Below, piece after piece: positions 1 to 51,613 of a stretch of DNA of 51,613 nt. The stretch is from a virus. A program made the translations under genes and the position numbers. The stretch is taken from IMG/VR virus record IMGVR_UViG_3300027763_000078, positions 1-51,613 of that record; one strand, written 5' to 3'. Positions within the stretch are counted from its first letter, which is position 1. Every line of letters begins with the position of its first letter. Below the pieces are notes generated by a model, which did no database searches, was not told where the DNA came from, and worked only from the letters and a program-made list of their open reading frames with translations.

Positions 1-68
1 TTAAATCCATTCTTACGTTTAACAAGAAAAGAAAAAAATAAAAACAAAAACAATTAAAGTAAAAACCA

Positions 69-527
69 ATGAGTAGAGATTACCAAAACCAAGACAACAT
101 TACGAAATTTGAATTTCTTTTGTCTTTAGAAGGACACATTGTGTGTCAAAGATTTTTTAATGTGAGAGACCACGTTGACCAAGCAAGATGTTCAATGGAC
201 CTTCACTACTATATAAAAAATATTTGTGAAGATATTTCACACGATTTGAAAATAAAAAGTTCCAACTACCTATGTGAGAATCAAAACTATATCCTCAATA
301 TGGACTCTGTGGAAAGTGATGAAACCAAAGAAAAAGAACATTTTTTAATGGAAATTAAGTTGGGTGACGATGTATTTATTCAAAGGATATTCCCCGCATA
401 TTATTACCATCCAAAAGTAAGATATACGGTAGACATTCGTCCGAGATTGAAAACAATTTTGTCAGATTTAACTGACATTTTATCAACCGAAGAATTAGAG
501 ACGAAATATCTACAACACGAGCTATAA
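69..527 (+). CDS. Hypothetical phage protein, 152 aa
   Basis: I do not recognise this protein. It is a soluble, mixed alpha/beta, acidic polypeptide of 152 residues with no signal peptide or membrane segment. It starts at an ATG preceded by an A-rich leader (AAAGTAAAAACC) with no Shine-Dalgarno sequence, as is usual for phages of Bacteroidota. It lies 25 nt upstream of the helicase gene in the same direction, so co-transcription with helicase and ribonucleotide reductase is likely. Internal features are an acidic patch (DETKEKEH) near residue 85 and a C-terminal LSTEELETKY segment. Its reality is supported by the intact frame and tight spacing; its function cannot be inferred from sequence beyond association with the replication cluster. 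Confidence 0.6.
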   Translation: MSRDYQNQDNITKFEFLLSLEGHIVCQRFFNVRDHVDQARCSMDLHYYIKNICEDISHDLKIKSSNYLCENQNYILNMDSVESDETKEKEHFLMEIKLGDDVFIQRIFPAYYYHPKVRYTVDIRPRLKTILSDLTDILSTEELETKYLQHEL

Positions 528-552
528 TTTAAAACATATATAAAAACAAAAC

Positions 553-1938
553 ATGGAAGAAAGGAATTTTGGGTATTTGGGATTTTCGTTTCAACAATCC
601 CTAATAAAAGCGATTATTGAAGATAAGAAATATGGTGAGACCATTATTGATGTATTAGAAAGTAAATTTTTTGATAACAGTTCATTTAAATTTATAATGG
701 AAAATACGAAGGAATTATATAAGGCATATAATAAAATTCCCGATTACAACACATTAGCGCAGAAAATTATGGCTGAAGGTGGTAACAAAGATTCTTCCAA
801 AGTTCACGTAGATACATTAGAGGCGATTAAAAATAATGAATCACAAATTGAATATGTAAAAGATACTGCACTTAATTTCTGTAAACAACAAAACCTGAAA
901 AGAGAGTTAAAAAACGTACAGAGTATTATTGAAAGTGGTGAATTTGAAGCATATAATAAGATTGAAGAAATTATTCAAAAAGCATTACAAGTTGGTATTT
1001 CTAATGATGAAACAACTGATGTATTCCACGATATTGATGCGGCGTTAGAACAGGACTTTAGACACCCATTACCGACAGGTATTGTTGGGATTGACAACTT
1101 ACTTAAAGGTGGGTTGGGGATAGGAGAATTAGGGGTTGTATTAGCACCTACTGGTACTGGTAAAACTACTTTACTTACCAAGTTTGCAAATACTGCGTAT
1201 AACTTAGGATATAACGTCGTTCAAATATTTTTTGAAGACAATCCAGGTAATATCAAAAGAAAACATTATACTATTTGGTCAGAAATTGCACCAGACCAAC
1301 AACCAGAATTTAAAGACATGGTTAAAGAAAAAGTTGAAGAGGCTCAAACAAGATCAAAAGGAAGTTTGAAATTATTGAAATTAGCGAGTGATAATGTAAC
1401 TGTTTCTGAAATTAAAAATAAAATCAGAAAAATGAATTCAGATGGAATTAAAGTGGATTTATTAGTATTAGATTATGTTGATTGTATTTCATCTGACAAA
1501 TCAACAAATGGTGAAGAATGGAAAGGAGAAGGTTCGGTTATGAGAAGTTTAGAATCTATGACAGGTGAATTTGAAATGGCAATATGGACGGCAACACAAG
1601 GTAACCGTGAATCTATTTCAAGTGAAGTTGTAACTGGTGACCAAATGGGAGGTTCAATTAAGAAAGCTCAAATTGCTCACGTTATATTATCTATTGGTAA
1701 AACATTAGAACAAAAGGAACATAATTTGGCAACACTTACATTATTGAAATCACGTATTGGTAAAGATGGTGTTGTATTTCAAAATTGTAAATTTAATAAT
1801 GAATTTTTAATTATTGATACGGAATCACAAAATACCTTATTAGGTCATGAACAAGATGAGGTACTAAAAAGAGCTAATAGAGTTGCCGAAGTTTACAAAA
1901 AGGCACAAGAGAAGAAGACACAAATAATAAGTAAATAA
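553..1938 (+). CDS. Replicative DNA helicase, DnaB/T4 gp41-like
   Basis: A RecA-fold (superfamily 4) hexameric helicase that would unwind DNA at the phage fork and recruit the primase encoded at 32202. The 461-residue protein has an N-terminal helical region (about 1-150), then a TGIVGIDNLLKGG lead-in, a Walker A P-loop APTGTGKTT at residues 198-206 (with P where most families have G), and Walker B LLVLDYVD at 303-310. A later TQGNRES segment (about 345) corresponds to the glutamine-containing motif 3 region. Length and domain order fit T4 gp41 and DnaB-type phage helicases. The start ATG follows an A-rich leader (AAAACAAAAC). It is 17 nt upstream of the ribonucleotide reductase, suggesting one operon for nucleotide supply and replication. 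RadA-like or other RecA-fold ATPases are the alternative, but the N-terminal domain favours helicase. Confidence 0.85.
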   Translation: MEERNFGYLGFSFQQSLIKAIIEDKKYGETIIDVLESKFFDNSSFKFIMENTKELYKAYNKIPDYNTLAQKIMAEGGNKDSSKVHVDTLEAIKNNESQIEYVKDTALNFCKQQNLKRELKNVQSIIESGEFEAYNKIEEIIQKALQVGISNDETTDVFHDIDAALEQDFRHPLPTGIVGIDNLLKGGLGIGELGVVLAPTGTGKTTLLTKFANTAYNLGYNVVQIFFEDNPGNIKRKHYTIWSEIAPDQQPEFKDMVKEKVEEAQTRSKGSLKLLKLASDNVTVSEIKNKIRKMNSDGIKVDLLVLDYVDCISSDKSTNGEEWKGEGSVMRSLESMTGEFEMAIWTATQGNRESISSEVVTGDQMGGSIKKAQIAHVILSIGKTLEQKEHNLATLTLLKSRIGKDGVVFQNCKFNNEFLIIDTESQNTLLGHEQDEVLKRANRVAEVYKKAQEKKTQIISK

Positions 1939-1955
1939 AAAAACAAAGTTTAGAA

Positions 1956-4226
1956 ATGCAGAAAGGTAAAAAATTTCTGAGTGACTTGAAGTTACACTCG
2001 GACTATTTCAAATGGTTGGAAGATAAAGGAAGATATGAAACATGGGAAGATGCTTGTGAAAATATCATAGATGGACACAGAAAAAAATATGTGAACTATA
2101 AAAAAACGGTGGAACCGTATTTAGAGTCGGCATTAGAAAGTATGAAAGATCAGGCGGTATTAGCATCACAAAGAAATTTACAATATAGATATGAACAAAT
2201 AATGAAACACAATACGAGAATGTTTAACTGTACATCAGGACACATTGCTCGTAATAGAGTATTCCAAGAGATATTTTATCTTGCCTTATCTGGTTGTGGG
2301 TTCGGCGGAGGACTATCAATTCCATTTGTTAATAATTTAAGTAAAATTCAAAAAAGAACTTTAGGTACTAAAACATATGTAATTGAAGATAGTATTGAAG
2401 GATGGGCAAATTCGTTAGGAGTTATTATGTCGTCATATTTTGTTGATGAACAACCTTTCCCTGAATTTGCTGGATATGAAGTAAAATTTGATTATTCACA
2501 AATCAGAGAAAAGGGCGCATTTATTAGTGGTGGATTTAAAGCACCTGGCCCTGAAGGATTAAAACAATCTTTAGAAAAAATTGAACAATTACTTGAAAAA
2601 TGGTTAACTAATGAAGGAAATAAAATCAGACCAATTTTAGCGTTTGATATTATTTGTCATTCAGCTGACGCTGTATTATCAGGTGGGGTTAGACGTTCAG
2701 CGTTGAATATGATTGTTGACCCTAACGATACTGAAATGATTCATGCAAAGACAGGTAATTGGAGAATGGAAAACCCACAAAGAGGTCGTAGTAATAACTC
2801 AGTTTTGTTATTAAGAAGTGAAGTTCAAAAAGAACAATTTAATTACTTGGTACAACTTAATGATGGGGCTAATGACATTGGATTTGTATTTGCAAACAGT
2901 TGGTTTGATATGTTCAATCCATGTTTTGAAATCTTAAAAATACCAGTATTAGATACTGTGGATTTTTCTAAAATCAAATATGATGATGTTGAAGAATATG
3001 TTAAAAACAATAAAGAAAAATTTGGTATTCAAGGTTGTAACTTAACAGAAATTAATGCGGAGAAGGCAACTACTAAAGATAAATTTTTAAAGGCATGTAA
3101 AGATGCATCTATCTTAGGTACACTACAAGCGGGATATACAAGTTTCCCTTATTTAGGTGAAACAAGTAGAAAGATTTTTGAAAGAGAAGCGTTGTTAGGT
3201 GTTAGTATTACAGGTTGGATGAACAATCCAAAATTGTTCAACGCAGAATTATTAGAAGAAGGTGCTCAAATGGTAAAAGACACAAATAAAGAAGTTGCTG
3301 CGGTAATTGGTATTAACCAAGCAGCAAGAACTACTTGTGTTAAACCTTCAGGTAATGCGTCAGTCGTATTAGGAACTGCTTCAGGTATTCATCCTGAACA
3401 CTCTGAAAAGTATTTCCGTATTATGCAATTGAATAAAGAAAGTAACACAGCAAATTGGTTAGTTGATAATATGGGATTCTTATTAGAAGAAAGTGTATGG
3501 TCATCAACTAAATCAGATTACGTTGTTTTTGTTCCTGTTGAAAATCCAAAAGTTGGTTTATTCAAAAAGGACATGAAAGGAATTAAACATCTTGAATTAA
3601 TTAAGTTAGTTCAACAACATTGGGTAAATGCCGGAACTAATCACGAATTATGTGCTTACAAAGGAGTTAATCATAATACATCTTGTACCGTTATTATAGA
3701 TGACAAAGACGCAATTGTTGATTACATTTGGGAAGAAAGAGATTTCTTCACAGCGGTAAGTTTTATGTCTGATTACGGAGATAAAGATTTTAATCAAGCA
3801 CCATTCACTTCGGTATTGAATTTGGAAGACATTATTGAACAATATGGTAAAGGTTCAATTTTAGCTTCAGGATTAATTATTGATGGATTACATTACTTCA
3901 ATCAAAACTTATGGTTGGCTTGTGATACGTTATTAGATAGAAGTATTCAATTAACAGGGACTAGAGAACAAGTTCTATTAAAAGAATATTGGTTGTCAAG
4001 AGCGAAGAAATTTGCTAAAAACTACTTTAAGAATGATATGAAGAAAATGGTTTATTGTTTAAAAGACGTTCATTTATTTTATAAGTGGGAAACCGTTACC
4101 CGTCAATTCAAAGAAGTTAATTTTGGTGAAATCTTAAATAAACCTCAATATAAAGATATTAGTGACTTTGCAGCTCAAGCCTGTAGTGGAACTGATGGTT
4201 CTTGCGATATAACAAGAATTAATTAA
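1956..4226 (+). CDS. Class II (adenosylcobalamin-dependent) ribonucleoside-triphosphate reductase
   Basis: A monomeric B12-dependent ribonucleotide reductase of the Lactobacillus leichmannii RTPR type, making deoxynucleotides for phage DNA synthesis. The 756-residue length matches this family (about 740). The diagnostic cysteines are visible: C114 in LSGCGFGG and C361 in GCNLTEI form the active-site redox pair, C323 in NPCFEI is the thiyl-radical cysteine with E325 beside it, and C743/C750 near the end (CSGTDGSC) are the C-terminal shuttle pair. GGVRRSAL (about 243-250) is typical of the RNR barrel. No separate NrdB-type radical subunit is needed, and none is seen nearby. The stop codon overlaps the next gene as TAATG. 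Function depends on host cobalamin uptake or synthesis. Assignment of class is confident; the allosteric region is not resolved here. Confidence 0.88.
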   Translation: MQKGKKFLSDLKLHSDYFKWLEDKGRYETWEDACENIIDGHRKKYVNYKKTVEPYLESALESMKDQAVLASQRNLQYRYEQIMKHNTRMFNCTSGHIARNRVFQEIFYLALSGCGFGGGLSIPFVNNLSKIQKRTLGTKTYVIEDSIEGWANSLGVIMSSYFVDEQPFPEFAGYEVKFDYSQIREKGAFISGGFKAPGPEGLKQSLEKIEQLLEKWLTNEGNKIRPILAFDIICHSADAVLSGGVRRSALNMIVDPNDTEMIHAKTGNWRMENPQRGRSNNSVLLLRSEVQKEQFNYLVQLNDGANDIGFVFANSWFDMFNPCFEILKIPVLDTVDFSKIKYDDVEEYVKNNKEKFGIQGCNLTEINAEKATTKDKFLKACKDASILGTLQAGYTSFPYLGETSRKIFEREALLGVSITGWMNNPKLFNAELLEEGAQMVKDTNKEVAAVIGINQAARTTCVKPSGNASVVLGTASGIHPEHSEKYFRIMQLNKESNTANWLVDNMGFLLEESVWSSTKSDYVVFVPVENPKVGLFKKDMKGIKHLELIKLVQQHWVNAGTNHELCAYKGVNHNTSCTVIIDDKDAIVDYIWEERDFFTAVSFMSDYGDKDFNQAPFTSVLNLEDIIEQYGKGSILASGLIIDGLHYFNQNLWLACDTLLDRSIQLTGTREQVLLKEYWLSRAKKFAKNYFKNDMKKMVYCLKDVHLFYKWETVTRQFKEVNFGEILNKPQYKDISDFAAQACSGTDGSCDITRIN

Positions 4227-4390
4227 TGGTAGAAGGGGTAGATTATTACATAGATGAGAAGTCAGGGCTTATGGTTCTGACTTCTCTTTTTTTATTAAAG
4301 AGAGGGTACTGTTGTGGTAACGGATGTTCAGGATGCCCTTACTTACCCCCATATCAAAAGGGAAACACAAAAATAAAAGAAGATACATAA
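4226..4390 (+). CDS. DUF5522-like small cysteine-rich protein
   Basis: A 54-codon gene whose ATG overlaps the RNR stop (TAATG). It encodes MVEGVDYYIDEKSGLMVLTS, then a leucine-rich stretch and KRGYCCGNGCSGCPYLP. The pattern DYYI...(V/L)FTxxxLLKRGYCCGxGCxxCPY is the signature of DUF5522, a short family common in Bacteroidota whose conserved cysteines suggest metal binding; its biochemical role is unknown. The four cysteines are at residues 29, 30, 34 and 37. Remarkably, the middle of the gene contains a perfect 10-bp hairpin followed by seven T residues, so the coding sequence doubles as a terminator-like element. TAATG coupling to the RNR stop suggests co-translation. Family recognition is from the motif alone; the short length is the main uncertainty. 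Confidence 0.75.
   Translation: MVEGVDYYIDEKSGLMVLTSLFLLKRGYCCGNGCSGCPYLPPYQKGNTKIKEDT
4256..4293 (+). terminator. Intrinsic terminator-like hairpin inside the DUF5522-like gene
   Basis: GAGAAGTCAG (4256-4265) pairs perfectly with CTGACTTCTC (4277-4286) around an 11-nt loop, directly followed by TTTTTTT (4287-4293). This is a classic Rho-independent terminator shape. It separates the RNR operon from the baseplate module, but it lies inside the small DUF5522-like frame, so it would cut most transcripts before that gene is complete, or act as an attenuator. Confidence 0.7.
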
Positions 4391-4408
4391 CCATTTTCGT
4401 ATTGTTTA

Positions 4409-4417
4409 TATTTATTG
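4409..4417 (+). promoter_or_regulatory. Putative late promoter motif (TATTTATTG)
   Basis: TATTTATT lies 12 nt upstream of the ATG of the gp25-like gene, after the RNR-operon terminator, at the first gene of the virion module. It is one of about nine copies of an (A)TATTTAT(A/T) motif found just upstream of virion gene starts in this window. If it works as a -10 element, the transcript would be almost leaderless. Confidence 0.5.
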
Positions 4418-4420
4418 AAT

Positions 4421-4873
4421 ATGGCAGCAACCTATGGAATAGATTTCCCATTTAGGGATAGTTTAGAAGGAAAGTTTTTAAAGATGACTGGTACTCCCGA
4501 AAGAGAGATTAGAGCGGATTTAATACACCTCCTATTGACAAAGAAGGGTAGTAGATATTTTCTACCTGATTTTGGTACTAGATTGTATCAATACATCTTT
4601 GACCAAAACGACGCTGTTACATTTGGATTAATTGAAAGTGAAATTCGTGATTCTGTAAAAAAATATATCCCTAATTTGGATTTAACCTCAATAGTAGTGG
4701 TTTCAGCAGAAGACGACCCAGACCAAATTAATTCACTACAAGAAAATGAAGATAATAGACTTTTTAGGGTTTCTAGTCATTCTGAAAAACCACATACGGC
4801 TGTAGTTAAAATTGAATATACAGTAAATAACGGAGCATTTACGTCTTCGGATTTTATAATACTAAACATTTAA
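4421..4873 (+). CDS. Baseplate wedge protein, GPW/gp25 family
   Basis: A tail baseplate component equivalent to T4 gp25, a small lysozyme-like-fold wedge protein that helps start sheath assembly. The protein (150 residues from this ATG) shows the family pattern: an FRDSLEGKFLKMT N-terminus, EIRADLIHLLLTKKGSR, then FLPDFGTRLYQYIFDQND and IESEIRDSVKKYIPNLD, the helix-turn that defines gp25/GPW. I chose ATG 4421 over the in-frame TTG at 4415 because the TTG overlaps the promoter-like TATTTATTG. The stop is followed one base later by the gp6-like start, the usual gp25-gp6 neighbourhood of contractile-tail phages. It marks the start of the late structural operon. The family assignment is confident. 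Confidence 0.85.
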   Translation: MAATYGIDFPFRDSLEGKFLKMTGTPEREIRADLIHLLLTKKGSRYFLPDFGTRLYQYIFDQNDAVTFGLIESEIRDSVKKYIPNLDLTSIVVVSAEDDPDQINSLQENEDNRLFRVSSHSEKPHTAVVKIEYTVNNGAFTSSDFIILNI

Positions 4874-4874
4874 G

Positions 4875-6707
4875 ATGAGTAAAAAAATATCATACGCAAC
4901 AAGAGATTTTGCGGGTTTAAGGGAAGAGTTAGTAAATCTAACCACACAATATTATCCTGACTTGGTTAAGAACACCAACGACGCATCAATATTTTCAGTA
5001 TTATTAGATTTAAATGCTGCGGTTGCAGATAACCTACACTTTCATATAGATAGAGTTTGGCAAGAAACAATGTTAGATTTTGCTCAACAAAGACAATCGT
5101 TATTTCATATTGCGAAAACTTATGGTATGAAAATACCATGTAAAAGACCTTCAGTTGCGTTATGTGACTTTTCAATGAATGTTCCGGTTAGAGGTGATAA
5201 AGAAGATGAAAGATATTTGGGAATTATGAGATCAGGAACACAAGTATCGGGAGGAGGACAAATTTTTGAAACAGTAGAGGATGTAGATTTTTCAAATCCA
5301 TTTAATAGTAAAGGTGAACCAAATAGATTAAAAATACCAAATTTTAATGCTAATAATCAATTAGTGTCTTATACAATCACAAAAAGAGAGGCGGTAGTTA
5401 ATGGAGTTACAAGAATATATAGGAGAGTAATTACATCATTAGACCAAAAGCCATTTTTAAAATTATATTTACCTGAACAAGATGTGTTAGGTGTTAGTAG
5501 TATCATACATAAAGATGGTACTAACTTTGGTGCAAATCCTACCTCAAATGAATTTAGTGATTTAACAAATAAATGGTATGAAGTTAAAAGTTTGGTACAG
5601 GATAAAGTTTTTGTTCCAGACCCAACCGCAGTATCGGATAAAAATAATTTTAAGGCGGGAACCAATAAAACCGTTACAAATAAATTCATAACTGAATACA
5701 CACCAGAAGGATATTTTTCAGTTACATTCGGTTCAGGTAATGTTGACCCATTAGATAATTTAGATAGTCATATGAATGGTACAATGAAAGTTAACCTTTC
5801 AACCTATCTTAATAATATGTCATTGGGTGCAATACCAAAATCAAGTACAACCTTATTCATAAAATACAGAGTTGGTGGAGGTAAAGATTCCAATTTAGGT
5901 GTGAATGTTATCACGAGTATTGATAATATGGAATTGGACGTTAACGGACCTATATCTTCTATTAACACACAAGTGACTCAATCTATGAGAGTTACAAATA
6001 TAACACCTGCTGTCGGTGGTGCGGACCAACCAACAATTGAAGAATTAAGAAACATGATTTCTTTTAACTTTGCCGCACAAAATAGAGCGGTAACATTGAA
6101 CGATTATAAATCAATAATTGAGTTGATGCCAGCAACATTCGGAGCACCAGCAAAAGTGAATGTCATTGAAGAAGATAATAAGGTAAAAATTAAAATTTTA
6201 TCTTATGACGATAATGGTAATTTATCTGATACAGTTTCAAATACATTAAAAAGTAATATAATTGAATATCTTTCTGAATATAGAATGATAAATGACTATA
6301 TTGACATTGCAAGTGGGGAAGTTATTGACTTATCATTGGAAATGGATATTGTCATCGATAAAAACGAAAACCCGACAGATGTCATTAAAACAGCAATTAA
6401 CGATACCATAGATTTCTTTGATAATTCTAAAAGAAAAATGGGTGACCCATTATTTGTTGGAGATTTAATTAGACATATTGGTCAAATACCTGGTGTAGTG
6501 AATGTAATCGATATCAGGGCATATAATAAGATTGGTGGGTTATATTCATCATCGGAAACTGCAATGGCATATAAAGACACTTTAACCAAGGAAATTTTAC
6601 AGTCAGATATGACCATTTTTATGAAGTCTAACCAAATATTCCAAATAAGGTTCCCTAATAGTGATATTAGAGTTAGAACTAAAACATTAGGAACGACTAC
6701 ATATTAA
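4875..6707 (+). CDS. Baseplate wedge protein, gp6/baseplate J-like
   Basis: A 610-residue baseplate wedge protein of the T4 gp6 / baseplate J class, which forms the inner ring that fastens wedges around the tail hub. The N-terminus (SYATRDFAGLREELVNLT, then a YYPDL.. NDASIFSVLLDLNAAVADNL segment) is typical of gp6-like proteins in T4-like phages. The central region is beta-rich, and the C-terminal half contains NFAAQNRAVTLNDYKSIIE and a GDLIRHIGQIPGVVNV segment also characteristic of baseplate J. It starts one base after the gp25-like stop, and the two products are expected to contact each other. No truncation is visible. The function is inferred from family and synteny; confidence in the baseplate role is high. 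Confidence 0.82.
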   Translation: MSKKISYATRDFAGLREELVNLTTQYYPDLVKNTNDASIFSVLLDLNAAVADNLHFHIDRVWQETMLDFAQQRQSLFHIAKTYGMKIPCKRPSVALCDFSMNVPVRGDKEDERYLGIMRSGTQVSGGGQIFETVEDVDFSNPFNSKGEPNRLKIPNFNANNQLVSYTITKREAVVNGVTRIYRRVITSLDQKPFLKLYLPEQDVLGVSSIIHKDGTNFGANPTSNEFSDLTNKWYEVKSLVQDKVFVPDPTAVSDKNNFKAGTNKTVTNKFITEYTPEGYFSVTFGSGNVDPLDNLDSHMNGTMKVNLSTYLNNMSLGAIPKSSTTLFIKYRVGGGKDSNLGVNVITSIDNMELDVNGPISSINTQVTQSMRVTNITPAVGGADQPTIEELRNMISFNFAAQNRAVTLNDYKSIIELMPATFGAPAKVNVIEEDNKVKIKILSYDDNGNLSDTVSNTLKSNIIEYLSEYRMINDYIDIASGEVIDLSLEMDIVIDKNENPTDVIKTAINDTIDFFDNSKRKMGDPLFVGDLIRHIGQIPGVVNVIDIRAYNKIGGLYSSSETAMAYKDTLTKEILQSDMTIFMKSNQIFQIRFPNSDIRVRTKTLGTTTY

Positions 6708-6747
6708 AATGTTTTTTGTTTATAATAGTAGAAAATCTCCTTTTTTC

Positions 6748-6760
6748 TATTTATTAAAAG
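6748..6760 (+). promoter_or_regulatory. Putative late promoter motif (TATTTATTAAAAG)
   Basis: TATTTATTAAAAG is placed 14 nt upstream of the ATG at 6762 in a 54-nt gap between two baseplate genes. It closely matches the motif upstream of 26485 (TATTTATTAATAAAAG), including the trailing AAAAG. The upstream TTTTTTG/T-rich stretch at about 6713-6720 could be part of the element. Confidence 0.5.
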
Positions 6761-6761
6761 A

Positions 6762-9700
6762 ATGATACAGAAGCATAGAATATCCACAAACATTGGGAAG
6801 GACCAAATAGTCAATCTTGAATTAAAACAAGATTTTGATTTTTTGGAAGTTCTATCATTAAGATTCACTCAAAAGGATGTTTATTCATCAATGTGTTCGG
6901 ATTACGGTGTGGTATGTGGTAGAATTACTGTTAACAATGGTTTAGGTGTACCAAACGCCAGAGTATCGTTATTTGTTCCACAATTACAAATTCATTCAAA
7001 TGATCCAGTTATATCTGCGTTATATCCATATACAGAAATTGGGGACAAAGACAGTAACAATTATAGATACAATTTGTTACCATCAAGAAAACAACATGGC
7101 GGACATGAACCAACCGGTACATTTTTTGACCAAGAAGATATTTTAACAAGAGAAGAAGTTTTAGAAGTGTATGAAACTTATTATTCGTATACAGTTAAAA
7201 CTAATAGTTCTGGTGATTTTATGATTTGGGGGGTTCCATTAGGACAACAAACAATTCACGTTGATGTTGATTTATCTGATATTGGTTGTTTCTCTTTAAG
7301 ACCTGATGATTTTATTAGACAAGGTGCTGGTTTAGACCAATTTAAAACATCATACGCTTTTAAAGCATCAGAAGATTTAAATTCGTTACCACAAATTGTT
7401 TCATTTGATAAAACGATTGAAGTTTATCCTTTTTGGGGTAATAATGATTTTTGTGAAATTGGTTTAACAAGAACTGATTTTGATTTATCCGATAAAGGTG
7501 TAAGAATTGAACCAAAAGCAATTTTATTAGGTTCAATATTTTCTGACCAAGGGAATAGTACTGTAAATAAAAATTGTACTTTAAGAGATGGAATGGGTAA
7601 TAAATGTAACTTAATAACCGAACCAGCAACGGTTGAAATATTAAGATTTACAAATAAAAAAGACGAAAATAATAGACCAATATTGGAACTTATGGAAACA
7701 AGTGAAGATATTGATGATAGTGGTTCGTTTATGATTTCAGTTCCAATGAATATGGAATATGTTTACACAAACGAATTTGGTGAGAACGAAATTACAAACG
7801 ACCCAAATAAAGGGGTACCAACATCCGCATGTTATAGATTTAGAGTATCAACAAAAAATGAATCATTAGGTAGGGTTAGAACTGTAGCTTCTTATTTAAT
7901 TCCAAATATTAGGGAATATGCAACAACGGAATCAGAAATTGATAAATCATATACTTGGTCAACAAATTGGAATGATTATCCGACGGGGGCAACAAACAAT
8001 AACATCCTTTTTAATAATGTTAATGGGTCATATTACCCACAAGATTATTTTTATAGATTTAATTATAATAAAATTTATAGTGTATCGTCATTTTTTGGAT
8101 CTTATAGTGAAGGTAATTTAGGGATTACACAAATAGCACCAAAGGAGGAAGACGATTGTCAAAACAATTCACTCACACCTCCAATTAATCATGCGACACA
8201 AACAGTTACCTTCGCAATTTTATTGGCTATAATATTGAACACATTCGAAAGAATAAGTTATTACACAATCATTGCGGCTATACAGGTTTTAATTGTTCCA
8301 TTTCAAGCATTATATAATTGGCACATATACATACGTGCTTTAAAAGTAACATTGATAGATTATTATCCATTTAGGGCGGGTGGTATTATTGATGTTGATA
8401 CTAAAGTTATTGAACCATTACAAAGATTCGGTACTGTTCGTTTAGGTATTGCAATATATCCTGAATGTGAAACATGTGACAACTTAGATTATATAAATGA
8501 TTTGCCAACAACAACGACAGATCCAGAATTAACGTTTCTTAAAGTTGCAACAGGAACAGGTGTTACGGATACATCTTTATACGCCACATGTGGGGTTGAG
8601 ATTTTTGACGAATCAAGTGTTAGGATATTTTTATCAATTCCAACTACTGGAACCACATGTGCATCCGTATCACCTATCTTCACAACGACAGGTACCACTA
8701 TAACTAATATTATTGATAATCCAGGTAGATACATTATAAAATTTAACGATACAGGAGAATATGGAAATCTTAGTGTTTATGGGTATGACATATCGGGATC
8801 AGGAACAACAGCATATTATTACGATGATACAACGGGTTTAAGTTATACAGGTCAAACATTACCGACAGGAAGTATAGGATATGAAATATTTGATTCACTA
8901 TCATTTTTAATTGGAGGTTCAAATACTTCAGGATTAAATAGTGAATTAGAAGGAGGATGTCAACAATATGTTACCGTGTATAAAGAATCAATTGTTTATG
9001 GAACATATTGTGCTAGTAACGCATCTACACCATATAGTGGATTAACATCGGCAAATATAAAATTAGGTACTGTTTGTACCACAGGTATAACCGTTGGTCA
9101 AGTTATTGCTGGTGTTAATAGTAATCCTTGTGGTACATGTGGCACACACAGTGGATTTTCTGAATTTAGATATGGATTATTTACAATTATACCGGCGGCG
9201 GCAATTGCCAATTGGGGAGATAATTTTGATGCAATTACCGAATACGCAAGAAGAAAACTTGTTGCTAAAGTGTTCTGTGGTGGTATAGCAAATTATAAAT
9301 TTATTGACAATTGGTTGACCGGTTCATTATATATGTTTCCATTTAAAGCAAAAGTTAGATGGGATAATGAGGAAACATTAGATTTAAATGTTAGAAGAAC
9401 AAAATATTGTCCAGATTTAGTTTATTTTAAAGCAGGTACGGTGGAAAATCCTGATAAAAGATTTTATTATAGATCTACATATTTTAATGGTACAACATTT
9501 AGTAGAAGTAGTAGAGAAAGTTTAGGTCACCCAACAACAATTGTTGATTTAGGACCAAGAGATGAATTTATAAAAGAAATATGTGTGGACCCACAATTAG
9601 ACCCAAACTGTTCGGTTGTTAGAGATATTGGACCAACATCCTATCAAAATTTTAAAGAGATGTTAGGGTTATATATTAATTATAAATTAGATTATTTAGC

Positions 9701-10577
9701 AACAGACCAAAATACAACAGGTGATTACAATTCATTTTTTGAAAACAATGGATACGGTGTACCTGGAACGGTAATGAATGGGGACATTCTTCAACTAATT
9801 TCAATAAATAATGAAGTTGGCATTGAAGAATTTGATTTACAAAATAGAAATTACGCAGCATATAATCCACAAGTGTTGGATGTTGAACAATATCCTGGAT
9901 TATTGGATGGAGGACCACTACCAATAAATCTCGTATTAGATGATGGTGAAGGATATAGAGTTAGGGCATGTTTAAATGAACCCGGAAGATTGACTGAATC
10001 ATCACAAAAAGTTCCATTTTACTTGTGGGAAAAAGGTGGTACAGGTTTTGGTTCGAGTGTTAATCAACATTGGGACTATACTACACCAATCTCAACTGCA
10101 AATGGTAATTTACAACCATTACAAGGTATGACCTATAATTACAAATACAGTGGAGATACGACACACAAATATTTGTTATTACCAATGACAAAACAATATA
10201 GTGGTGATACGTTTACATATACAGGTGTAACATATAATGATGTGTATGCGGATATTGAAACAACAGGAGCAACACATACAACTTATAATAATCAAGAAGA
10301 AGGATTCACAGTACTCGAAATTGCCACAGGCACATTAGATAATCCATTAACGGGAACACTATGGATTAGAACGGGAGAAACAAGTAATTGGGCATCAAAG
10401 GCATGGACAAACGACCTTGATTTTATGGTAAAACCAACATCAACAAATTACGATGGTACAAAACAAATACTATCAACACCATTTCTGTTTTATTTTGGAT
10501 TAAGACCAGGTAAAACCGCAATAGATAAACTAATAGAAAAATACGGACCAAAAGGTGCGTTCCCGTCTGCTGAATAA
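6762..10577 (+). CDS. Large baseplate/tail structural protein with internal membrane-like segments
   Basis: A 1271-residue virion protein at the position where T4 encodes gp7, the large baseplate wedge protein; homology to gp7 itself is not visible. Near residues 45-175 is a carboxypeptidase regulatory-like / Ig-type beta-sandwich pattern (VCGRITVNNGLGVPNARVSL ... TNSSGDFMIWGVPLG). The remainder is beta-rich, with many Thr, Gly and Tyr residues. At about residues 478-530 lies a strongly hydrophobic stretch (TVTFAILLAIILNTF, YYTIIAAIQVLIVPF) that would span a membrane twice, which is unusual inside a baseplate protein. Eight or more cysteines are scattered between 590 and 800. The stop overlaps the next start (TAATG). 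The structural role is inferred from context; the membrane segments raise the possibility of a host-envelope contact or penetration device. Confidence 0.6.
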   Translation: MIQKHRISTNIGKDQIVNLELKQDFDFLEVLSLRFTQKDVYSSMCSDYGVVCGRITVNNGLGVPNARVSLFVPQLQIHSNDPVISALYPYTEIGDKDSNNYRYNLLPSRKQHGGHEPTGTFFDQEDILTREEVLEVYETYYSYTVKTNSSGDFMIWGVPLGQQTIHVDVDLSDIGCFSLRPDDFIRQGAGLDQFKTSYAFKASEDLNSLPQIVSFDKTIEVYPFWGNNDFCEIGLTRTDFDLSDKGVRIEPKAILLGSIFSDQGNSTVNKNCTLRDGMGNKCNLITEPATVEILRFTNKKDENNRPILELMETSEDIDDSGSFMISVPMNMEYVYTNEFGENEITNDPNKGVPTSACYRFRVSTKNESLGRVRTVASYLIPNIREYATTESEIDKSYTWSTNWNDYPTGATNNNILFNNVNGSYYPQDYFYRFNYNKIYSVSSFFGSYSEGNLGITQIAPKEEDDCQNNSLTPPINHATQTVTFAILLAIILNTFERISYYTIIAAIQVLIVPFQALYNWHIYIRALKVTLIDYYPFRAGGIIDVDTKVIEPLQRFGTVRLGIAIYPECETCDNLDYINDLPTTTTDPELTFLKVATGTGVTDTSLYATCGVEIFDESSVRIFLSIPTTGTTCASVSPIFTTTGTTITNIIDNPGRYIIKFNDTGEYGNLSVYGYDISGSGTTAYYYDDTTGLSYTGQTLPTGSIGYEIFDSLSFLIGGSNTSGLNSELEGGCQQYVTVYKESIVYGTYCASNASTPYSGLTSANIKLGTVCTTGITVGQVIAGVNSNPCGTCGTHSGFSEFRYGLFTIIPAAAIANWGDNFDAITEYARRKLVAKVFCGGIANYKFIDNWLTGSLYMFPFKAKVRWDNEETLDLNVRRTKYCPDLVYFKAGTVENPDKRFYYRSTYFNGTTFSRSSRESLGHPTTIVDLGPRDEFIKEICVDPQLDPNCSVVRDIGPTSYQNFKEMLGLYINYKLDYLATDQNTTGDYNSFFENNGYGVPGTVMNGDILQLISINNEVGIEEFDLQNRNYAAYNPQVLDVEQYPGLLDGGPLPINLVLDDGEGYRVRACLNEPGRLTESSQKVPFYLWEKGGTGFGSSVNQHWDYTTPISTANGNLQPLQGMTYNYKYSGDTTHKYLLLPMTKQYSGDTFTYTGVTYNDVYADIETTGATHTTYNNQEEGFTVLEIATGTLDNPLTGTLWIRTGETSNWASKAWTNDLDFMVKPTSTNYDGTKQILSTPFLFYFGLRPGKTAIDKLIEKYGPKGAFPSAE

Positions 10578-12358
10578 TGGAAAAGAAACAAATCATATTA
10601 CCAAGTAAAAAGTTCGCAAAGGCGGATGACCAAGAATTAGAATTAAAACTAAATCTTGATAATAGTGATACACTTATGCGAATAGGTGAAAGGGATATAA
10701 TATTAGATATAGATGAACAATATTATAAAGAACGTAATGAAAGTATAAATTATAAGATATACGGAAAATTAAAAATGATTTTTAGAAATTTATATTCCGG
10801 TAGTACAGGTTCATATGAACCTTTAACGAAGAGTCTTTATTTAAATGGTGATGGTAGTGATAATAATTTCAATGGATTTTTACCATATGATGAATTTGCA
10901 TTTTTAAGAAGGGACGTTTATAGGGAAGTAAATTTACCAGTAACTGGAAATACAATAGGGACCTTTACACCAAATATAGTAAAATCAGGATCAACGGCAC
11001 ACACAACTATAACACCAATATCGGCACCATATCAAAATTGGAATTTATATTTAAGTTATGTGTATAGTGGTGATAGTAATTTTAATATGGTTTATACGTT
11101 AACAGGTGTAACAGGTAGTACGAAAGTTAGTTTTACCGCTAAAGATGGTATACCATTTAGGGTTGTAAATTATAACACATACTATGAATTGACATCACCA
11201 GTTGAACATGGAATGAACGAAGGAGAACACGTGGTTTTATCAGGTGGAACGTTAACAGGATTATCAAACCCAACTGGTTCAACATTTTATATTAATTCAG
11301 TTGGTAATGAAACATTTGACTCTGGAAAATATGTTATTAATATTTTAAAGTCACAAATAAAAACAGGAACAACACTCAATACAATTATGTTAGGTAAAAG
11401 ATGTAAAGATTTTACCAATATCGTTCCCTCAACATCTAAATATTACGTTCACAAACATAAAACATTAACTAACACAGGTGGATATATAATGGATTCACTT
11501 GGATTTGAAAGTCCAGTGTTTGAAGATGAGAAAAAATTGTTACTTGAAAATAGTGCAGGAATAAATGATGTTGTGGTTGAAAGAAATAGAATGGAATCTG
11601 TTTTATACGATTTTAAAGAACCATTTAAATTAAGCGGATTAACAAATAATTTAGGATTTAGTCCAACAAATGTTTTTGTTACTGCAATTTTTAGAAATGG
11701 AAATGGATATTTTAATTATCCACCAAAGGTTGGATATAAATTTAATTTCCACGATACGTGGATTGATGAACATTTTAGTGGAACTACGTCAAACGAAACA
11801 AGTTTAACAAGTTCTGGATTTACAAAAAGTGGAGTTACATTTTTAAGTGGTCAAACATTACCAATCGGTTCAATATTAAATGGTGCCTTTGTTGAGTATA
11901 ATCCAAAAGAAATGACCGAAAGAATTGTTAGTGAAGCATTTCATAAAATCACAAATCCCACAAATATATTTGACCATAATCAAGATATGAATGTAGATGG
12001 TTTTAGTGGTGCCACATCTGGAAATACAATGGGATTAATATACCAACCACATTATAGAATTAAATTAAGAGAATTATCACCATATACTGAAACGGCAAAT
12101 ACTAATGATATTTTCAACTTACCTGAAAATGCAAAGTATGACCCATATGATAAAGTTTGGAGATGGAGAGATATATATGACCATGGTTATGTTGATTCCG
12201 ATGGATTCGGAACAGATTTTCCTTTTATGAATGGAAATCATTATGTTAAAGCAAACATTAATTTCTATTTAAGAAATGAAAGATATTATAAAAATAAATC
12301 AAATGGAATAATGAATTTCATGGATGTAAATAATAAAAATAGTAATTCAGATTGTTAA
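10577..12358 (+). CDS. Virion structural protein, probable baseplate/tail
   Basis: A 593-residue protein that I cannot assign to a named family. It begins MEKKQIILPSKKFAKADDQE and is rich in Gly, Thr, Asn and Tyr with repeated short beta-strand-like segments (for example LSGGTLTGLSNPTGSTFYIN), the composition of phage tail or baseplate proteins. It starts by a TAATG overlap with the preceding large baseplate protein and ends one base before the next gene, so the three are probably translated together and assemble together. There is no signal peptide or membrane segment. Its position after gp25-, gp6- and gp7-position genes would match T4 gp8, another wedge protein, but I see no clear sequence support for this. 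The call as a virion protein rests on composition and operon. Confidence 0.55.
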   Translation: MEKKQIILPSKKFAKADDQELELKLNLDNSDTLMRIGERDIILDIDEQYYKERNESINYKIYGKLKMIFRNLYSGSTGSYEPLTKSLYLNGDGSDNNFNGFLPYDEFAFLRRDVYREVNLPVTGNTIGTFTPNIVKSGSTAHTTITPISAPYQNWNLYLSYVYSGDSNFNMVYTLTGVTGSTKVSFTAKDGIPFRVVNYNTYYELTSPVEHGMNEGEHVVLSGGTLTGLSNPTGSTFYINSVGNETFDSGKYVINILKSQIKTGTTLNTIMLGKRCKDFTNIVPSTSKYYVHKHKTLTNTGGYIMDSLGFESPVFEDEKKLLLENSAGINDVVVERNRMESVLYDFKEPFKLSGLTNNLGFSPTNVFVTAIFRNGNGYFNYPPKVGYKFNFHDTWIDEHFSGTTSNETSLTSSGFTKSGVTFLSGQTLPIGSILNGAFVEYNPKEMTERIVSEAFHKITNPTNIFDHNQDMNVDGFSGATSGNTMGLIYQPHYRIKLRELSPYTETANTNDIFNLPENAKYDPYDKVWRWRDIYDHGYVDSDGFGTDFPFMNGNHYVKANINFYLRNERYYKNKSNGIMNFMDVNNKNSNSDC

Positions 12359-12359
12359 C

Positions 12360-14171
12360 ATGAAAATATTAAGAAAAGATACTGATTTAAATATATTATT
12401 GAATACTGAAACTGATTTTCAAACAAATCTCGGTTGGGAAGAAAACTTGAAAGAATTTGAAACTGAAATATTAAGTGATATTATTAACCCAATTGAAAAT
12501 TATGAAACGGTTAGATATATTCATAAACCATATACGTCTAGTGGAGTAACACAAACCGATATTTGGTTTTATTTTTATTTTCAAAGCGGTGGAACATATG
12601 TTCAAGATTATACCCCACAAGGTATAAGTTCACAAGAAAATGAACATATGTTAAAACAGGCGACTGAGAGTTTTTTTAGATTAGAGTTTTTTAAAACACC
12701 AGGAACTGTATCAAGTAATATATTAACATGTGAACCACCAACAAGACAAAATAGAAAATTAATATTTGCAAAAAATTTGTCATTACCGTTAGGTGAGAAA
12801 ATGTTTTATAATCCACTTAATGGTTATATACATTTACCTGTTTTTAGAGGATCAAATTATAGTAATAAAGAAAATATGTATTTCTTTTGGTTCCAAGATG
12901 AAAGTGTTTTAACTGAAACTAATTTAAGTGGTACAACAACAGGTAACACCTTCTTTATGACAGCAAAGTTTTATAATGCAAAAGAAGGTACAATTTTAGA
13001 TTTTACAAATGATTGTTACAGTACGGGTCACACTATTACTGAACAAAATGATATGTACTATCAAGTTGATATTAATAAAACAGATTATTCGTATCAAGTT
13101 TATTATTACAATGGTGTAGTAAAATGTGAAGAAGTTGGTTTTACAAACAAACCAATAATGTTTTTTGAAAGAGGAGGTGGAACGGCACCAACTAACATAG
13201 TATATCACACATGTTCAAATGTAACACCTACACCGACACCAACTGCAACCCGTGTAGCAACACCAACACCAACTCCAACTCCAACACAAACTCAAACACC
13301 AAGTGGATCATCATCGGGACCAACTTATTATAGTGATGTTGTTGGTCGGAGCGCATCGTCAGTAAGTGATGCTTGTAGTCAAGTAAGTACAATTGGGGTT
13401 ACGGGAAGTGGAACCTTATTCTGTAATTCGGCAACATTTACATCTACGGACGGATATTCAATGGGTACTGGAAATTATTATTTATCAAACGGTTCAAAAT
13501 ATGTACAAGTATCACATACTATTTATACGAATCTATTTACTGTCATCGGTGGTGGTTGTACAACATGTCCTGGCGTAACAATATACGATTGGTACACACT
13601 TGAAAATTGTTGGGACCAAACTACTGGTTATACAACAGGTCTTACAGTAGGAACATATGCTGTAAATAATAGAGTAACAACATTTTTAGATATTGGTACA
13701 ATATGGAAAGTAATTGCAATTAGCTCAAGTAATCCGGCACCATTAATAAATAAAATATCTGTCGCACCAAGTTTAGATTATTTTAGTGCAATACAAAATG
13801 GTTGTCCACCAATATTTGAATATTTTTTAAGTGATCCATATACAGGTACCACATTATTCTGTTCATCACCTGGTAAATCAACTGGAACATTAATAAAAAC
13901 GTTTTCACCTACAATATCAGAAATTTTAAATTATCCAGTTTATAATTCAAGTAAAGTTTTATTTGAAGGTGCGGGTAATGATTATAATTATTTTATTTCC
14001 ACCTCTGCTGGTGTAAATTCATATACAAACGGTAGCACACCTTTAAGTAACAATAGAATATTAATAAAAATTGACGGTACAATAACAAACAACGGTGCAG
14101 GAACCCCTGGTTACGTTTTAGATGTATATTCAACACCTTGTAGTGGAGGTGGCGGAGGAGGAAACTTATAA
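12360..14171 (+). CDS. Virion structural protein with PT-rich linker
   Basis: A 603-residue tail or fibre-type protein. Residues 1-285 are a beta-rich, tyrosine-rich domain. A Pro-Thr linker follows at about 288-317 ([20 protein letters not shown], then QTQT), then a beta-rich C-terminal half with CxxC and dispersed cysteines, ending in a Gly run (CSGGGGGGNL). The PT linker is the same type as that in the 2008-residue protein encoded at 19036, suggesting shared or recombining modules. The ATG follows the previous stop by one base. PT-rich linkers in secreted or surface proteins keep domains apart and are flexible, so this could be an exposed arm of the baseplate or a receptor-binding arm. No specific family is recognised. 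Confidence 0.55.
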   Translation: MKILRKDTDLNILLNTETDFQTNLGWEENLKEFETEILSDIINPIENYETVRYIHKPYTSSGVTQTDIWFYFYFQSGGTYVQDYTPQGISSQENEHMLKQATESFFRLEFFKTPGTVSSNILTCEPPTRQNRKLIFAKNLSLPLGEKMFYNPLNGYIHLPVFRGSNYSNKENMYFFWFQDESVLTETNLSGTTTGNTFFMTAKFYNAKEGTILDFTNDCYSTGHTITEQNDMYYQVDINKTDYSYQVYYYNGVVKCEEVGFTNKPIMFFERGGGTAPTNIVYHTCSNVTPTPTPTATRVATPTPTPTPTQTQTPSGSSSGPTYYSDVVGRSASSVSDACSQVSTIGVTGSGTLFCNSATFTSTDGYSMGTGNYYLSNGSKYVQVSHTIYTNLFTVIGGGCTTCPGVTIYDWYTLENCWDQTTGYTTGLTVGTYAVNNRVTTFLDIGTIWKVIAISSSNPAPLINKISVAPSLDYFSAIQNGCPPIFEYFLSDPYTGTTLFCSSPGKSTGTLIKTFSPTISEILNYPVYNSSKVLFEGAGNDYNYFISTSAGVNSYTNGSTPLSNNRILIKIDGTITNNGAGTPGYVLDVYSTPCSGGGGGGNL

Positions 14172-14180
14172 AAAATAATA

Positions 14181-15056
14181 ATGAAAAGAATTAACCATAC
14201 CATTAAAAGAAAAAAAATACCTGAAGTGAAATTAGTTTCATTAACAGGTAAGACATGGTACGATTCAAATAATAACCCAACACCATGGACGGGTGACACT
14301 GAATTTTTAGTTACAGGTTTTACACCCGACACAGGTTATGTTGTTTATAACGTAACCGGTGGAACTGTAGATGGTGGTTATTATTATAAATGGAATACAC
14401 CAACAGAAGACACATGGAATTTAATTGTTGGTACAGGTACGACAGAACAAGAAATAGAAACCCATGTTAATAGCCAAATACATGAAGATTTTCAACTACC
14501 ATTATTTTTAGAAGCAACGGCTGATGAAATGGGAGATATGGTTGATTTTGATAAAAATATTGGACATAATGAAATTAGTGCAAACTTCGCATATGAAAGT
14601 GTTTGTACTGAAACTGGTAGTACAATAACAATTAACAACACAACAACATATCAATTAGTTAATATAATTTTGGCTAATGATACGAATCCAGACGGAACAA
14701 CGAATGTAACGAGTGTTAGAAGATTGGCTACAGAAATATCCGAACAAAATGTTTTAGACGAATTAGAAGATTTTTTAGTGGTTGATGGACAAGATTTTTC
14801 AATATCGGGATCATCATTTACGGTACATTGGGGAGACGAAACAACATCACCAATTGGAATTAATGGTAGTGTAACAAAATCATTTGATGTTGCCGAAGAA
14901 AAAACAATTAGAATAGTTTTTGAGTCACCATATTTAACAAATCAAGTGGTTAAAGTTGTTAATTGTGGTGAAACTGCAGTGAGTTACATGAGAATTAATA
15001 CCGAAAACAATGACCCTATTCAAAGTGAAAATAATAATTACATAAATGTCGATTAG
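14181..15056 (+). CDS. Virion structural protein, probable fibre-associated
   Basis: A 291-residue protein not recognised as a known family. It has a basic N-terminus (MKRINHTIKRKKIPEVKLVS) followed by a beta-rich region with GKTWYDSNNNPTPWTGDTEF and TGYVVYNVTGGTVDGGYYYKW. A middle acidic region (QLPLFLEATADEMGDMVDFD) precedes a C-terminal Ig-like beta domain. It sits 9 nt after the PT-linker protein and 38 nt before the collagen-like fibre gene, the latter gap containing a late-promoter-like motif. The location suggests a fibre adaptor or baseplate-to-fibre connector. The start is supported by an A-rich leader (AAAAAATAATA) directly upstream. No membrane segment is seen. Confidence 0.5.
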   Translation: MKRINHTIKRKKIPEVKLVSLTGKTWYDSNNNPTPWTGDTEFLVTGFTPDTGYVVYNVTGGTVDGGYYYKWNTPTEDTWNLIVGTGTTEQEIETHVNSQIHEDFQLPLFLEATADEMGDMVDFDKNIGHNEISANFAYESVCTETGSTITINNTTTYQLVNIILANDTNPDGTTNVTSVRRLATEISEQNVLDELEDFLVVDGQDFSISGSSFTVHWGDETTSPIGINGSVTKSFDVAEEKTIRIVFESPYLTNQVVKVVNCGETAVSYMRINTENNDPIQSENNNYINVD

Positions 15057-15071
15057 AATCAAAAACTAATA

Positions 15072-15080
15072 TATTTATTA
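15072..15080 (+). promoter_or_regulatory. Putative late promoter motif (TATTTATTA)
   Basis: ATATATTTATTAG in the 38-nt gap before the collagen-like fibre gene; the motif core starts 23 nt before the ATG at 15095. It belongs to the ATATTTAT family seen upstream of other virion genes in this window. Confidence 0.45.
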
Positions 15081-15094
15081 GTTAATCAATAGCT

Positions 15095-17440
15095 ATGGCA
15101 GGACTAGATAAAAAAATTAGTGAATTACTCGAATTTTCGGGAGATACCTCAGGTTCATGGTTAATTGTAAATAATAGTAGTGAAACGGCAACATCTAAAA
15201 TTAGAAGGGAAGCTTTTCTAAGTGGATTTAGCGGTGGAAGTAATGGTACATCAGGTTCTTCAGGTTCTAATGGAACTAGTGGAACAAATGGAACTTCCGG
15301 AACAAATGGTACATCGGGAACTAATGGTTCATCTGGAACTAGTGGTTCGTCAGGTTCATCTGGAACTAGTGGTTCATCAGGAACTAGTGGTAGTTCAGGT
15401 TCTTCAGGAACAAGTGGAAGTTCTGGAACTAGTGGTTCGTCAGGTTCATCTGGAACTAGTGGTTCATCAGGAACTAGTGGTTCATCAGGAACTAGTGGTT
15501 CTAACGGAACAGACGGAACTTCTGGTTCTAATGGTACTGATGGTAGTTCTGGAACAAGTGGATCTAATGGTACAGACGGCACATCGGGAAGCAATGGTAC
15601 GGATGGAACGAGTGGTTCTAATGGTACCGATGGTTCTTCAGGAAGTAACGGTACTAACGGTTCTTCTGGAACATCAGGAGATTCATTATTTGCCGAAACA
15701 GGTTCATATTGGTATACAAAAAATAATATACAAATAGATGGTACGTTAACAGCTAAAGAATATTATGTTACATTAATATCTTCTTCAGTAATGTTTGTAT
15801 CAGGGTCAAATAACTTTGGTAACACATTAGATGACAATCATAATTTTACAGGCTCAGTTAATATATCAGGTTCATTAACAATAAACGGAACATCATATAC
15901 CGCGGCAACTTCAGGAACTAGCGGTAGTAATGGAACCGATGGTTCTTCTGGTTCATCAGGTTCATCAGGTTCAAACGGTACAGACGGTTCATCAGGTACT
16001 AGTGGTAGTAATGGAACAGACGGGTCTTCAGGAACTAGTGGAAGTAATGGTACTGACGGTTCATCAGGTTCCAATGGTACAGACGGAACTTCAGGTACAT
16101 CAGGTTCTAATGGTACTGATGGTTCATCAGGTACTAGTGGAAGCAATGGTACAGATGGTTCTTCAGGAACTAGTGGAAGCAATGGTACAGATGGTTCTTC
16201 AGGAACTAGTGGAAGCAATGGTACAGATGGTTCTTCAGGAACTAGTGGTTCTAATGGTACAGACGGAAGTTCAGGTACATCAGGTTCTAATGGTACAGAT
16301 GGTAGTTCTGGTACTAGTGGTTCTAACGGTACAGACGGAAGTTCAGGTTCTTCAGGTAGTAATGGAACAGACGGTTCTTCAGGTACTAGTGGAAGTAATG
16401 GAACAGATGGTAGCTCAGGTTCTTCAGGTTCTAATGGTACTGACGGGTCTTCTGGTTCTTCAGGTTCAAATGGTACAGATGGTTCTTCAGGTAGTAATGG
16501 TACAGACGGAAGTTCCGGAACATCAGGTTCTAATGGTACCGATGGGTCTTCAGGAACTAGTGGTTCTAATGGTACAGATGGTTCTTCAGGTACTAGTGGT
16601 TCTAATGGTACAGATGGTTCTTCAGGTACTAGTGGAAGCAATGGAACAGATGGGACTAGTGGTTCTAATGGTACATCAGGTGATTCATTATTTGTGTCGG
16701 GTGCTGGATTTTATTATACAACAAATAATTTACAAATTACAGGTTCAGTAAAAATTAAAGGTACAATTACGGCTGAAGAATATAATGTTACATTAGTATC
16801 TTCTTCTGTTTTATATTCATCAGGATCAACAAAATTTGGTGACACATCTGATGACACACATCAATTTACTGGTTCAGTATTAGTTGAAGGAAAAGTTAAT
16901 GCTAGTTCATTAACGGGTTCAATTAATTTTAATAATTTAACAAATGTTCCTTCATTAGTATCGGGTTCATCACAAGTATCATTCGGTGGTATAACAGGTG
17001 TTCCGTCAGGTATTGTATCTAGTTCATTACAAATAAAAAATTATGGAGATTTTGCTACAACCGGTTCAAATACATTTAAAGGAAATCAAATAATTTCAGG
17101 GTCATTAACTGTTACAGGTAGTGTAAGTGCCGCGGCGTATTATGAAGTATCGGATATTAGATATAAAGATATTATTTCAGTTAATCCAAATGTAGATTTA
17201 TCAACATTAGATGTGATTCAATTTACACTTAAAGGTGATAGTCAAGTAAGATATGGTTATTCGGCTCAAAGTGTTAAAGAAGCTTGTTCTGACTTAGTCG
17301 TTGGTGATTTACCAATGAGTGTCAATTATAACGATGTCCATACTCTCAAAATACACCAATTGGAAAATAAAATAAAACAATTAGAAAATAAATTAGAGTC
17401 ATTGTATGTCATTATCATGGACAGGGATAACCAAAAATAA
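15095..17440 (+). CDS. Collagen-like tail fibre with C-terminal S74 autoprocessing chaperone domain
   Basis: A 781-residue trimeric fibre. After a short head domain come two blocks of Gly-X-Y triplets dominated by GTS, GSS, GSN and GTD (about residues 47-195 and 274-529), predicted to form collagen-like triple helices. Each block is followed by a copy of the same beta domain (DSLFAETGSYWYTKNN and DSLFVSGAGFYYTTNN, both continuing to an FTGSV strand), a clear internal duplication. The C-terminus has the intramolecular chaperone/peptidase S74 signature SDIRYKDI, with S686-D687 as the expected self-cleavage dyad, then a coiled coil (LENKIKQLENKLESL). By analogy with endosialidase-type fibres, the last ~96 residues guide trimerisation and are then released. 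The last 35 nt overlap the next gene. Probably host receptor binding. Confidence 0.82.
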   Translation: MAGLDKKISELLEFSGDTSGSWLIVNNSSETATSKIRREAFLSGFSGGSNGTSGSSGSNGTSGTNGTSGTNGTSGTNGSSGTSGSSGSSGTSGSSGTSGSSGSSGTSGSSGTSGSSGSSGTSGSSGTSGSSGTSGSNGTDGTSGSNGTDGSSGTSGSNGTDGTSGSNGTDGTSGSNGTDGSSGSNGTNGSSGTSGDSLFAETGSYWYTKNNIQIDGTLTAKEYYVTLISSSVMFVSGSNNFGNTLDDNHNFTGSVNISGSLTINGTSYTAATSGTSGSNGTDGSSGSSGSSGSNGTDGSSGTSGSNGTDGSSGTSGSNGTDGSSGSNGTDGTSGTSGSNGTDGSSGTSGSNGTDGSSGTSGSNGTDGSSGTSGSNGTDGSSGTSGSNGTDGSSGTSGSNGTDGSSGTSGSNGTDGSSGSSGSNGTDGSSGTSGSNGTDGSSGSSGSNGTDGSSGSSGSNGTDGSSGSNGTDGSSGTSGSNGTDGSSGTSGSNGTDGSSGTSGSNGTDGSSGTSGSNGTDGTSGSNGTSGDSLFVSGAGFYYTTNNLQITGSVKIKGTITAEEYNVTLVSSSVLYSSGSTKFGDTSDDTHQFTGSVLVEGKVNASSLTGSINFNNLTNVPSLVSGSSQVSFGGITGVPSGIVSSSLQIKNYGDFATTGSNTFKGNQIISGSLTVTGSVSAAAYYEVSDIRYKDIISVNPNVDLSTLDVIQFTLKGDSQVRYGYSAQSVKEACSDLVVGDLPMSVNYNDVHTLKIHQLENKIKQLENKLESLYVIIMDRDNQK
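15233..15680 (+). repeat. Collagen-like triplet repeat block 1
   Basis: A 448-bp run of 9-bp and 18-bp coding repeats of the type GGAACTAGTGGTTCATCAGG, encoding GTSGSS/GTSGSN/GTDGTS triplets. The ACTAGT hexamer recurs many times. The repeats lack stop codons in several frames and on the opposite strand, producing long artefactual reading frames. Such arrays are prone to length change by recombination or slippage. Confidence 0.9.
15914..16681 (+). repeat. Collagen-like triplet repeat block 2
   Basis: A 768-bp second block of Gly-X-Y triplets in the same fibre gene, dominated by an 18-to-27-bp unit encoding GSNGTDGSSGTS. Several adjacent units are almost identical at the DNA level (for example around 16140-16250), indicating recent tandem expansion. 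Confidence 0.9.
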
Positions 17441-18725
17441 AATATTAACTGATAGTGATATTAATAGAGCCGCTGAAGATGGTTTTTTAACATCAAAAAC
17501 AACGATTCCAACAACAGATAAAGGAGTTACAAAAGAACGTGCACTACAATATATTAATATTAACCCCCTACATGTTTCATATACTGGAAAATCGTCCAAT
17601 CAATTAATTACTAAAGAAGATATTAAAAAACCTTGTGATGAATGTACATCATATAACATCGTTATTAATCAGAGTGATTTAAACGATATATCAGGTAACA
17701 CCGATAATAAGATTTATTTATATTATTATCCTTGTGGAACTTATAGTGGAGTTACACCATATATAACTTTTTCATATCCAGGAACATTTACAGATTATAT
17801 TTGTGCTCAAAGTTGTGCCGTTACAGAACCATATTTATTTTCAAGTTTTGATGAAGGTAAAATATTAACAGATTCAAGTTATGTTGAATTAGCAGGAAAT
17901 TGTGCAACATCAACATTTAGAAGCGTTTCTTGTAGTGGTACCACAGTTTATAATGTTGCATCTGAAGGATTTAATTACCCACCTACACAATTTGATTTAG
18001 GACAAACTTATGGTAATGTAGATATTACAATTAGTATTAGTGGAAATACAAATTCAAACAACGAAATATTCATCGGTAATAGAGCTGAGAGTTATGGTAC
18101 AACATATGCATTCGGTACAGGTAATCAAAGTATATCAGATACAGTAGGTTTTATTAGTAATACAACTAAAACAACATTAGACGTTGTGGTTTATTCAACT
18201 ACAACAGGTAATACATTTACACCATTTAATGTGGTATTTACTGCGTCATGTCCTGCAAGTGATGACACTTGTTCAATTGCAACAACAGGTGGTACATATT
18301 ATAGTGGGACAACAATTAACGTAACAGCAATAGGAAATATTAAATACGAAACAACAACTGGAATGGTATTTAAAAACATAACATCAACTGGAACGTACAC
18401 AATAAACGATTGTATATTAATCAATTCAATATCACCAGGTTATCCACTAATTAGTGTTGCAGCATATAATAATGTTGTTACGGGAAGTAGTTGTAGTTCG
18501 GTTACAGTAGATACGTCAGGTTCAGAATCATCATCAACAGGAACAACAGGAAACTGTAGAACCATAACATTTAATGCAAATCAAGGATTTAGTGCCACCA
18601 CATATTGGATAGATTGTGACGGCATTATACGAACAAGATTTGTCGATAGAGGAACCATATTCACAACCACAGGACAAGATGGTAGTGCGTCGGGATTACC
18701 ATTAACATATGGGGCATTTTTATAA
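17406..18725 (+). CDS. Virion structural protein, beta-rich, fibre region
   Basis: A 439-residue protein beginning inside the end of the collagen-like fibre gene (35-nt overlap in another frame), which implies translational coupling. The first 75 residues (MSLSWTGITKNKILTDSDIN, later GVTKERALQYININPLHVSYTG) look like a folded N-terminal domain followed by a CDECTS pair. The rest is a Thr/Ser/Gly/Asn-rich, beta-strand-dominated protein with many cysteines in pairs, typical of phage adhesins or fibre tips. The N-terminal ITKNKILTDSDINRA motif may attach it to the fibre or baseplate. It could be a fibre-tip adhesin or accessory to the preceding fibre; no named family is recognised. There is no signal peptide or membrane segment. 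Confidence 0.55.
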   Translation: MSLSWTGITKNKILTDSDINRAAEDGFLTSKTTIPTTDKGVTKERALQYININPLHVSYTGKSSNQLITKEDIKKPCDECTSYNIVINQSDLNDISGNTDNKIYLYYYPCGTYSGVTPYITFSYPGTFTDYICAQSCAVTEPYLFSSFDEGKILTDSSYVELAGNCATSTFRSVSCSGTTVYNVASEGFNYPPTQFDLGQTYGNVDITISISGNTNSNNEIFIGNRAESYGTTYAFGTGNQSISDTVGFISNTTKTTLDVVVYSTTTGNTFTPFNVVFTASCPASDDTCSIATTGGTYYSGTTINVTAIGNIKYETTTGMVFKNITSTGTYTINDCILINSISPGYPLISVAAYNNVVTGSSCSSVTVDTSGSESSSTGTTGNCRTITFNANQGFSATTYWIDCDGIIRTRFVDRGTIFTTTGQDGSASGLPLTYGAFL

Positions 18726-18736
18726 AATAAAATAAC

Positions 18737-19033
18737 ATGAGTACAACATATACAACCATACCTATAAAACAAATAAGTAACAATTTTGGAACTGTTAATA
18801 AAGTTATTTGGTTTGATGTTACAAATATTCAAGGTACGTTTGGGGTTAATTTATTTATCACACCAAATCAATCTACAGATATGAATATTGTAATATTTAA
18901 TAAAGGGAGTAATGAAGAAATGTATAGAAAAACATATAATAAATCATCTGATAGTTCAGTTATAACTGATACTGTTAAATTAAGACATGTTCCTGGTCAA
19001 AAATCGGCAACTTACGGAATTAAAAGTTTATAA
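18737..19033 (+). CDS. Small virion-associated hypothetical protein, 98 aa
   Basis: A 98-residue protein with alternating hydrophobic and polar residues ([20 protein letters not shown]) suggesting a compact beta-sandwich. It sits 11 nt after the previous structural gene and 2 nt before the 2008-residue protein, and probably assembles with that neighbour: the giant protein's first 170 residues are a similar beta-rich domain. The A-rich leader (AAAATAAAATAAC) supports the start. No known family is recognised. Confidence 0.5.
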
Positions 19034-19035
19034 AA

Positions 19036-22000
19036 ATGAGTATAACCGGAGGTACATTCAGTGTTGATTGTTTAATAAGTGATGTCTCATCATCAACAAA
19101 CGATTGTGGAGTTCAAAAAACTTTAACATGGTCTAATGCTGGTACCAAATCAAATATACAAAGTTATTTCTTCAATTATAATCAATTAAATAACAAAATT
19201 CCGGTTTATGTTTTCATAAAACCAAAAGTCAAAAAGTTATTTAAATTTACATTCACACCAGGTTCAAATAACGGTTCAAATATTACTATTAATATTAATC
19301 AAAAAATAAACGGTGTTTATACGTTAGTAGATGTTGAAAATTTAAATACGCTATCTACTGAGACTTCAAAATATATTACACTTTATTTTGATGAAAATAA
19401 AAATGATGACATTTCACTAACTTTAGATATCATTACATCAGGTGGAACGAGCGGACAAATGTATTGTGAAATTGATTGTGACCCTGCAATAATAAGTGCT
19501 GAATTTTGTACTGGATTTACGAACTCAAATTATTATTGTACAACATGCCCAACAGTTGTAAAATTATATAGAGCTAAAACACCTAATTTACCACCAATAA
19601 ATGGTATTTTGAATATTAATTCTGGATTTAGTAATTTCTCACCTTTCACAACAGGACCTTGGTATTTGGATAATGGATTAACAATTGAAGCACCTTCAGG
19701 TGTAACATATTCTTATGCTTCTGGAGATATTGCAAAAAGATCAATATACACATATAATCCATCTACACATTCTTTTATATTACAATCAAGTTGTTTAGGA
19801 AGTAATTCAAATTGCGGGGGAGATGTTATTTTAACACATAATTTAAGTGGATATACATATTCTCATCCATACATACCAACTAAAAGCGAATTACCAAGTA
19901 ATGGTTTAAAATACTCAATACAAGATTTAATTATAACTTTAGATAGTTCAAATAAAATTGTACCTATAACAATTTCAATAACGGGACAATGTAAAGATGC
20001 TTGTTTTACTATTTCTGATGGTGTTAATAATAGTCACGCTGGTAATGTAAGTTATACAGATAATTATTCAGCAACTCCACCATATTTTGTTAAAGTAACT
20101 GATTACACATCTTTAAAAGTTCAAATGACAAATATTGGTACACGTGGAATAACCGCGGTAACAAACAGTGGTCAAATAAGAATAAGGGTTGCAATTGGAC
20201 AATCAAAATCATATAATGGTTCTTCTGTTGTAACTAAAATTTCAGTTGGTTGTGGAACTACAATTTTTGGGTATGATATGGGAGTACATCCATATTCAGC
20301 GTACGATTCATATAATAGTCCAACCGCGGTAACTAAATTATGGTCATATAATAATATTAGTACATGGTCAGGTTCAACAGATAATTACTCAACCAAAGGT
20401 ACATGCGTTTATAATGATGTTTTATTAACAAATTTAGCATTACCATATTATTATGCCGATAACATTAGAACATCTAACACAAACAAAGTTTATGAAATAG
20501 GTAATATATTACAAAGAAACTTTGGAACACATACAGATTATAAAATAACTAAAAAAGCATTTGGACCTAGAAAAACATCACCAATAGTTTCAGGACCTAA
20601 AGATTTTACAAACCTTAAAAATAGAGGTGATGAAGTTTTAATATCGGGAGAAAATTTAATACCTACATCAATTGAACCAACAATGAACGGTATTGGTTTA
20701 GTACGTAAAATATTATCAACATCAGATTATTATCAACCTTCAGTTTACAAATATTATTTAGGTTATACCTCAGGATTTACTGAGTCTAATTCTAATGATA
20801 CATTCTTCACTACTTGGAATTTTTCAAATTCTACAGCTAAACCATTAACTGGATATCAACATATGTTAATGAAATTATCTGCAAGTTACATAGGTGGTAC
20901 AAACGTACCAGATTTAATTAATTTATTAAAAGATGATAAAAGAGTTGAAGCTGGTTTTATGGGTGCTGCCGTATCAAGTTTACTTCTTGCTTGTGCAGGT
21001 TATCTTCCTGTGGCAGAGGGATTGTCACTTTTTGCATCATTTTTTTTAACTGTACCTGGATTATTGGTACTCGCTTTTGCTTATTTAGCGGTAAAGTTTA
21101 TTGTGGATGCATTAAAAACACAAAATATAACAATTAAAGAAAAGTTCACATATTTTTACACTAGATATGCAACAACACCATATCTAACAACTGGAACAAC
21201 AATTTATAAAACAAGTACTTTAACAACATGGAGTACGGGTATATATAATGACGGTGCATATTTTTACAATATTCCATCAAATTCAAATAATGGTAAACCA
21301 ACTACAAAAACATTATCATATTCTACAAATGATGGTATAAGAACAAATTCATTTGATGTTATTAATACAAGTAAAATAAATTATATTACAGATTTTCATA
21401 GTTTATTTTTTTTAAGTTATGTTTCAGGTTATCCTGTTAAATTTAATACAAACCCAACATTATATTCAAGTAATTCATTATCAATAACTGTATCGGCGGA
21501 AACTTCAAATATCGGTGATTTAAACAACCCAATACCTGTTGTGTATTCTTTACCTTCGGGACATTCTGTTTCAACAATTTCACAAGAAGATGCGGATAGT
21601 AAGGCCGCAGGTTTTCTTTCTTCATTAACAGGTAATACAATTAGTTTATCATCATATGAAGAAAAACCAGGAATTGTTGACGTACAATTAAATTTCACAC
21701 ACGAAATTAAAAATGAAAACATACCAAATGTTTTTATTTTGAATTATGATAATTCGGATGAAAATGGAATTACAATTGGTAAAAAATTATATTATGATTA
21801 TAATGGTAAGTCCACAGTATTAAATGGTTATTATTCATTGGTAGGTACTTCACCATATAGAACCATATATAAAACAGTAAATGGTGTTGTTACAGATATA
21901 CTTACATGGCAAAACAGTAATGAAAATTATGTCACATCGGTAACAACTGGAACAGGTGCAACTATAAATACACTTTTAGATTATACAAGTGAATGGTATA

Positions 22001-25000
22001 TAGGTTCTACGAATCATGAATTAATAAATTTGAATTATACTAATAATCAAGATAGTTTAATAACAAATTGGAATACAAATACATTTTACTCTGGAACAAC
22101 AACAGGTGTCACAGTTAATAAAGGTTTTACAAATTCATTGGCAGCACCCACCGAACTTTATTTTTATGACGATAATTTAACGGGTTTAACTTATAATGTG
22201 GCAGATGATGGAAAATATAAAGCAATTTATCCATTTAATAGTTTAATTTTCACATATCGTAATCCTTTTACGATTTTAATTAATGCGGAAGAAATTAGTG
22301 ACCTCGATAATGATGATAACGGTATTAATTTTTATTTAACCGATATTAGTGGTAACACTGTACCATCATATGTTGGTGTTACTTTTAATGTTAATATTTT
22401 TACAGGGTCAACGAGTTTACTTTCATCTGAAAGAATAACAATTGATTCAGATGAAACGAATCAGTTTTTATATTTAAATATTCCTCAAACAGGAGGCACA
22501 CTAACGTCATACAACATAACAAGTTATGAATCTGAAAACCCATTTGATAAAATAACTTTTATTCAAAGTGGATTTACACAAAGTACAGGTGTAACTACTT
22601 GTCCGTATTATACGGGAACAACATATATTGTCGATTCATATGGTTATGTACAATACAATAGATTTAATACGATTAATAATGGTTTTATAACTGAAGTTAT
22701 TTATGTCTCTGAGGCTATATATGAAATTACAGACCCAATTCAATATCAATCATTAGTTCCTGTTGTAGATACTGAAACGTATTATCCACCCGCAAATATT
22801 AGAATTTTAGAAACAGGAGTTTGTTATGTCGTACCAACTCCAACTCCAACCCCAACAATAAGTTTAACCCCAACACAAACAGGAACACCAACTCCTACAC
22901 CAACAGTAAACTGTTCATTCGGTGTTAGCATTGTAATATTAACTCCAACCCCTACTCCAACAGGAACAGGAACCCCAACACCTACTCCGACAATAACTTT
23001 AACACCAACAGGAACAGGAACACCAACTCCTACACCAACAGTAAACTGTTCATTCGGTGTTAGTGTTGTTGTATTAAGTCCAACACCTACTCCTACACCA
23101 ACTGGTACCCCAACTCCTACACCAACAATAAGTTTAACACCTACAATAAGTTTAACACCAACAGGAACTCCAACAGGTACTCCAACAGGGACACCAACAG
23201 GAACGCCAACTCCTACACCAACTCCTACACCAACAATAAACTGTTCGTTCGGAGTGAGTATAGTGGTATTAAGCCCAACCCCAACCCCTACTCCAACAGG
23301 TACTCCAACAGGAACACCAACACCAACACCAACAATTAGTGTTACACCGACAATTAGTGTTACTCCAACTATTAGTGTTACACCAACTGGAACACCAACT
23401 GGTACACCAACTGGTACACCAACTGGTACACCAACTGGAACACCAACTCCAACACCAACAGTAAATTGTTCATTCGGCGTTAGTGTGGTCGTATTATCAC
23501 CAACCCCAACCCCTACACCAACAGGAACACCAACCCCTACACCAACAATTAGTTTAACGCCGACAATAAGTTTAACCCCAACAATTAGCTTAACGCCAAC
23601 AATTAGTTTAACTCCAACAATAAGTTTAACACCAACAATAAGTTTAACACCAACAAGAACTCAGACACCTACACCAACAGGAACACCAACTGGTACCCCA
23701 ACACCAACGCCGACAGTCAATTGTTCGTTCGGTGTCAGCATTGTTGTATTAAGTCCAACCCCAACACCAACAGGAACACCAACAAAAACTCCAACACCAA
23801 CTCCAACACCAACTGGTACACCAACAGGAACACCAACTGGTACACCAACAGGAACACCAACCCCTACACCAACAATTAGTTTAACGCCGACAATAAGTTT
23901 AACCCCAACAATTAGTTTAACTCCAACAATAAGTTTAACACCAACAATAAGTTTAACACCAACAATAAGTTTAACACCAACAAGAACTCAGACACCTACA
24001 CCGACACCAACTACATCGTTACCGGCATTAACGGTATCGGTAAGTTCAAGTACATTACAATCATGCTATAATGTTAGTGATGCATCATTTACATTAAGTG
24101 CGAGTGGTGGTAATGGTGCGTCATATGAATATTCCAAAGATGGTACAACATACCAAGCAAGTGCAACATTTAGTTCATTAGCGGGTGGTACATATAATGG
24201 TTATGTTAGAAATACAAATAGAACTGGAACTGTTGCATCAGTTTCAGTTGGAAGTTTAGTAAGAACAGCACCAAATGCAACAATAACGGTTACAAATGTA
24301 AGTTGTAATGGTGGAGCTGACGGACAAATTGCAGTAACATCTGGTACGGGTGGAACAGGTAGTGGATATAGTGGATCAACAGATGACGTTACATATTTTG
24401 CATTACCAAAAATATTCTACACATTAACTCAAGGTTCTTATGATGTATATATTAAAGATAGTAATGGTTGTAAACAATCTTACGCACAAACAATCACACA
24501 ACCAACAGCACAAGTATGTAATATTTCAGTATATAGTTATGATACCGGAACAGGAGATGGTCAAATCGCTGTGGTAGTTTCAGGAGGAACAGGACTTAAA
24601 ACTCTTAAATTGTATCAAGATACATCTACACCATATAGCGACTACTCAACTGATACATTAATACAAAGTGGCACTTCTGTCGCTAATAATACAACATATT
24701 ATTTTACAAATGTACCTTGTGCAGCAACTAGTCTTTGGGTTCAATGTACGGACGCAAATAATTGTGTAATACATTCTAATACGTCGGTTAAAACTTGTGG
24801 ATATTTCCAAACGTTTCCAGGAACATTTAAACTTGGTAATAACTTAACGTGTACACCACAATCGCCATTTAGTAGAATTTACTTAGGTTCAATTGACTAT
24901 AGTAATTTTGTTGCAAATGGTGGTATGTTAAGTACTGGAATGGTATTATATACCGATGGTAGTGGTACCATTTATACATTTAACACAATTTATGATTCTA

Positions 25001-25062
25001 CCTCTACAAATATATACAATGTATCGTCAGGTGTTGTTGGAGGAGTTAAATCACTTTGTTAA
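19036..25062 (+). CDS. Giant surface/adhesin-like virion protein with PT repeats and SprB-like repeats
   Basis: A 2008-residue protein, by far the largest here. The first ~640 residues are beta-rich with scattered Cys pairs. At about 640-695 is a hydrophobic segment ([40 protein letters not shown]) able to cross a membrane twice. A further ~570 residues of beta-rich sequence lead to a PT-rich region (about 1267-1660) built of five cassettes that each contain NCSFGVS(I/V)V(V/I)L followed by (PT)n, GTPT and ISLTPT repeats. After it come modules with [19 protein letters not shown] and [13 protein letters not shown], the SprB-repeat pattern of flavobacterial gliding adhesins, and a Cys-rich end. 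It is probably a long flexible receptor-binding or anchoring arm. Mimicry of host surface adhesins is an inference. Confidence 0.65.
22834..24014 (+). repeat. PT-rich tandem repeat region with five NCSFGVS cassettes
   Basis: About 1.2 kb of low-complexity coding DNA (CCAACACCTACT-type units) encoding [14 protein letters not shown] and ISVTPT repeats, interrupted five times by the unique 14-residue unit containing NCSFGVS. Two segments near 23518-23670 and 23858-24000 are nearly identical, showing recent duplication. Only one cysteine per cassette is present. Confidence 0.9.
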
Positions 25063-25081
25063 AAAATAAAAAAAATGACGA

Positions 25082-25095
25082 TATTTATAATAAAA
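25082..25095 (+). promoter_or_regulatory. Putative late promoter motif (TATTTATAATAAAA)
   Basis: The 14-mer TATTTATAATAAAA starts 32 nt before the ATG at 25114. Exactly the same 14-mer occurs at 41761-41774, 24 nt before another gene start. Such an exact match in two intergenic gaps supports a regulatory role. Confidence 0.55.
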
Positions 25096-25113
25096 GAAAT
25101 TAAAATTTAAAAA

Positions 25114-25821
25114 ATGCCAGCAGGACCAATAATCGGAACATCTCAAGTTAGTTTACAATTAACAGGGGGATCATCAGTACCAAATAACTTTACTGTCGAT
25201 ATATATTCATGGGACGTTGCAACCGACGTCGCAGTTTATAATAGAACTATCATTACGGGTTTAACAAGAACAGCAACATCGGCGGTAAATGGAGGTTCAT
25301 TAGCCGTATCACCATATTATGGGATTACAGGCATAACAGGTTTAGATAACTATGTTAAATTAACCAGTACAACTTCATGTAGTACAACTACAACACAAGA
25401 TATCACAAGTGCAGCATTAACGGTATACACCCCCAATTCAGGAACATTAACTGAAGATTATCCATCAGGGGCGGAAGATAGCTTTGCCACCACTGGTATG
25501 GGTGCCGGCACTTTATCTCCCGGCTCACATCAAGTTGCACAACTCACAACATTATCTTATTTAGACGCGGCCGATTTTACTTTGAGTTATTTAAGTGGAA
25601 CCACCGTTTCCACTGGTTTAGTAGTTGGAGGTGCATATACATATGGACCATTTAGTAGTTTTTCTGTAACAAAATCGGGTAAAGTATTTTCATTATTTGG
25701 GTCGGCAAATACAAGTTTAAGTGCACTAAATAGTAGTATACATGGTGTTATGAGGTTAACATACAATCCTTCAGGATATTATGTTAATTTTAATTATTAT
25801 TATGTACCAACTTCACTTTAA
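25114..25821 (+). CDS. Virion structural protein, hypothetical, 235 aa
   Basis: A 235-residue beta-rich protein. The first ~100 residues (GTSQVSLQLTGGSSVPNNFT ... GYN-type strands) look like an Ig/fibronectin-like sandwich; the second half (SGTLTEDYPSGAEDSFATTG onwards) is a separate Gly/Ser-rich domain ending in aromatic FNYYYVP. It has its own promoter-like motif, unlike most genes in this module, so it may be made in larger amounts, for instance as a decoration or fibre-tip protein. I do not recognise a family. The start ATG follows an A-rich leader (TTTAAAAA). Confidence 0.5.
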   Translation: MPAGPIIGTSQVSLQLTGGSSVPNNFTVDIYSWDVATDVAVYNRTIITGLTRTATSAVNGGSLAVSPYYGITGITGLDNYVKLTSTTSCSTTTTQDITSAALTVYTPNSGTLTEDYPSGAEDSFATTGMGAGTLSPGSHQVAQLTTLSYLDAADFTLSYLSGTTVSTGLVVGGAYTYGPFSSFSVTKSGKVFSLFGSANTSLSALNSSIHGVMRLTYNPSGYYVNFNYYYVPTSL

Positions 25822-25847
25822 TCTATCCCTTTATTTACATTAAATTA

Positions 25848-25885
25848 ATCTTTATATTACCTAAAACCTAATAAAGATATTTATA
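25848..25885 (+). promoter_or_regulatory. Inverted repeat joined to a late-promoter-like TATTTATA
   Basis: In the 80-nt gap before 25902, ATCTTTAT (25848-25855) pairs with ATAAAGAT (25871-25878), and the right arm runs straight into TATTTATA (25878-25885), 24 nt before the ATG. There is no T-tract, so this is not an intrinsic terminator. It could be a transcript-end structure or a control hairpin for read-through mRNA. Confidence 0.4.
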
Positions 25886-25901
25886 GGTGTAAATAATTTA
25901 T

Positions 25902-26459
25902 ATGTCAGATTTATTTGGAAGTATGTCTTTTTATGTTCCGTCTTACCCAATGTCGGGTGAAACACAATCTGTAGTAATACAAAATTATTTAAACGATTAT
26001 GAATATACCCCAACAACGGGATATACCACAACAGGTTTTACTTATTTAGGTATTGGAGGTAGTAAGTTATCCGAATTAAAAAAATACGGAGCAACAGGAT
26101 ATACACAAACATTAACAAGTGGATCAATAACAGGAGGAACAACTTGGACGGGTTATACATTTAATTATACACATAATACCACTGGTTCCACAAGTTTACA
26201 ATATAGAGATTATTCTGACGGGTACACCATGATTACAGGTAGCACTACAGGGTTTACCAAGGAGGAAGTGATTAACTATACCCTGACAAGAAACGAGCAT
26301 TTTTTGGGGTTTGTAGAACAACCAACCGTTTATTCTGACATTTTTGTGGAACGAGGTAAATTGGGAGTTATGGAAAGGAACTTCAGGTTAAGTGAAATTG
26401 ATAGTATGGGTGAATTGAGTATATATGGAAATGGGTATTTTAAAGTTAGAAAACAATAA
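25902..26459 (+). CDS. Virion protein, probable tail/baseplate, 185 aa
   Basis: A 185-residue protein not assigned to a family. The N-terminal half is Tyr/Gly/Thr-rich and beta-prone (SGETQSVVIQNYLNDYEYTP, GYTTTGFTYLGIGG), while the C-terminal half (EQPTVYSDIFVERGKLGVME, RNFRLSEIDSMGELSIYGNG) looks like a conserved structural domain, with charged residues that could bind a baseplate partner. It begins a run of four genes (25902-31394), two of which carry their own TATTTAT-type motifs. The C-terminal VERGKLGVMERNFRLSEIDS segment suggests a wedge- or hub-attached protein, but this is inference from position and composition only. Confidence 0.5.
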   Translation: MSDLFGSMSFYVPSYPMSGETQSVVIQNYLNDYEYTPTTGYTTTGFTYLGIGGSKLSELKKYGATGYTQTLTSGSITGGTTWTGYTFNYTHNTTGSTSLQYRDYSDGYTMITGSTTGFTKEEVINYTLTRNEHFLGFVEQPTVYSDIFVERGKLGVMERNFRLSEIDSMGELSIYGNGYFKVRKQ

Positions 26460-26465
26460 GATTTA

Positions 26466-26480
26466 TATTTATTAATAAAA
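26466..26480 (+). promoter_or_regulatory. Putative late promoter motif (TATTTATTAATAAAA)
   Basis: TATTTATTAATAAAA is followed by GAAA and the ATG at 26485, so the gene starts 19 nt after the motif begins. It sits in a 25-nt gap that holds essentially nothing else, which makes a chance occurrence less likely. Confidence 0.5.
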
Positions 26481-26484
26481 GAAA

Positions 26485-27393
26485 ATGGCAGTAGGATCAT
26501 ATGGTATTGTAAGACCCGCAGACGTATCACCAGCAGACGTAGAGATATTATATCATTACGTTTCGGGTAGAACTGCGAACGTTACACCAACATTAACAAA
26601 ATTAGATTCCACAGCAATATTAACACCGGTATTTCATAATGAAAATACAGGTGGTGTTGCAAATAAAGAAATTTTAGGTGGTTTATATAATCTGAAATTA
26701 CAAGCGGGTCAATTCTCTGATTTGGGAATTTACACATTACATTTACGTCCTAAACAAGTTAGAACAAATATTATGGATTGTGGAGTTTTAGCGTCACTTC
26801 CATCAGTTAGAGGTTTAGTCATTGACATTGGTAATGTACCGGTTGACGACCAAGGAAAATTCACACCACAAGGATTAGTTGGATATAGAATTGAATATAT
26901 TAATAAGACCAATTACCAAAAAGTTCCAAACTTTTATAGATTGGTAACTTCATCTTTTTATTGTGTACCAACTACTGCAAATTTATCAAACTCAACAGAT
27001 AAGGCGATTAGGTATCAATATACCGATTCCCAATCTAACTTTATATTTTTAACAGTAACACCAAGTTCATCACCATCAAGTAGACCAAATGTGGTTCCAT
27101 TTATCGGTGAACCAGGTCAAACTATTATTTTAACAAATACATTCTTCAACCCAACAACGGTTGAAATTGAAATGGTTGAACATGACGCATCAACATTGGC
27201 ACACGCACTTTACGGTGACCAAACTAAGGCAATTGCTCCAGGTATTTACACTATCTACGATAAGGATAAGAATATCTATAAACAATACAATCTTTATGAA
27301 ATTAAAGACCAATTTAACGAGACATTATATGAAGTTCGTGAAGAAAGAACAAGTATTGATGAAACATTAAATTTAGATAACATAACAGGATAA
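26485..27393 (+). CDS. Virion structural protein, probable baseplate, 302 aa
   Basis: A 302-residue protein of unassigned family. The sequence is balanced and well folded rather than low complexity: SYGIVRPADVSPADVEILYH at the N-terminus, a central QFSDLGIYTLHLRPKQVRTN and SVRGLVIDIGNVPVDDQGKF, and an acidic, charged C-terminus (YEVREERTSIDETLNLDNIT) that may be a partner-binding tail. The stop overlaps the next start (TAATG), indicating coupled translation and probably a complex with the 820-residue protein. The gene has its own late-promoter-like motif immediately upstream. A baseplate role is inferred from the conserved-looking composition and the module. Confidence 0.5.
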   Translation: MAVGSYGIVRPADVSPADVEILYHYVSGRTANVTPTLTKLDSTAILTPVFHNENTGGVANKEILGGLYNLKLQAGQFSDLGIYTLHLRPKQVRTNIMDCGVLASLPSVRGLVIDIGNVPVDDQGKFTPQGLVGYRIEYINKTNYQKVPNFYRLVTSSFYCVPTTANLSNSTDKAIRYQYTDSQSNFIFLTVTPSSSPSSRPNVVPFIGEPGQTIILTNTFFNPTTVEIEMVEHDASTLAHALYGDQTKAIAPGIYTIYDKDKNIYKQYNLYEIKDQFNETLYEVREERTSIDETLNLDNITG

Positions 27394-29855
27394 TGGCTAA
27401 AGTAAGATATAAAGTTCCAAGTGAAGCTGCTAGTGGTGTAGAAACATTTAGTGATAAATTAGTCGGCACACAGATTACTGATGGTACTAGTCAACTGACT
27501 AATACGAACTTTGATATTAATAGAGTCATTCCTGAAAAAGATAGTAAGGATTTTAAATCACAACCTTTTTCTGATTTCTTAACATTGAAAGATTTAAAGG
27601 AAGAATTAAGTGCCGCAACCACACAAAATGGTAGAGCAAAGAAAAAAGAAAAAATTAAATTTAAAGGTGGAATTAATGATGCTGGTAAATCTTTATATGG
27701 TTCATTAAAACAAAGATTACAAGTATCAATATCAGATATTATTACAAACTTTCCTGCCGCAATATTAGTTGATAAAGATAGTCCCATTAAAAGTGTTGAC
27801 GTCACATTATCAGGAATAACATATAGTGAAAGCGCAAAGACAACTGATTTTTATATTCAGAAATCAATTTTATTTAATCCGTTTGATATTACACTTATTA
27901 AACCATTAAGTAATACTTTACCGACAACTGATAACACAATAAGAAATTTTTATTCTTCATATACAAAATATGTTTTAGTTTATAATAATCTAACATATGA
28001 TATTGTTTCATATACCGAACCTAACGCATTAAATTTAATTAAATTAAAAGTTAAAGGAAAACCATTCACAGGTTCAACAATAAACGATAGTGTTTTAATA
28101 AGACCAAATGATGGAATTACCGAAGAATTTTTTAGTGGGTTAGATGAATTAGAAACTCTTTTATTAAATAGAGAAACTAATCCAAAATATCAAGCAAGTT
28201 TTAAAGTACCGAAAGATAGTTTAGATGAAACTAAAACTGAAATCGTTAATGTATATGTTAATTGGCCAACAACAAAAGATGGTTGGAATTTACAAATTGT
28301 TGGTATTGATTATGCAGATTACATTAGTCAATTAAGTAGTTTAGGTGATGAGATTGATGATTACAAATCTAATTTAATTATAAGATTTTTAACCGCACCA
28401 CAATTATTTGAGTTTGATACGGATGACCAAAAAGCACAATCAATATTTCAATTATACGGTCAGTCATTTGATAGAGTAAAAAAATATATAGACAATATTG
28501 CTTACATGCGTAATGTAAGTTATGATGGAATAAATAATGTTCCCGATGTGTTATTGAAAAATCTTTCACAAACACTAGGACTTACAACTACAAATCTATT
28601 TGATGAAAAAACATTAGAGGATACATTATACACTAGACAAAATAGTGTATTTGATGGTTTATTAGTTGGTAAGACATTAATAGAGGCGGAGTATGAATTT
28701 TATAGAAGATTATTAGTTAACCTTACTCATCTATATAAATCTAAAGGAACTAGAGTATCTATAGAATTTTTCTTAAAATTCTTAGGTGCACCTGAACCAA
28801 TGATTAAAATTGAGGAACACGTATACAATGTAACAAAATTACCAAACAATCCTAATTTAGAAACCGATTTATATGATGTAATTCAAGGAACAAAAGTTGA
28901 TACTGTTATTACAGGAACAACTGCAGTTACGGGAAGTATTTTTACATATTATAGTGGAGGAACAACAGGATTAACAAGTGGATATACGTTTGCAACTGGT
29001 TCAGTTACAAGTTCATCAACATTAAGTAGAGATGAATATCCAATTGATGAAAATGGATTACCAAGAAAAACAACAAATTTATCTTCAGACATATTTTTCC
29101 AAAAAGGTTCAGGATGGAATGATTTAACTTTAGAACATAGGTCTAGTACAATTATTGATACGGATTTATCTAGTGGATCATTTGTCAATGGAGTTTTTCA
29201 ATTAACAGGTAGAACTAAAACCATTAAAACAAAATCAAAAGATTATACATACGGAGAAGAATATTTTGATAATTTTAGAACACTACCAGGATTAGACTAT
29301 GGGTTTAACATTAAAGGTTCAATAGATAATAAAAAGGCATCTGTTGTTACTGACGATGACTCATCTAAATTAATTCTTAATAGAAAAAATATTAACATAT
29401 ATCTATCACCGTCACAAACTATTGATTATGACGTCTATAGAAGATCAAGAAATAATAGTAAAACATTTGGTAATTTAACACCTCAAACAGGAGTAACATT
29501 TGAAGAGTTTTTAATATCCTCTTTAAGTAAAGTAATAACAAATTCAAATAGTATTAAATTTAGTAAATCATACAGTGGATTAACAAATGTTTTTTATGAT
29601 TATTCCACTAACACCGGATTCACCCCATATAACTTCACATCGGTTAATGAGTTTATAAACAAAATGAGTCCGTCATGGTTAAAAGTTGTAGAACAATTTG
29701 TTCCATCAACTACATTATGGACAGGTGGAAACTTAATTGGAAATAACATTTTTAATAGGTCAAAATACGATTATAGAAAACCAAGATATGGTATACCTAT
29801 TACAGGTAGCACAACTTATGATAGTGTAACATTTAATTGTGAAGAAATAGAATAA
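27393..29855 (+). CDS. Large virion structural protein, probable baseplate/tail, 820 aa
   Basis: An 820-residue protein. The N-terminal ~110 residues are Lys/Asp-rich (KDLKEELSAATTQNGRAKKK) and may be unstructured; residues ~310-490 are helical (DDQKAQSIFQLYGQSFDRVK, YEFYRRLLVNLTHLYKSKGT, RVSIEFFLKFLGAPEPMIKI), and the rest is beta-rich with Thr/Gly repeats. The helical middle, with a likely wedge-like fold, suits a baseplate or tail connector. The TAATG overlap with the upstream 302-residue gene argues for a shared complex. No signal peptide or membrane segment. I do not recognise a named family, so the call is from context. Confidence 0.55.
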   Translation: MAKVRYKVPSEAASGVETFSDKLVGTQITDGTSQLTNTNFDINRVIPEKDSKDFKSQPFSDFLTLKDLKEELSAATTQNGRAKKKEKIKFKGGINDAGKSLYGSLKQRLQVSISDIITNFPAAILVDKDSPIKSVDVTLSGITYSESAKTTDFYIQKSILFNPFDITLIKPLSNTLPTTDNTIRNFYSSYTKYVLVYNNLTYDIVSYTEPNALNLIKLKVKGKPFTGSTINDSVLIRPNDGITEEFFSGLDELETLLLNRETNPKYQASFKVPKDSLDETKTEIVNVYVNWPTTKDGWNLQIVGIDYADYISQLSSLGDEIDDYKSNLIIRFLTAPQLFEFDTDDQKAQSIFQLYGQSFDRVKKYIDNIAYMRNVSYDGINNVPDVLLKNLSQTLGLTTTNLFDEKTLEDTLYTRQNSVFDGLLVGKTLIEAEYEFYRRLLVNLTHLYKSKGTRVSIEFFLKFLGAPEPMIKIEEHVYNVTKLPNNPNLETDLYDVIQGTKVDTVITGTTAVTGSIFTYYSGGTTGLTSGYTFATGSVTSSSTLSRDEYPIDENGLPRKTTNLSSDIFFQKGSGWNDLTLEHRSSTIIDTDLSSGSFVNGVFQLTGRTKTIKTKSKDYTYGEEYFDNFRTLPGLDYGFNIKGSIDNKKASVVTDDDSSKLILNRKNINIYLSPSQTIDYDVYRRSRNNSKTFGNLTPQTGVTFEEFLISSLSKVITNSNSIKFSKSYSGLTNVFYDYSTNTGFTPYNFTSVNEFINKMSPSWLKVVEQFVPSTTLWTGGNLIGNNIFNRSKYDYRKPRYGIPITGSTTYDSVTFNCEEIE

Positions 29856-29858
29856 TAA

Positions 29859-29872
29859 TATAAATATTTATA
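29859..29872 (+). promoter_or_regulatory. Palindromic late-promoter-like motif (TATAAATATTTATA)
   Basis: A perfect 14-bp palindrome TATAAATATTTATA lies 5 nt before the ATG at 29877. It contains both TATTTATA, the motif seen elsewhere here, and TATAAATA, identical to the T4 late promoter consensus. Because it reads the same on both strands, it does not settle the direction of the motif family. Confidence 0.5.
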
Positions 29873-29876
29873 ACAT

Positions 29877-31394
29877 ATGAGCTTTTTAAATACAGGATAT
29901 TCAGCAACGGTCGCAGCAAGATTAACACAAAAGGGTAGAAACTCTATTGCAAAAGGTAATTTTGTGGTAAGTTACTTTGCTGTGGGGGATTCTGAATACA
30001 ATTATAATACAGGAACAACTCAAAATATATTATCACCATTTGACAAAGATAGTCATGTAAAATACCCAATTTGGTATACAAGTGGAAGTACATTTTTTGG
30101 AATACCGGTAGATAGTTCAAATACCACAATATGTAGGAATTTGGTCACAGCAAATAGTGATTGGACATTAAGTACGGTTTGGGATAAAAATCCGATTGGA
30201 TTATCAAATATATATACATCTAATGCGTATGTTGGGGTTAAAAATTTATTAGGTTATTCATCATCTTCAGGACAAACATATAATACAGGAACAACAATAT
30301 ATGACACTACTGGAACTCCGGTAATCATTTCACCTGAAGAACAAAAAGCAATTGCAATATTACATTATACACAGAGCGGAACCACTGGAGACCCTTATAG
30401 GTTCTTTAAATATGATGATTACATCTGTATTGATAATACATCGGGTCAAACATCGTTTAATGTGACATTGACCTCAATTATGTATCACAGATTAACGGGA
30501 GCAACATCGGGAGCAACATTTACTATGGGAACCGTTGATAAAAAAATGGTATCTAATTACAACTCAAGATATGAATTACCATATAGAGATTTAGTAGATT
30601 ATGCTGGTAATACGGTTGGTAAAATATTTCACAATCAAAAACTTGTAGTATTTGATGATGAGGAAATTGTTGCAGCATTAGACACAGGATCAACGAGAAA
30701 TTATACATTAACAGCACCAAAAGTGGATACTTTAGTAACAACTAATTACCCAATTACTGGATTAACAACAACAGGTAAAACTATGTGGGTTACGTATAAA
30801 TTTAGTGGAGGTACAGTATCTGATGATTTACCTTGTAATTATTTTATGAAAGTTACAGGGTCAACAAATGATGAAAATGTTACTGTTAAATTTAGTAGTG
30901 GTGGATTTAAACATTTAAATAATGGTTATACTGCAACTCAATTTCATATATTACATCAATTAACAGATAACGGAGTTCAACCAACACCAAATAATTGGAA
31001 AATTAGGGATTACACAAGTGACTTAAGCGCAATCAATGATTTAAAAACCGGATTTACATTTACAATCAACCAAACCAAAATCACCGAAGCCATTGCAGTA
31101 GGAAATTATTCATCTTCATTATCAGGTTTTGGTGTAGATAGAGCGTTGTCTGGTGGAACTATTACAGGCACGGTTGCATTGGTAAGGTCAAGTGATATTG
31201 AAGAAATGGTCTTTAATTTAAATCTACCCGATGGTAAATTCACAACATCCCAAAACCCAACATTTACAGGTACATCTAAAATAACAGAAGTGGCTTTACT
31301 TAATTCTAATAAAGAAACATTAGCAATGGGTAAATTATCGTCACCAGTAACAAGAAGTGGTAGTCAGGTAATCCAAGTTAAAATTGATTTCTAA
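29877..31394 (+). CDS. Virion structural protein, probable tail fibre/baseplate, 505 aa
   Basis: A 505-residue protein starting MSFLNTGYSATVAARLTQKG, followed by RNSIAKGNFVVSYFAVGDSE. This N-terminus resembles the attachment regions of phage tail-fibre or baseplate-associated proteins (GLTAxGxxxIAxAxxxG...xFxxxAxGD), an inference from pattern only. The rest is Thr/Gly-rich and beta-prone, with repeated STTGT-like strands and a C-terminal domain (TFTGTSKITEVALLNSNKET, LAMGKLSSPVTRSGSQVIQV) of the type that closes many fibre N-domains. It is the last gene of the virion module; a 38-nt gap separates it from the RuvC-like gene. No membrane segment is present. Confidence 0.55.
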   Translation: MSFLNTGYSATVAARLTQKGRNSIAKGNFVVSYFAVGDSEYNYNTGTTQNILSPFDKDSHVKYPIWYTSGSTFFGIPVDSSNTTICRNLVTANSDWTLSTVWDKNPIGLSNIYTSNAYVGVKNLLGYSSSSGQTYNTGTTIYDTTGTPVIISPEEQKAIAILHYTQSGTTGDPYRFFKYDDYICIDNTSGQTSFNVTLTSIMYHRLTGATSGATFTMGTVDKKMVSNYNSRYELPYRDLVDYAGNTVGKIFHNQKLVVFDDEEIVAALDTGSTRNYTLTAPKVDTLVTTNYPITGLTTTGKTMWVTYKFSGGTVSDDLPCNYFMKVTGSTNDENVTVKFSSGGFKHLNNGYTATQFHILHQLTDNGVQPTPNNWKIRDYTSDLSAINDLKTGFTFTINQTKITEAIAVGNYSSSLSGFGVDRALSGGTITGTVALVRSSDIEEMVFNLNLPDGKFTTSQNPTFTGTSKITEVALLNSNKETLAMGKLSSPVTRSGSQVIQVKIDF

Positions 31395-31432
31395 CGATTT
31401 ACATTTATTTTAAATTACATTATATTAGAATT

Positions 31433-32044
31433 ATGAGTATAGATGTAAAATTTAAGAATAAGCCAAAGATACTGGGACTTGATATTAGTACAAAAACCAT
31501 AGGGTTTGCTTTGTTTGATATTTCAGGTTCTAAATTATTGGAACTAACACATTTTTCCCCAAAAATTAAACCACAACCTGAAGATAAGTTGGAAGAACTT
31601 ATGATGAAGGCCAATACATTTCAAAGACATTTGGAAGGATATAAAGATATGGGTATTACTCGTGTCATCATTGAGGAACCTTTATTAAACTCAAATAACG
31701 TTTATACAGTAGGTACATTATTGAGATATAATACAATGATATGTAAATTGATTTATGATATTTTTGAAATTGTTCCAACATTCATCTCAACATATAACGC
31801 AAGAAAATATGCGTTTCCTGATTTAGTAGGTCCAAATGAAAAGGGACGTAATGTATTATTTGGTGGATATCCAAAAGATATCGATAAGAAACAAGTTATT
31901 TGGGATCATGTTAATGATGTATGTCCTGATGTTCAATGGTTGTACGATAAGAATGGTAAATTGAAAAAAGAAAATTTTGATATGAGCGACGCTGCGACCG
32001 CAGTTATTGGTCATTTCAATATGATAAAACAATTGGATAAATAA
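31433..32044 (+). CDS. RuvC-like Holliday-junction resolvase (RNase H fold)
   Basis: A 203-residue RNase H-fold nuclease. The carboxylate motifs are visible: D17 in LGLDISTKTIGFAL, E81/E82 after strand VIIEEPL, and D183/D186 in DMSDAATAVIGH. The spacing and the GLDxSTxxxG first motif match RuvC-like resolvases of large phages that cut four-way junctions from recombination and tidy DNA before packaging. Length is a little more than bacterial RuvC (about 170). It stands between the structural module and the replication genes, after a weak ACATTTATTTT late-like motif (31401-31411). Cas12/TnpB-like RuvC domains are excluded by size and lack of other domains. Which junctions it cuts is not predictable. 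Confidence 0.8.
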   Translation: MSIDVKFKNKPKILGLDISTKTIGFALFDISGSKLLELTHFSPKIKPQPEDKLEELMMKANTFQRHLEGYKDMGITRVIIEEPLLNSNNVYTVGTLLRYNTMICKLIYDIFEIVPTFISTYNARKYAFPDLVGPNEKGRNVLFGGYPKDIDKKQVIWDHVNDVCPDVQWLYDKNGKLKKENFDMSDAATAVIGHFNMIKQLDK

Positions 32045-32049
32045 TATTT

Positions 32050-32098
32050 GGCAACTGATATTTTATATTACGATTTATCAATGATATATTTAATAATA
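32050..32098 (+). promoter_or_regulatory. Promoter-like element GGCAACT - TATATTT (copy 1)
   Basis: GGCAACT at 32050-32056 and TATATTT at 32085-32091 (starts 35 nt apart) are followed by AATAATAGG. A second copy with the same two boxes, 33 nt apart, lies at 36301-36340 (TATATTTTAAATAATAA). The shared layout suggests a promoter class used in the replication region. Transcription would begin near 32098, just before the two-hairpin RNA candidate. Confidence 0.45.
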
Positions 32099-32173
32099 GG
32101 ACGGGACAAGGGTTAAAAGCCTTGTTTGGTTGGTAGGAGGTTAGCGGTGGTGTGCTGGCCTCCATTTTTTTTT
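32098..32173 (+). ncRNA. Candidate small RNA with two hairpins
   Basis: The non-coding gap 32045-32201 contains a probable ~75-nt RNA. Hairpin 1 is ACAAGG (32106-32111) / CCTTGT (32120-32125) with an 8-nt loop. Hairpin 2 is a 10-bp stem, 32136-32145 with 32154-32163 (GGAGG...CCTCC, two U-G wobbles, then AGC/GCT), with an 8-nt loop. It is followed within two bases by nine T residues. A promoter-like element lies directly upstream and there is no open frame of useful length, so an independent transcript is the simplest reading. Alternative: just the terminator of the RuvC-like gene plus an extra hairpin. Confidence 0.5.
32136..32173 (+). terminator. Rho-independent terminator
   Basis: A 10-bp stem (32136-32145 / 32154-32163) with two G-U wobbles, an 8-nt loop GGTGGTGT and a T9 tract at 32165-32173. 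It would end transcripts from the RuvC-like gene and from the small-RNA candidate. It is much more GC-rich than its surroundings. Confidence 0.85.
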
Positions 32174-32201
32174 ATAAGATTTTTTTGTTATAATATACAA
32201 C

Positions 32202-33143
32202 ATGAACACCCAAGAAGTAGATTATTCCGCAGTATTTGAAATTTTGGAAGATATATTTGGTGACTATAAGAATCATAATGATTATAGATATCAAGTCTCT
32301 TTTGACTGTCCTGTGTGTTCTCACGAAATCAAAGGGTTAGAAAAAGGTGATGGTAAAGGAAACTTGGAAATCAATTACAAATATGGTGTTTATAAGTGTT
32401 GGGTATGTGCCGAATCTCACGAAACACACGGTTCAATATATAAGTTAATTAAGAAGTTTGGTAACCCTAAACAACTTAAAAAATATATTTTATTAAAACC
32501 AGAAGAAGATGAGGATGGTAATAAAAAAGAATACAAACCAGTTAAATTACCAAAAGAATTTATTCCATTTAAAGATGCAAGTTTTGGAATGAAATTAACA
32601 CCAGGATATAAGCAGGCATACAATTACATTAAAAGTAGGAATATTACCGATTTGATGTTGCAACTTTATAATATTGGATTTTGTGCAACAGGTGTATATG
32701 AAAATAGAATTATCATTCCTTCATATGATGAAAATAGAAGGTTGAATTACTTTATTGCTCGTTCTTTTTTAAACAAAACGAGAAGAAAGTATATGAACCC
32801 CGTAGTACAAAAGGAAATCATTATTTTCAATGAAAGTTTAATTAATTGGGACGAACCTGTTTATATAGTTGAAGGTGCGTTCGATAGTATTTTCATTCCA
32901 AACGCAATCCCAATGTTGGGAAAGTTTATGGGTGAACATTTATTTAAAAAACTATATGATAATGCAAAAAAAATAATTATAGTACTTGACCCCGATGCGT
33001 GGAACGACCAAGAGAGATTGTATCATAGATTGAATTGTGGGAAACTAATGGGAAAAGTGTGGAGTATTAAATTAGAAGGGGATAAAGACATTGCCGATTT
33101 ACAAGGAAACTTAAGTGAATATAAAATGAAACAAATAGAGTAA
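32202..33143 (+). CDS. DNA primase, DnaG/gp61-like with zinc finger and Toprim
   Basis: A 313-residue primase that would make RNA primers for the phage fork together with the helicase at 553. The N-terminal zinc ribbon has C36/C39 (CPVC) and C66/C69 (CWVC). The Toprim core shows E224 in VEGAFDS and D263/D265 in VLDPDAW, the metal-binding acidic residues; RIIIPSYDENRRLNYFIAR (about 169-187) is the RNA polymerase-basic-motif region typical of DnaG-type enzymes. It is shorter than bacterial DnaG (about 580) and lacks the helicase-binding C-terminus, as in T4 gp61. It is the first gene after the terminator and is followed one base later by the nuclease, beginning an operon of replication and repair genes. 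Confidence 0.85.
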   Translation: MNTQEVDYSAVFEILEDIFGDYKNHNDYRYQVSFDCPVCSHEIKGLEKGDGKGNLEINYKYGVYKCWVCAESHETHGSIYKLIKKFGNPKQLKKYILLKPEEDEDGNKKEYKPVKLPKEFIPFKDASFGMKLTPGYKQAYNYIKSRNITDLMLQLYNIGFCATGVYENRIIIPSYDENRRLNYFIARSFLNKTRRKYMNPVVQKEIIIFNESLINWDEPVYIVEGAFDSIFIPNAIPMLGKFMGEHLFKKLYDNAKKIIIVLDPDAWNDQERLYHRLNCGKLMGKVWSIKLEGDKDIADLQGNLSEYKMKQIE

Positions 33144-33144
33144 C

Positions 33145-34014
33145 ATGAATTTAAAAGACATCTCATTAGAGATAAACGATTTATTAGAAAAGAGAAGACA
33201 AGAATTAGAATTAACATTCATAGAAGAAGAACACATTTACTATATGAAAGATGTTGATGGTGAAATTAAAAAGAACTTTCCATCCGTATCTAAAGTAGTT
33301 AAGAAATTTCACAAACCATTTGATGCTGATGGTATGGCACTTAAAATGGCAAAAGGAGACCCTGAAGGACAATCACAATTACTTGCCGAATGGAAAGAGG
33401 CTGGCGACTTATCAACCAATATGGGAAGTAGAGTTCACTTTGAATTGGAGAAAGATTTAATTGGTCGTTTTGGTAATTACAAAGAAGTTAGACAACCGAT
33501 ATTTGAGATTAATGAAGAACAACAACGCAAAAGTGATGCAATGATTAAAGCGGGAAAAGATTTTCTTGATTTAATGTTAGAACGAGGAGGGGTATTATTA
33601 GATACAGAAATTGTATTAGGTGATCCCAAAGAGCAGTATACGGGGCAACCTGATAAGTGTTGGTTAATGCAAAATAAAACAAAAGACGATTTTGGATTTG
33701 TAATAACTGATTGGAAGAGTAATAAGCCAAAGAACTTTGAGGTACATCACTATACTGGTAGATTGTATCCACCATTTAATAATTTTCATGATAATGCCTT
33801 AGGCCATTATTATTTACAATTACCATTATATGGTAGATTGTTACGTAAGATGCTAGAAGGGACAAAATATTCCGATACTAAATTATTAGGTGGAGTTATA
33901 GTTCTTTTAAAAGAAGACGGAACATTTACCGAATATAAAGTTCCACCACAAATAACAAATGCAATCCTTACAATGGATTTATCAAAATATATTTCAAGAT
34001 GGTCAAAAAAATAA
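33145..34014 (+). CDS. PD-(D/E)XK nuclease, RecB/Cas4-like
   Basis: A 289-residue exonuclease-type protein. The RecB-family motifs appear in order: MGSRVHFELE with H98, then a strand with E155 (LLDTEIVLGD), D170 in YTGQPDKC, D189/K191 in VITDWKSNK (the DxK core), and HYYLQLPLYG (about 221-230), the QxxxY helix. Such phage nucleases act in recombination or host DNA breakdown. It follows the primase by one base and overlaps the gp47-like gene by 16 nt, so they are probably translated together and may act on DNA ends with gp46/gp47. There is no [4Fe-4S] cysteine cluster, so it is closer to lambda-exo/RecB-like phage nucleases than to typical Cas4. Confidence 0.78.
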   Translation: MNLKDISLEINDLLEKRRQELELTFIEEEHIYYMKDVDGEIKKNFPSVSKVVKKFHKPFDADGMALKMAKGDPEGQSQLLAEWKEAGDLSTNMGSRVHFELEKDLIGRFGNYKEVRQPIFEINEEQQRKSDAMIKAGKDFLDLMLERGGVLLDTEIVLGDPKEQYTGQPDKCWLMQNKTKDDFGFVITDWKSNKPKNFEVHHYTGRLYPPFNNFHDNALGHYYLQLPLYGRLLRKMLEGTKYSDTKLLGGVIVLLKEDGTFTEYKVPPQITNAILTMDLSKYISRWSKK

Positions 34015-34679
34015 TACACATTGCCGACTTACATATTCGTACAATTCAAATGCATGATTTGTATAGAGAACAATTTGAAACATTAATTGATGAGATACGA
34101 GAACATAATATTGTGTGGCATCAAGAAGGTATTGAATATGAAGAAATTCGTATCGTTGTTGCAGGGGACCTGGCGCATCAGAAAATAAATATTTCTAATG
34201 AACAGTTATTATTAACAAGTTGGTTTTTAAAAGAATTATCGAAATATGGTAAAGTTGTTATCATTCCCGGCAATCACGATTTCTTAGAAAATAATACACA
34301 AAGAATGGATAGTATAACACCTGTGGTTCAATTATTAGACGACCCAACTATTCAATATTACAAAGATAGTGGTGAATATATGGATGATAATATTCAATGG
34401 ATTGTTTATTCATTATATCAACATAACGCACGACCTGAGTTTACTAAAGACGAATCTAAATTAACGATAGGATTATTCCACGGACCTATTCAAGGATTTT
34501 CAACTGATTTAGGTTTTACATTTGACGACGCATATGATAAAAGTAATTTTTATGGTTGTGATATTGTCCTATGTGGAGATATACATAAAAGAGCAATTGT
34601 AAATTTGGAGACGGAAATTGAAGTTGATGAAAAAGATGTTGAAAATTATTTAAAAAATGGTTGGGAAAAAGTGATTTAG
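33999..34679 (+). CDS. gp47/SbcD/Mre11-like nuclease, N-terminal part of a split gene
   Basis: The N-terminal 200 residues of the phage Mre11-type nuclease that works with gp46/SbcC (38673) in recombination-dependent replication. All metallophosphoesterase motifs are here: D10/H12 in IADLHIRT, D57 in VVAGDLAH, N92/H93 in PGNHDF, H161 in LFHGPIQG and H196 in CGDIHKRA. A normal gp47 is about 340 residues; this frame stops at 226. The expected continuation GSLIQQNFGE... appears 878 nt later at 35557, beyond an endonuclease gene. The last ~24 residues (EIEVDEKDVENYLKNGWEKV) do not look like Mre11. They resemble the short YLxxGWxxGR module found beside NUMOD/HNH endonucleases, so they may have arrived with the insertion. 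Whether the two halves reassemble is unknown. Confidence 0.82.
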   Translation: MVKKIIHIADLHIRTIQMHDLYREQFETLIDEIREHNIVWHQEGIEYEEIRIVVAGDLAHQKINISNEQLLLTSWFLKELSKYGKVVIIPGNHDFLENNTQRMDSITPVVQLLDDPTIQYYKDSGEYMDDNIQWIVYSLYQHNARPEFTKDESKLTIGLFHGPIQGFSTDLGFTFDDAYDKSNFYGCDIVLCGDIHKRAIVNLETEIEVDEKDVENYLKNGWEKVI

Positions 34680-34688
34680 TCTTTTTTG

Positions 34689-34708
34689 GTGATATTTATA
34701 TATATCAC
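34689..34708 (+). promoter_or_regulatory. Hairpin enclosing a late-promoter-like motif, upstream of the homing endonuclease
   Basis: GTGATAT (34689-34695) pairs with ATATCAC (34702-34708) around a 6-nt loop; the TATTTATA motif (34693-34700) lies inside it. The endonuclease ATG is 15 nt downstream. In T4 intron endonuclease genes, a hairpin over the initiation region blocks translation from early read-through RNA, and an embedded late promoter gives a hairpin-free late message; this arrangement has the same form. Confidence 0.55.
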
Positions 34709-34723
34709 TAAAATATTATAAAT

Positions 34724-35578
34724 ATGGAAAAAAATTGTGAAAGATGTGGAAATAAATTTAATGGAAAAAAAAATCAAAAATTTTGTTCTAAAAAATGTAT
34801 TCACGTAAAAATTGAACAAATAGTAAAGGTGTGTGAATTAGATGAATGTGATAATACATTTTTAATTTATCCAAATGCTAAAATACCAAAAAGATTATGT
34901 TCAAGAAAATGTCAAGTTAAATGGCAAAAAATAAATATGGTGGGTGAAAGTAATCCAAATTATGGAAATAGGAAACCTGGTATGTTTAAACATACCGAAG
35001 AAACTAAAAAAATATTAAAAGAAAAAATTAAAGAAAGTTGGAAAAAAGAAAGTAGAATAAAAAAACATTTAGATTTTTTTGAAAGACATAGACTTGAAGA
35101 TGGATCAATGGATTGGCATACAAATGAATTTAGGGAAAAAATTAGTAAATCAAATATAAAAAGGTTAGAAAATAATGAAACATCTTTTGCGTATAAAAAT
35201 TGCACAAAAGGTTTTTTATTAAATACAAAAACAAATAATGAGGAGTTCTATCATTCGTCTTGGGAAATGAATAAGATGATAGAATTAAATGAAAATAAAG
35301 ATGTATTTTTTTGGACGAAAAAACATGGAATACAAATAAAATATAATCATAAAAATTTAAATAAAATTTATTTACCCGATTTTTATGTTGAATATATTAA
35401 CGGAGTTAAAAAAATAGAAGAAATAAAAGGATATGTCGAAGATGAAGAGCAATTAAAGTTAAAAATAATTGCAGTTAAAGAATATTGTAAAATCAATAAT
35501 ATACAATTTGTTATTGATTATGTTGAAAATAAAGAAAAATATAAACATTTAATAGAATGGGAAAAAAAATTAAATTAG
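34724..35578 (+). CDS. Homing endonuclease: zinc fingers, NUMOD3, PD-(D/E)XK domain
   Basis: A 284-residue mobile endonuclease. Two N-terminal zinc fingers: C5/C8/C21/C25 (CERC, CSKKC) and C37/C42/C59/C63. A NUMOD3 DNA-binding motif follows at about 77-108 (NPNYGNRKPGMFKHTEETKK), a module typical of homing endonucleases. The catalytic part looks like a TnsA/Vsr-type PD-(D/E)XK fold rather than GIY-YIG or HNH: E181 in SSWE, D219 in LPDFYVEY and E233/K235 in EEIKGY. The gene sits inside the gp47 gene, preceded by a hairpin with a late-promoter-like motif, and its last 22 nt overlap the start of the gp47 C-terminal fragment. It is very A/T-rich with many lysines. It probably cuts uninterrupted gp47 alleles and spreads itself by repair. 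Confidence 0.75.
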   Translation: MEKNCERCGNKFNGKKNQKFCSKKCIHVKIEQIVKVCELDECDNTFLIYPNAKIPKRLCSRKCQVKWQKINMVGESNPNYGNRKPGMFKHTEETKKILKEKIKESWKKESRIKKHLDFFERHRLEDGSMDWHTNEFREKISKSNIKRLENNETSFAYKNCTKGFLLNTKTNNEEFYHSSWEMNKMIELNENKDVFFWTKKHGIQIKYNHKNLNKIYLPDFYVEYINGVKKIEEIKGYVEDEEQLKLKIIAVKEYCKINNIQFVIDYVENKEKYKHLIEWEKKLN

Positions 35579-35787
35579 TAAAAAAAATACCAATAATACA
35601 AATTGGTAGCCTCATTCAACAAAACTTTGGTGAGACAGTTAAACATCATGGGTATGGTATTTATGATGTGGAAACAAATGAATATACATTTCATGATTTG
35701 GATAACGAACAGCCGTTTCTTCATTTCTCAATAAACGATATAAAAGACATTGAAGATGGAAAAGAAACACACGTTAATCTTGGATAA
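35557..35787 (+). CDS. gp47/SbcD/Mre11-like nuclease, C-terminal part of a split gene
   Basis: A 76-residue frame that is the missing end of the gp47-like protein: IPIIQIGSLIQQNFGETVKH (GSLIQQNFGE is the hallmark immediately after the GDIHKR motif in SbcD/gp47), followed by GYGIYDVETNEYTFHDLDNE. The ATG at 35557 lies inside the last codons of the endonuclease gene, so translation is probably coupled to it. The first residues (MGKKIKLV) derive partly from the overlap. If both pieces are made, they could associate into a two-chain Mre11-like nuclease, as described for the MobE-split NrdA of Aeromonas phage Aeh1. Otherwise gp47 would be inactive. The 3' end overlaps the next gene by 32 nt. Confidence 0.75.
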   Translation: MGKKIKLVKKIPIIQIGSLIQQNFGETVKHHGYGIYDVETNEYTFHDLDNEQPFLHFSINDIKDIEDGKETHVNLG

Positions 35788-36295
35788 GGAGTTCACTCAA
35801 TTTTGTGAATTAAATAATATAACAGATATTGATAAACAAGCTCAAGAAACCTTTAATAGAGGATTTTCTTTATTAAAATACGGTGAGATACCAAATGGTA
35901 ATAAAATTAGAGAAATCGTTGAAGTACCCAAAGAGACAATCAAAGAAGTTATTGTTGAAAAGATAGTTGAACGTATTGTTGAGGTTCCCGTTGAAGTCAT
36001 TAGGGAAGTAATTAAAGAAATAACAATAGAGGTACCTGTGGAGGTCATTAAAGAGGTCATCGTTGAAAAGAAAGGTAAGAGTAAAACCGTAACTAAAGAG
36101 GTGATTAAAGAGGTTCCGGTTGAGAAAATTGTGGAAGTTGTTAGGGAGGTGCTTAACAATGATGAGATAGATAGATTAATGAAAGAGAATGAAAAACTTA
36201 AGACAGATTTAGATAACATTACAAATTCACTATCCAAGTTAGGGAAGGGTAGATTAATGAAGAATAGTAATATGAATTCATTATACGACGAATAA
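35756..36295 (+). CDS. Repetitive VEVPVEVIKEV coiled protein
   Basis: A 179-residue protein (ATG 35756; the in-frame TTG at 35750 lies within the previous gene and is less likely). Residues ~1-55 are a small folded region (LDKEFTQFCELNNITDIDKQ). Residues ~56-130 are repeats of the form EVPVEVIKEVIVEK / KEIVEVPKE with strict hydrophobic-charged alternation, ending in a coiled coil with LMKENEKLKTDLDN. Such EVPVE(V/K)IKEV repeats recur between replication genes of large phages and are thought to be extended or fibrous; their function is unknown. It overlaps the gp47 C-terminal fragment by 32 nt, so it belongs to the recombination operon. It could be a structural spacer or a scaffold for the gp46/gp47 complex, but this is a guess. 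Confidence 0.6.
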   Translation: MEKKHTLILDKEFTQFCELNNITDIDKQAQETFNRGFSLLKYGEIPNGNKIREIVEVPKETIKEVIVEKIVERIVEVPVEVIREVIKEITIEVPVEVIKEVIVEKKGKSKTVTKEVIKEVPVEKIVEVVREVLNNDEIDRLMKENEKLKTDLDNITNSLSKLGKGRLMKNSNMNSLYDE

Positions 36296-36300
36296 TTTTC

Positions 36301-36347
36301 GGCAACTTACTTTTTTTTACGGAATCTTTTCTCTATATTTTAAATAA
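36301..36347 (+). promoter_or_regulatory. Promoter-like element GGCAACT - TATATTT (copy 2)
   Basis: GGCAACT (36301-36307) and TATATTT (36334-36340), starts 33 nt apart, with a T-rich spacer, followed by TAAATAATAA. It fills the 59-nt gap before the membrane-protein gene at 36355 and mirrors the element at 32050. The A/T-rich end of the motif runs to 15 nt before the start codon. Confidence 0.45.
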
Positions 36348-36354
36348 TAAATTA

Positions 36355-36660
36355 ATGATTATGATGAATTTTATTATGTGGTTGTTCATTTCCTATGGGA
36401 TATCAAACATTATGGTTTTTGGTAGTATATTCAACACACCAAGAGAATGGATTACAAGAAAATCAGAATGGTTTGGAAAACTGGTGAATTGTATGATGTG
36501 CCTACCCTTTTATGTAGGCATTGGTATGTCCCTTGTTTTTGGGGGATTAACAAATAAATATTTTCCATGTCCTTGGTATATGTGTTTATTCTTTGATGCT
36601 GTTTTAACCAGTGGTTTAGTCTATTCATTTAATGTCTTGGTTGAGAAATTAGAAAAATAG
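36355..36660 (+). CDS. Small membrane protein, DUF1360-like
   Basis: A 101-residue membrane protein. Three hydrophobic segments are visible: about 3-24 (IMWLFISYGISNIMVFGSIF), 47-66 (CMMCLPFYVGIGMSLVFGGL) and 76-94 (MCLFFDAVLTSGLVYSFNVL). The SYGISN...CMMCxPFYVG...SG(L/F)VY pattern is that of DUF1360, a family found in Bacillota and in phages; its role is unknown. It could alter the host envelope or act in lysis control. The start is the first of several possible ATG codons (36355, 36361, 36364); the longest is used. It follows a probable promoter and is separated from the next gene by only 9 nt. Confidence 0.55.
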   Translation: MIMMNFIMWLFISYGISNIMVFGSIFNTPREWITRKSEWFGKLVNCMMCLPFYVGIGMSLVFGGLTNKYFPCPWYMCLFFDAVLTSGLVYSFNVLVEKLEK

Positions 36661-36669
36661 AATTAAGTA

Positions 36670-37359
36670 ATGAATAGTAATTTACCAATATTCCATCCAT
36701 TTAATTTATTAAAAAGAATGAACAATTTTTTTAATGAAGTTGTTAATCCACTTTCACCTGAATTTATTGTTGGAGATTTTAAAGACGGAAGAAAAGAATC
36801 AGAAAAACAAGAAAATCCAATACGTGTGTTTCTAATGGATTTAAATTCAGAGGCAAGTAAGTATGGATTTAAATTTAAAAATAGATTAGATGAAAATAAT
36901 GAAAGAAGTACCGAAGATATTATCATTGAAGATTTATTATCGATTGAACATACGGAGCATTTAGGTAATATTAAATCACATATGTCCAAAAATGCAAGTA
37001 ATATTGGTAAAGATGGAATAATTGGTTATGCATTAACGGGAGACGACAAATCTTATAAAACCGCACAAATAACTGAATTGTTTCTCAACAAAGTAAAAAA
37101 TAATGATAATAAAATAAATTATGGGTTTTATTATTATATATCTTATAAAAAAGATAAAAAAACATTTTTAGTACACGAATTATCATATATGTCACAAGAT
37201 GATATTATAATTAACCCAACAAATTTTTTACAATCTAAAATGGAATATGAATCAGTTTATAGAACAAGTGAAGAAAGGTTTTATTTTTTGTGGGAAAATT
37301 ATAAAATGTATGTTAGAAAAAATGTAATTAAATTTGACGGTATGGACCCATACCTATAA
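36670..37359 (+). CDS. Hypothetical protein, 229 aa
   Basis: A 229-residue protein of unknown function. It has a hydrophilic, charged composition (EKQENPIRVFLMDLNSEASK, then KFKNRLDENNERSTEDIIIE) and a C-terminal aromatic-rich half (KINYGFYYYISYKKDKKTFL, RTSEERFYFLWENYKMYVRK). No signal peptide or membrane segment. It lies 6 nt upstream of the methyltransferase gene, inside the replication/recombination block, so it could modify or protect DNA or regulate the neighbouring genes; nothing specific supports that. An A-rich leader precedes the ATG, which is the first in frame. Confidence 0.5.
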   Translation: MNSNLPIFHPFNLLKRMNNFFNEVVNPLSPEFIVGDFKDGRKESEKQENPIRVFLMDLNSEASKYGFKFKNRLDENNERSTEDIIIEDLLSIEHTEHLGNIKSHMSKNASNIGKDGIIGYALTGDDKSYKTAQITELFLNKVKNNDNKINYGFYYYISYKKDKKTFLVHELSYMSQDDIIINPTNFLQSKMEYESVYRTSEERFYFLWENYKMYVRKNVIKFDGMDPYL

Positions 37360-37365
37360 TATATC

Positions 37366-38673
37366 ATGAGTGAAAAAATATTGACGGAAGAAGAAATAAA
37401 CAAATTAAATAAAGATAAATACGGACAGTTCTTTTCAAAGAATCCTGTAATAAGGAACGTAATACAATCTCTCATCTCAAACAAAGGTACAATTATGGAA
37501 CCTTCAGTTGGGGAAGGAGATTTAATTTTTGGGTTAGAGAGTAAAGAACCTGTCTTAATAGACTTTAAACCTAAGGTTACGGAAATCAATAGTATTCCCG
37601 TAATTGAAATGGACTTCTTTAGTTATCCAGTAGAAAATAAATTTAACACAATTATTGGTAACCCACCATTTGTAAAATATAAATTTCTTGACGATAGTGT
37701 TGTAGAAAATATAAAACACTATGAATTTAATAAAAAGACTAATCCAAATGGATATAACAAGAAATCAAATCTATATTATTTTTTTATTCATAAGTGTATT
37801 GAACAATTAGAAGATAATGGAGAATTAATTTTTATTACACCAAAAGAGTTCATGTATAATGTGGGAGCGATTACTTTGAGAAATTTCATGTTTCAAAATG
37901 GTACAATAACTCATTTTATAGATTGCGGAGAGAAAAAGTTATTTACTGATGCATCTGTACCATCTCTTTGTATCTTTAGATTTCAAAAGGGTACATTCTT
38001 AAGAGAAACTAAATTTTGGGAAACAATCGAATCATATGTAAATAAGGATGAATGTGTTATTAAACCAATGAAGATATCAAATGACCAATTTTGTTTTTGT
38101 GATGAAGACGATACTAACACACTATCAGATTTTTTTGATGTTAAAGTAGGTGTAGTATCAGGATTAGATGGTTTCTATTCAACTGATAGGGTAGAAGATG
38201 GTGTTTATATACATAAATTTAGAACTAATAGTGGTTATCAGAATTATTATTTTTTTGACCAAATAAATGATATTAATTTAGTACCGGAGGATATTAGATT
38301 GTTATTCTTATTAAATAAGGATAAATTAAAAAATAGAAAAATTAAAAAATATACGGATAATGATTGGTGGAAATATGGTGCAGTTAGAAACTTAGAAAAT
38401 ATGTTAAGTGACAAAAATAGAATCTATGTCGCACCAAAAACAAGATTAGCAAATCCATTTTTTATGGGACAATCAAATGAACTTTACTCTGGTTCGTTGT
38501 TGGGTATATTTCCTAAAAAAGATAATATTGATTTGGAAAAATCTATTATGTTTTTTAATTCTGATATTTTTAAAAACAGATTAAAACAATTTTTTATAAT
38601 GATTGAAGATAAATTTAATTTTACACCTTCAGTACTTGGAAAAATACCACTAAATTTAAACGAAATAATTTAA
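37366..38673 (+). CDS. Orphan N6-adenine DNA methyltransferase
   Basis: A 435-residue class I methyltransferase that would methylate adenine N6 in DNA. Motif X KYGQFFS (about 18-24) is the FxxGQ(Y/F)FTP-like start of type II/Eco57I-type enzymes; motif I is MEPSVGEGDL (about 44-53, binding S-adenosylmethionine), and motif IV is GNPPFVKYK with N99-P-P-F as catalytic residues. The C-terminal ~200 residues fit a target-recognition domain like that of TaqI (KTRLANPFFMGQSNELYSGS region). No restriction partner is seen, so it probably protects phage DNA or marks it for control. It is set between gp47 and gp46 genes, whose order is otherwise T4-like, and ends in a 1-nt overlap with gp46. Confidence 0.78.
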   Translation: MSEKILTEEEINKLNKDKYGQFFSKNPVIRNVIQSLISNKGTIMEPSVGEGDLIFGLESKEPVLIDFKPKVTEINSIPVIEMDFFSYPVENKFNTIIGNPPFVKYKFLDDSVVENIKHYEFNKKTNPNGYNKKSNLYYFFIHKCIEQLEDNGELIFITPKEFMYNVGAITLRNFMFQNGTITHFIDCGEKKLFTDASVPSLCIFRFQKGTFLRETKFWETIESYVNKDECVIKPMKISNDQFCFCDEDDTNTLSDFFDVKVGVVSGLDGFYSTDRVEDGVYIHKFRTNSGYQNYYFFDQINDINLVPEDIRLLFLLNKDKLKNRKIKKYTDNDWWKYGAVRNLENMLSDKNRIYVAPKTRLANPFFMGQSNELYSGSLLGIFPKKDNIDLEKSIMFFNSDIFKNRLKQFFIMIEDKFNFTPSVLGKIPLNLNEII

Positions 38674-41006
38674 TGAATCCGTTTATAAAAGTAACGTGGG
38701 AAGATGTCCCCGAAAATTTCACCCCTGAAAAAATCAGAAGAGTAAAATCTTATTTTGAGAAAAAATATAATGCTAAGACAGTTCAAGTAATCACTAAAAC
38801 ATTAACGAGTGTTAATCAAACACGATTAGAATCTTTGGAAGCGTCAGATAATATCTTAGACCACCAATATCAAAAGAAACTAATGAAAGATTTCATTAAG
38901 GATAATGAAATTGATATTAAATGGGAATTGGTTGATAGGTTAGATAATAAAGTTAATATTCAAATAGATAAATTAAATGAAAACAAAGTTAGATATAATA
39001 AATGGTATATTAGGAAAGTGGAGTTTTCTAATTTTTTATCATTCGGAGATAATAACGTTATTGATTTTACTGGGTTGGACGGTATTACGGTAATTGAATC
39101 CACACCAAAGAACTTCGGCGGTAAATCTACATCTTCAGTAGATCTTTTAATGTTCTTATTTTTTAATACAACAACAAAGACAAAAACTAACGGTGAAATC
39201 TTTAATAGATTTACCGATAAGAATGATGTAAGTGTTCGTGGTGAAATCACTATTGATGGTGATGACTACGTCATTGAAAGAAAGACATCTCGTAAGATGG
39301 GTAAGTCTGGTGAGTACACCGTTAAAAATGAATTAGAGTTTTATAAAAAAACTGAAGATGGAGAAATCGTAAATTTATCGGGTGAACAAAGAAGAGAAAC
39401 GGAAGCATTTATATCTTCAGCAATTGGAACAGAAGAAGATTTCTTATCAACCATATTAACAACTGGTTATAATTTAGAAGAACTGATTGAATCCAAACCA
39501 ACCGCTCGTGGACAAATCTTAACAAAGTTCATGGGGTTGGAAAACTTAAAAATTAAAGAAGAACTTGCAAAAGAAATTTATAACGATTGGGGTAAGAAAT
39601 TGGTATCCAACACATATAACAAAGTTAGTTTAGAATCTGATAATGAAACATACAAAGAAAGTATTACCAATTCAGAAAATGAGATTGTAAAATTAACAAA
39701 AGAATTAGGTAAGTTTGAAAAGGATTTAGACAAGTTAGAAAAGAAAAGAGATGATGTATTTTTAAAAAGAAATAATGATGTTGATAAAGAATTACTGAAT
39801 ACAAATCCAACTTTATTACAAAGAGAAGTTACTTTTTTATTAACTCAAAAAAATGTAAGTCAAACAAACGCCGACGGAGTTAGTGTTGTTGAACCATCAC
39901 AATTCTATGATGAAGATCAACACAAAGAGTTAAAAGGTGAAATGGCAAATCTTCAAGGAATTGATGTTGTATCCAAATATGAAAAAACTCAAAGAGAAAA
40001 ATTAATTAAACAATTTGAAGAAGGAACAGTTTGTCCTACTTGTAATCGTGCGTTAGATGAAGTAGATCATACGGACGAGATTGAAAAGATTAAAAAAGAA
40101 ATTGAAGATATCATTAAGGAGATGGAATTAAATCAAAATCAATTTGATTTATTAAAAGAACAATCTGAAGGATTTGATAAATTAAAAACCGAATTTGAAG
40201 CTTACGAAAGAAACAAACTTCGTAAGGAAAGATATCAATTAGAGATTGAACAAAAACAATTGGAGATTGATAGTAAACAAAAAAGATTAGATAATTACGA
40301 AAGTAATAAAAAGAAACTTGAGGATAACCAAAAGATTGATGCTGAAGTGATTGCACTTAAAACTAAAATAGAAACAGCAAACGGAGATATTAGACAGACA
40401 AACACTAACATTGAAAAACATACCAATAACATTTCAAATATGAATGGTAAGGTTGGTATCAATGAGGAGTTAATTAAAAAGATTACGGCGGAGGAAGAAT
40501 TAGCTGCCGTGTTTAAAATATACTTAACCGTTTATGGTAAAAACGGAATATCTAAAATCATTCTTAAAAATATGATTCCATTAATCAATCAGGAATTGTA
40601 TCGTTTGTTAGTTGATAGTTGTCATTTCATTTTAGAGATGAATATAAACGATAAGAACGAGGTTGAATTTATTATGATAGATACTGAAACTCGTATTGTT
40701 AAGCCTCTTAATGCGGGGTCTGGTTATGAAAGAACCATATCCTCATTGGCACTTCGTAGTGTATTAACTAAAATATCATCATTACCTAAACCTAACATCG
40801 TAGTTATGGACGAGGTGTTTGGTAAGATTGCTGACGAGAACTTGGAAATGGTCGGTGAGTTCTTTAAAAAGATTAAAAATTATTTTGACCATATACTTGT
40901 CATATCACACAATTCTTTAATACGTAATTGGTCTGATAATATCGTTATGATTAAGAAAGAAGAAAATGTTTCATCCATAGATTTTATCACAACAAAAATT
41001 TCTTAG
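38673..41006 (+). CDS. gp46/SbcC/Rad50-like recombination ATPase
   Basis: A 777-residue SMC-like ATPase that partners gp47 (33999/35557) in double-strand break processing and recombination-dependent replication. After a ~110-residue N-terminal extension unlike standard gp46 (MNPFIKVTWEDVPENFTPEK onward), the ATPase begins at YIRKVEFSNFLSFG. Walker A is the variant STPKNFGGKST (143-153), with the signature LNAGSGYERTISSLALR and Walker B IVVMDEVFGKI at the C-terminus. The centre is a long coiled coil with a CPTC zinc hook near residues 453-456. The overlap with the methyltransferase stop is one base. The N-terminal extension may be a DNA- or partner-binding domain added in this phage lineage. 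The family assignment is confident. Confidence 0.85.
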   Translation: MNPFIKVTWEDVPENFTPEKIRRVKSYFEKKYNAKTVQVITKTLTSVNQTRLESLEASDNILDHQYQKKLMKDFIKDNEIDIKWELVDRLDNKVNIQIDKLNENKVRYNKWYIRKVEFSNFLSFGDNNVIDFTGLDGITVIESTPKNFGGKSTSSVDLLMFLFFNTTTKTKTNGEIFNRFTDKNDVSVRGEITIDGDDYVIERKTSRKMGKSGEYTVKNELEFYKKTEDGEIVNLSGEQRRETEAFISSAIGTEEDFLSTILTTGYNLEELIESKPTARGQILTKFMGLENLKIKEELAKEIYNDWGKKLVSNTYNKVSLESDNETYKESITNSENEIVKLTKELGKFEKDLDKLEKKRDDVFLKRNNDVDKELLNTNPTLLQREVTFLLTQKNVSQTNADGVSVVEPSQFYDEDQHKELKGEMANLQGIDVVSKYEKTQREKLIKQFEEGTVCPTCNRALDEVDHTDEIEKIKKEIEDIIKEMELNQNQFDLLKEQSEGFDKLKTEFEAYERNKLRKERYQLEIEQKQLEIDSKQKRLDNYESNKKKLEDNQKIDAEVIALKTKIETANGDIRQTNTNIEKHTNNISNMNGKVGINEELIKKITAEEELAAVFKIYLTVYGKNGISKIILKNMIPLINQELYRLLVDSCHFILEMNINDKNEVEFIMIDTETRIVKPLNAGSGYERTISSLALRSVLTKISSLPKPNIVVMDEVFGKIADENLEMVGEFFKKIKNYFDHILVISHNSLIRNWSDNIVMIKKEENVSSIDFITTKIS

Positions 41007-41022
41007 TTTCAAATATCTTAAT

Positions 41023-41030
41023 TATATTTG
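41023..41030 (+). promoter_or_regulatory. Host-type -7 box (TATATTTG)
   Basis: TATATTTG exactly matches the Bacteroidota -7 consensus TAnnTTTG and lies 24 nt before the ClpP-like ATG, in a 48-nt gap after gp46. The -33 TTTG box is not clear. If real, the protease would be transcribed by host RNA polymerase early in infection. Confidence 0.35.
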
Positions 41031-41053
41031 TCTTATAAACTAAATTTACTTTT

Positions 41054-41731
41054 ATGACACCAAAAGATTACCAACAATTTGGACTTTACGCTAAAGACAA
41101 AGGGATAAGCTCCTTAGATTTACATTATCACAATCAAAAAATTCAAGATAGTTTAACTCCATATATTTTGGAGGAGAGACAAATGAATGTTACAATAATG
41201 GATGTGTTCTCAAGATTGATGATGGAACGTATCATTTGGGTTGCTGGTGGTGTAGATGACCATATGTCAACTATTTGTCAAGCACAATTAATGTTCTTGG
41301 ATAGTTTAGATCATAATGACATTACAATGCACATCGATAGTCCAGGTGGAAGTGTAAAATCAGGTTTATCAATTGTGGATGTTATGGACTATATCACATC
41401 TGACATTAGAACCATCAATACAGGTATGGCGGCGTCAATGGGTTCGGTCCTATTAGGGGCAGGTACCAAAGGTAAAAGAGGGTCATTGAGGTTCTCTCAA
41501 ACCATGTTACACCAATCATCAGGCGGTGCTGGTGGTAATATTCAAGATGCGAGAATTACTTTTCAAGAATGGGAAAAAGTAAACAATATCCTATTTGAAT
41601 TATTAGGTGAATATTGTGGAAAAACCGCTGAACAGGTTAAAAACGACGCTTCAAGGGATTTGTGGTTAAATGCGGAAGATGCACTTACCTATGGAATTAT
41701 TGATGAAATAGTAAAAAAGAAGAAAAAATAA
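41054..41731 (+). CDS. ClpP-like serine protease
   Basis: A 225-residue ClpP-family protease with an intact catalytic triad: S128 in GMAASMGS, H153 in MLHQSSGG and D202 in SRDLWLNA. The IDSPGGSV loop (about 94-101), which forms the oxyanion region, is present. It is slightly longer than bacterial ClpP (about 195), with an N-terminal ~40-residue extension (TPKDYQQFGLYAKDKGISSL). Phage ClpP homologues are found in large phages, where roles in capsid maturation or in host protein breakdown have been suggested. No ClpX/ClpA-type ATPase is encoded here, so it may use the host's or act alone. A strong hairpin terminator follows its stop codon. Confidence 0.85.
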   Translation: MTPKDYQQFGLYAKDKGISSLDLHYHNQKIQDSLTPYILEERQMNVTIMDVFSRLMMERIIWVAGGVDDHMSTICQAQLMFLDSLDHNDITMHIDSPGGSVKSGLSIVDVMDYITSDIRTINTGMAASMGSVLLGAGTKGKRGSLRFSQTMLHQSSGGAGGNIQDARITFQEWEKVNNILFELLGEYCGKTAEQVKNDASRDLWLNAEDALTYGIIDEIVKKKKK

Positions 41732-41733
41732 TC

Positions 41734-41755
41734 AAAGGGGGATAAAACCCCCTTT
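41734..41755. terminator. Intrinsic terminator, possibly bidirectional
   Basis: AAAGGGGG (41734-41741) pairs with CCCCCTTT (41748-41755) across a 6-nt ATAAAA loop. There is only a short, interrupted T-tract on the + strand (TTTCTTCATATTT), but the 8-bp GC-rich stem is exceptional in this AT-rich region. It ends the gp46-ClpP unit before a new promoter-like motif. Confidence 0.7.
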
Positions 41756-41760
41756 CTTCA

Positions 41761-41774
41761 TATTTATAATAAAA
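41761..41774 (+). promoter_or_regulatory. Putative late promoter motif (TATTTATAATAAAA)
   Basis: An exact 14-nt match to the motif at 25082, located right after the ClpP terminator and 24 nt before the ATG at 41785. Terminator-then-motif spacing is what is expected of a new transcription unit. Confidence 0.55.
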
Positions 41775-41784
41775 CATAGAATAG

Positions 41785-42426
41785 ATGAAAAAATTATTAA
41801 ACTTAAAAAACATTGCAATAGCATTATTAATTGTAATTGTAGTTTTCCAACAATGCGGTGGAAACAAAAAAGGAACGGGCGAAATTGTGAAAATAGATGG
41901 TAAAAAATATGAACTTATTAAACATGAAATTGATACAGTTGAAGTGGTTAAGACAAAGGTAGTAACTAAAAAAGGTGAAGACATTTATCACGAAACAATT
42001 AAGGAAGTAACCATTCCTGCAATTGTAGATACTCAAGCTTTATTACACGATTATTTTGCAAAGAATATCTATAAAGATACATTACAATTACCAGATAGTT
42101 TGGGAACCGTATCTTTAATTGATACCATCACTCAAAACAAAATTTTAGGTAGAACGTTTAATGCAAGTGTTAAACAAAGAACTATTAAAGAAACTACAAT
42201 TGTAAAAGAATTACCAAAGACTAAAGTATTTTATGGTTTTGAAGGTGGTTTTAACAAAGTGGATGTGGTATCTCATTTAGGATTTGGAGTTTTAATTAAT
42301 ACAAAACAAGATAAAATATTCCATTTAGGAATTGGTGCAGCAAATAGAGTAACAGACGGAACCAACGGTGTATTAGCACCTTATATTGGAGGTGGTGTGT
42401 ATTGGAAATTGAAACTTAAAAAATAA
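41785..42426 (+). CDS. Probable lipoprotein or membrane-anchored envelope protein
   Basis: A 213-residue protein with a single N-terminal hydrophobic segment (IAIALLIVIVVFQQCG, about 10-25) that ends in Cys, resembling a lipoprotein signal (VVFQQC/G) or a signal anchor. After it come charged repeats (IDTVEVVKTKVVTKKGEDIY) and a C-terminal beta-barrel-like or beta-sandwich part (FYGFEGGFNKVDVVSHLGFG, GGGVYWKLKLKK). An N-terminal anchor plus extracytoplasmic domain fits a spanin-like or host-surface-modifying protein expressed late (promoter-like motif just upstream). It could equally be a superinfection-exclusion protein. No named family is recognised. Confidence 0.5.
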   Translation: MKKLLNLKNIAIALLIVIVVFQQCGGNKKGTGEIVKIDGKKYELIKHEIDTVEVVKTKVVTKKGEDIYHETIKEVTIPAIVDTQALLHDYFAKNIYKDTLQLPDSLGTVSLIDTITQNKILGRTFNASVKQRTIKETTIVKELPKTKVFYGFEGGFNKVDVVSHLGFGVLINTKQDKIFHLGIGAANRVTDGTNGVLAPYIGGGVYWKLKLKK

Positions 42427-42433
42427 CCCATAA

Positions 42434-42880
42434 ATGAATACATATGTATTATTTATTTTTGGTATGTTTGATGACCACGAAGATGTTGAGTATTTTTGTA
42501 CCGATGTTATAGGTGAAAGTAAAGTTATCAAATCAATTAGATTCATTATAGAAAATTCAGAGAATATAATAGTAATATTTGATTCTGAAATGGAACCAAC
42601 AGAGGTTGACCAAGAATTATATACAATATTAATTGACGAACATATTAAATTTTATTTCTTATTCAAAAGAGAAGATATGGTCACGGCTCACTTACCCCAA
42701 CAAATTAAAGATTTAATTTTTACCCCGACTATTGATAATACGATAATTAGGGTTGATTATGAAAAAAACAAAAAAAGGGAAACTTTAGATTTGGACAGAT
42801 TACTTGAAAAAATAGAAGAATCTGGAATTGAGAGCCTTACAGTAGAAGAAAAAAACTTCCTTGACAATTTTGAAAATTAA
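42434..42880 (+). CDS. Hypothetical protein with a Bacteroidota-type C-terminal motif
   Basis: A 148-residue acidic protein. The N-terminal ~110 residues (MNTYVLFIFGMFDDHEDVEY, then VTAHLPQQIKDLIFTPTIDN) form an alpha/beta fold I do not recognise. The last ~30 residues, LDLDRLLEKIEESGIESLTV then EEKNFLDNFE, resemble the short helix motif (LDKIsekGidSLTeEEKeFL) found at the end of many Bacteroidota proteins such as rhomboid proteases; this hints at transfer from, or interaction with, the host. It is a 7-nt neighbour of the envelope protein gene and lies upstream of the sigma factor. Confidence 0.5.
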   Translation: MNTYVLFIFGMFDDHEDVEYFCTDVIGESKVIKSIRFIIENSENIIVIFDSEMEPTEVDQELYTILIDEHIKFYFLFKREDMVTAHLPQQIKDLIFTPTIDNTIIRVDYEKNKKRETLDLDRLLEKIEESGIESLTVEEKNFLDNFEN

Positions 42881-42928
42881 GATATATTTCTTATCTTAGT
42901 ACTATCCATCCACTTAAACTTACACCAC

Positions 42929-43744
42929 ATGAAAAAATCTATTTTAGTTAATCCAGACGAGATTCAATTGTACATTAAAGATTTACGAAAAATTCCTGTA
43001 ATGTCACATCAAAGACAGGAAGAAGTTTTTGAATTATTAAACAATAAAAAAACTGATAAAGAAACAAAAGAAAAACTTTATAATGAATTGGTTGTTGGTA
43101 ATTTAAGATTTGTAATATCCGTAGCTAAAATGTTCCAAAATCAAGGAATGGATTTATTGGATATTATTTCAGAAGGCAATATTGGTTTGATAAAGGCAGC
43201 GGAAAGATTTGACCCGACGACTGGTTTGAAATTTATTTCATATGCGGTGTGGTGGGTCAGACAATCAATAATGGCATCCTTAAATGAAAACTGTAGAACA
43301 ATTCGTATACCATCAAATTTGGTACAGGATGCTCAAAAACAAAAGAAAGTTGAAATAAGTGAAGAAGATAATTTCTTTATAAATAATGTTGAAGATGAAA
43401 CACCAATCGGTGTTAATCTCCCATACTGTATTGGTTTATATAAAGAAATCAACGAGGACGGAGACCAATTAATTGATGTTATACCTAATAGAGAAGCGGA
43501 AAGCCCCGATGCAATTCTTAATTCACCAGAAGAAATAAAGAAAAAAGTTTCAGCAATGTTAAGTGTGTTGGATGAGAGAGAAAAGATAATTATTGAAAAA
43601 TACTATGGGTTAACGGGTATAGAATCTAACTTGGAGGACTTAGGTGAGGAGTTTGGTTGTACTAAAGAACGTATAAGACAACTAAGAGATAAGGCCATTA
43701 AGAAGCTCAGAAACGAGAGTTTTGGTTTATTAAACTATTTATAA
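42929..43744 (+). CDS. RNA polymerase sigma-70 family factor, RpoD-like
   Basis: A 271-residue sigma factor that would direct host RNA polymerase to phage promoters. Region 1.2 (VNPDEIQLYIKDLRKI) is at the N-terminus; region 2 spans about 54-125, with the -10-binding and melting segment AERFDPTTGLKFISYAVWWV followed by RQSIMASLNENCRTIRIP. Region 4 (about 210-262) has the helix-turn-helix NLEDLGEEFGCTKERIRQLR. It resembles the short primary sigma factors of Bacteroidota (about 287 residues) much more than T4 gp55. The YAVWWVRQSI segment is close to host SigA/RpoD. It may read the TATTTAT-type motifs in front of virion genes, or redirect the host enzyme early. The gap before it (42881-42928) has no clear motif. 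Confidence 0.85.
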   Translation: MKKSILVNPDEIQLYIKDLRKIPVMSHQRQEEVFELLNNKKTDKETKEKLYNELVVGNLRFVISVAKMFQNQGMDLLDIISEGNIGLIKAAERFDPTTGLKFISYAVWWVRQSIMASLNENCRTIRIPSNLVQDAQKQKKVEISEEDNFFINNVEDETPIGVNLPYCIGLYKEINEDGDQLIDVIPNREAESPDAILNSPEEIKKKVSAMLSVLDEREKIIIEKYYGLTGIESNLEDLGEEFGCTKERIRQLRDKAIKKLRNESFGLLNYL

Positions 43745-43756
43745 AAATATAACATT

Positions 43757-44050
43757 ATGAAAAAGTTAATTGAATTAATAAAAACATATAAACTACAGAT
43801 ACTGATTTTTTTAACAGTCATCTTCTTTTTTAAGTCTTGTAGTAACTCAAGTAAAGTGTCTAAATTAGAAAAAATTGAAAAACAAAACGTCTTTATGATT
43901 GATAGTCTTAAAACTGCACATAAAAATGAGAAAATTGCAATTCATGGTTTTTATGATAATTGGATCACACAAAAAGACAGAGGACCACAATTAATGGAGC
44001 TACATCTAATCGTTAAGGAAAATCTAAAAAAAGAACAAGAATCTAAATGA
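43757..44050 (+). CDS. Small lipoprotein-like or membrane-anchored protein, 97 aa
   Basis: A 97-residue protein with a basic start, one hydrophobic segment (LQILIFLTVIFFFKSCSN, about 13-30) ending FKSC, similar to a lipobox or a signal anchor, then a charged helical periplasmic part (KVSKLEKIEKQNVFMIDSLK). Such an arrangement resembles an inner or outer spanin of lysis cassettes. It overlaps the next membrane-protein gene by 4 nt (ATGA), and the pair precedes an amidase-like gene. That it works in lysis is only inferred from the cluster. Confidence 0.45.
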   Translation: MKKLIELIKTYKLQILIFLTVIFFFKSCSNSSKVSKLEKIEKQNVFMIDSLKTAHKNEKIAIHGFYDNWITQKDRGPQLMELHLIVKENLKKEQESK

Positions 44051-45126
44051 AACATTGGTTAAACCAAAATTTTAAAACATTAATCATTGCGGCATTTTTG
44101 ATTCCAATCATTACTGTGGCGATTGTTTCTATTTCACACGTAACAAAATGGTATGGTATATCCAATCCAATAAGTTGGGCAGTTTATTTATCAATTGGAA
44201 TTGAGATTGCTGCATTATCGGCATTAGCGGCTATTTCTGCAAACATGGGTAAGAAAGTTTATTTTCCATTTGCGGTTGTAACATTAATTCAATTCATTGG
44301 TAACATATTTTTTGCGTATACATATATCGACATCAACGGACAATCATTTAAAGATTGGGTTGATTTGGTATCACCATTAACAGAATTAATGGGAGTAGAC
44401 CCAACTGACTTAGTAGGTAATAAAAGATTCTTAGCATTTTTTGCTGGAGGTATGTTACCAATCATTTCATTATCCTTTCTTCATATGTTAGTTAAATTTA
44501 CTGAAGAAGATAGATTAAAAGAAGATGAGGAAACACCACCATCTAATCCTGAAGATTTAAAAAACTTTGTTGATGAAACCACAAGATTACATTTAACTGA
44601 AAACGATTTAATGAAGTTAGAAGAAACTTTATTAAATCCACCAAAACCAAATGACAATTTAAAATCTGCTGCCGAATATTATAAAATGAAGACAGATATT
44701 GAACGTGAAAAACGTGGAGAACTATTAGCGGAGATGATGAAGAACGACCAAGAATTAGGTTTATATGACGATACATCAGATTGGGATGTTACTTTAATGG
44801 ATGGTTTAGAAGATGAAGAACCATTCTTTACTGAAGAAGAAACGGAGAAAATTTTACAAGAAGAACCAACTGAAGAAGAAATTCAAAGAAATTTTTCCAC
44901 TATAGAACCTAAAACGGAGAATATTTTACAAGAAGAACCAACAACAACCGCAAATAATAAAATATTCACAACAATTGAACAACATAAAAAGAATGGTTAT
45001 AAAGTAAGTCAAATTCCTGAAGATGACGAAAGAATGAACATTATAGGTCAGAATGGAAATGAAGGGTTACATTACGACAATGAAGAAGATACATCATTAG
45101 AAAAAAATGATGAAAAAAAAAATTAA
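44047..45126 (+). CDS. Polytopic membrane protein with long acidic C-terminal tail
   Basis: A 359-residue protein with four hydrophobic segments in the first 150 residues: IIAAFLIPIITVAIVSI (about 13-29), AVYLSIGIEIAALSALAAIS (46-65), FPFAVVTLIQFIGNIFFAY (73-91) and FLAFFAGGMLPIISLSFLHM (128-147). A highly acidic, probably disordered cytoplasmic or periplasmic tail follows (EEDRLKEDEETPPSNP ... EEPFFTEEETEKILQEEPTE) with two copies of ENILQEEP/EKILQEEP. The frame ends at 45126 after GATG(A)10, but the -1 frame stays open for 80 more codons, so the real product may be longer. It starts with a 4-nt overlap with the small lipoprotein-like gene. A membrane role in assembly, lysis or host takeover is possible; no family is recognised. 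Confidence 0.6.
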   Translation: MKHWLNQNFKTLIIAAFLIPIITVAIVSISHVTKWYGISNPISWAVYLSIGIEIAALSALAAISANMGKKVYFPFAVVTLIQFIGNIFFAYTYIDINGQSFKDWVDLVSPLTELMGVDPTDLVGNKRFLAFFAGGMLPIISLSFLHMLVKFTEEDRLKEDEETPPSNPEDLKNFVDETTRLHLTENDLMKLEETLLNPPKPNDNLKSAAEYYKMKTDIEREKRGELLAEMMKNDQELGLYDDTSDWDVTLMDGLEDEEPFFTEEETEKILQEEPTEEEIQRNFSTIEPKTENILQEEPTTTANNKIFTTIEQHKKNGYKVSQIPEDDERMNIIGQNGNEGLHYDNEEDTSLEKNDEKKN

Positions 45127-45365
45127 TAGACCCCCAAATTCCAATAACGGAAAAAAACGTCCTAACGTTAGAATCTCAAGATTCTGATAATTTATATTGG
45201 GAAAAAGATGATGTAAATCCAAACCAAGTACTATATGATTTGGAAAATAATAAGGTTATAATATCTAATGATGATATAACCCTTAACTCACCACTAACTG
45301 ATTTAGGCCCTAAATTCATTAAGAAAAATGTTAGTAATACACGAAATAGAAAAAATAGATTATAA
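45105..45365 (+). other. Probable -1 frameshift extension of the 44047 membrane protein
   Basis: At the run of ten A residues (45113-45122, G-A10-TT) the 0 frame reads GAA AAA AAA AAT TAA and stops. The -1 frame is open from the A run to a TAA at 45363-45365, 80 codons, with no ATG or GTG in frame; it continues the same acidic style (LIDPQIPITEKNVLTLESQD, DNLYWEKDDVNPNQVLYDLE). It overlaps the next gene by 38 nt. A AAA AAA is a classical bacterial -1 slippery heptamer. A real programmed shift, polymerase slippage, or a sequencing/assembly error in the homopolymer cannot be told apart from sequence alone. Confidence 0.6.
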
Positions 45366-45951
45366 TAGTTTAATTATTAATAAAAGAAAATCTAAAAAAA
45401 CTCAAATATTCCTATACGATACACAAAGAAGATTTGACGACTTTGTTAATAAAATTGAACATCGTAATAATGGTAAGTTTGATGACATCCCACATTTTAT
45501 AGTTACAAAATTAGGTAGTATATATCAATTGTTTGACACTGACCATAGTTCTAATACGTTTAATGACTCACAGAACGACAAGAGGATGATTAAAATAGCA
45601 ATTGAGAACTTGGGTTGGTTGAATAAGAATACCATCACTGGTGTCCTTAATAATTGGATTGGAGACCCATATAGGTCAGAACCTCATATACGTAACTGGA
45701 GGAACTACTATTTTTGGGATAAGTATACTGAAATCCAAATGAATTCACTATCTGAACTATGTGATTCCCTATGTGATAAACACGAAATACCAAAACAAAC
45801 TGTACCGTCCCAAGGATATTTGGAAAACATATCTAATTTCAAGGGAATAGTATGTAAATCCAACTTTTCAAGTATTTATACAGATATAAACCCTTCTTTT
45901 AATTTTGGGGTCTTTTTTAATTATGCAAATGAAAATGAAAACAGATTATGA
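45328..45951 (+). CDS. Degenerate N-acetylmuramoyl-L-alanine amidase-fold protein
   Basis: A 207-residue protein with the T7 lysozyme/amidase-2 (PGRP) outline: IPHFIVTKLGSIYQLFD (about 54-70, the GYHFIIxRDGxI strand pair), later SQGYLENISNFKGIVCKS, then DINPSFNF near 186-193. But the zinc-binding positions look lost: the first His of IFVH(C/S) is Y30 (IFLYDTQ), and the His of the G(I/V)VGH motif is K177 (IVCKSNF). D186, in the place of the third ligand, remains. So it may bind cell wall without cutting, or use another mechanism; it may also be a virion-bound structural part. It follows the -1 frame extension (38-nt overlap) and overlaps the next gene by 29 nt. The family call is from the pattern only. 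Confidence 0.6.
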   Translation: MLVIHEIEKIDYNSLIINKRKSKKTQIFLYDTQRRFDDFVNKIEHRNNGKFDDIPHFIVTKLGSIYQLFDTDHSSNTFNDSQNDKRMIKIAIENLGWLNKNTITGVLNNWIGDPYRSEPHIRNWRNYYFWDKYTEIQMNSLSELCDSLCDKHEIPKQTVPSQGYLENISNFKGIVCKSNFSSIYTDINPSFNFGVFFNYANENENRL

Positions 45952-46450
45952 TGTAACCAAGAATATGTTAAAGACCATTAGGTCTATAACAGAAACTAAA
46001 GTATTAAAACAATCAATTAATGAGGTGGCCGAATTTGAATCAACATTATCTGACAATACTGACCAAGAACAAAAAAATGATGTTACAGTAATCAACAATG
46101 TTGATGTTAAGTTATTATCTACAGATCAAGCTGACATGACATTGAGTGAAACACAAAAAACTACAATTTCAGGTTTAATTGATAATTTCAAACAACAAGT
46201 TTCACAAATTGCAGAATTTGACCCAGGGATGACCATTAACCAAGACCAAATCAGATTGGATGGTTATTTACCAGATGAAGATATTAACTTTGTTTTTATC
46301 GCTGGAACCGAAAGTGGTGTTTATATTAATGCTGATATGTTGAAACTTGAACAAAATGTTGCGACAGCGTTAGAAAAATTGGCGAAATTTGATGAAACAT
46401 TCAAAACATCAATTGAACCATTAATAAATCAAAGAGATAATAACATATAA
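45923..46450 (+). CDS. Hypothetical protein, probable virion/assembly factor, 175 aa
   Basis: A hydrophilic, acidic protein with no membrane segment. The upstream in-frame ATG at 45905 gives a 181-residue form; I prefer ATG 45923 (MQMKMKTDYDVTKNMLKTIR) because the extra residues read out of the previous gene's end. Residues 10-50 are helical, followed by an acidic spacer, a central helix (TQKTTISGLIDNFKQQVSQI) and a compact GYLPDEDINFVFIAGTESGV region, then a final helix. It overlaps the amidase-like gene by 29 nt and touches the next gene by one base, and the cluster 45923-49192 looks like a capsid or core-assembly operon. Function unknown. Confidence 0.5.
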   Translation: MQMKMKTDYDVTKNMLKTIRSITETKVLKQSINEVAEFESTLSDNTDQEQKNDVTVINNVDVKLLSTDQADMTLSETQKTTISGLIDNFKQQVSQIAEFDPGMTINQDQIRLDGYLPDEDINFVFIAGTESGVYINADMLKLEQNVATALEKLAKFDETFKTSIEPLINQRDNNI

Positions 46451-46689
46451 TGGCATTAACAGACCAAGATAAAAAAGAAATAGAAAGAATCACCAAAAGG
46501 GAGATTAAAGATTTTATGGACTCAACCCAAGCCACAAGAATTGTTGTTAAAATGATTCAAGATGAGTTAGGAACCAAAAAAATAGATGATAAAATCGTTG
46601 ACCTTTCAACTAAAGTGGTTGTTGAACTTTTCAAGACCTTATGGCAGAGAAAGGGATTCTGGGAAAGTGCATTAAAAAGTGTAAGATAA
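46450..46689 (+). CDS. Small conserved phage protein, 79 aa
   Basis: A 79-residue helical protein starting MALTDQDKKEIERITKREIK, followed by DFMDSTQATRIVVKMIQDEL and ending VVELFKTLWQRKGFWESALK. Small proteins of this design (ALTDxDxxEIxxIxxxEIxDFxxSxQ ... LFKTLWxRxxFW) occur near head and tail assembly genes in many marine T4-like phages, but the function is unknown. It is linked to both neighbours by one-base overlaps. The aromatic, basic C-terminus (WQRKGFW) could be a partner- or membrane-binding end. Confidence 0.55.
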   Translation: MALTDQDKKEIERITKREIKDFMDSTQATRIVVKMIQDELGTKKIDDKIVDLSTKVVVELFKTLWQRKGFWESALKSVR

Positions 46690-47828
46690 TGAAAATATTA
46701 AAAATTGGAAATTCTTTAATATTTGGTGTTGAACATTATAACATGAATGATGTTAAAAAAGTTTTCAATTACGTAAAAAAATATTATAAACCAGAAGATA
46801 GGGTAGTTTTTATGGGTGAAGGCGGGGATGACAATAATGTTTACGAAAAAGGTGGTGAACAAGAGGAAATAAAAAATAAATTAGAAAACTATTTTACTAA
46901 TTTTATAAATGATTCTTGGGACGGTAAAGAAACAAACGTATTAAATCCAAATTCTAACCTTTTCAAAGAAATAAGTTCAAGAACTGAACTATCACGTGAC
47001 AAAACTATGGCTGCGGTTTATGTGATTATTGTGGGACAAACAAGAATACCGGAGGAAATGATTAGTTTATTAACAAAAGAGGGGGAAAATTGGATAAGAA
47101 GTTTTGATATAAAAAATCCTAAAAACCCAAGTAACGAAGATATGGATTTGATGTACGATTTATGTTTTCCTCAAGATACTAATAATTCTGAAACTGAAAT
47201 GTCAAAAATAACGGATATTTTCAATGAGGTAAGAGATGAGAATTTATTGAAAAAAATAAAAAACTATCATAAAAATGGTTACACGGTAATAGCCACCGTA
47301 GGGGAAGGACATATAGATTTATTAAAAAATACAAAATTGAAGAAAGTGGAAGCTAAAGAAACTGATTGTGGTTCTTCTGGTTCATTCGAAGGACCTCTAT
47401 TTGGTAAATCGGACGTTATTAAGAGACCTATCTCTAAAATCCCTAACATGGACCTCAAAGAGGAGGCCGAACTCAAAGAAGTGACCGCAGGTGACGCAGG
47501 ACAGTATGATGTTCCTTTATTTGGTAAATCACCCAAAGGCCGTAGAAACCCATTAAAAATAGATGGACCTAAAAGTATCTACAAAGGTAGATCGGTAACA
47601 GATAAGAACTTTCCTAAATGGGGAGGTCCTGATAGTGTTTTTGTAAAAGTAAAAGAGAAGTGTAAGAAATTCCCTTATTGTGACCAAGGTAATACAGGAG
47701 CAATAGAATTCATACACGAAGACGATGAATTACAAGAATCTATTAAGGAAATATCAAAAAAATACGGAATTCTACATAAAGATGTGGAAAATATCGTATT
47801 AAATGAGATTAACAAGATATTTATTTAA
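46689..47828 (+). CDS. Virion/assembly protein with duplicated PLFGK motif
   Basis: A 379-residue protein from ATG 46689 (TAATG overlap with the previous stop; an in-frame ATG at 46641 lies inside that gene). The N-terminal ~215 residues are an alpha/beta domain (MKILKIGNSLIFGVEHYNMN ... GYTVIATVGEGHIDLLKN). The middle has two copies of a Gly/Ser-PLFGKS motif (CGSSGSFEGPLFGKSD at about 236-251 and DAGQYDVPLFGKSPK), each next to a KEVTA- or KVEAKE-type acidic lead. The end has a cysteine motif KCKKFPYCDQG and a helix (IKEISKKYGILHKDVENIVL). The last part is a recurring module in marine phage head and virion proteins (KCKKFPYCNQGD), without known function. Confidence 0.55.
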   Translation: MKILKIGNSLIFGVEHYNMNDVKKVFNYVKKYYKPEDRVVFMGEGGDDNNVYEKGGEQEEIKNKLENYFTNFINDSWDGKETNVLNPNSNLFKEISSRTELSRDKTMAAVYVIIVGQTRIPEEMISLLTKEGENWIRSFDIKNPKNPSNEDMDLMYDLCFPQDTNNSETEMSKITDIFNEVRDENLLKKIKNYHKNGYTVIATVGEGHIDLLKNTKLKKVEAKETDCGSSGSFEGPLFGKSDVIKRPISKIPNMDLKEEAELKEVTAGDAGQYDVPLFGKSPKGRRNPLKIDGPKSIYKGRSVTDKNFPKWGGPDSVFVKVKEKCKKFPYCDQGNTGAIEFIHEDDELQESIKEISKKYGILHKDVENIVLNEINKIFI

Positions 47829-47830
47829 TT

Positions 47831-49192
47831 ATGAAAGTAAGCGAATTAACAACAATTATCGAAAACATCGTTTCTAACGAAATTAGAAAGACAATTATGG
47901 AAGAGAATAATGGTAAGAAAGAAGTTTATCACATAAAATGTGAAGGTATACCTTTAGCAACATTTGAATCTGAAGAAGAGGCGAACGATGCATTACCTGA
48001 TTATAAGGCTAAACATAAAGATGGTGAACTAATCATCGAAAAAGGAGTTTATGAAAGTCATGATGATATGATGAATAAACTTGATGAGATGAACGACCAA
48101 TTAGAAGAAACAGAAAATATGGAAAATACAGAAAAACAACCAATGGAAGGAAACGCTTTTAGTGGAGCATTAGCAGCAGCTAAATTAAAAGGTGAAAAAG
48201 AATTTAAAGTTGGTAAAAAAGAATATGATGTAAAAGAGGAAGAAGAGTGTGACGAGTGTGGTAGTTCTTCTATGGAAGAAGAGGAAAAAGGTGATGACGA
48301 TTTTGAAAATATGTTAAGGGGTAGAAGAAAACACAGTTATGTAGATAAAGGTGAAGAAACACCTGACGAAATGGCTGAAGAAAAGAAATCTTGTGAAAAA
48401 TGTGGTAAAGAAATATGTGAGTGTGGTGTTGGGTATATGGAAGAGGAGGATATGACAGAAAACAAACAAATGTGTAATGAGTGTGGTGGTAAGATGAACG
48501 AAGAAGGTATGTGTAATGAATGTGGGTCAAAGATGTACGAATCAAAAAAGAAGACAGTACGTTTAACTGAATCTGAATTAACTAAATTGATCGCTAAAAT
48601 GGTTAGTGAATCAATTCCTGGTTTAGATGCTGCTAAGAAATCACATAATGAAAGTGGTAAAGAGAACCAAGAATATTTGGCGTCTGTTGATAAGAAAATG
48701 AAAGATTATTTATCTTTTGATGGTAACGACAACCCTGAATTTCCTAAAGCTATCGGTAAGGGTGAAAAAGTTGCAAGAAAAAATACACCAGAACAAGAAG
48801 AAGAAATTGCAAAAAACTATGCAGGGTTAGAAAATTTAGAATATGATATTGAACCATCAGAACAATTTAAGAAAAGATTGAAGATGGCTATTGAAGGAGA
48901 TACGTTGATGGGTAATGGTAAAGTAACTGAACCTGCAAGTATTAAACCATCAAACGGTGCGGAGAAAGGAAAAGAAGCAAAAGAAAAAGAAGGTAATCAC
49001 ATTCAAACTCCTGAAACCGCTAAAAAGATAGAAAAACAAGTTAAAGATAGAGAAGAAGATAAAAAGAATAGAGTGTTATATTCTAAAGAAAAGGTTCCAG
49101 TTAGTGAATCAAAAGTAAATTTTTCAAGTGTTCTTGACAACGAAATCAAGAAAATGAAGAATATTTCAGAATACAATAAAAAAACTCAATAA
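47831..49192 (+). CDS. Acidic Cys-rich protein, probable capsid core/scaffold-associated
   Basis: A 453-residue highly charged protein. It opens with a short helix (MKVSELTTIIENIVSNEIRK), then an EEEAN/DEMNDQLEE acidic region, a zinc-ribbon-like set of cysteines (CDECG near 138; CEKCG and CECG near 189-198; CNECGGKMNEEGMCNECG near 219-236), and at about 247-265 the motif VRLTESELTKLIAKMVSES. This LTES(E/D)Lxxx(I/V) motif recurs in prohead core and internal virion proteins of marine T4-like phages, so core or scaffold function is the best guess. The C-terminal 190 residues are Lys/Glu-rich, probably disordered. Repeated acidic and lysine runs favour a scaffold that is removed or packaged. A homologous role is not proved. 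Confidence 0.5.
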   Translation: MKVSELTTIIENIVSNEIRKTIMEENNGKKEVYHIKCEGIPLATFESEEEANDALPDYKAKHKDGELIIEKGVYESHDDMMNKLDEMNDQLEETENMENTEKQPMEGNAFSGALAAAKLKGEKEFKVGKKEYDVKEEEECDECGSSSMEEEEKGDDDFENMLRGRRKHSYVDKGEETPDEMAEEKKSCEKCGKEICECGVGYMEEEDMTENKQMCNECGGKMNEEGMCNECGSKMYESKKKTVRLTESELTKLIAKMVSESIPGLDAAKKSHNESGKENQEYLASVDKKMKDYLSFDGNDNPEFPKAIGKGEKVARKNTPEQEEEIAKNYAGLENLEYDIEPSEQFKKRLKMAIEGDTLMGNGKVTEPASIKPSNGAEKGKEAKEKEGNHIQTPETAKKIEKQVKDREEDKKNRVLYSKEKVPVSESKVNFSSVLDNEIKKMKNISEYNKKTQ

Positions 49193-49241
49193 TTTCTTTT
49201 TTTTAAATTCTTTAATCTTTATATTATAATATAATAAGGTT

Positions 49242-49697
49242 ATGGAAAATAAAGAAGGATATTTAGAGTTTGTACATTCCGAAAGTTACAAGAATCAAAT
49301 TGATGTTTGGTACAGAGCTTACAACATAAGTCGTGAGAAGACAGAACTTTTCTATGACTTTCTTATGTCATTATATAATCTTTTACAAGAGACGTATTTA
49401 GGACCTGAAGTGTTTGAATTAGAGGAGGACCAAAAAAACCATTTTACATGGTGTTGGGATAAAACCATTGAAAATTTTAATAAAGAAAAGATATTTTTTA
49501 AAGAAAGGGGTAATTGTTATGAATACTGTTGGAACTTCTTTTTAGAGGCATATTATTTTGCACAACTAGATGATAATCAAATAAAAATAACACAATATTT
49601 CTTTAAATTATTTAATTTTAAACATAGAAAGACCAGGTCCGAATTGGATATGTTGACCGAAATTTACAAATTGTTTGAACAAAACTTGAAAAAGTAG
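49242..49697 (+). CDS. Hypothetical protein, 151 aa
   Basis: A 151-residue protein with an aromatic-rich, mostly helical sequence (YLEFVHSESYKNQIDVWYRA, FYDFLMSLYNLLQETYLGPE, NCYEYCWNFFLEAYYFAQLD). No signal or membrane segment and no known family. It is preceded by a T-rich/TATATTATAATATAATA stretch (about 49200-49233) that could be a promoter for a small-gene set read through to 50878. The TAG stop is followed by a 40-nt gap. It is probably an early-class gene, but no function can be given. Confidence 0.5.
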   Translation: MENKEGYLEFVHSESYKNQIDVWYRAYNISREKTELFYDFLMSLYNLLQETYLGPEVFELEEDQKNHFTWCWDKTIENFNKEKIFFKERGNCYEYCWNFFLEAYYFAQLDDNQIKITQYFFKLFNFKHRKTRSELDMLTEIYKLFEQNLKK

Positions 49698-49737
49698 ATA
49701 TTTTTCCGTATATTCGTATTAAAAACCGAATAATATT

Positions 49738-49929
49738 ATGGAAACCTTAAATAAAATAAAGGACCTAGTAGAGAAAATGTCAGTAGATACACAAAAGGTT
49801 TATGATAAAGGAAACCGAAGTGCATCAATCAGAGCTAGGAAATACGCTCAAGAAATTAAATTACTAATTGCCATTTATCGCAAGGACATCCTTGAAGAAA
49901 TTAAAAAATACGACAATGTATCAAATTAA
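49738..49929 (+). CDS. Histone H1/Hc1-like small protein
   Basis: A 63-residue protein matching the small Hc1/histone H1-like proteins of Bacteroidota and Chlamydiae: METLNKIKDLVEKMSVDTQK at the start, then the hallmark GNRSASIRARKYAQEIKLLI (GNKxAgxRARKaaxEI), then YRKDILEEIKK. Family proteins bind DNA and compact it. Unlike longer eukaryote-like H1 tails, there is no lysine/alanine-rich C-terminal tail; the last residues are KKYDNVSN. A phage copy could bind host or phage DNA. The next gene starts 14 nt before its end in another frame. Recognition is from the motif; DNA binding is inferred. Confidence 0.65.
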   Translation: METLNKIKDLVEKMSVDTQKVYDKGNRSASIRARKYAQEIKLLIAIYRKDILEEIKKYDNVSN

Positions 49930-50092
49930 AGTATTTTTATTTGTAATCAGTATATTATTTTCAATAAGATTAATCGCTGAATTTACAATTAAATTATTCC
50001 AAGATAATCCAGAACCTTTAGTATTATCAAAAACTGAACAGGTATTGGTATATCTTGCTGCTTCATATATAATAACATTCATATTAACATAA
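49916..50092 (+). CDS. Small two-helix membrane protein, 58 aa
   Basis: A 58-residue protein. I choose ATG 49916 (MYQIKVFLFVISILFSIRLI) since the longer frame would need a TTG at 49868 inside the preceding gene. Two hydrophobic segments: IKVFLFVISILFSIRLIA (about 4-21) and a C-terminal VLVYLAASYIITFILT (about 43-58), separated by a charged EFTIKLFQDNPEPL loop. It overlaps the histone-like gene by 14 nt. The size fits holins and small phage membrane regulators, but nothing specific supports a lysis role. Confidence 0.45.
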   Translation: MYQIKVFLFVISILFSIRLIAEFTIKLFQDNPEPLVLSKTEQVLVYLAASYIITFILT

Positions 50093-50096
50093 TACC

Positions 50097-50552
50097 GTGT
50101 TTGAATCAATAAAATCAATAAGACCATATTTCCATTCATTAAGAGAAATTGAAAATAATGTTAGTTTAGATATTAAATTACCATTGAATTGGAAATATGA
50201 AGAAATTTTAAAACCATATCGTTCGGTTGTAGTTAAAATTCAAGATAAAAATGAAAAATTTACATTAATGTCATTAATTTCAAATGCAACACAAGAAGGA
50301 TATGATGTTGTTTTTGCTTGTGCATTAGAAATATTTAAAGTAAATAAAGATGAAGAAGAGAAACAAAAACTTTTTCAATCGAAAGTAAAAAAATTACAAG
50401 AACTATTTAAGAATGAGTCATTAGATAAATTAAAAGGTTTAAATTTATTAGACAATTATGGACAAGAGAATACAACAGGGATTGGAGATTCTGAGGAAGG
50501 AGATAGAGAAGGACTCGTTGGAGATAGAGACGAGCAAGAAGAGAATGATTGA
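50097..50552 (+). CDS. Hypothetical conserved phage protein, 151 aa
   Basis: A 151-residue protein with a GTG start (GTGTTTGAATC) 4 nt after the previous stop. Residues 1-115 are a soluble alpha/beta domain (FESIKSIRPYFHSLREIENN, VSLDIKLPLNWKYEEILKPY, VVFACALEIFKVNKDEEEKQ), followed by a helix KLQELFKNESLDKLKGLNLL and an acidic, low-complexity tail (GIGDSEEGDREGLVGDRDEQ). The tail is encoded in the region that overlaps the next gene by 95 nt in another frame, so the tail composition may reflect that constraint. Similar proteins seem widespread in marine phages near small early genes; function unknown. Confidence 0.55.
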   Translation: MFESIKSIRPYFHSLREIENNVSLDIKLPLNWKYEEILKPYRSVVVKIQDKNEKFTLMSLISNATQEGYDVVFACALEIFKVNKDEEEKQKLFQSKVKKLQELFKNESLDKLKGLNLLDNYGQENTTGIGDSEEGDREGLVGDRDEQEEND

Positions 50553-50661
50553 TGAAATCAAATCACTGGATAAAAATAAAATGTTTCAGCCGAAACCAAA
50601 AAAGAAAGTATCTATAATAGATAAGATATTAAAGATATTAGGACATGGAAAAAAAAGGTGA
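50458..50661 (+). CDS. Small coiled, basic hypothetical protein, 67 aa
   Basis: A 67-residue protein: MDKRIQQGLEILRKEIEKDS at the start is a charged amphipathic helix, followed by KRMIDEIKSLDKNKMFQPKP and a lysine-rich end (KKKVSIIDKILKILGHGKKR) that could bind nucleic acid or membranes. It starts 95 nt inside the preceding gene in the +1 frame and overlaps the next gene by 17 nt. The ATG and the chain of overlaps with its neighbours support it as real, but overlap of this length also makes a chance open frame possible. Confidence 0.45.
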   Translation: MDKRIQQGLEILRKEIEKDSLEIETSKKRMIDEIKSLDKNKMFQPKPKKKVSIIDKILKILGHGKKR

Positions 50662-50878
50662 GTTATTAAATCAATTAGCTATTATATCGGATTTATTGGA
50701 AAAGGTAAATGCCGAGACTAAATCAACAACAATTGTTTTTGAATTATCAAATATGGAGTTTGATAGAGTGTTTCAGAGTATACAAAAAAAATATGGAAGT
50801 AAATTGGAGAACCCTAAAGGTAAGTTTAATATTACGATAGGGTTAATTGATATTGTATTTAATACGAATAATGTCTAA
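50645..50878 (+). CDS. Hypothetical protein, 77 aa
   Basis: A 77-residue acidic/basic protein (MEKKGELLNQLAIISDLLEK, VNAETKSTTIVFELSNMEFD, RVFQSIQKKYGSKLENPKGK) with an alpha-beta layout and no membrane segment. It overlaps the upstream gene by 17 nt. Its last 20 nt overlap the 3' end of the convergent minus-strand gene, so it closes the rightward transcription block. Not recognised. Confidence 0.45.
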   Translation: MEKKGELLNQLAIISDLLEKVNAETKSTTIVFELSNMEFDRVFQSIQKKYGSKLENPKGKFNITIGLIDIVFNTNNV

Positions 50879-51551
50879 AAAGTTCTTCTTTTTTAAATCC
50901 TTTAGATTCTAATAGTTTATATAATAAACTTCTTTGATGTGTGGTTATATCTTTAACAAAAAAGAAATTACCCTTTTTTCTATTCACCAAATCCTTTTTT
51001 ACAATTTCAAATAACCTATTCGCGTCATTTATATTCTTATTTCCAAATAACTTAATGTCATCATCAACTTGTACGAATAATTTATTATTTAAAGTGAAAA
51101 TTTGTGCTATTTCCGTTATAGGTAATATTTGTTCCATCATTATATGATACCTAATTCTTTTCTTTATTTGGAAATCATATATTTGTTCTTCCTGCCAATA
51201 CGGGATTATCTCTTTTATTCGAAATTTATCGTCTTCAATTAATGCTGGTTGATTCCTACCCAAACTATCCCTAACATATGTTGCAGTTGCCCAACGGTTA
51301 TTTGGGAAGATAAGAGCCAATTCAAAAACTAATTCGTTTTTTTTCCTCTTACCTCCTTGTTGTTTAAGAAAGGGTGGAACTTGTTGTGTTTTAAACTCCC
51401 TCCAATATTCGTAGGCGGTAGTTCTTTTCATACTCCTATGTAATATTTTAACCCTTTTTTGATTACAGAAAAGTACTATAAAATATTTCCCGTTTTTCAT
51501 AAAAATTTTATTATTAAAGAATAAAGACCATAACCACCTAAGATGAACCAT
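50859..51551 (-). CDS. Hypothetical protein, convergent minus-strand gene
   Basis: The only minus-strand gene. The long frame has 230 residues, but the second Met (residue 18, ATG at 51500) is a plausible start because MKNGKYFIVLFCNQKRVKIL begins a clear beta-rich domain, whereas the first 17 residues (MVHLRWLWSLFFNNKIF) are atypical. The protein is basic, with segments RTTAYEYWREFKTQQVPPFL, KNELVFELALIFPNNRWATA and a C-terminal IVKKDLVNRKKGNFFFVKDI helix/strand region. Upstream on this strand is a TTATATTTTC stretch (near 51560) that could be a promoter. Convergence with the rightward block implies a separate, perhaps early, transcription unit. No family is recognised. Confidence 0.55.
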   Translation of the reverse strand: MVHLRWLWSLFFNNKIFMKNGKYFIVLFCNQKRVKILHRSMKRTTAYEYWREFKTQQVPPFLKQQGGKRKKNELVFELALIFPNNRWATATYVRDSLGRNQPALIEDDKFRIKEIIPYWQEEQIYDFQIKKRIRYHIMMEQILPITEIAQIFTLNNKLFVQVDDDIKLFGNKNINDANRLFEIVKKDLVNRKKGNFFFVKDITTHQRSLLYKLLESKGFKKEELFRHYSY

Positions 51552-51613
51552 ATAATTGAAAATATAACAATTCCCTTAGGCACAAAATCCCAGATTTAAT
51601 CATCTCGTCTTTA

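Follow-up and report, generated by a model that had tools for sequence, protein, structure and literature searches.

The locus analyzed here raises the question of what becomes of a nuclease when its gene is split by another gene. Within the window (the whole 51.6-kb virus record that we analyzed, possibly a fragment), ORF calls show the gp47/SbcD gene (Mre11 type) to be divided in two by an intervening endonuclease gene, all three parts lying on the plus strand. The upstream piece (33999..34679) encodes an N-chain of 226 aa, which carries every metal motif and ends in a 27-residue tail; it matches Metallophos (PF00149, E 4.1e-12) and the SbcD-like family phrog_100 (E 1.5e-15, profile positions 27-220). 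The downstream piece (35557..35787) encodes a C-chain of 76 aa that matches the same phrog_100 further along (profile positions 227-281, E 2.4e-4). Between them, the endonuclease gene (34724..35578) encodes 284 aa, with a zinc-ribbon-like front followed, based on Pfam and alignments, by a TnsA-like/PD-(D/E)XK-like nuclease part. In a 51-row alignment, residues D10, H12, G56-D57, N92-H93-D94, H161 and G193-D194-I195-H196, which we take to be the phosphoesterase metal motifs, are invariant, and all of them lie within the N-chain. An earlier reading, made from the DNA letters alone (hereafter the sequence-only reading), had placed the three genes at these positions, with gp47 split by an endonuclease gene, all catalytic Mre11 motifs in the upstream frame and an SbcD homologue at 35557, and these claims are borne out. 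It had also held that the parts overlap or abut; the endonuclease and C-chain frames do share 22 nt, but the N-chain and the endonuclease gene do not overlap and are separated by a 44-nt spacer. Two further records carry identical DNA, namely L003 (8606 nt without a mismatch, covering all three ORFs) and L002 (5017 nt without a mismatch, ending within the endonuclease gene); thus, the split is not an assembly slip of a single record, and it is real.

The nearest relatives of the window have an unbroken gp47, mostly of 272 aa. In the first relative scan, in which the best 80 of 376 relatives were examined, gp47 was unbroken and 264-274 aa long except in L002 and L003, which represent the window's phage, and in L012 and L058, which are cut by a contig end. 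Among these best 80 relatives, the site in the intact genes reads CGDIHKR-QQFTLPNGGHAIMV-GSLIQQNFGE or a variant. Across 317 loci, which overlap and several of which lie on one contig, 265 have an intact gp47, 18 are split, 32 are without the N-part, and two are classed as other (L258, intact by eye, and L272, unrelated); the 18 matches of a viral tail-pattern scan among the same loci were not counted as evidence (spacing of 91 instead of 90 bases). Contiguous in relatives and interrupted here by an endonuclease ORF, gp47 has the layout of a gene put in pieces by a homing endonuclease.

As the sequence-only reading had proposed, the break was located by comparison with intact gp47. The pieces of the window's phage (L003 record) match residues 1-203 and 209-272 of the gp47 of L005, an intact relative, so that only five L005 residues align to neither piece. 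By our reading of the alignment, 13 residues of L005 (RFTLPNGGHAIMV) are replaced by residues that come with the insert, whose ends fall at about 34596 and 35604 by protein comparison. Structures similar to the AlphaFold2 model of intact L005 gp47 (mean pLDDT 82.8) are those of Mre11 and SbcD (best match to Mre11 chains, E 5.5e-9, TM 0.61 by query), so the intact relative is predicted to have the Mre11 fold. In this model, a predicted beta-hairpin made of strands 199-202 and 208-212 follows directly on GDIH, the last metal motif, and its turn is where the break falls. When the window N-chain was modeled alone (mean pLDDT 81.5), its tail residues 202-226 had pLDDT values below 50, with a helix drawn at 211-220.

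The same site of gp47 is split in four further lineages: L166-168, L227, L304 and LR756508 (= L164). The endonuclease-family scan returned 13 loci, including the window's twin and L166, L167 and L168, which have the same-site split and are mutually identical across 1750 nt. The L227 split was seen by reading the frames of that locus, which came from a gp47 scan (best 80 of at least 583 relatives). A scan for the C-chain-start pattern gave 40 loci, i.e., six short C-chains from four lineages, with L304 as the new one, and 34 unbroken genes, 12 of which read TPIIQVGS after the YLDK turn. Scans of genome contigs yielded 318 pattern matches for the endonuclease family, none of them confirmed, and no match for the tail pattern. 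Additionally, none of the 12 matches from a scan of viral contigs with the L164 N-chain was confirmed as a relative, the L164 tail searched against phages (tblastn) found only itself, and the L304 endonuclease had no match among phages. LR756508 is a 484-kb uncultured phage in which there is an 11-nt overlap between the N-chain stop and the endonuclease frame, the C frame starts one base past the endonuclease stop, and the C-part and gp46 share one open 861-codon frame, with the C-part first. A second phosphoesterase of this phage, at 446780, is not among its gp47 matches.

On the tree, five split rows stand scattered on five branches among intact ones, requiring five changes, all five of which are forced by starred branches. 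From 285 loci with 142 distinct N-bodies, it was thinned to 62 rows by dropping every row at least 0.90 alike to a kept one; it was built by a quick method and has several long branches, and its change count is blind to gain versus loss. Because the window and L166 have intact nearest neighbours, gain by homing is the simpler interpretation.

The acidic tail module (34596..34676, plus strand) recurs at the same gp47 site in all four further lineages and was not seen in intact relatives. After HKRx, the tails read IVNLETEIEVDEKDVENYLKNGWEKVI in the window, IIYTESTIEIDEEFLDEYIKKGWENVI in L166, TLYTESVIEVDDEKVDEYLKKGWDIV in L227, IKYLEREIEIDEKDIDEYLKKGWKRI in L304 and KVSEYEVEEMVVEEDELEKYLNSGWKLDENLDDY in L164. 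Compared with the other three, each of the window, L166, L227 and L304 tails was beaten or equalled by 0 of 1000 shuffles, whereas 1 of 5000 shuffles was as good as the L164 tail; the spacing from HKRx to GW is 21 residues in four lineages. The residues that the sequence-only reading had called foreign-looking are therefore conserved among five split lineages. Three of the tails gave no Pfam match and no intein model, and weak tail matches to phrog_19578, phrog_1175 and phrog_29625 (E 0.03-0.18) were taken as chance. At the other side of the insert, the basic head module MGKKIKLVKKIPIIQI (35557..35604, plus strand) is conserved in L166 (MGKIKLKKQIPIIQI), L227 (MGKVKLKKKIQLIQV) and L304 (MGKIKLLKKIPIIQI); the L164 head has no significant likeness to the other heads (859 of 5000 shuffles as good). 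The head strand IPIIQI resembles the TPIIQVGS of the 12 insert-free genes, unlike the AIMVGS of the window's kin, as is expected if flanks travel with the cassette.

For substitutions in these modules, pS and pN were used instead of dN/dS, since some dN/dS values print as 0.00 owing to saturated dS, and the comparison covered the window, L166, L227 and L304, with L164 left out. The tails have pN<pS in all six pairs, each comparison having just 13-15 synonymous sites, and the heads in five of six, the window-L227 pair having pN>pS. The net charges across the five lineages are -5, -6, -5, -1 and -10 for the tails and +5, +4, +5, +4 and +1 for the heads. With 31 of the 44 window ORFs as background, three of 31 other genes end as acidic as -5 and one starts at +5; the opposite charges are a statistically weak fit to a pairing of tail and head.

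Between these end pieces, the nuclease domain has been exchanged. The window endonuclease scores 23.2 bits against the TnsA-like family PF08722, below the cut-off of 26.5, the L164 endonuclease scores 27.2 bits, above it, and that of L166 has no match at E 0.01. The NUMOD3 label given by the sequence-only reading was not supported, as the window endonuclease has no match to PF07460 at E 0.1; against the same family (cut-off 20.4), L166 remains below with 16.8 bits and L227 lies above with 25.3 bits. The window endonuclease aligns with that of L166 over the full length (52%) and shares a homologous nuclease part with that of L164 (E 2e-23). In contrast, L227 and L304 have DUF559-type matches above the cut-off, a nuclease that we label Vsr-like; we take the TnsA-like and DUF559 types to belong to the wide PD-(D/E)XK superfamily. 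Between the two groups, the window and L304 endonucleases align over window residues 1-109 only (36%, E 6e-9), and those of L166 and L227 over residues 1-179 only (34%, E 3e-17); the cross-identities of 31-34% come from forced whole-length alignment, and local alignment matches front parts only. Since the alignment is limited to the front, the zinc-ribbon-like front stays while the nuclease domain differs, so that L227 and L304 keep the end pieces and the front with another nuclease domain. The gp47 bodies pair window with L304 (63%) and L166 with L227 (77%), whereas the endonucleases pair window with L166 (55%) and L304 with L227 (58%). Ahead of the endonuclease start, the window spacer has a predicted hairpin of 12 bp with a 6-nt loop (34684..34713, plus strand; z -2.55; 3 of 200 shuffles fold equally well); the z values are -2.41 in L166, -1.55 in L227, where the hairpin is weak, and -0.55 in L304, where it is missing from the best fold.

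Based on these observations, we consider it probable that a homing cassette sits in the gp47 gene and that its end pieces dock the two chains. The cassette would consist of the acidic 27-residue tail, the hairpin spacer, the endonuclease with its exchangeable nuclease domain and the basic head, and it would replace the turn and strands of one beta-hairpin (the 13 residues of L005-type gp47). Both gp47 chains would be translated, the upstream one extended by the tail and the downstream one opened by the head, and tail and head would pair as an extended inter-chain beta-hairpin plus helix, so that the halves may be held to each other and form a functional two-chain nuclease associated with gp46. 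The endonuclease, its translation presumably limited by the hairpin, would cut intact gp47 genes, and repair would then transfer a copy of the cassette, along with short flanking stretches, to these genes. The scattered distribution and the foreign flanks fit such endonuclease-driven transfer into empty alleles, and the recurrence in other lineages suggests that the parasite brings short peptides that let protein halves reassemble. More tentatively, and with slightly less than even confidence, we propose that tail and head act as a portable protein stapler that does not splice and is the functional equivalent of a split intein; this stapler would move by homing with interchangeable nuclease domains and would let a parasite live within the catalytic part of a recombination nuclease on which homing itself may depend.

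It could be argued that gp47 is simply broken, i.e., that the endonuclease gene destroyed it and that, while the pieces decay, the phage either dispenses with it or relies on a nuclease of the host. A 76-aa C-piece and a new-tailed chain could be such remnants, and two-chain activity is a prediction. Nevertheless, neither gp47 piece has stops or frameshifts in the five lineages, substitutions in tail and body favour synonymous sites, the loss is limited to about five residues, and the LR756508 C-part heads an open frame with gp46, which makes decay unlikely. We also looked for an intact gp47 elsewhere, a possibility raised by the sequence-only reading: the window record has a single Metallophos match, and there is no further full gp47 match in L003, L304, L227 or LR756508, the first three of which are possibly fragments; the L166-168 records (5-8 kb) lay outside this search.

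Similarly improbable, in our view, is that tail and head are conserved for the sake of the endonuclease (translation coupling, target sequence or frame overlap) and that the chains do not dock. In four lineages, the head and the last endonuclease codons share 19-22 nt, an overlap that by itself would keep part of the head conserved, and the tail modeled alone is disordered. However, the tail is conserved at the protein level and evenly spaced, lies outside any endonuclease overlap and varies at its synonymous sites.

An intron, or ribosomes that hop or shift across the insert to yield one gp47 chain, would also account for a conserved gene interrupted by an insert, and the 9-nt sequence TGGGAAAAA, present on either side, might be read as marking where ribosomes take off and land. 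This explanation is very improbable, given that Rfam introns are absent from the window at the gathering score and from the surroundings of the insert at E 5, and that the overlapping or abutting frames of LR756508 leave no room for a ribozyme core of group I or II. Moreover, joining at the repeat would, by our reading, hit the endonuclease's own stop. The sequence-only reading had regarded TGGGAAAAA as a direct repeat flanking the insert, but the window has five copies where 2.26 are expected, at least five occur in 7 of 100 shuffles, and the repeat is imperfect in L166, L227 and L304 and does not mark the insert ends found by protein comparison. Ligation of the halves by tail and head acting as a very small split intein can practically be dismissed: inteins start with Cys, Ser or Thr and end in His-Asn before a nucleophile, whereas the split gp47 end sequences have no intein signature, with A, Q or D after HKR, a C side without His-Asn before a nucleophile and only about 43 residues altogether, even if a related endonuclease family lies between true-looking split-intein halves in a fractured dUTPase gene (L170-L172).

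The split of NrdA by MobE in Aeromonas phage Aeh1 was reportedly described by Friedrich in 2007, and Dassa is said to have described in 2009 fractured genes with split inteins, in which a free-standing endonuclease ORF breaks the gene and both new ends carry additional modules. The homing cassette proposed for gp47 would work like the former, an analogy already drawn by the sequence-only reading, as an endonuclease gene lies between two parts of an enzyme gene; known is a gene split by a homing endonuclease, and new would be gp47 as host gene and the exchangeable nuclease domains. Excerpts of PMC2988022 describe the MobE split of Aeh1 nrdA, T4 gene 60 and split gene 43, and an RNA structure upstream of mobE comparable to the predicted spacer hairpin at the gp47 locus; a reference title cited there calls MobE HNH. 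The Aeh1 NrdA halves are reported to form an active enzyme, whereas gp47 assembly is predicted; in excerpts of PMC3267527, the Aeh1 alpha protein consists of two polypeptides, and Crona 2011 is cited, whose title refers to interaction domains that stem from a mobile element. Unlike Aeh1 NrdA, the split reported here affects a gp47/Mre11 gene, involves other endonuclease families, and recurs at one site in five lineages, with end modules that are conserved and nuclease domains that are exchanged.

Excerpts of PMC2988022 also state that the chains of the split DNA polymerase gene 43 of Aeromonas phage 25, with seg43(25), co-purify and are active. As with gp47, a replication gene is present there as two chains next to a homing gene; the gene and the nuclease are others, and recurring end modules are not mentioned in those excerpts. 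The fractured-genes paper (Dassa 2009) is cited in excerpts of PMC10448857; such split-intein genes share with gp47 the free-standing endonuclease ORF and the modules on both new ends, but the gp47 modules, having no intein signature, could only hold the chains without a bond. Our literature search found no description of a split gp47/SbcD: gp47 is not among the interrupted genes reported in excerpts of PMC3322345, and those of PMC2984593 contain nothing relevant to it.

How the chains of a split enzyme come together is called a fascinating question in excerpts of PMC2988022, and five same-site splits with conserved ends and exchanged nuclease domains make it testable. If the docking is true, the end pieces would be natural pairs of short peptides that could serve as connectors. 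According to the same excerpts, homing may be helped by gp46 and gp47; the parasite would thus split, yet spare, its own helper. In the window, primase-like and exonuclease-like genes lie upstream of the split gp47, and an uninterrupted gp46/SbcC-like gene, the presumed partner, starts 2.9 kb downstream (38673..41006, plus strand), for which a PF13476 search gave no match and PHROGs did (phrog_77, E 9e-48).

In LR756508, the 484-kb uncultured phage whose gp47 gene is split at the same site, the C-terminal part of gp47 and gp46 are encoded in a single frame of 861 codons (4413-6998 of the locus); thus, the break in this phage yields a nuclease chain and a second chain that joins the C-part to the ATPase. 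The gp47-gp46 frame is unbroken in Microcystis phage Mel-JY01 and in LR756501.

Relatives of the window endonuclease were also identified outside gp47. In Bacillus phage Moonbeam, one such gene (2707-3468 of the locus) overlaps the start of an RNaseH gene by 4 nt; two distant relatives on other phage contigs, L173 (3473-4456) and L174 (380-1312), adjoin uncharacterised ORFs. In three further loci, L172 (2813-4706), L170 (2963-4832) and L171 (542-2246), a dUTPase gene is broken by two segments that enclose an endonuclease akin to that of the window. These segments look like split-intein halves, with a Cys start and an HLIHNC end. The Pfam scan, which among these three loci covered only L172, returned dUTPase and Hint/intein matches.

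The ORF that follows gp47 in the window (35750-36295) contains numerous near-repeats of the EVPVEVIKEV type, and comparable ORFs are placed after gp47 in L166, another lineage with the same split site, and in the locus L146.
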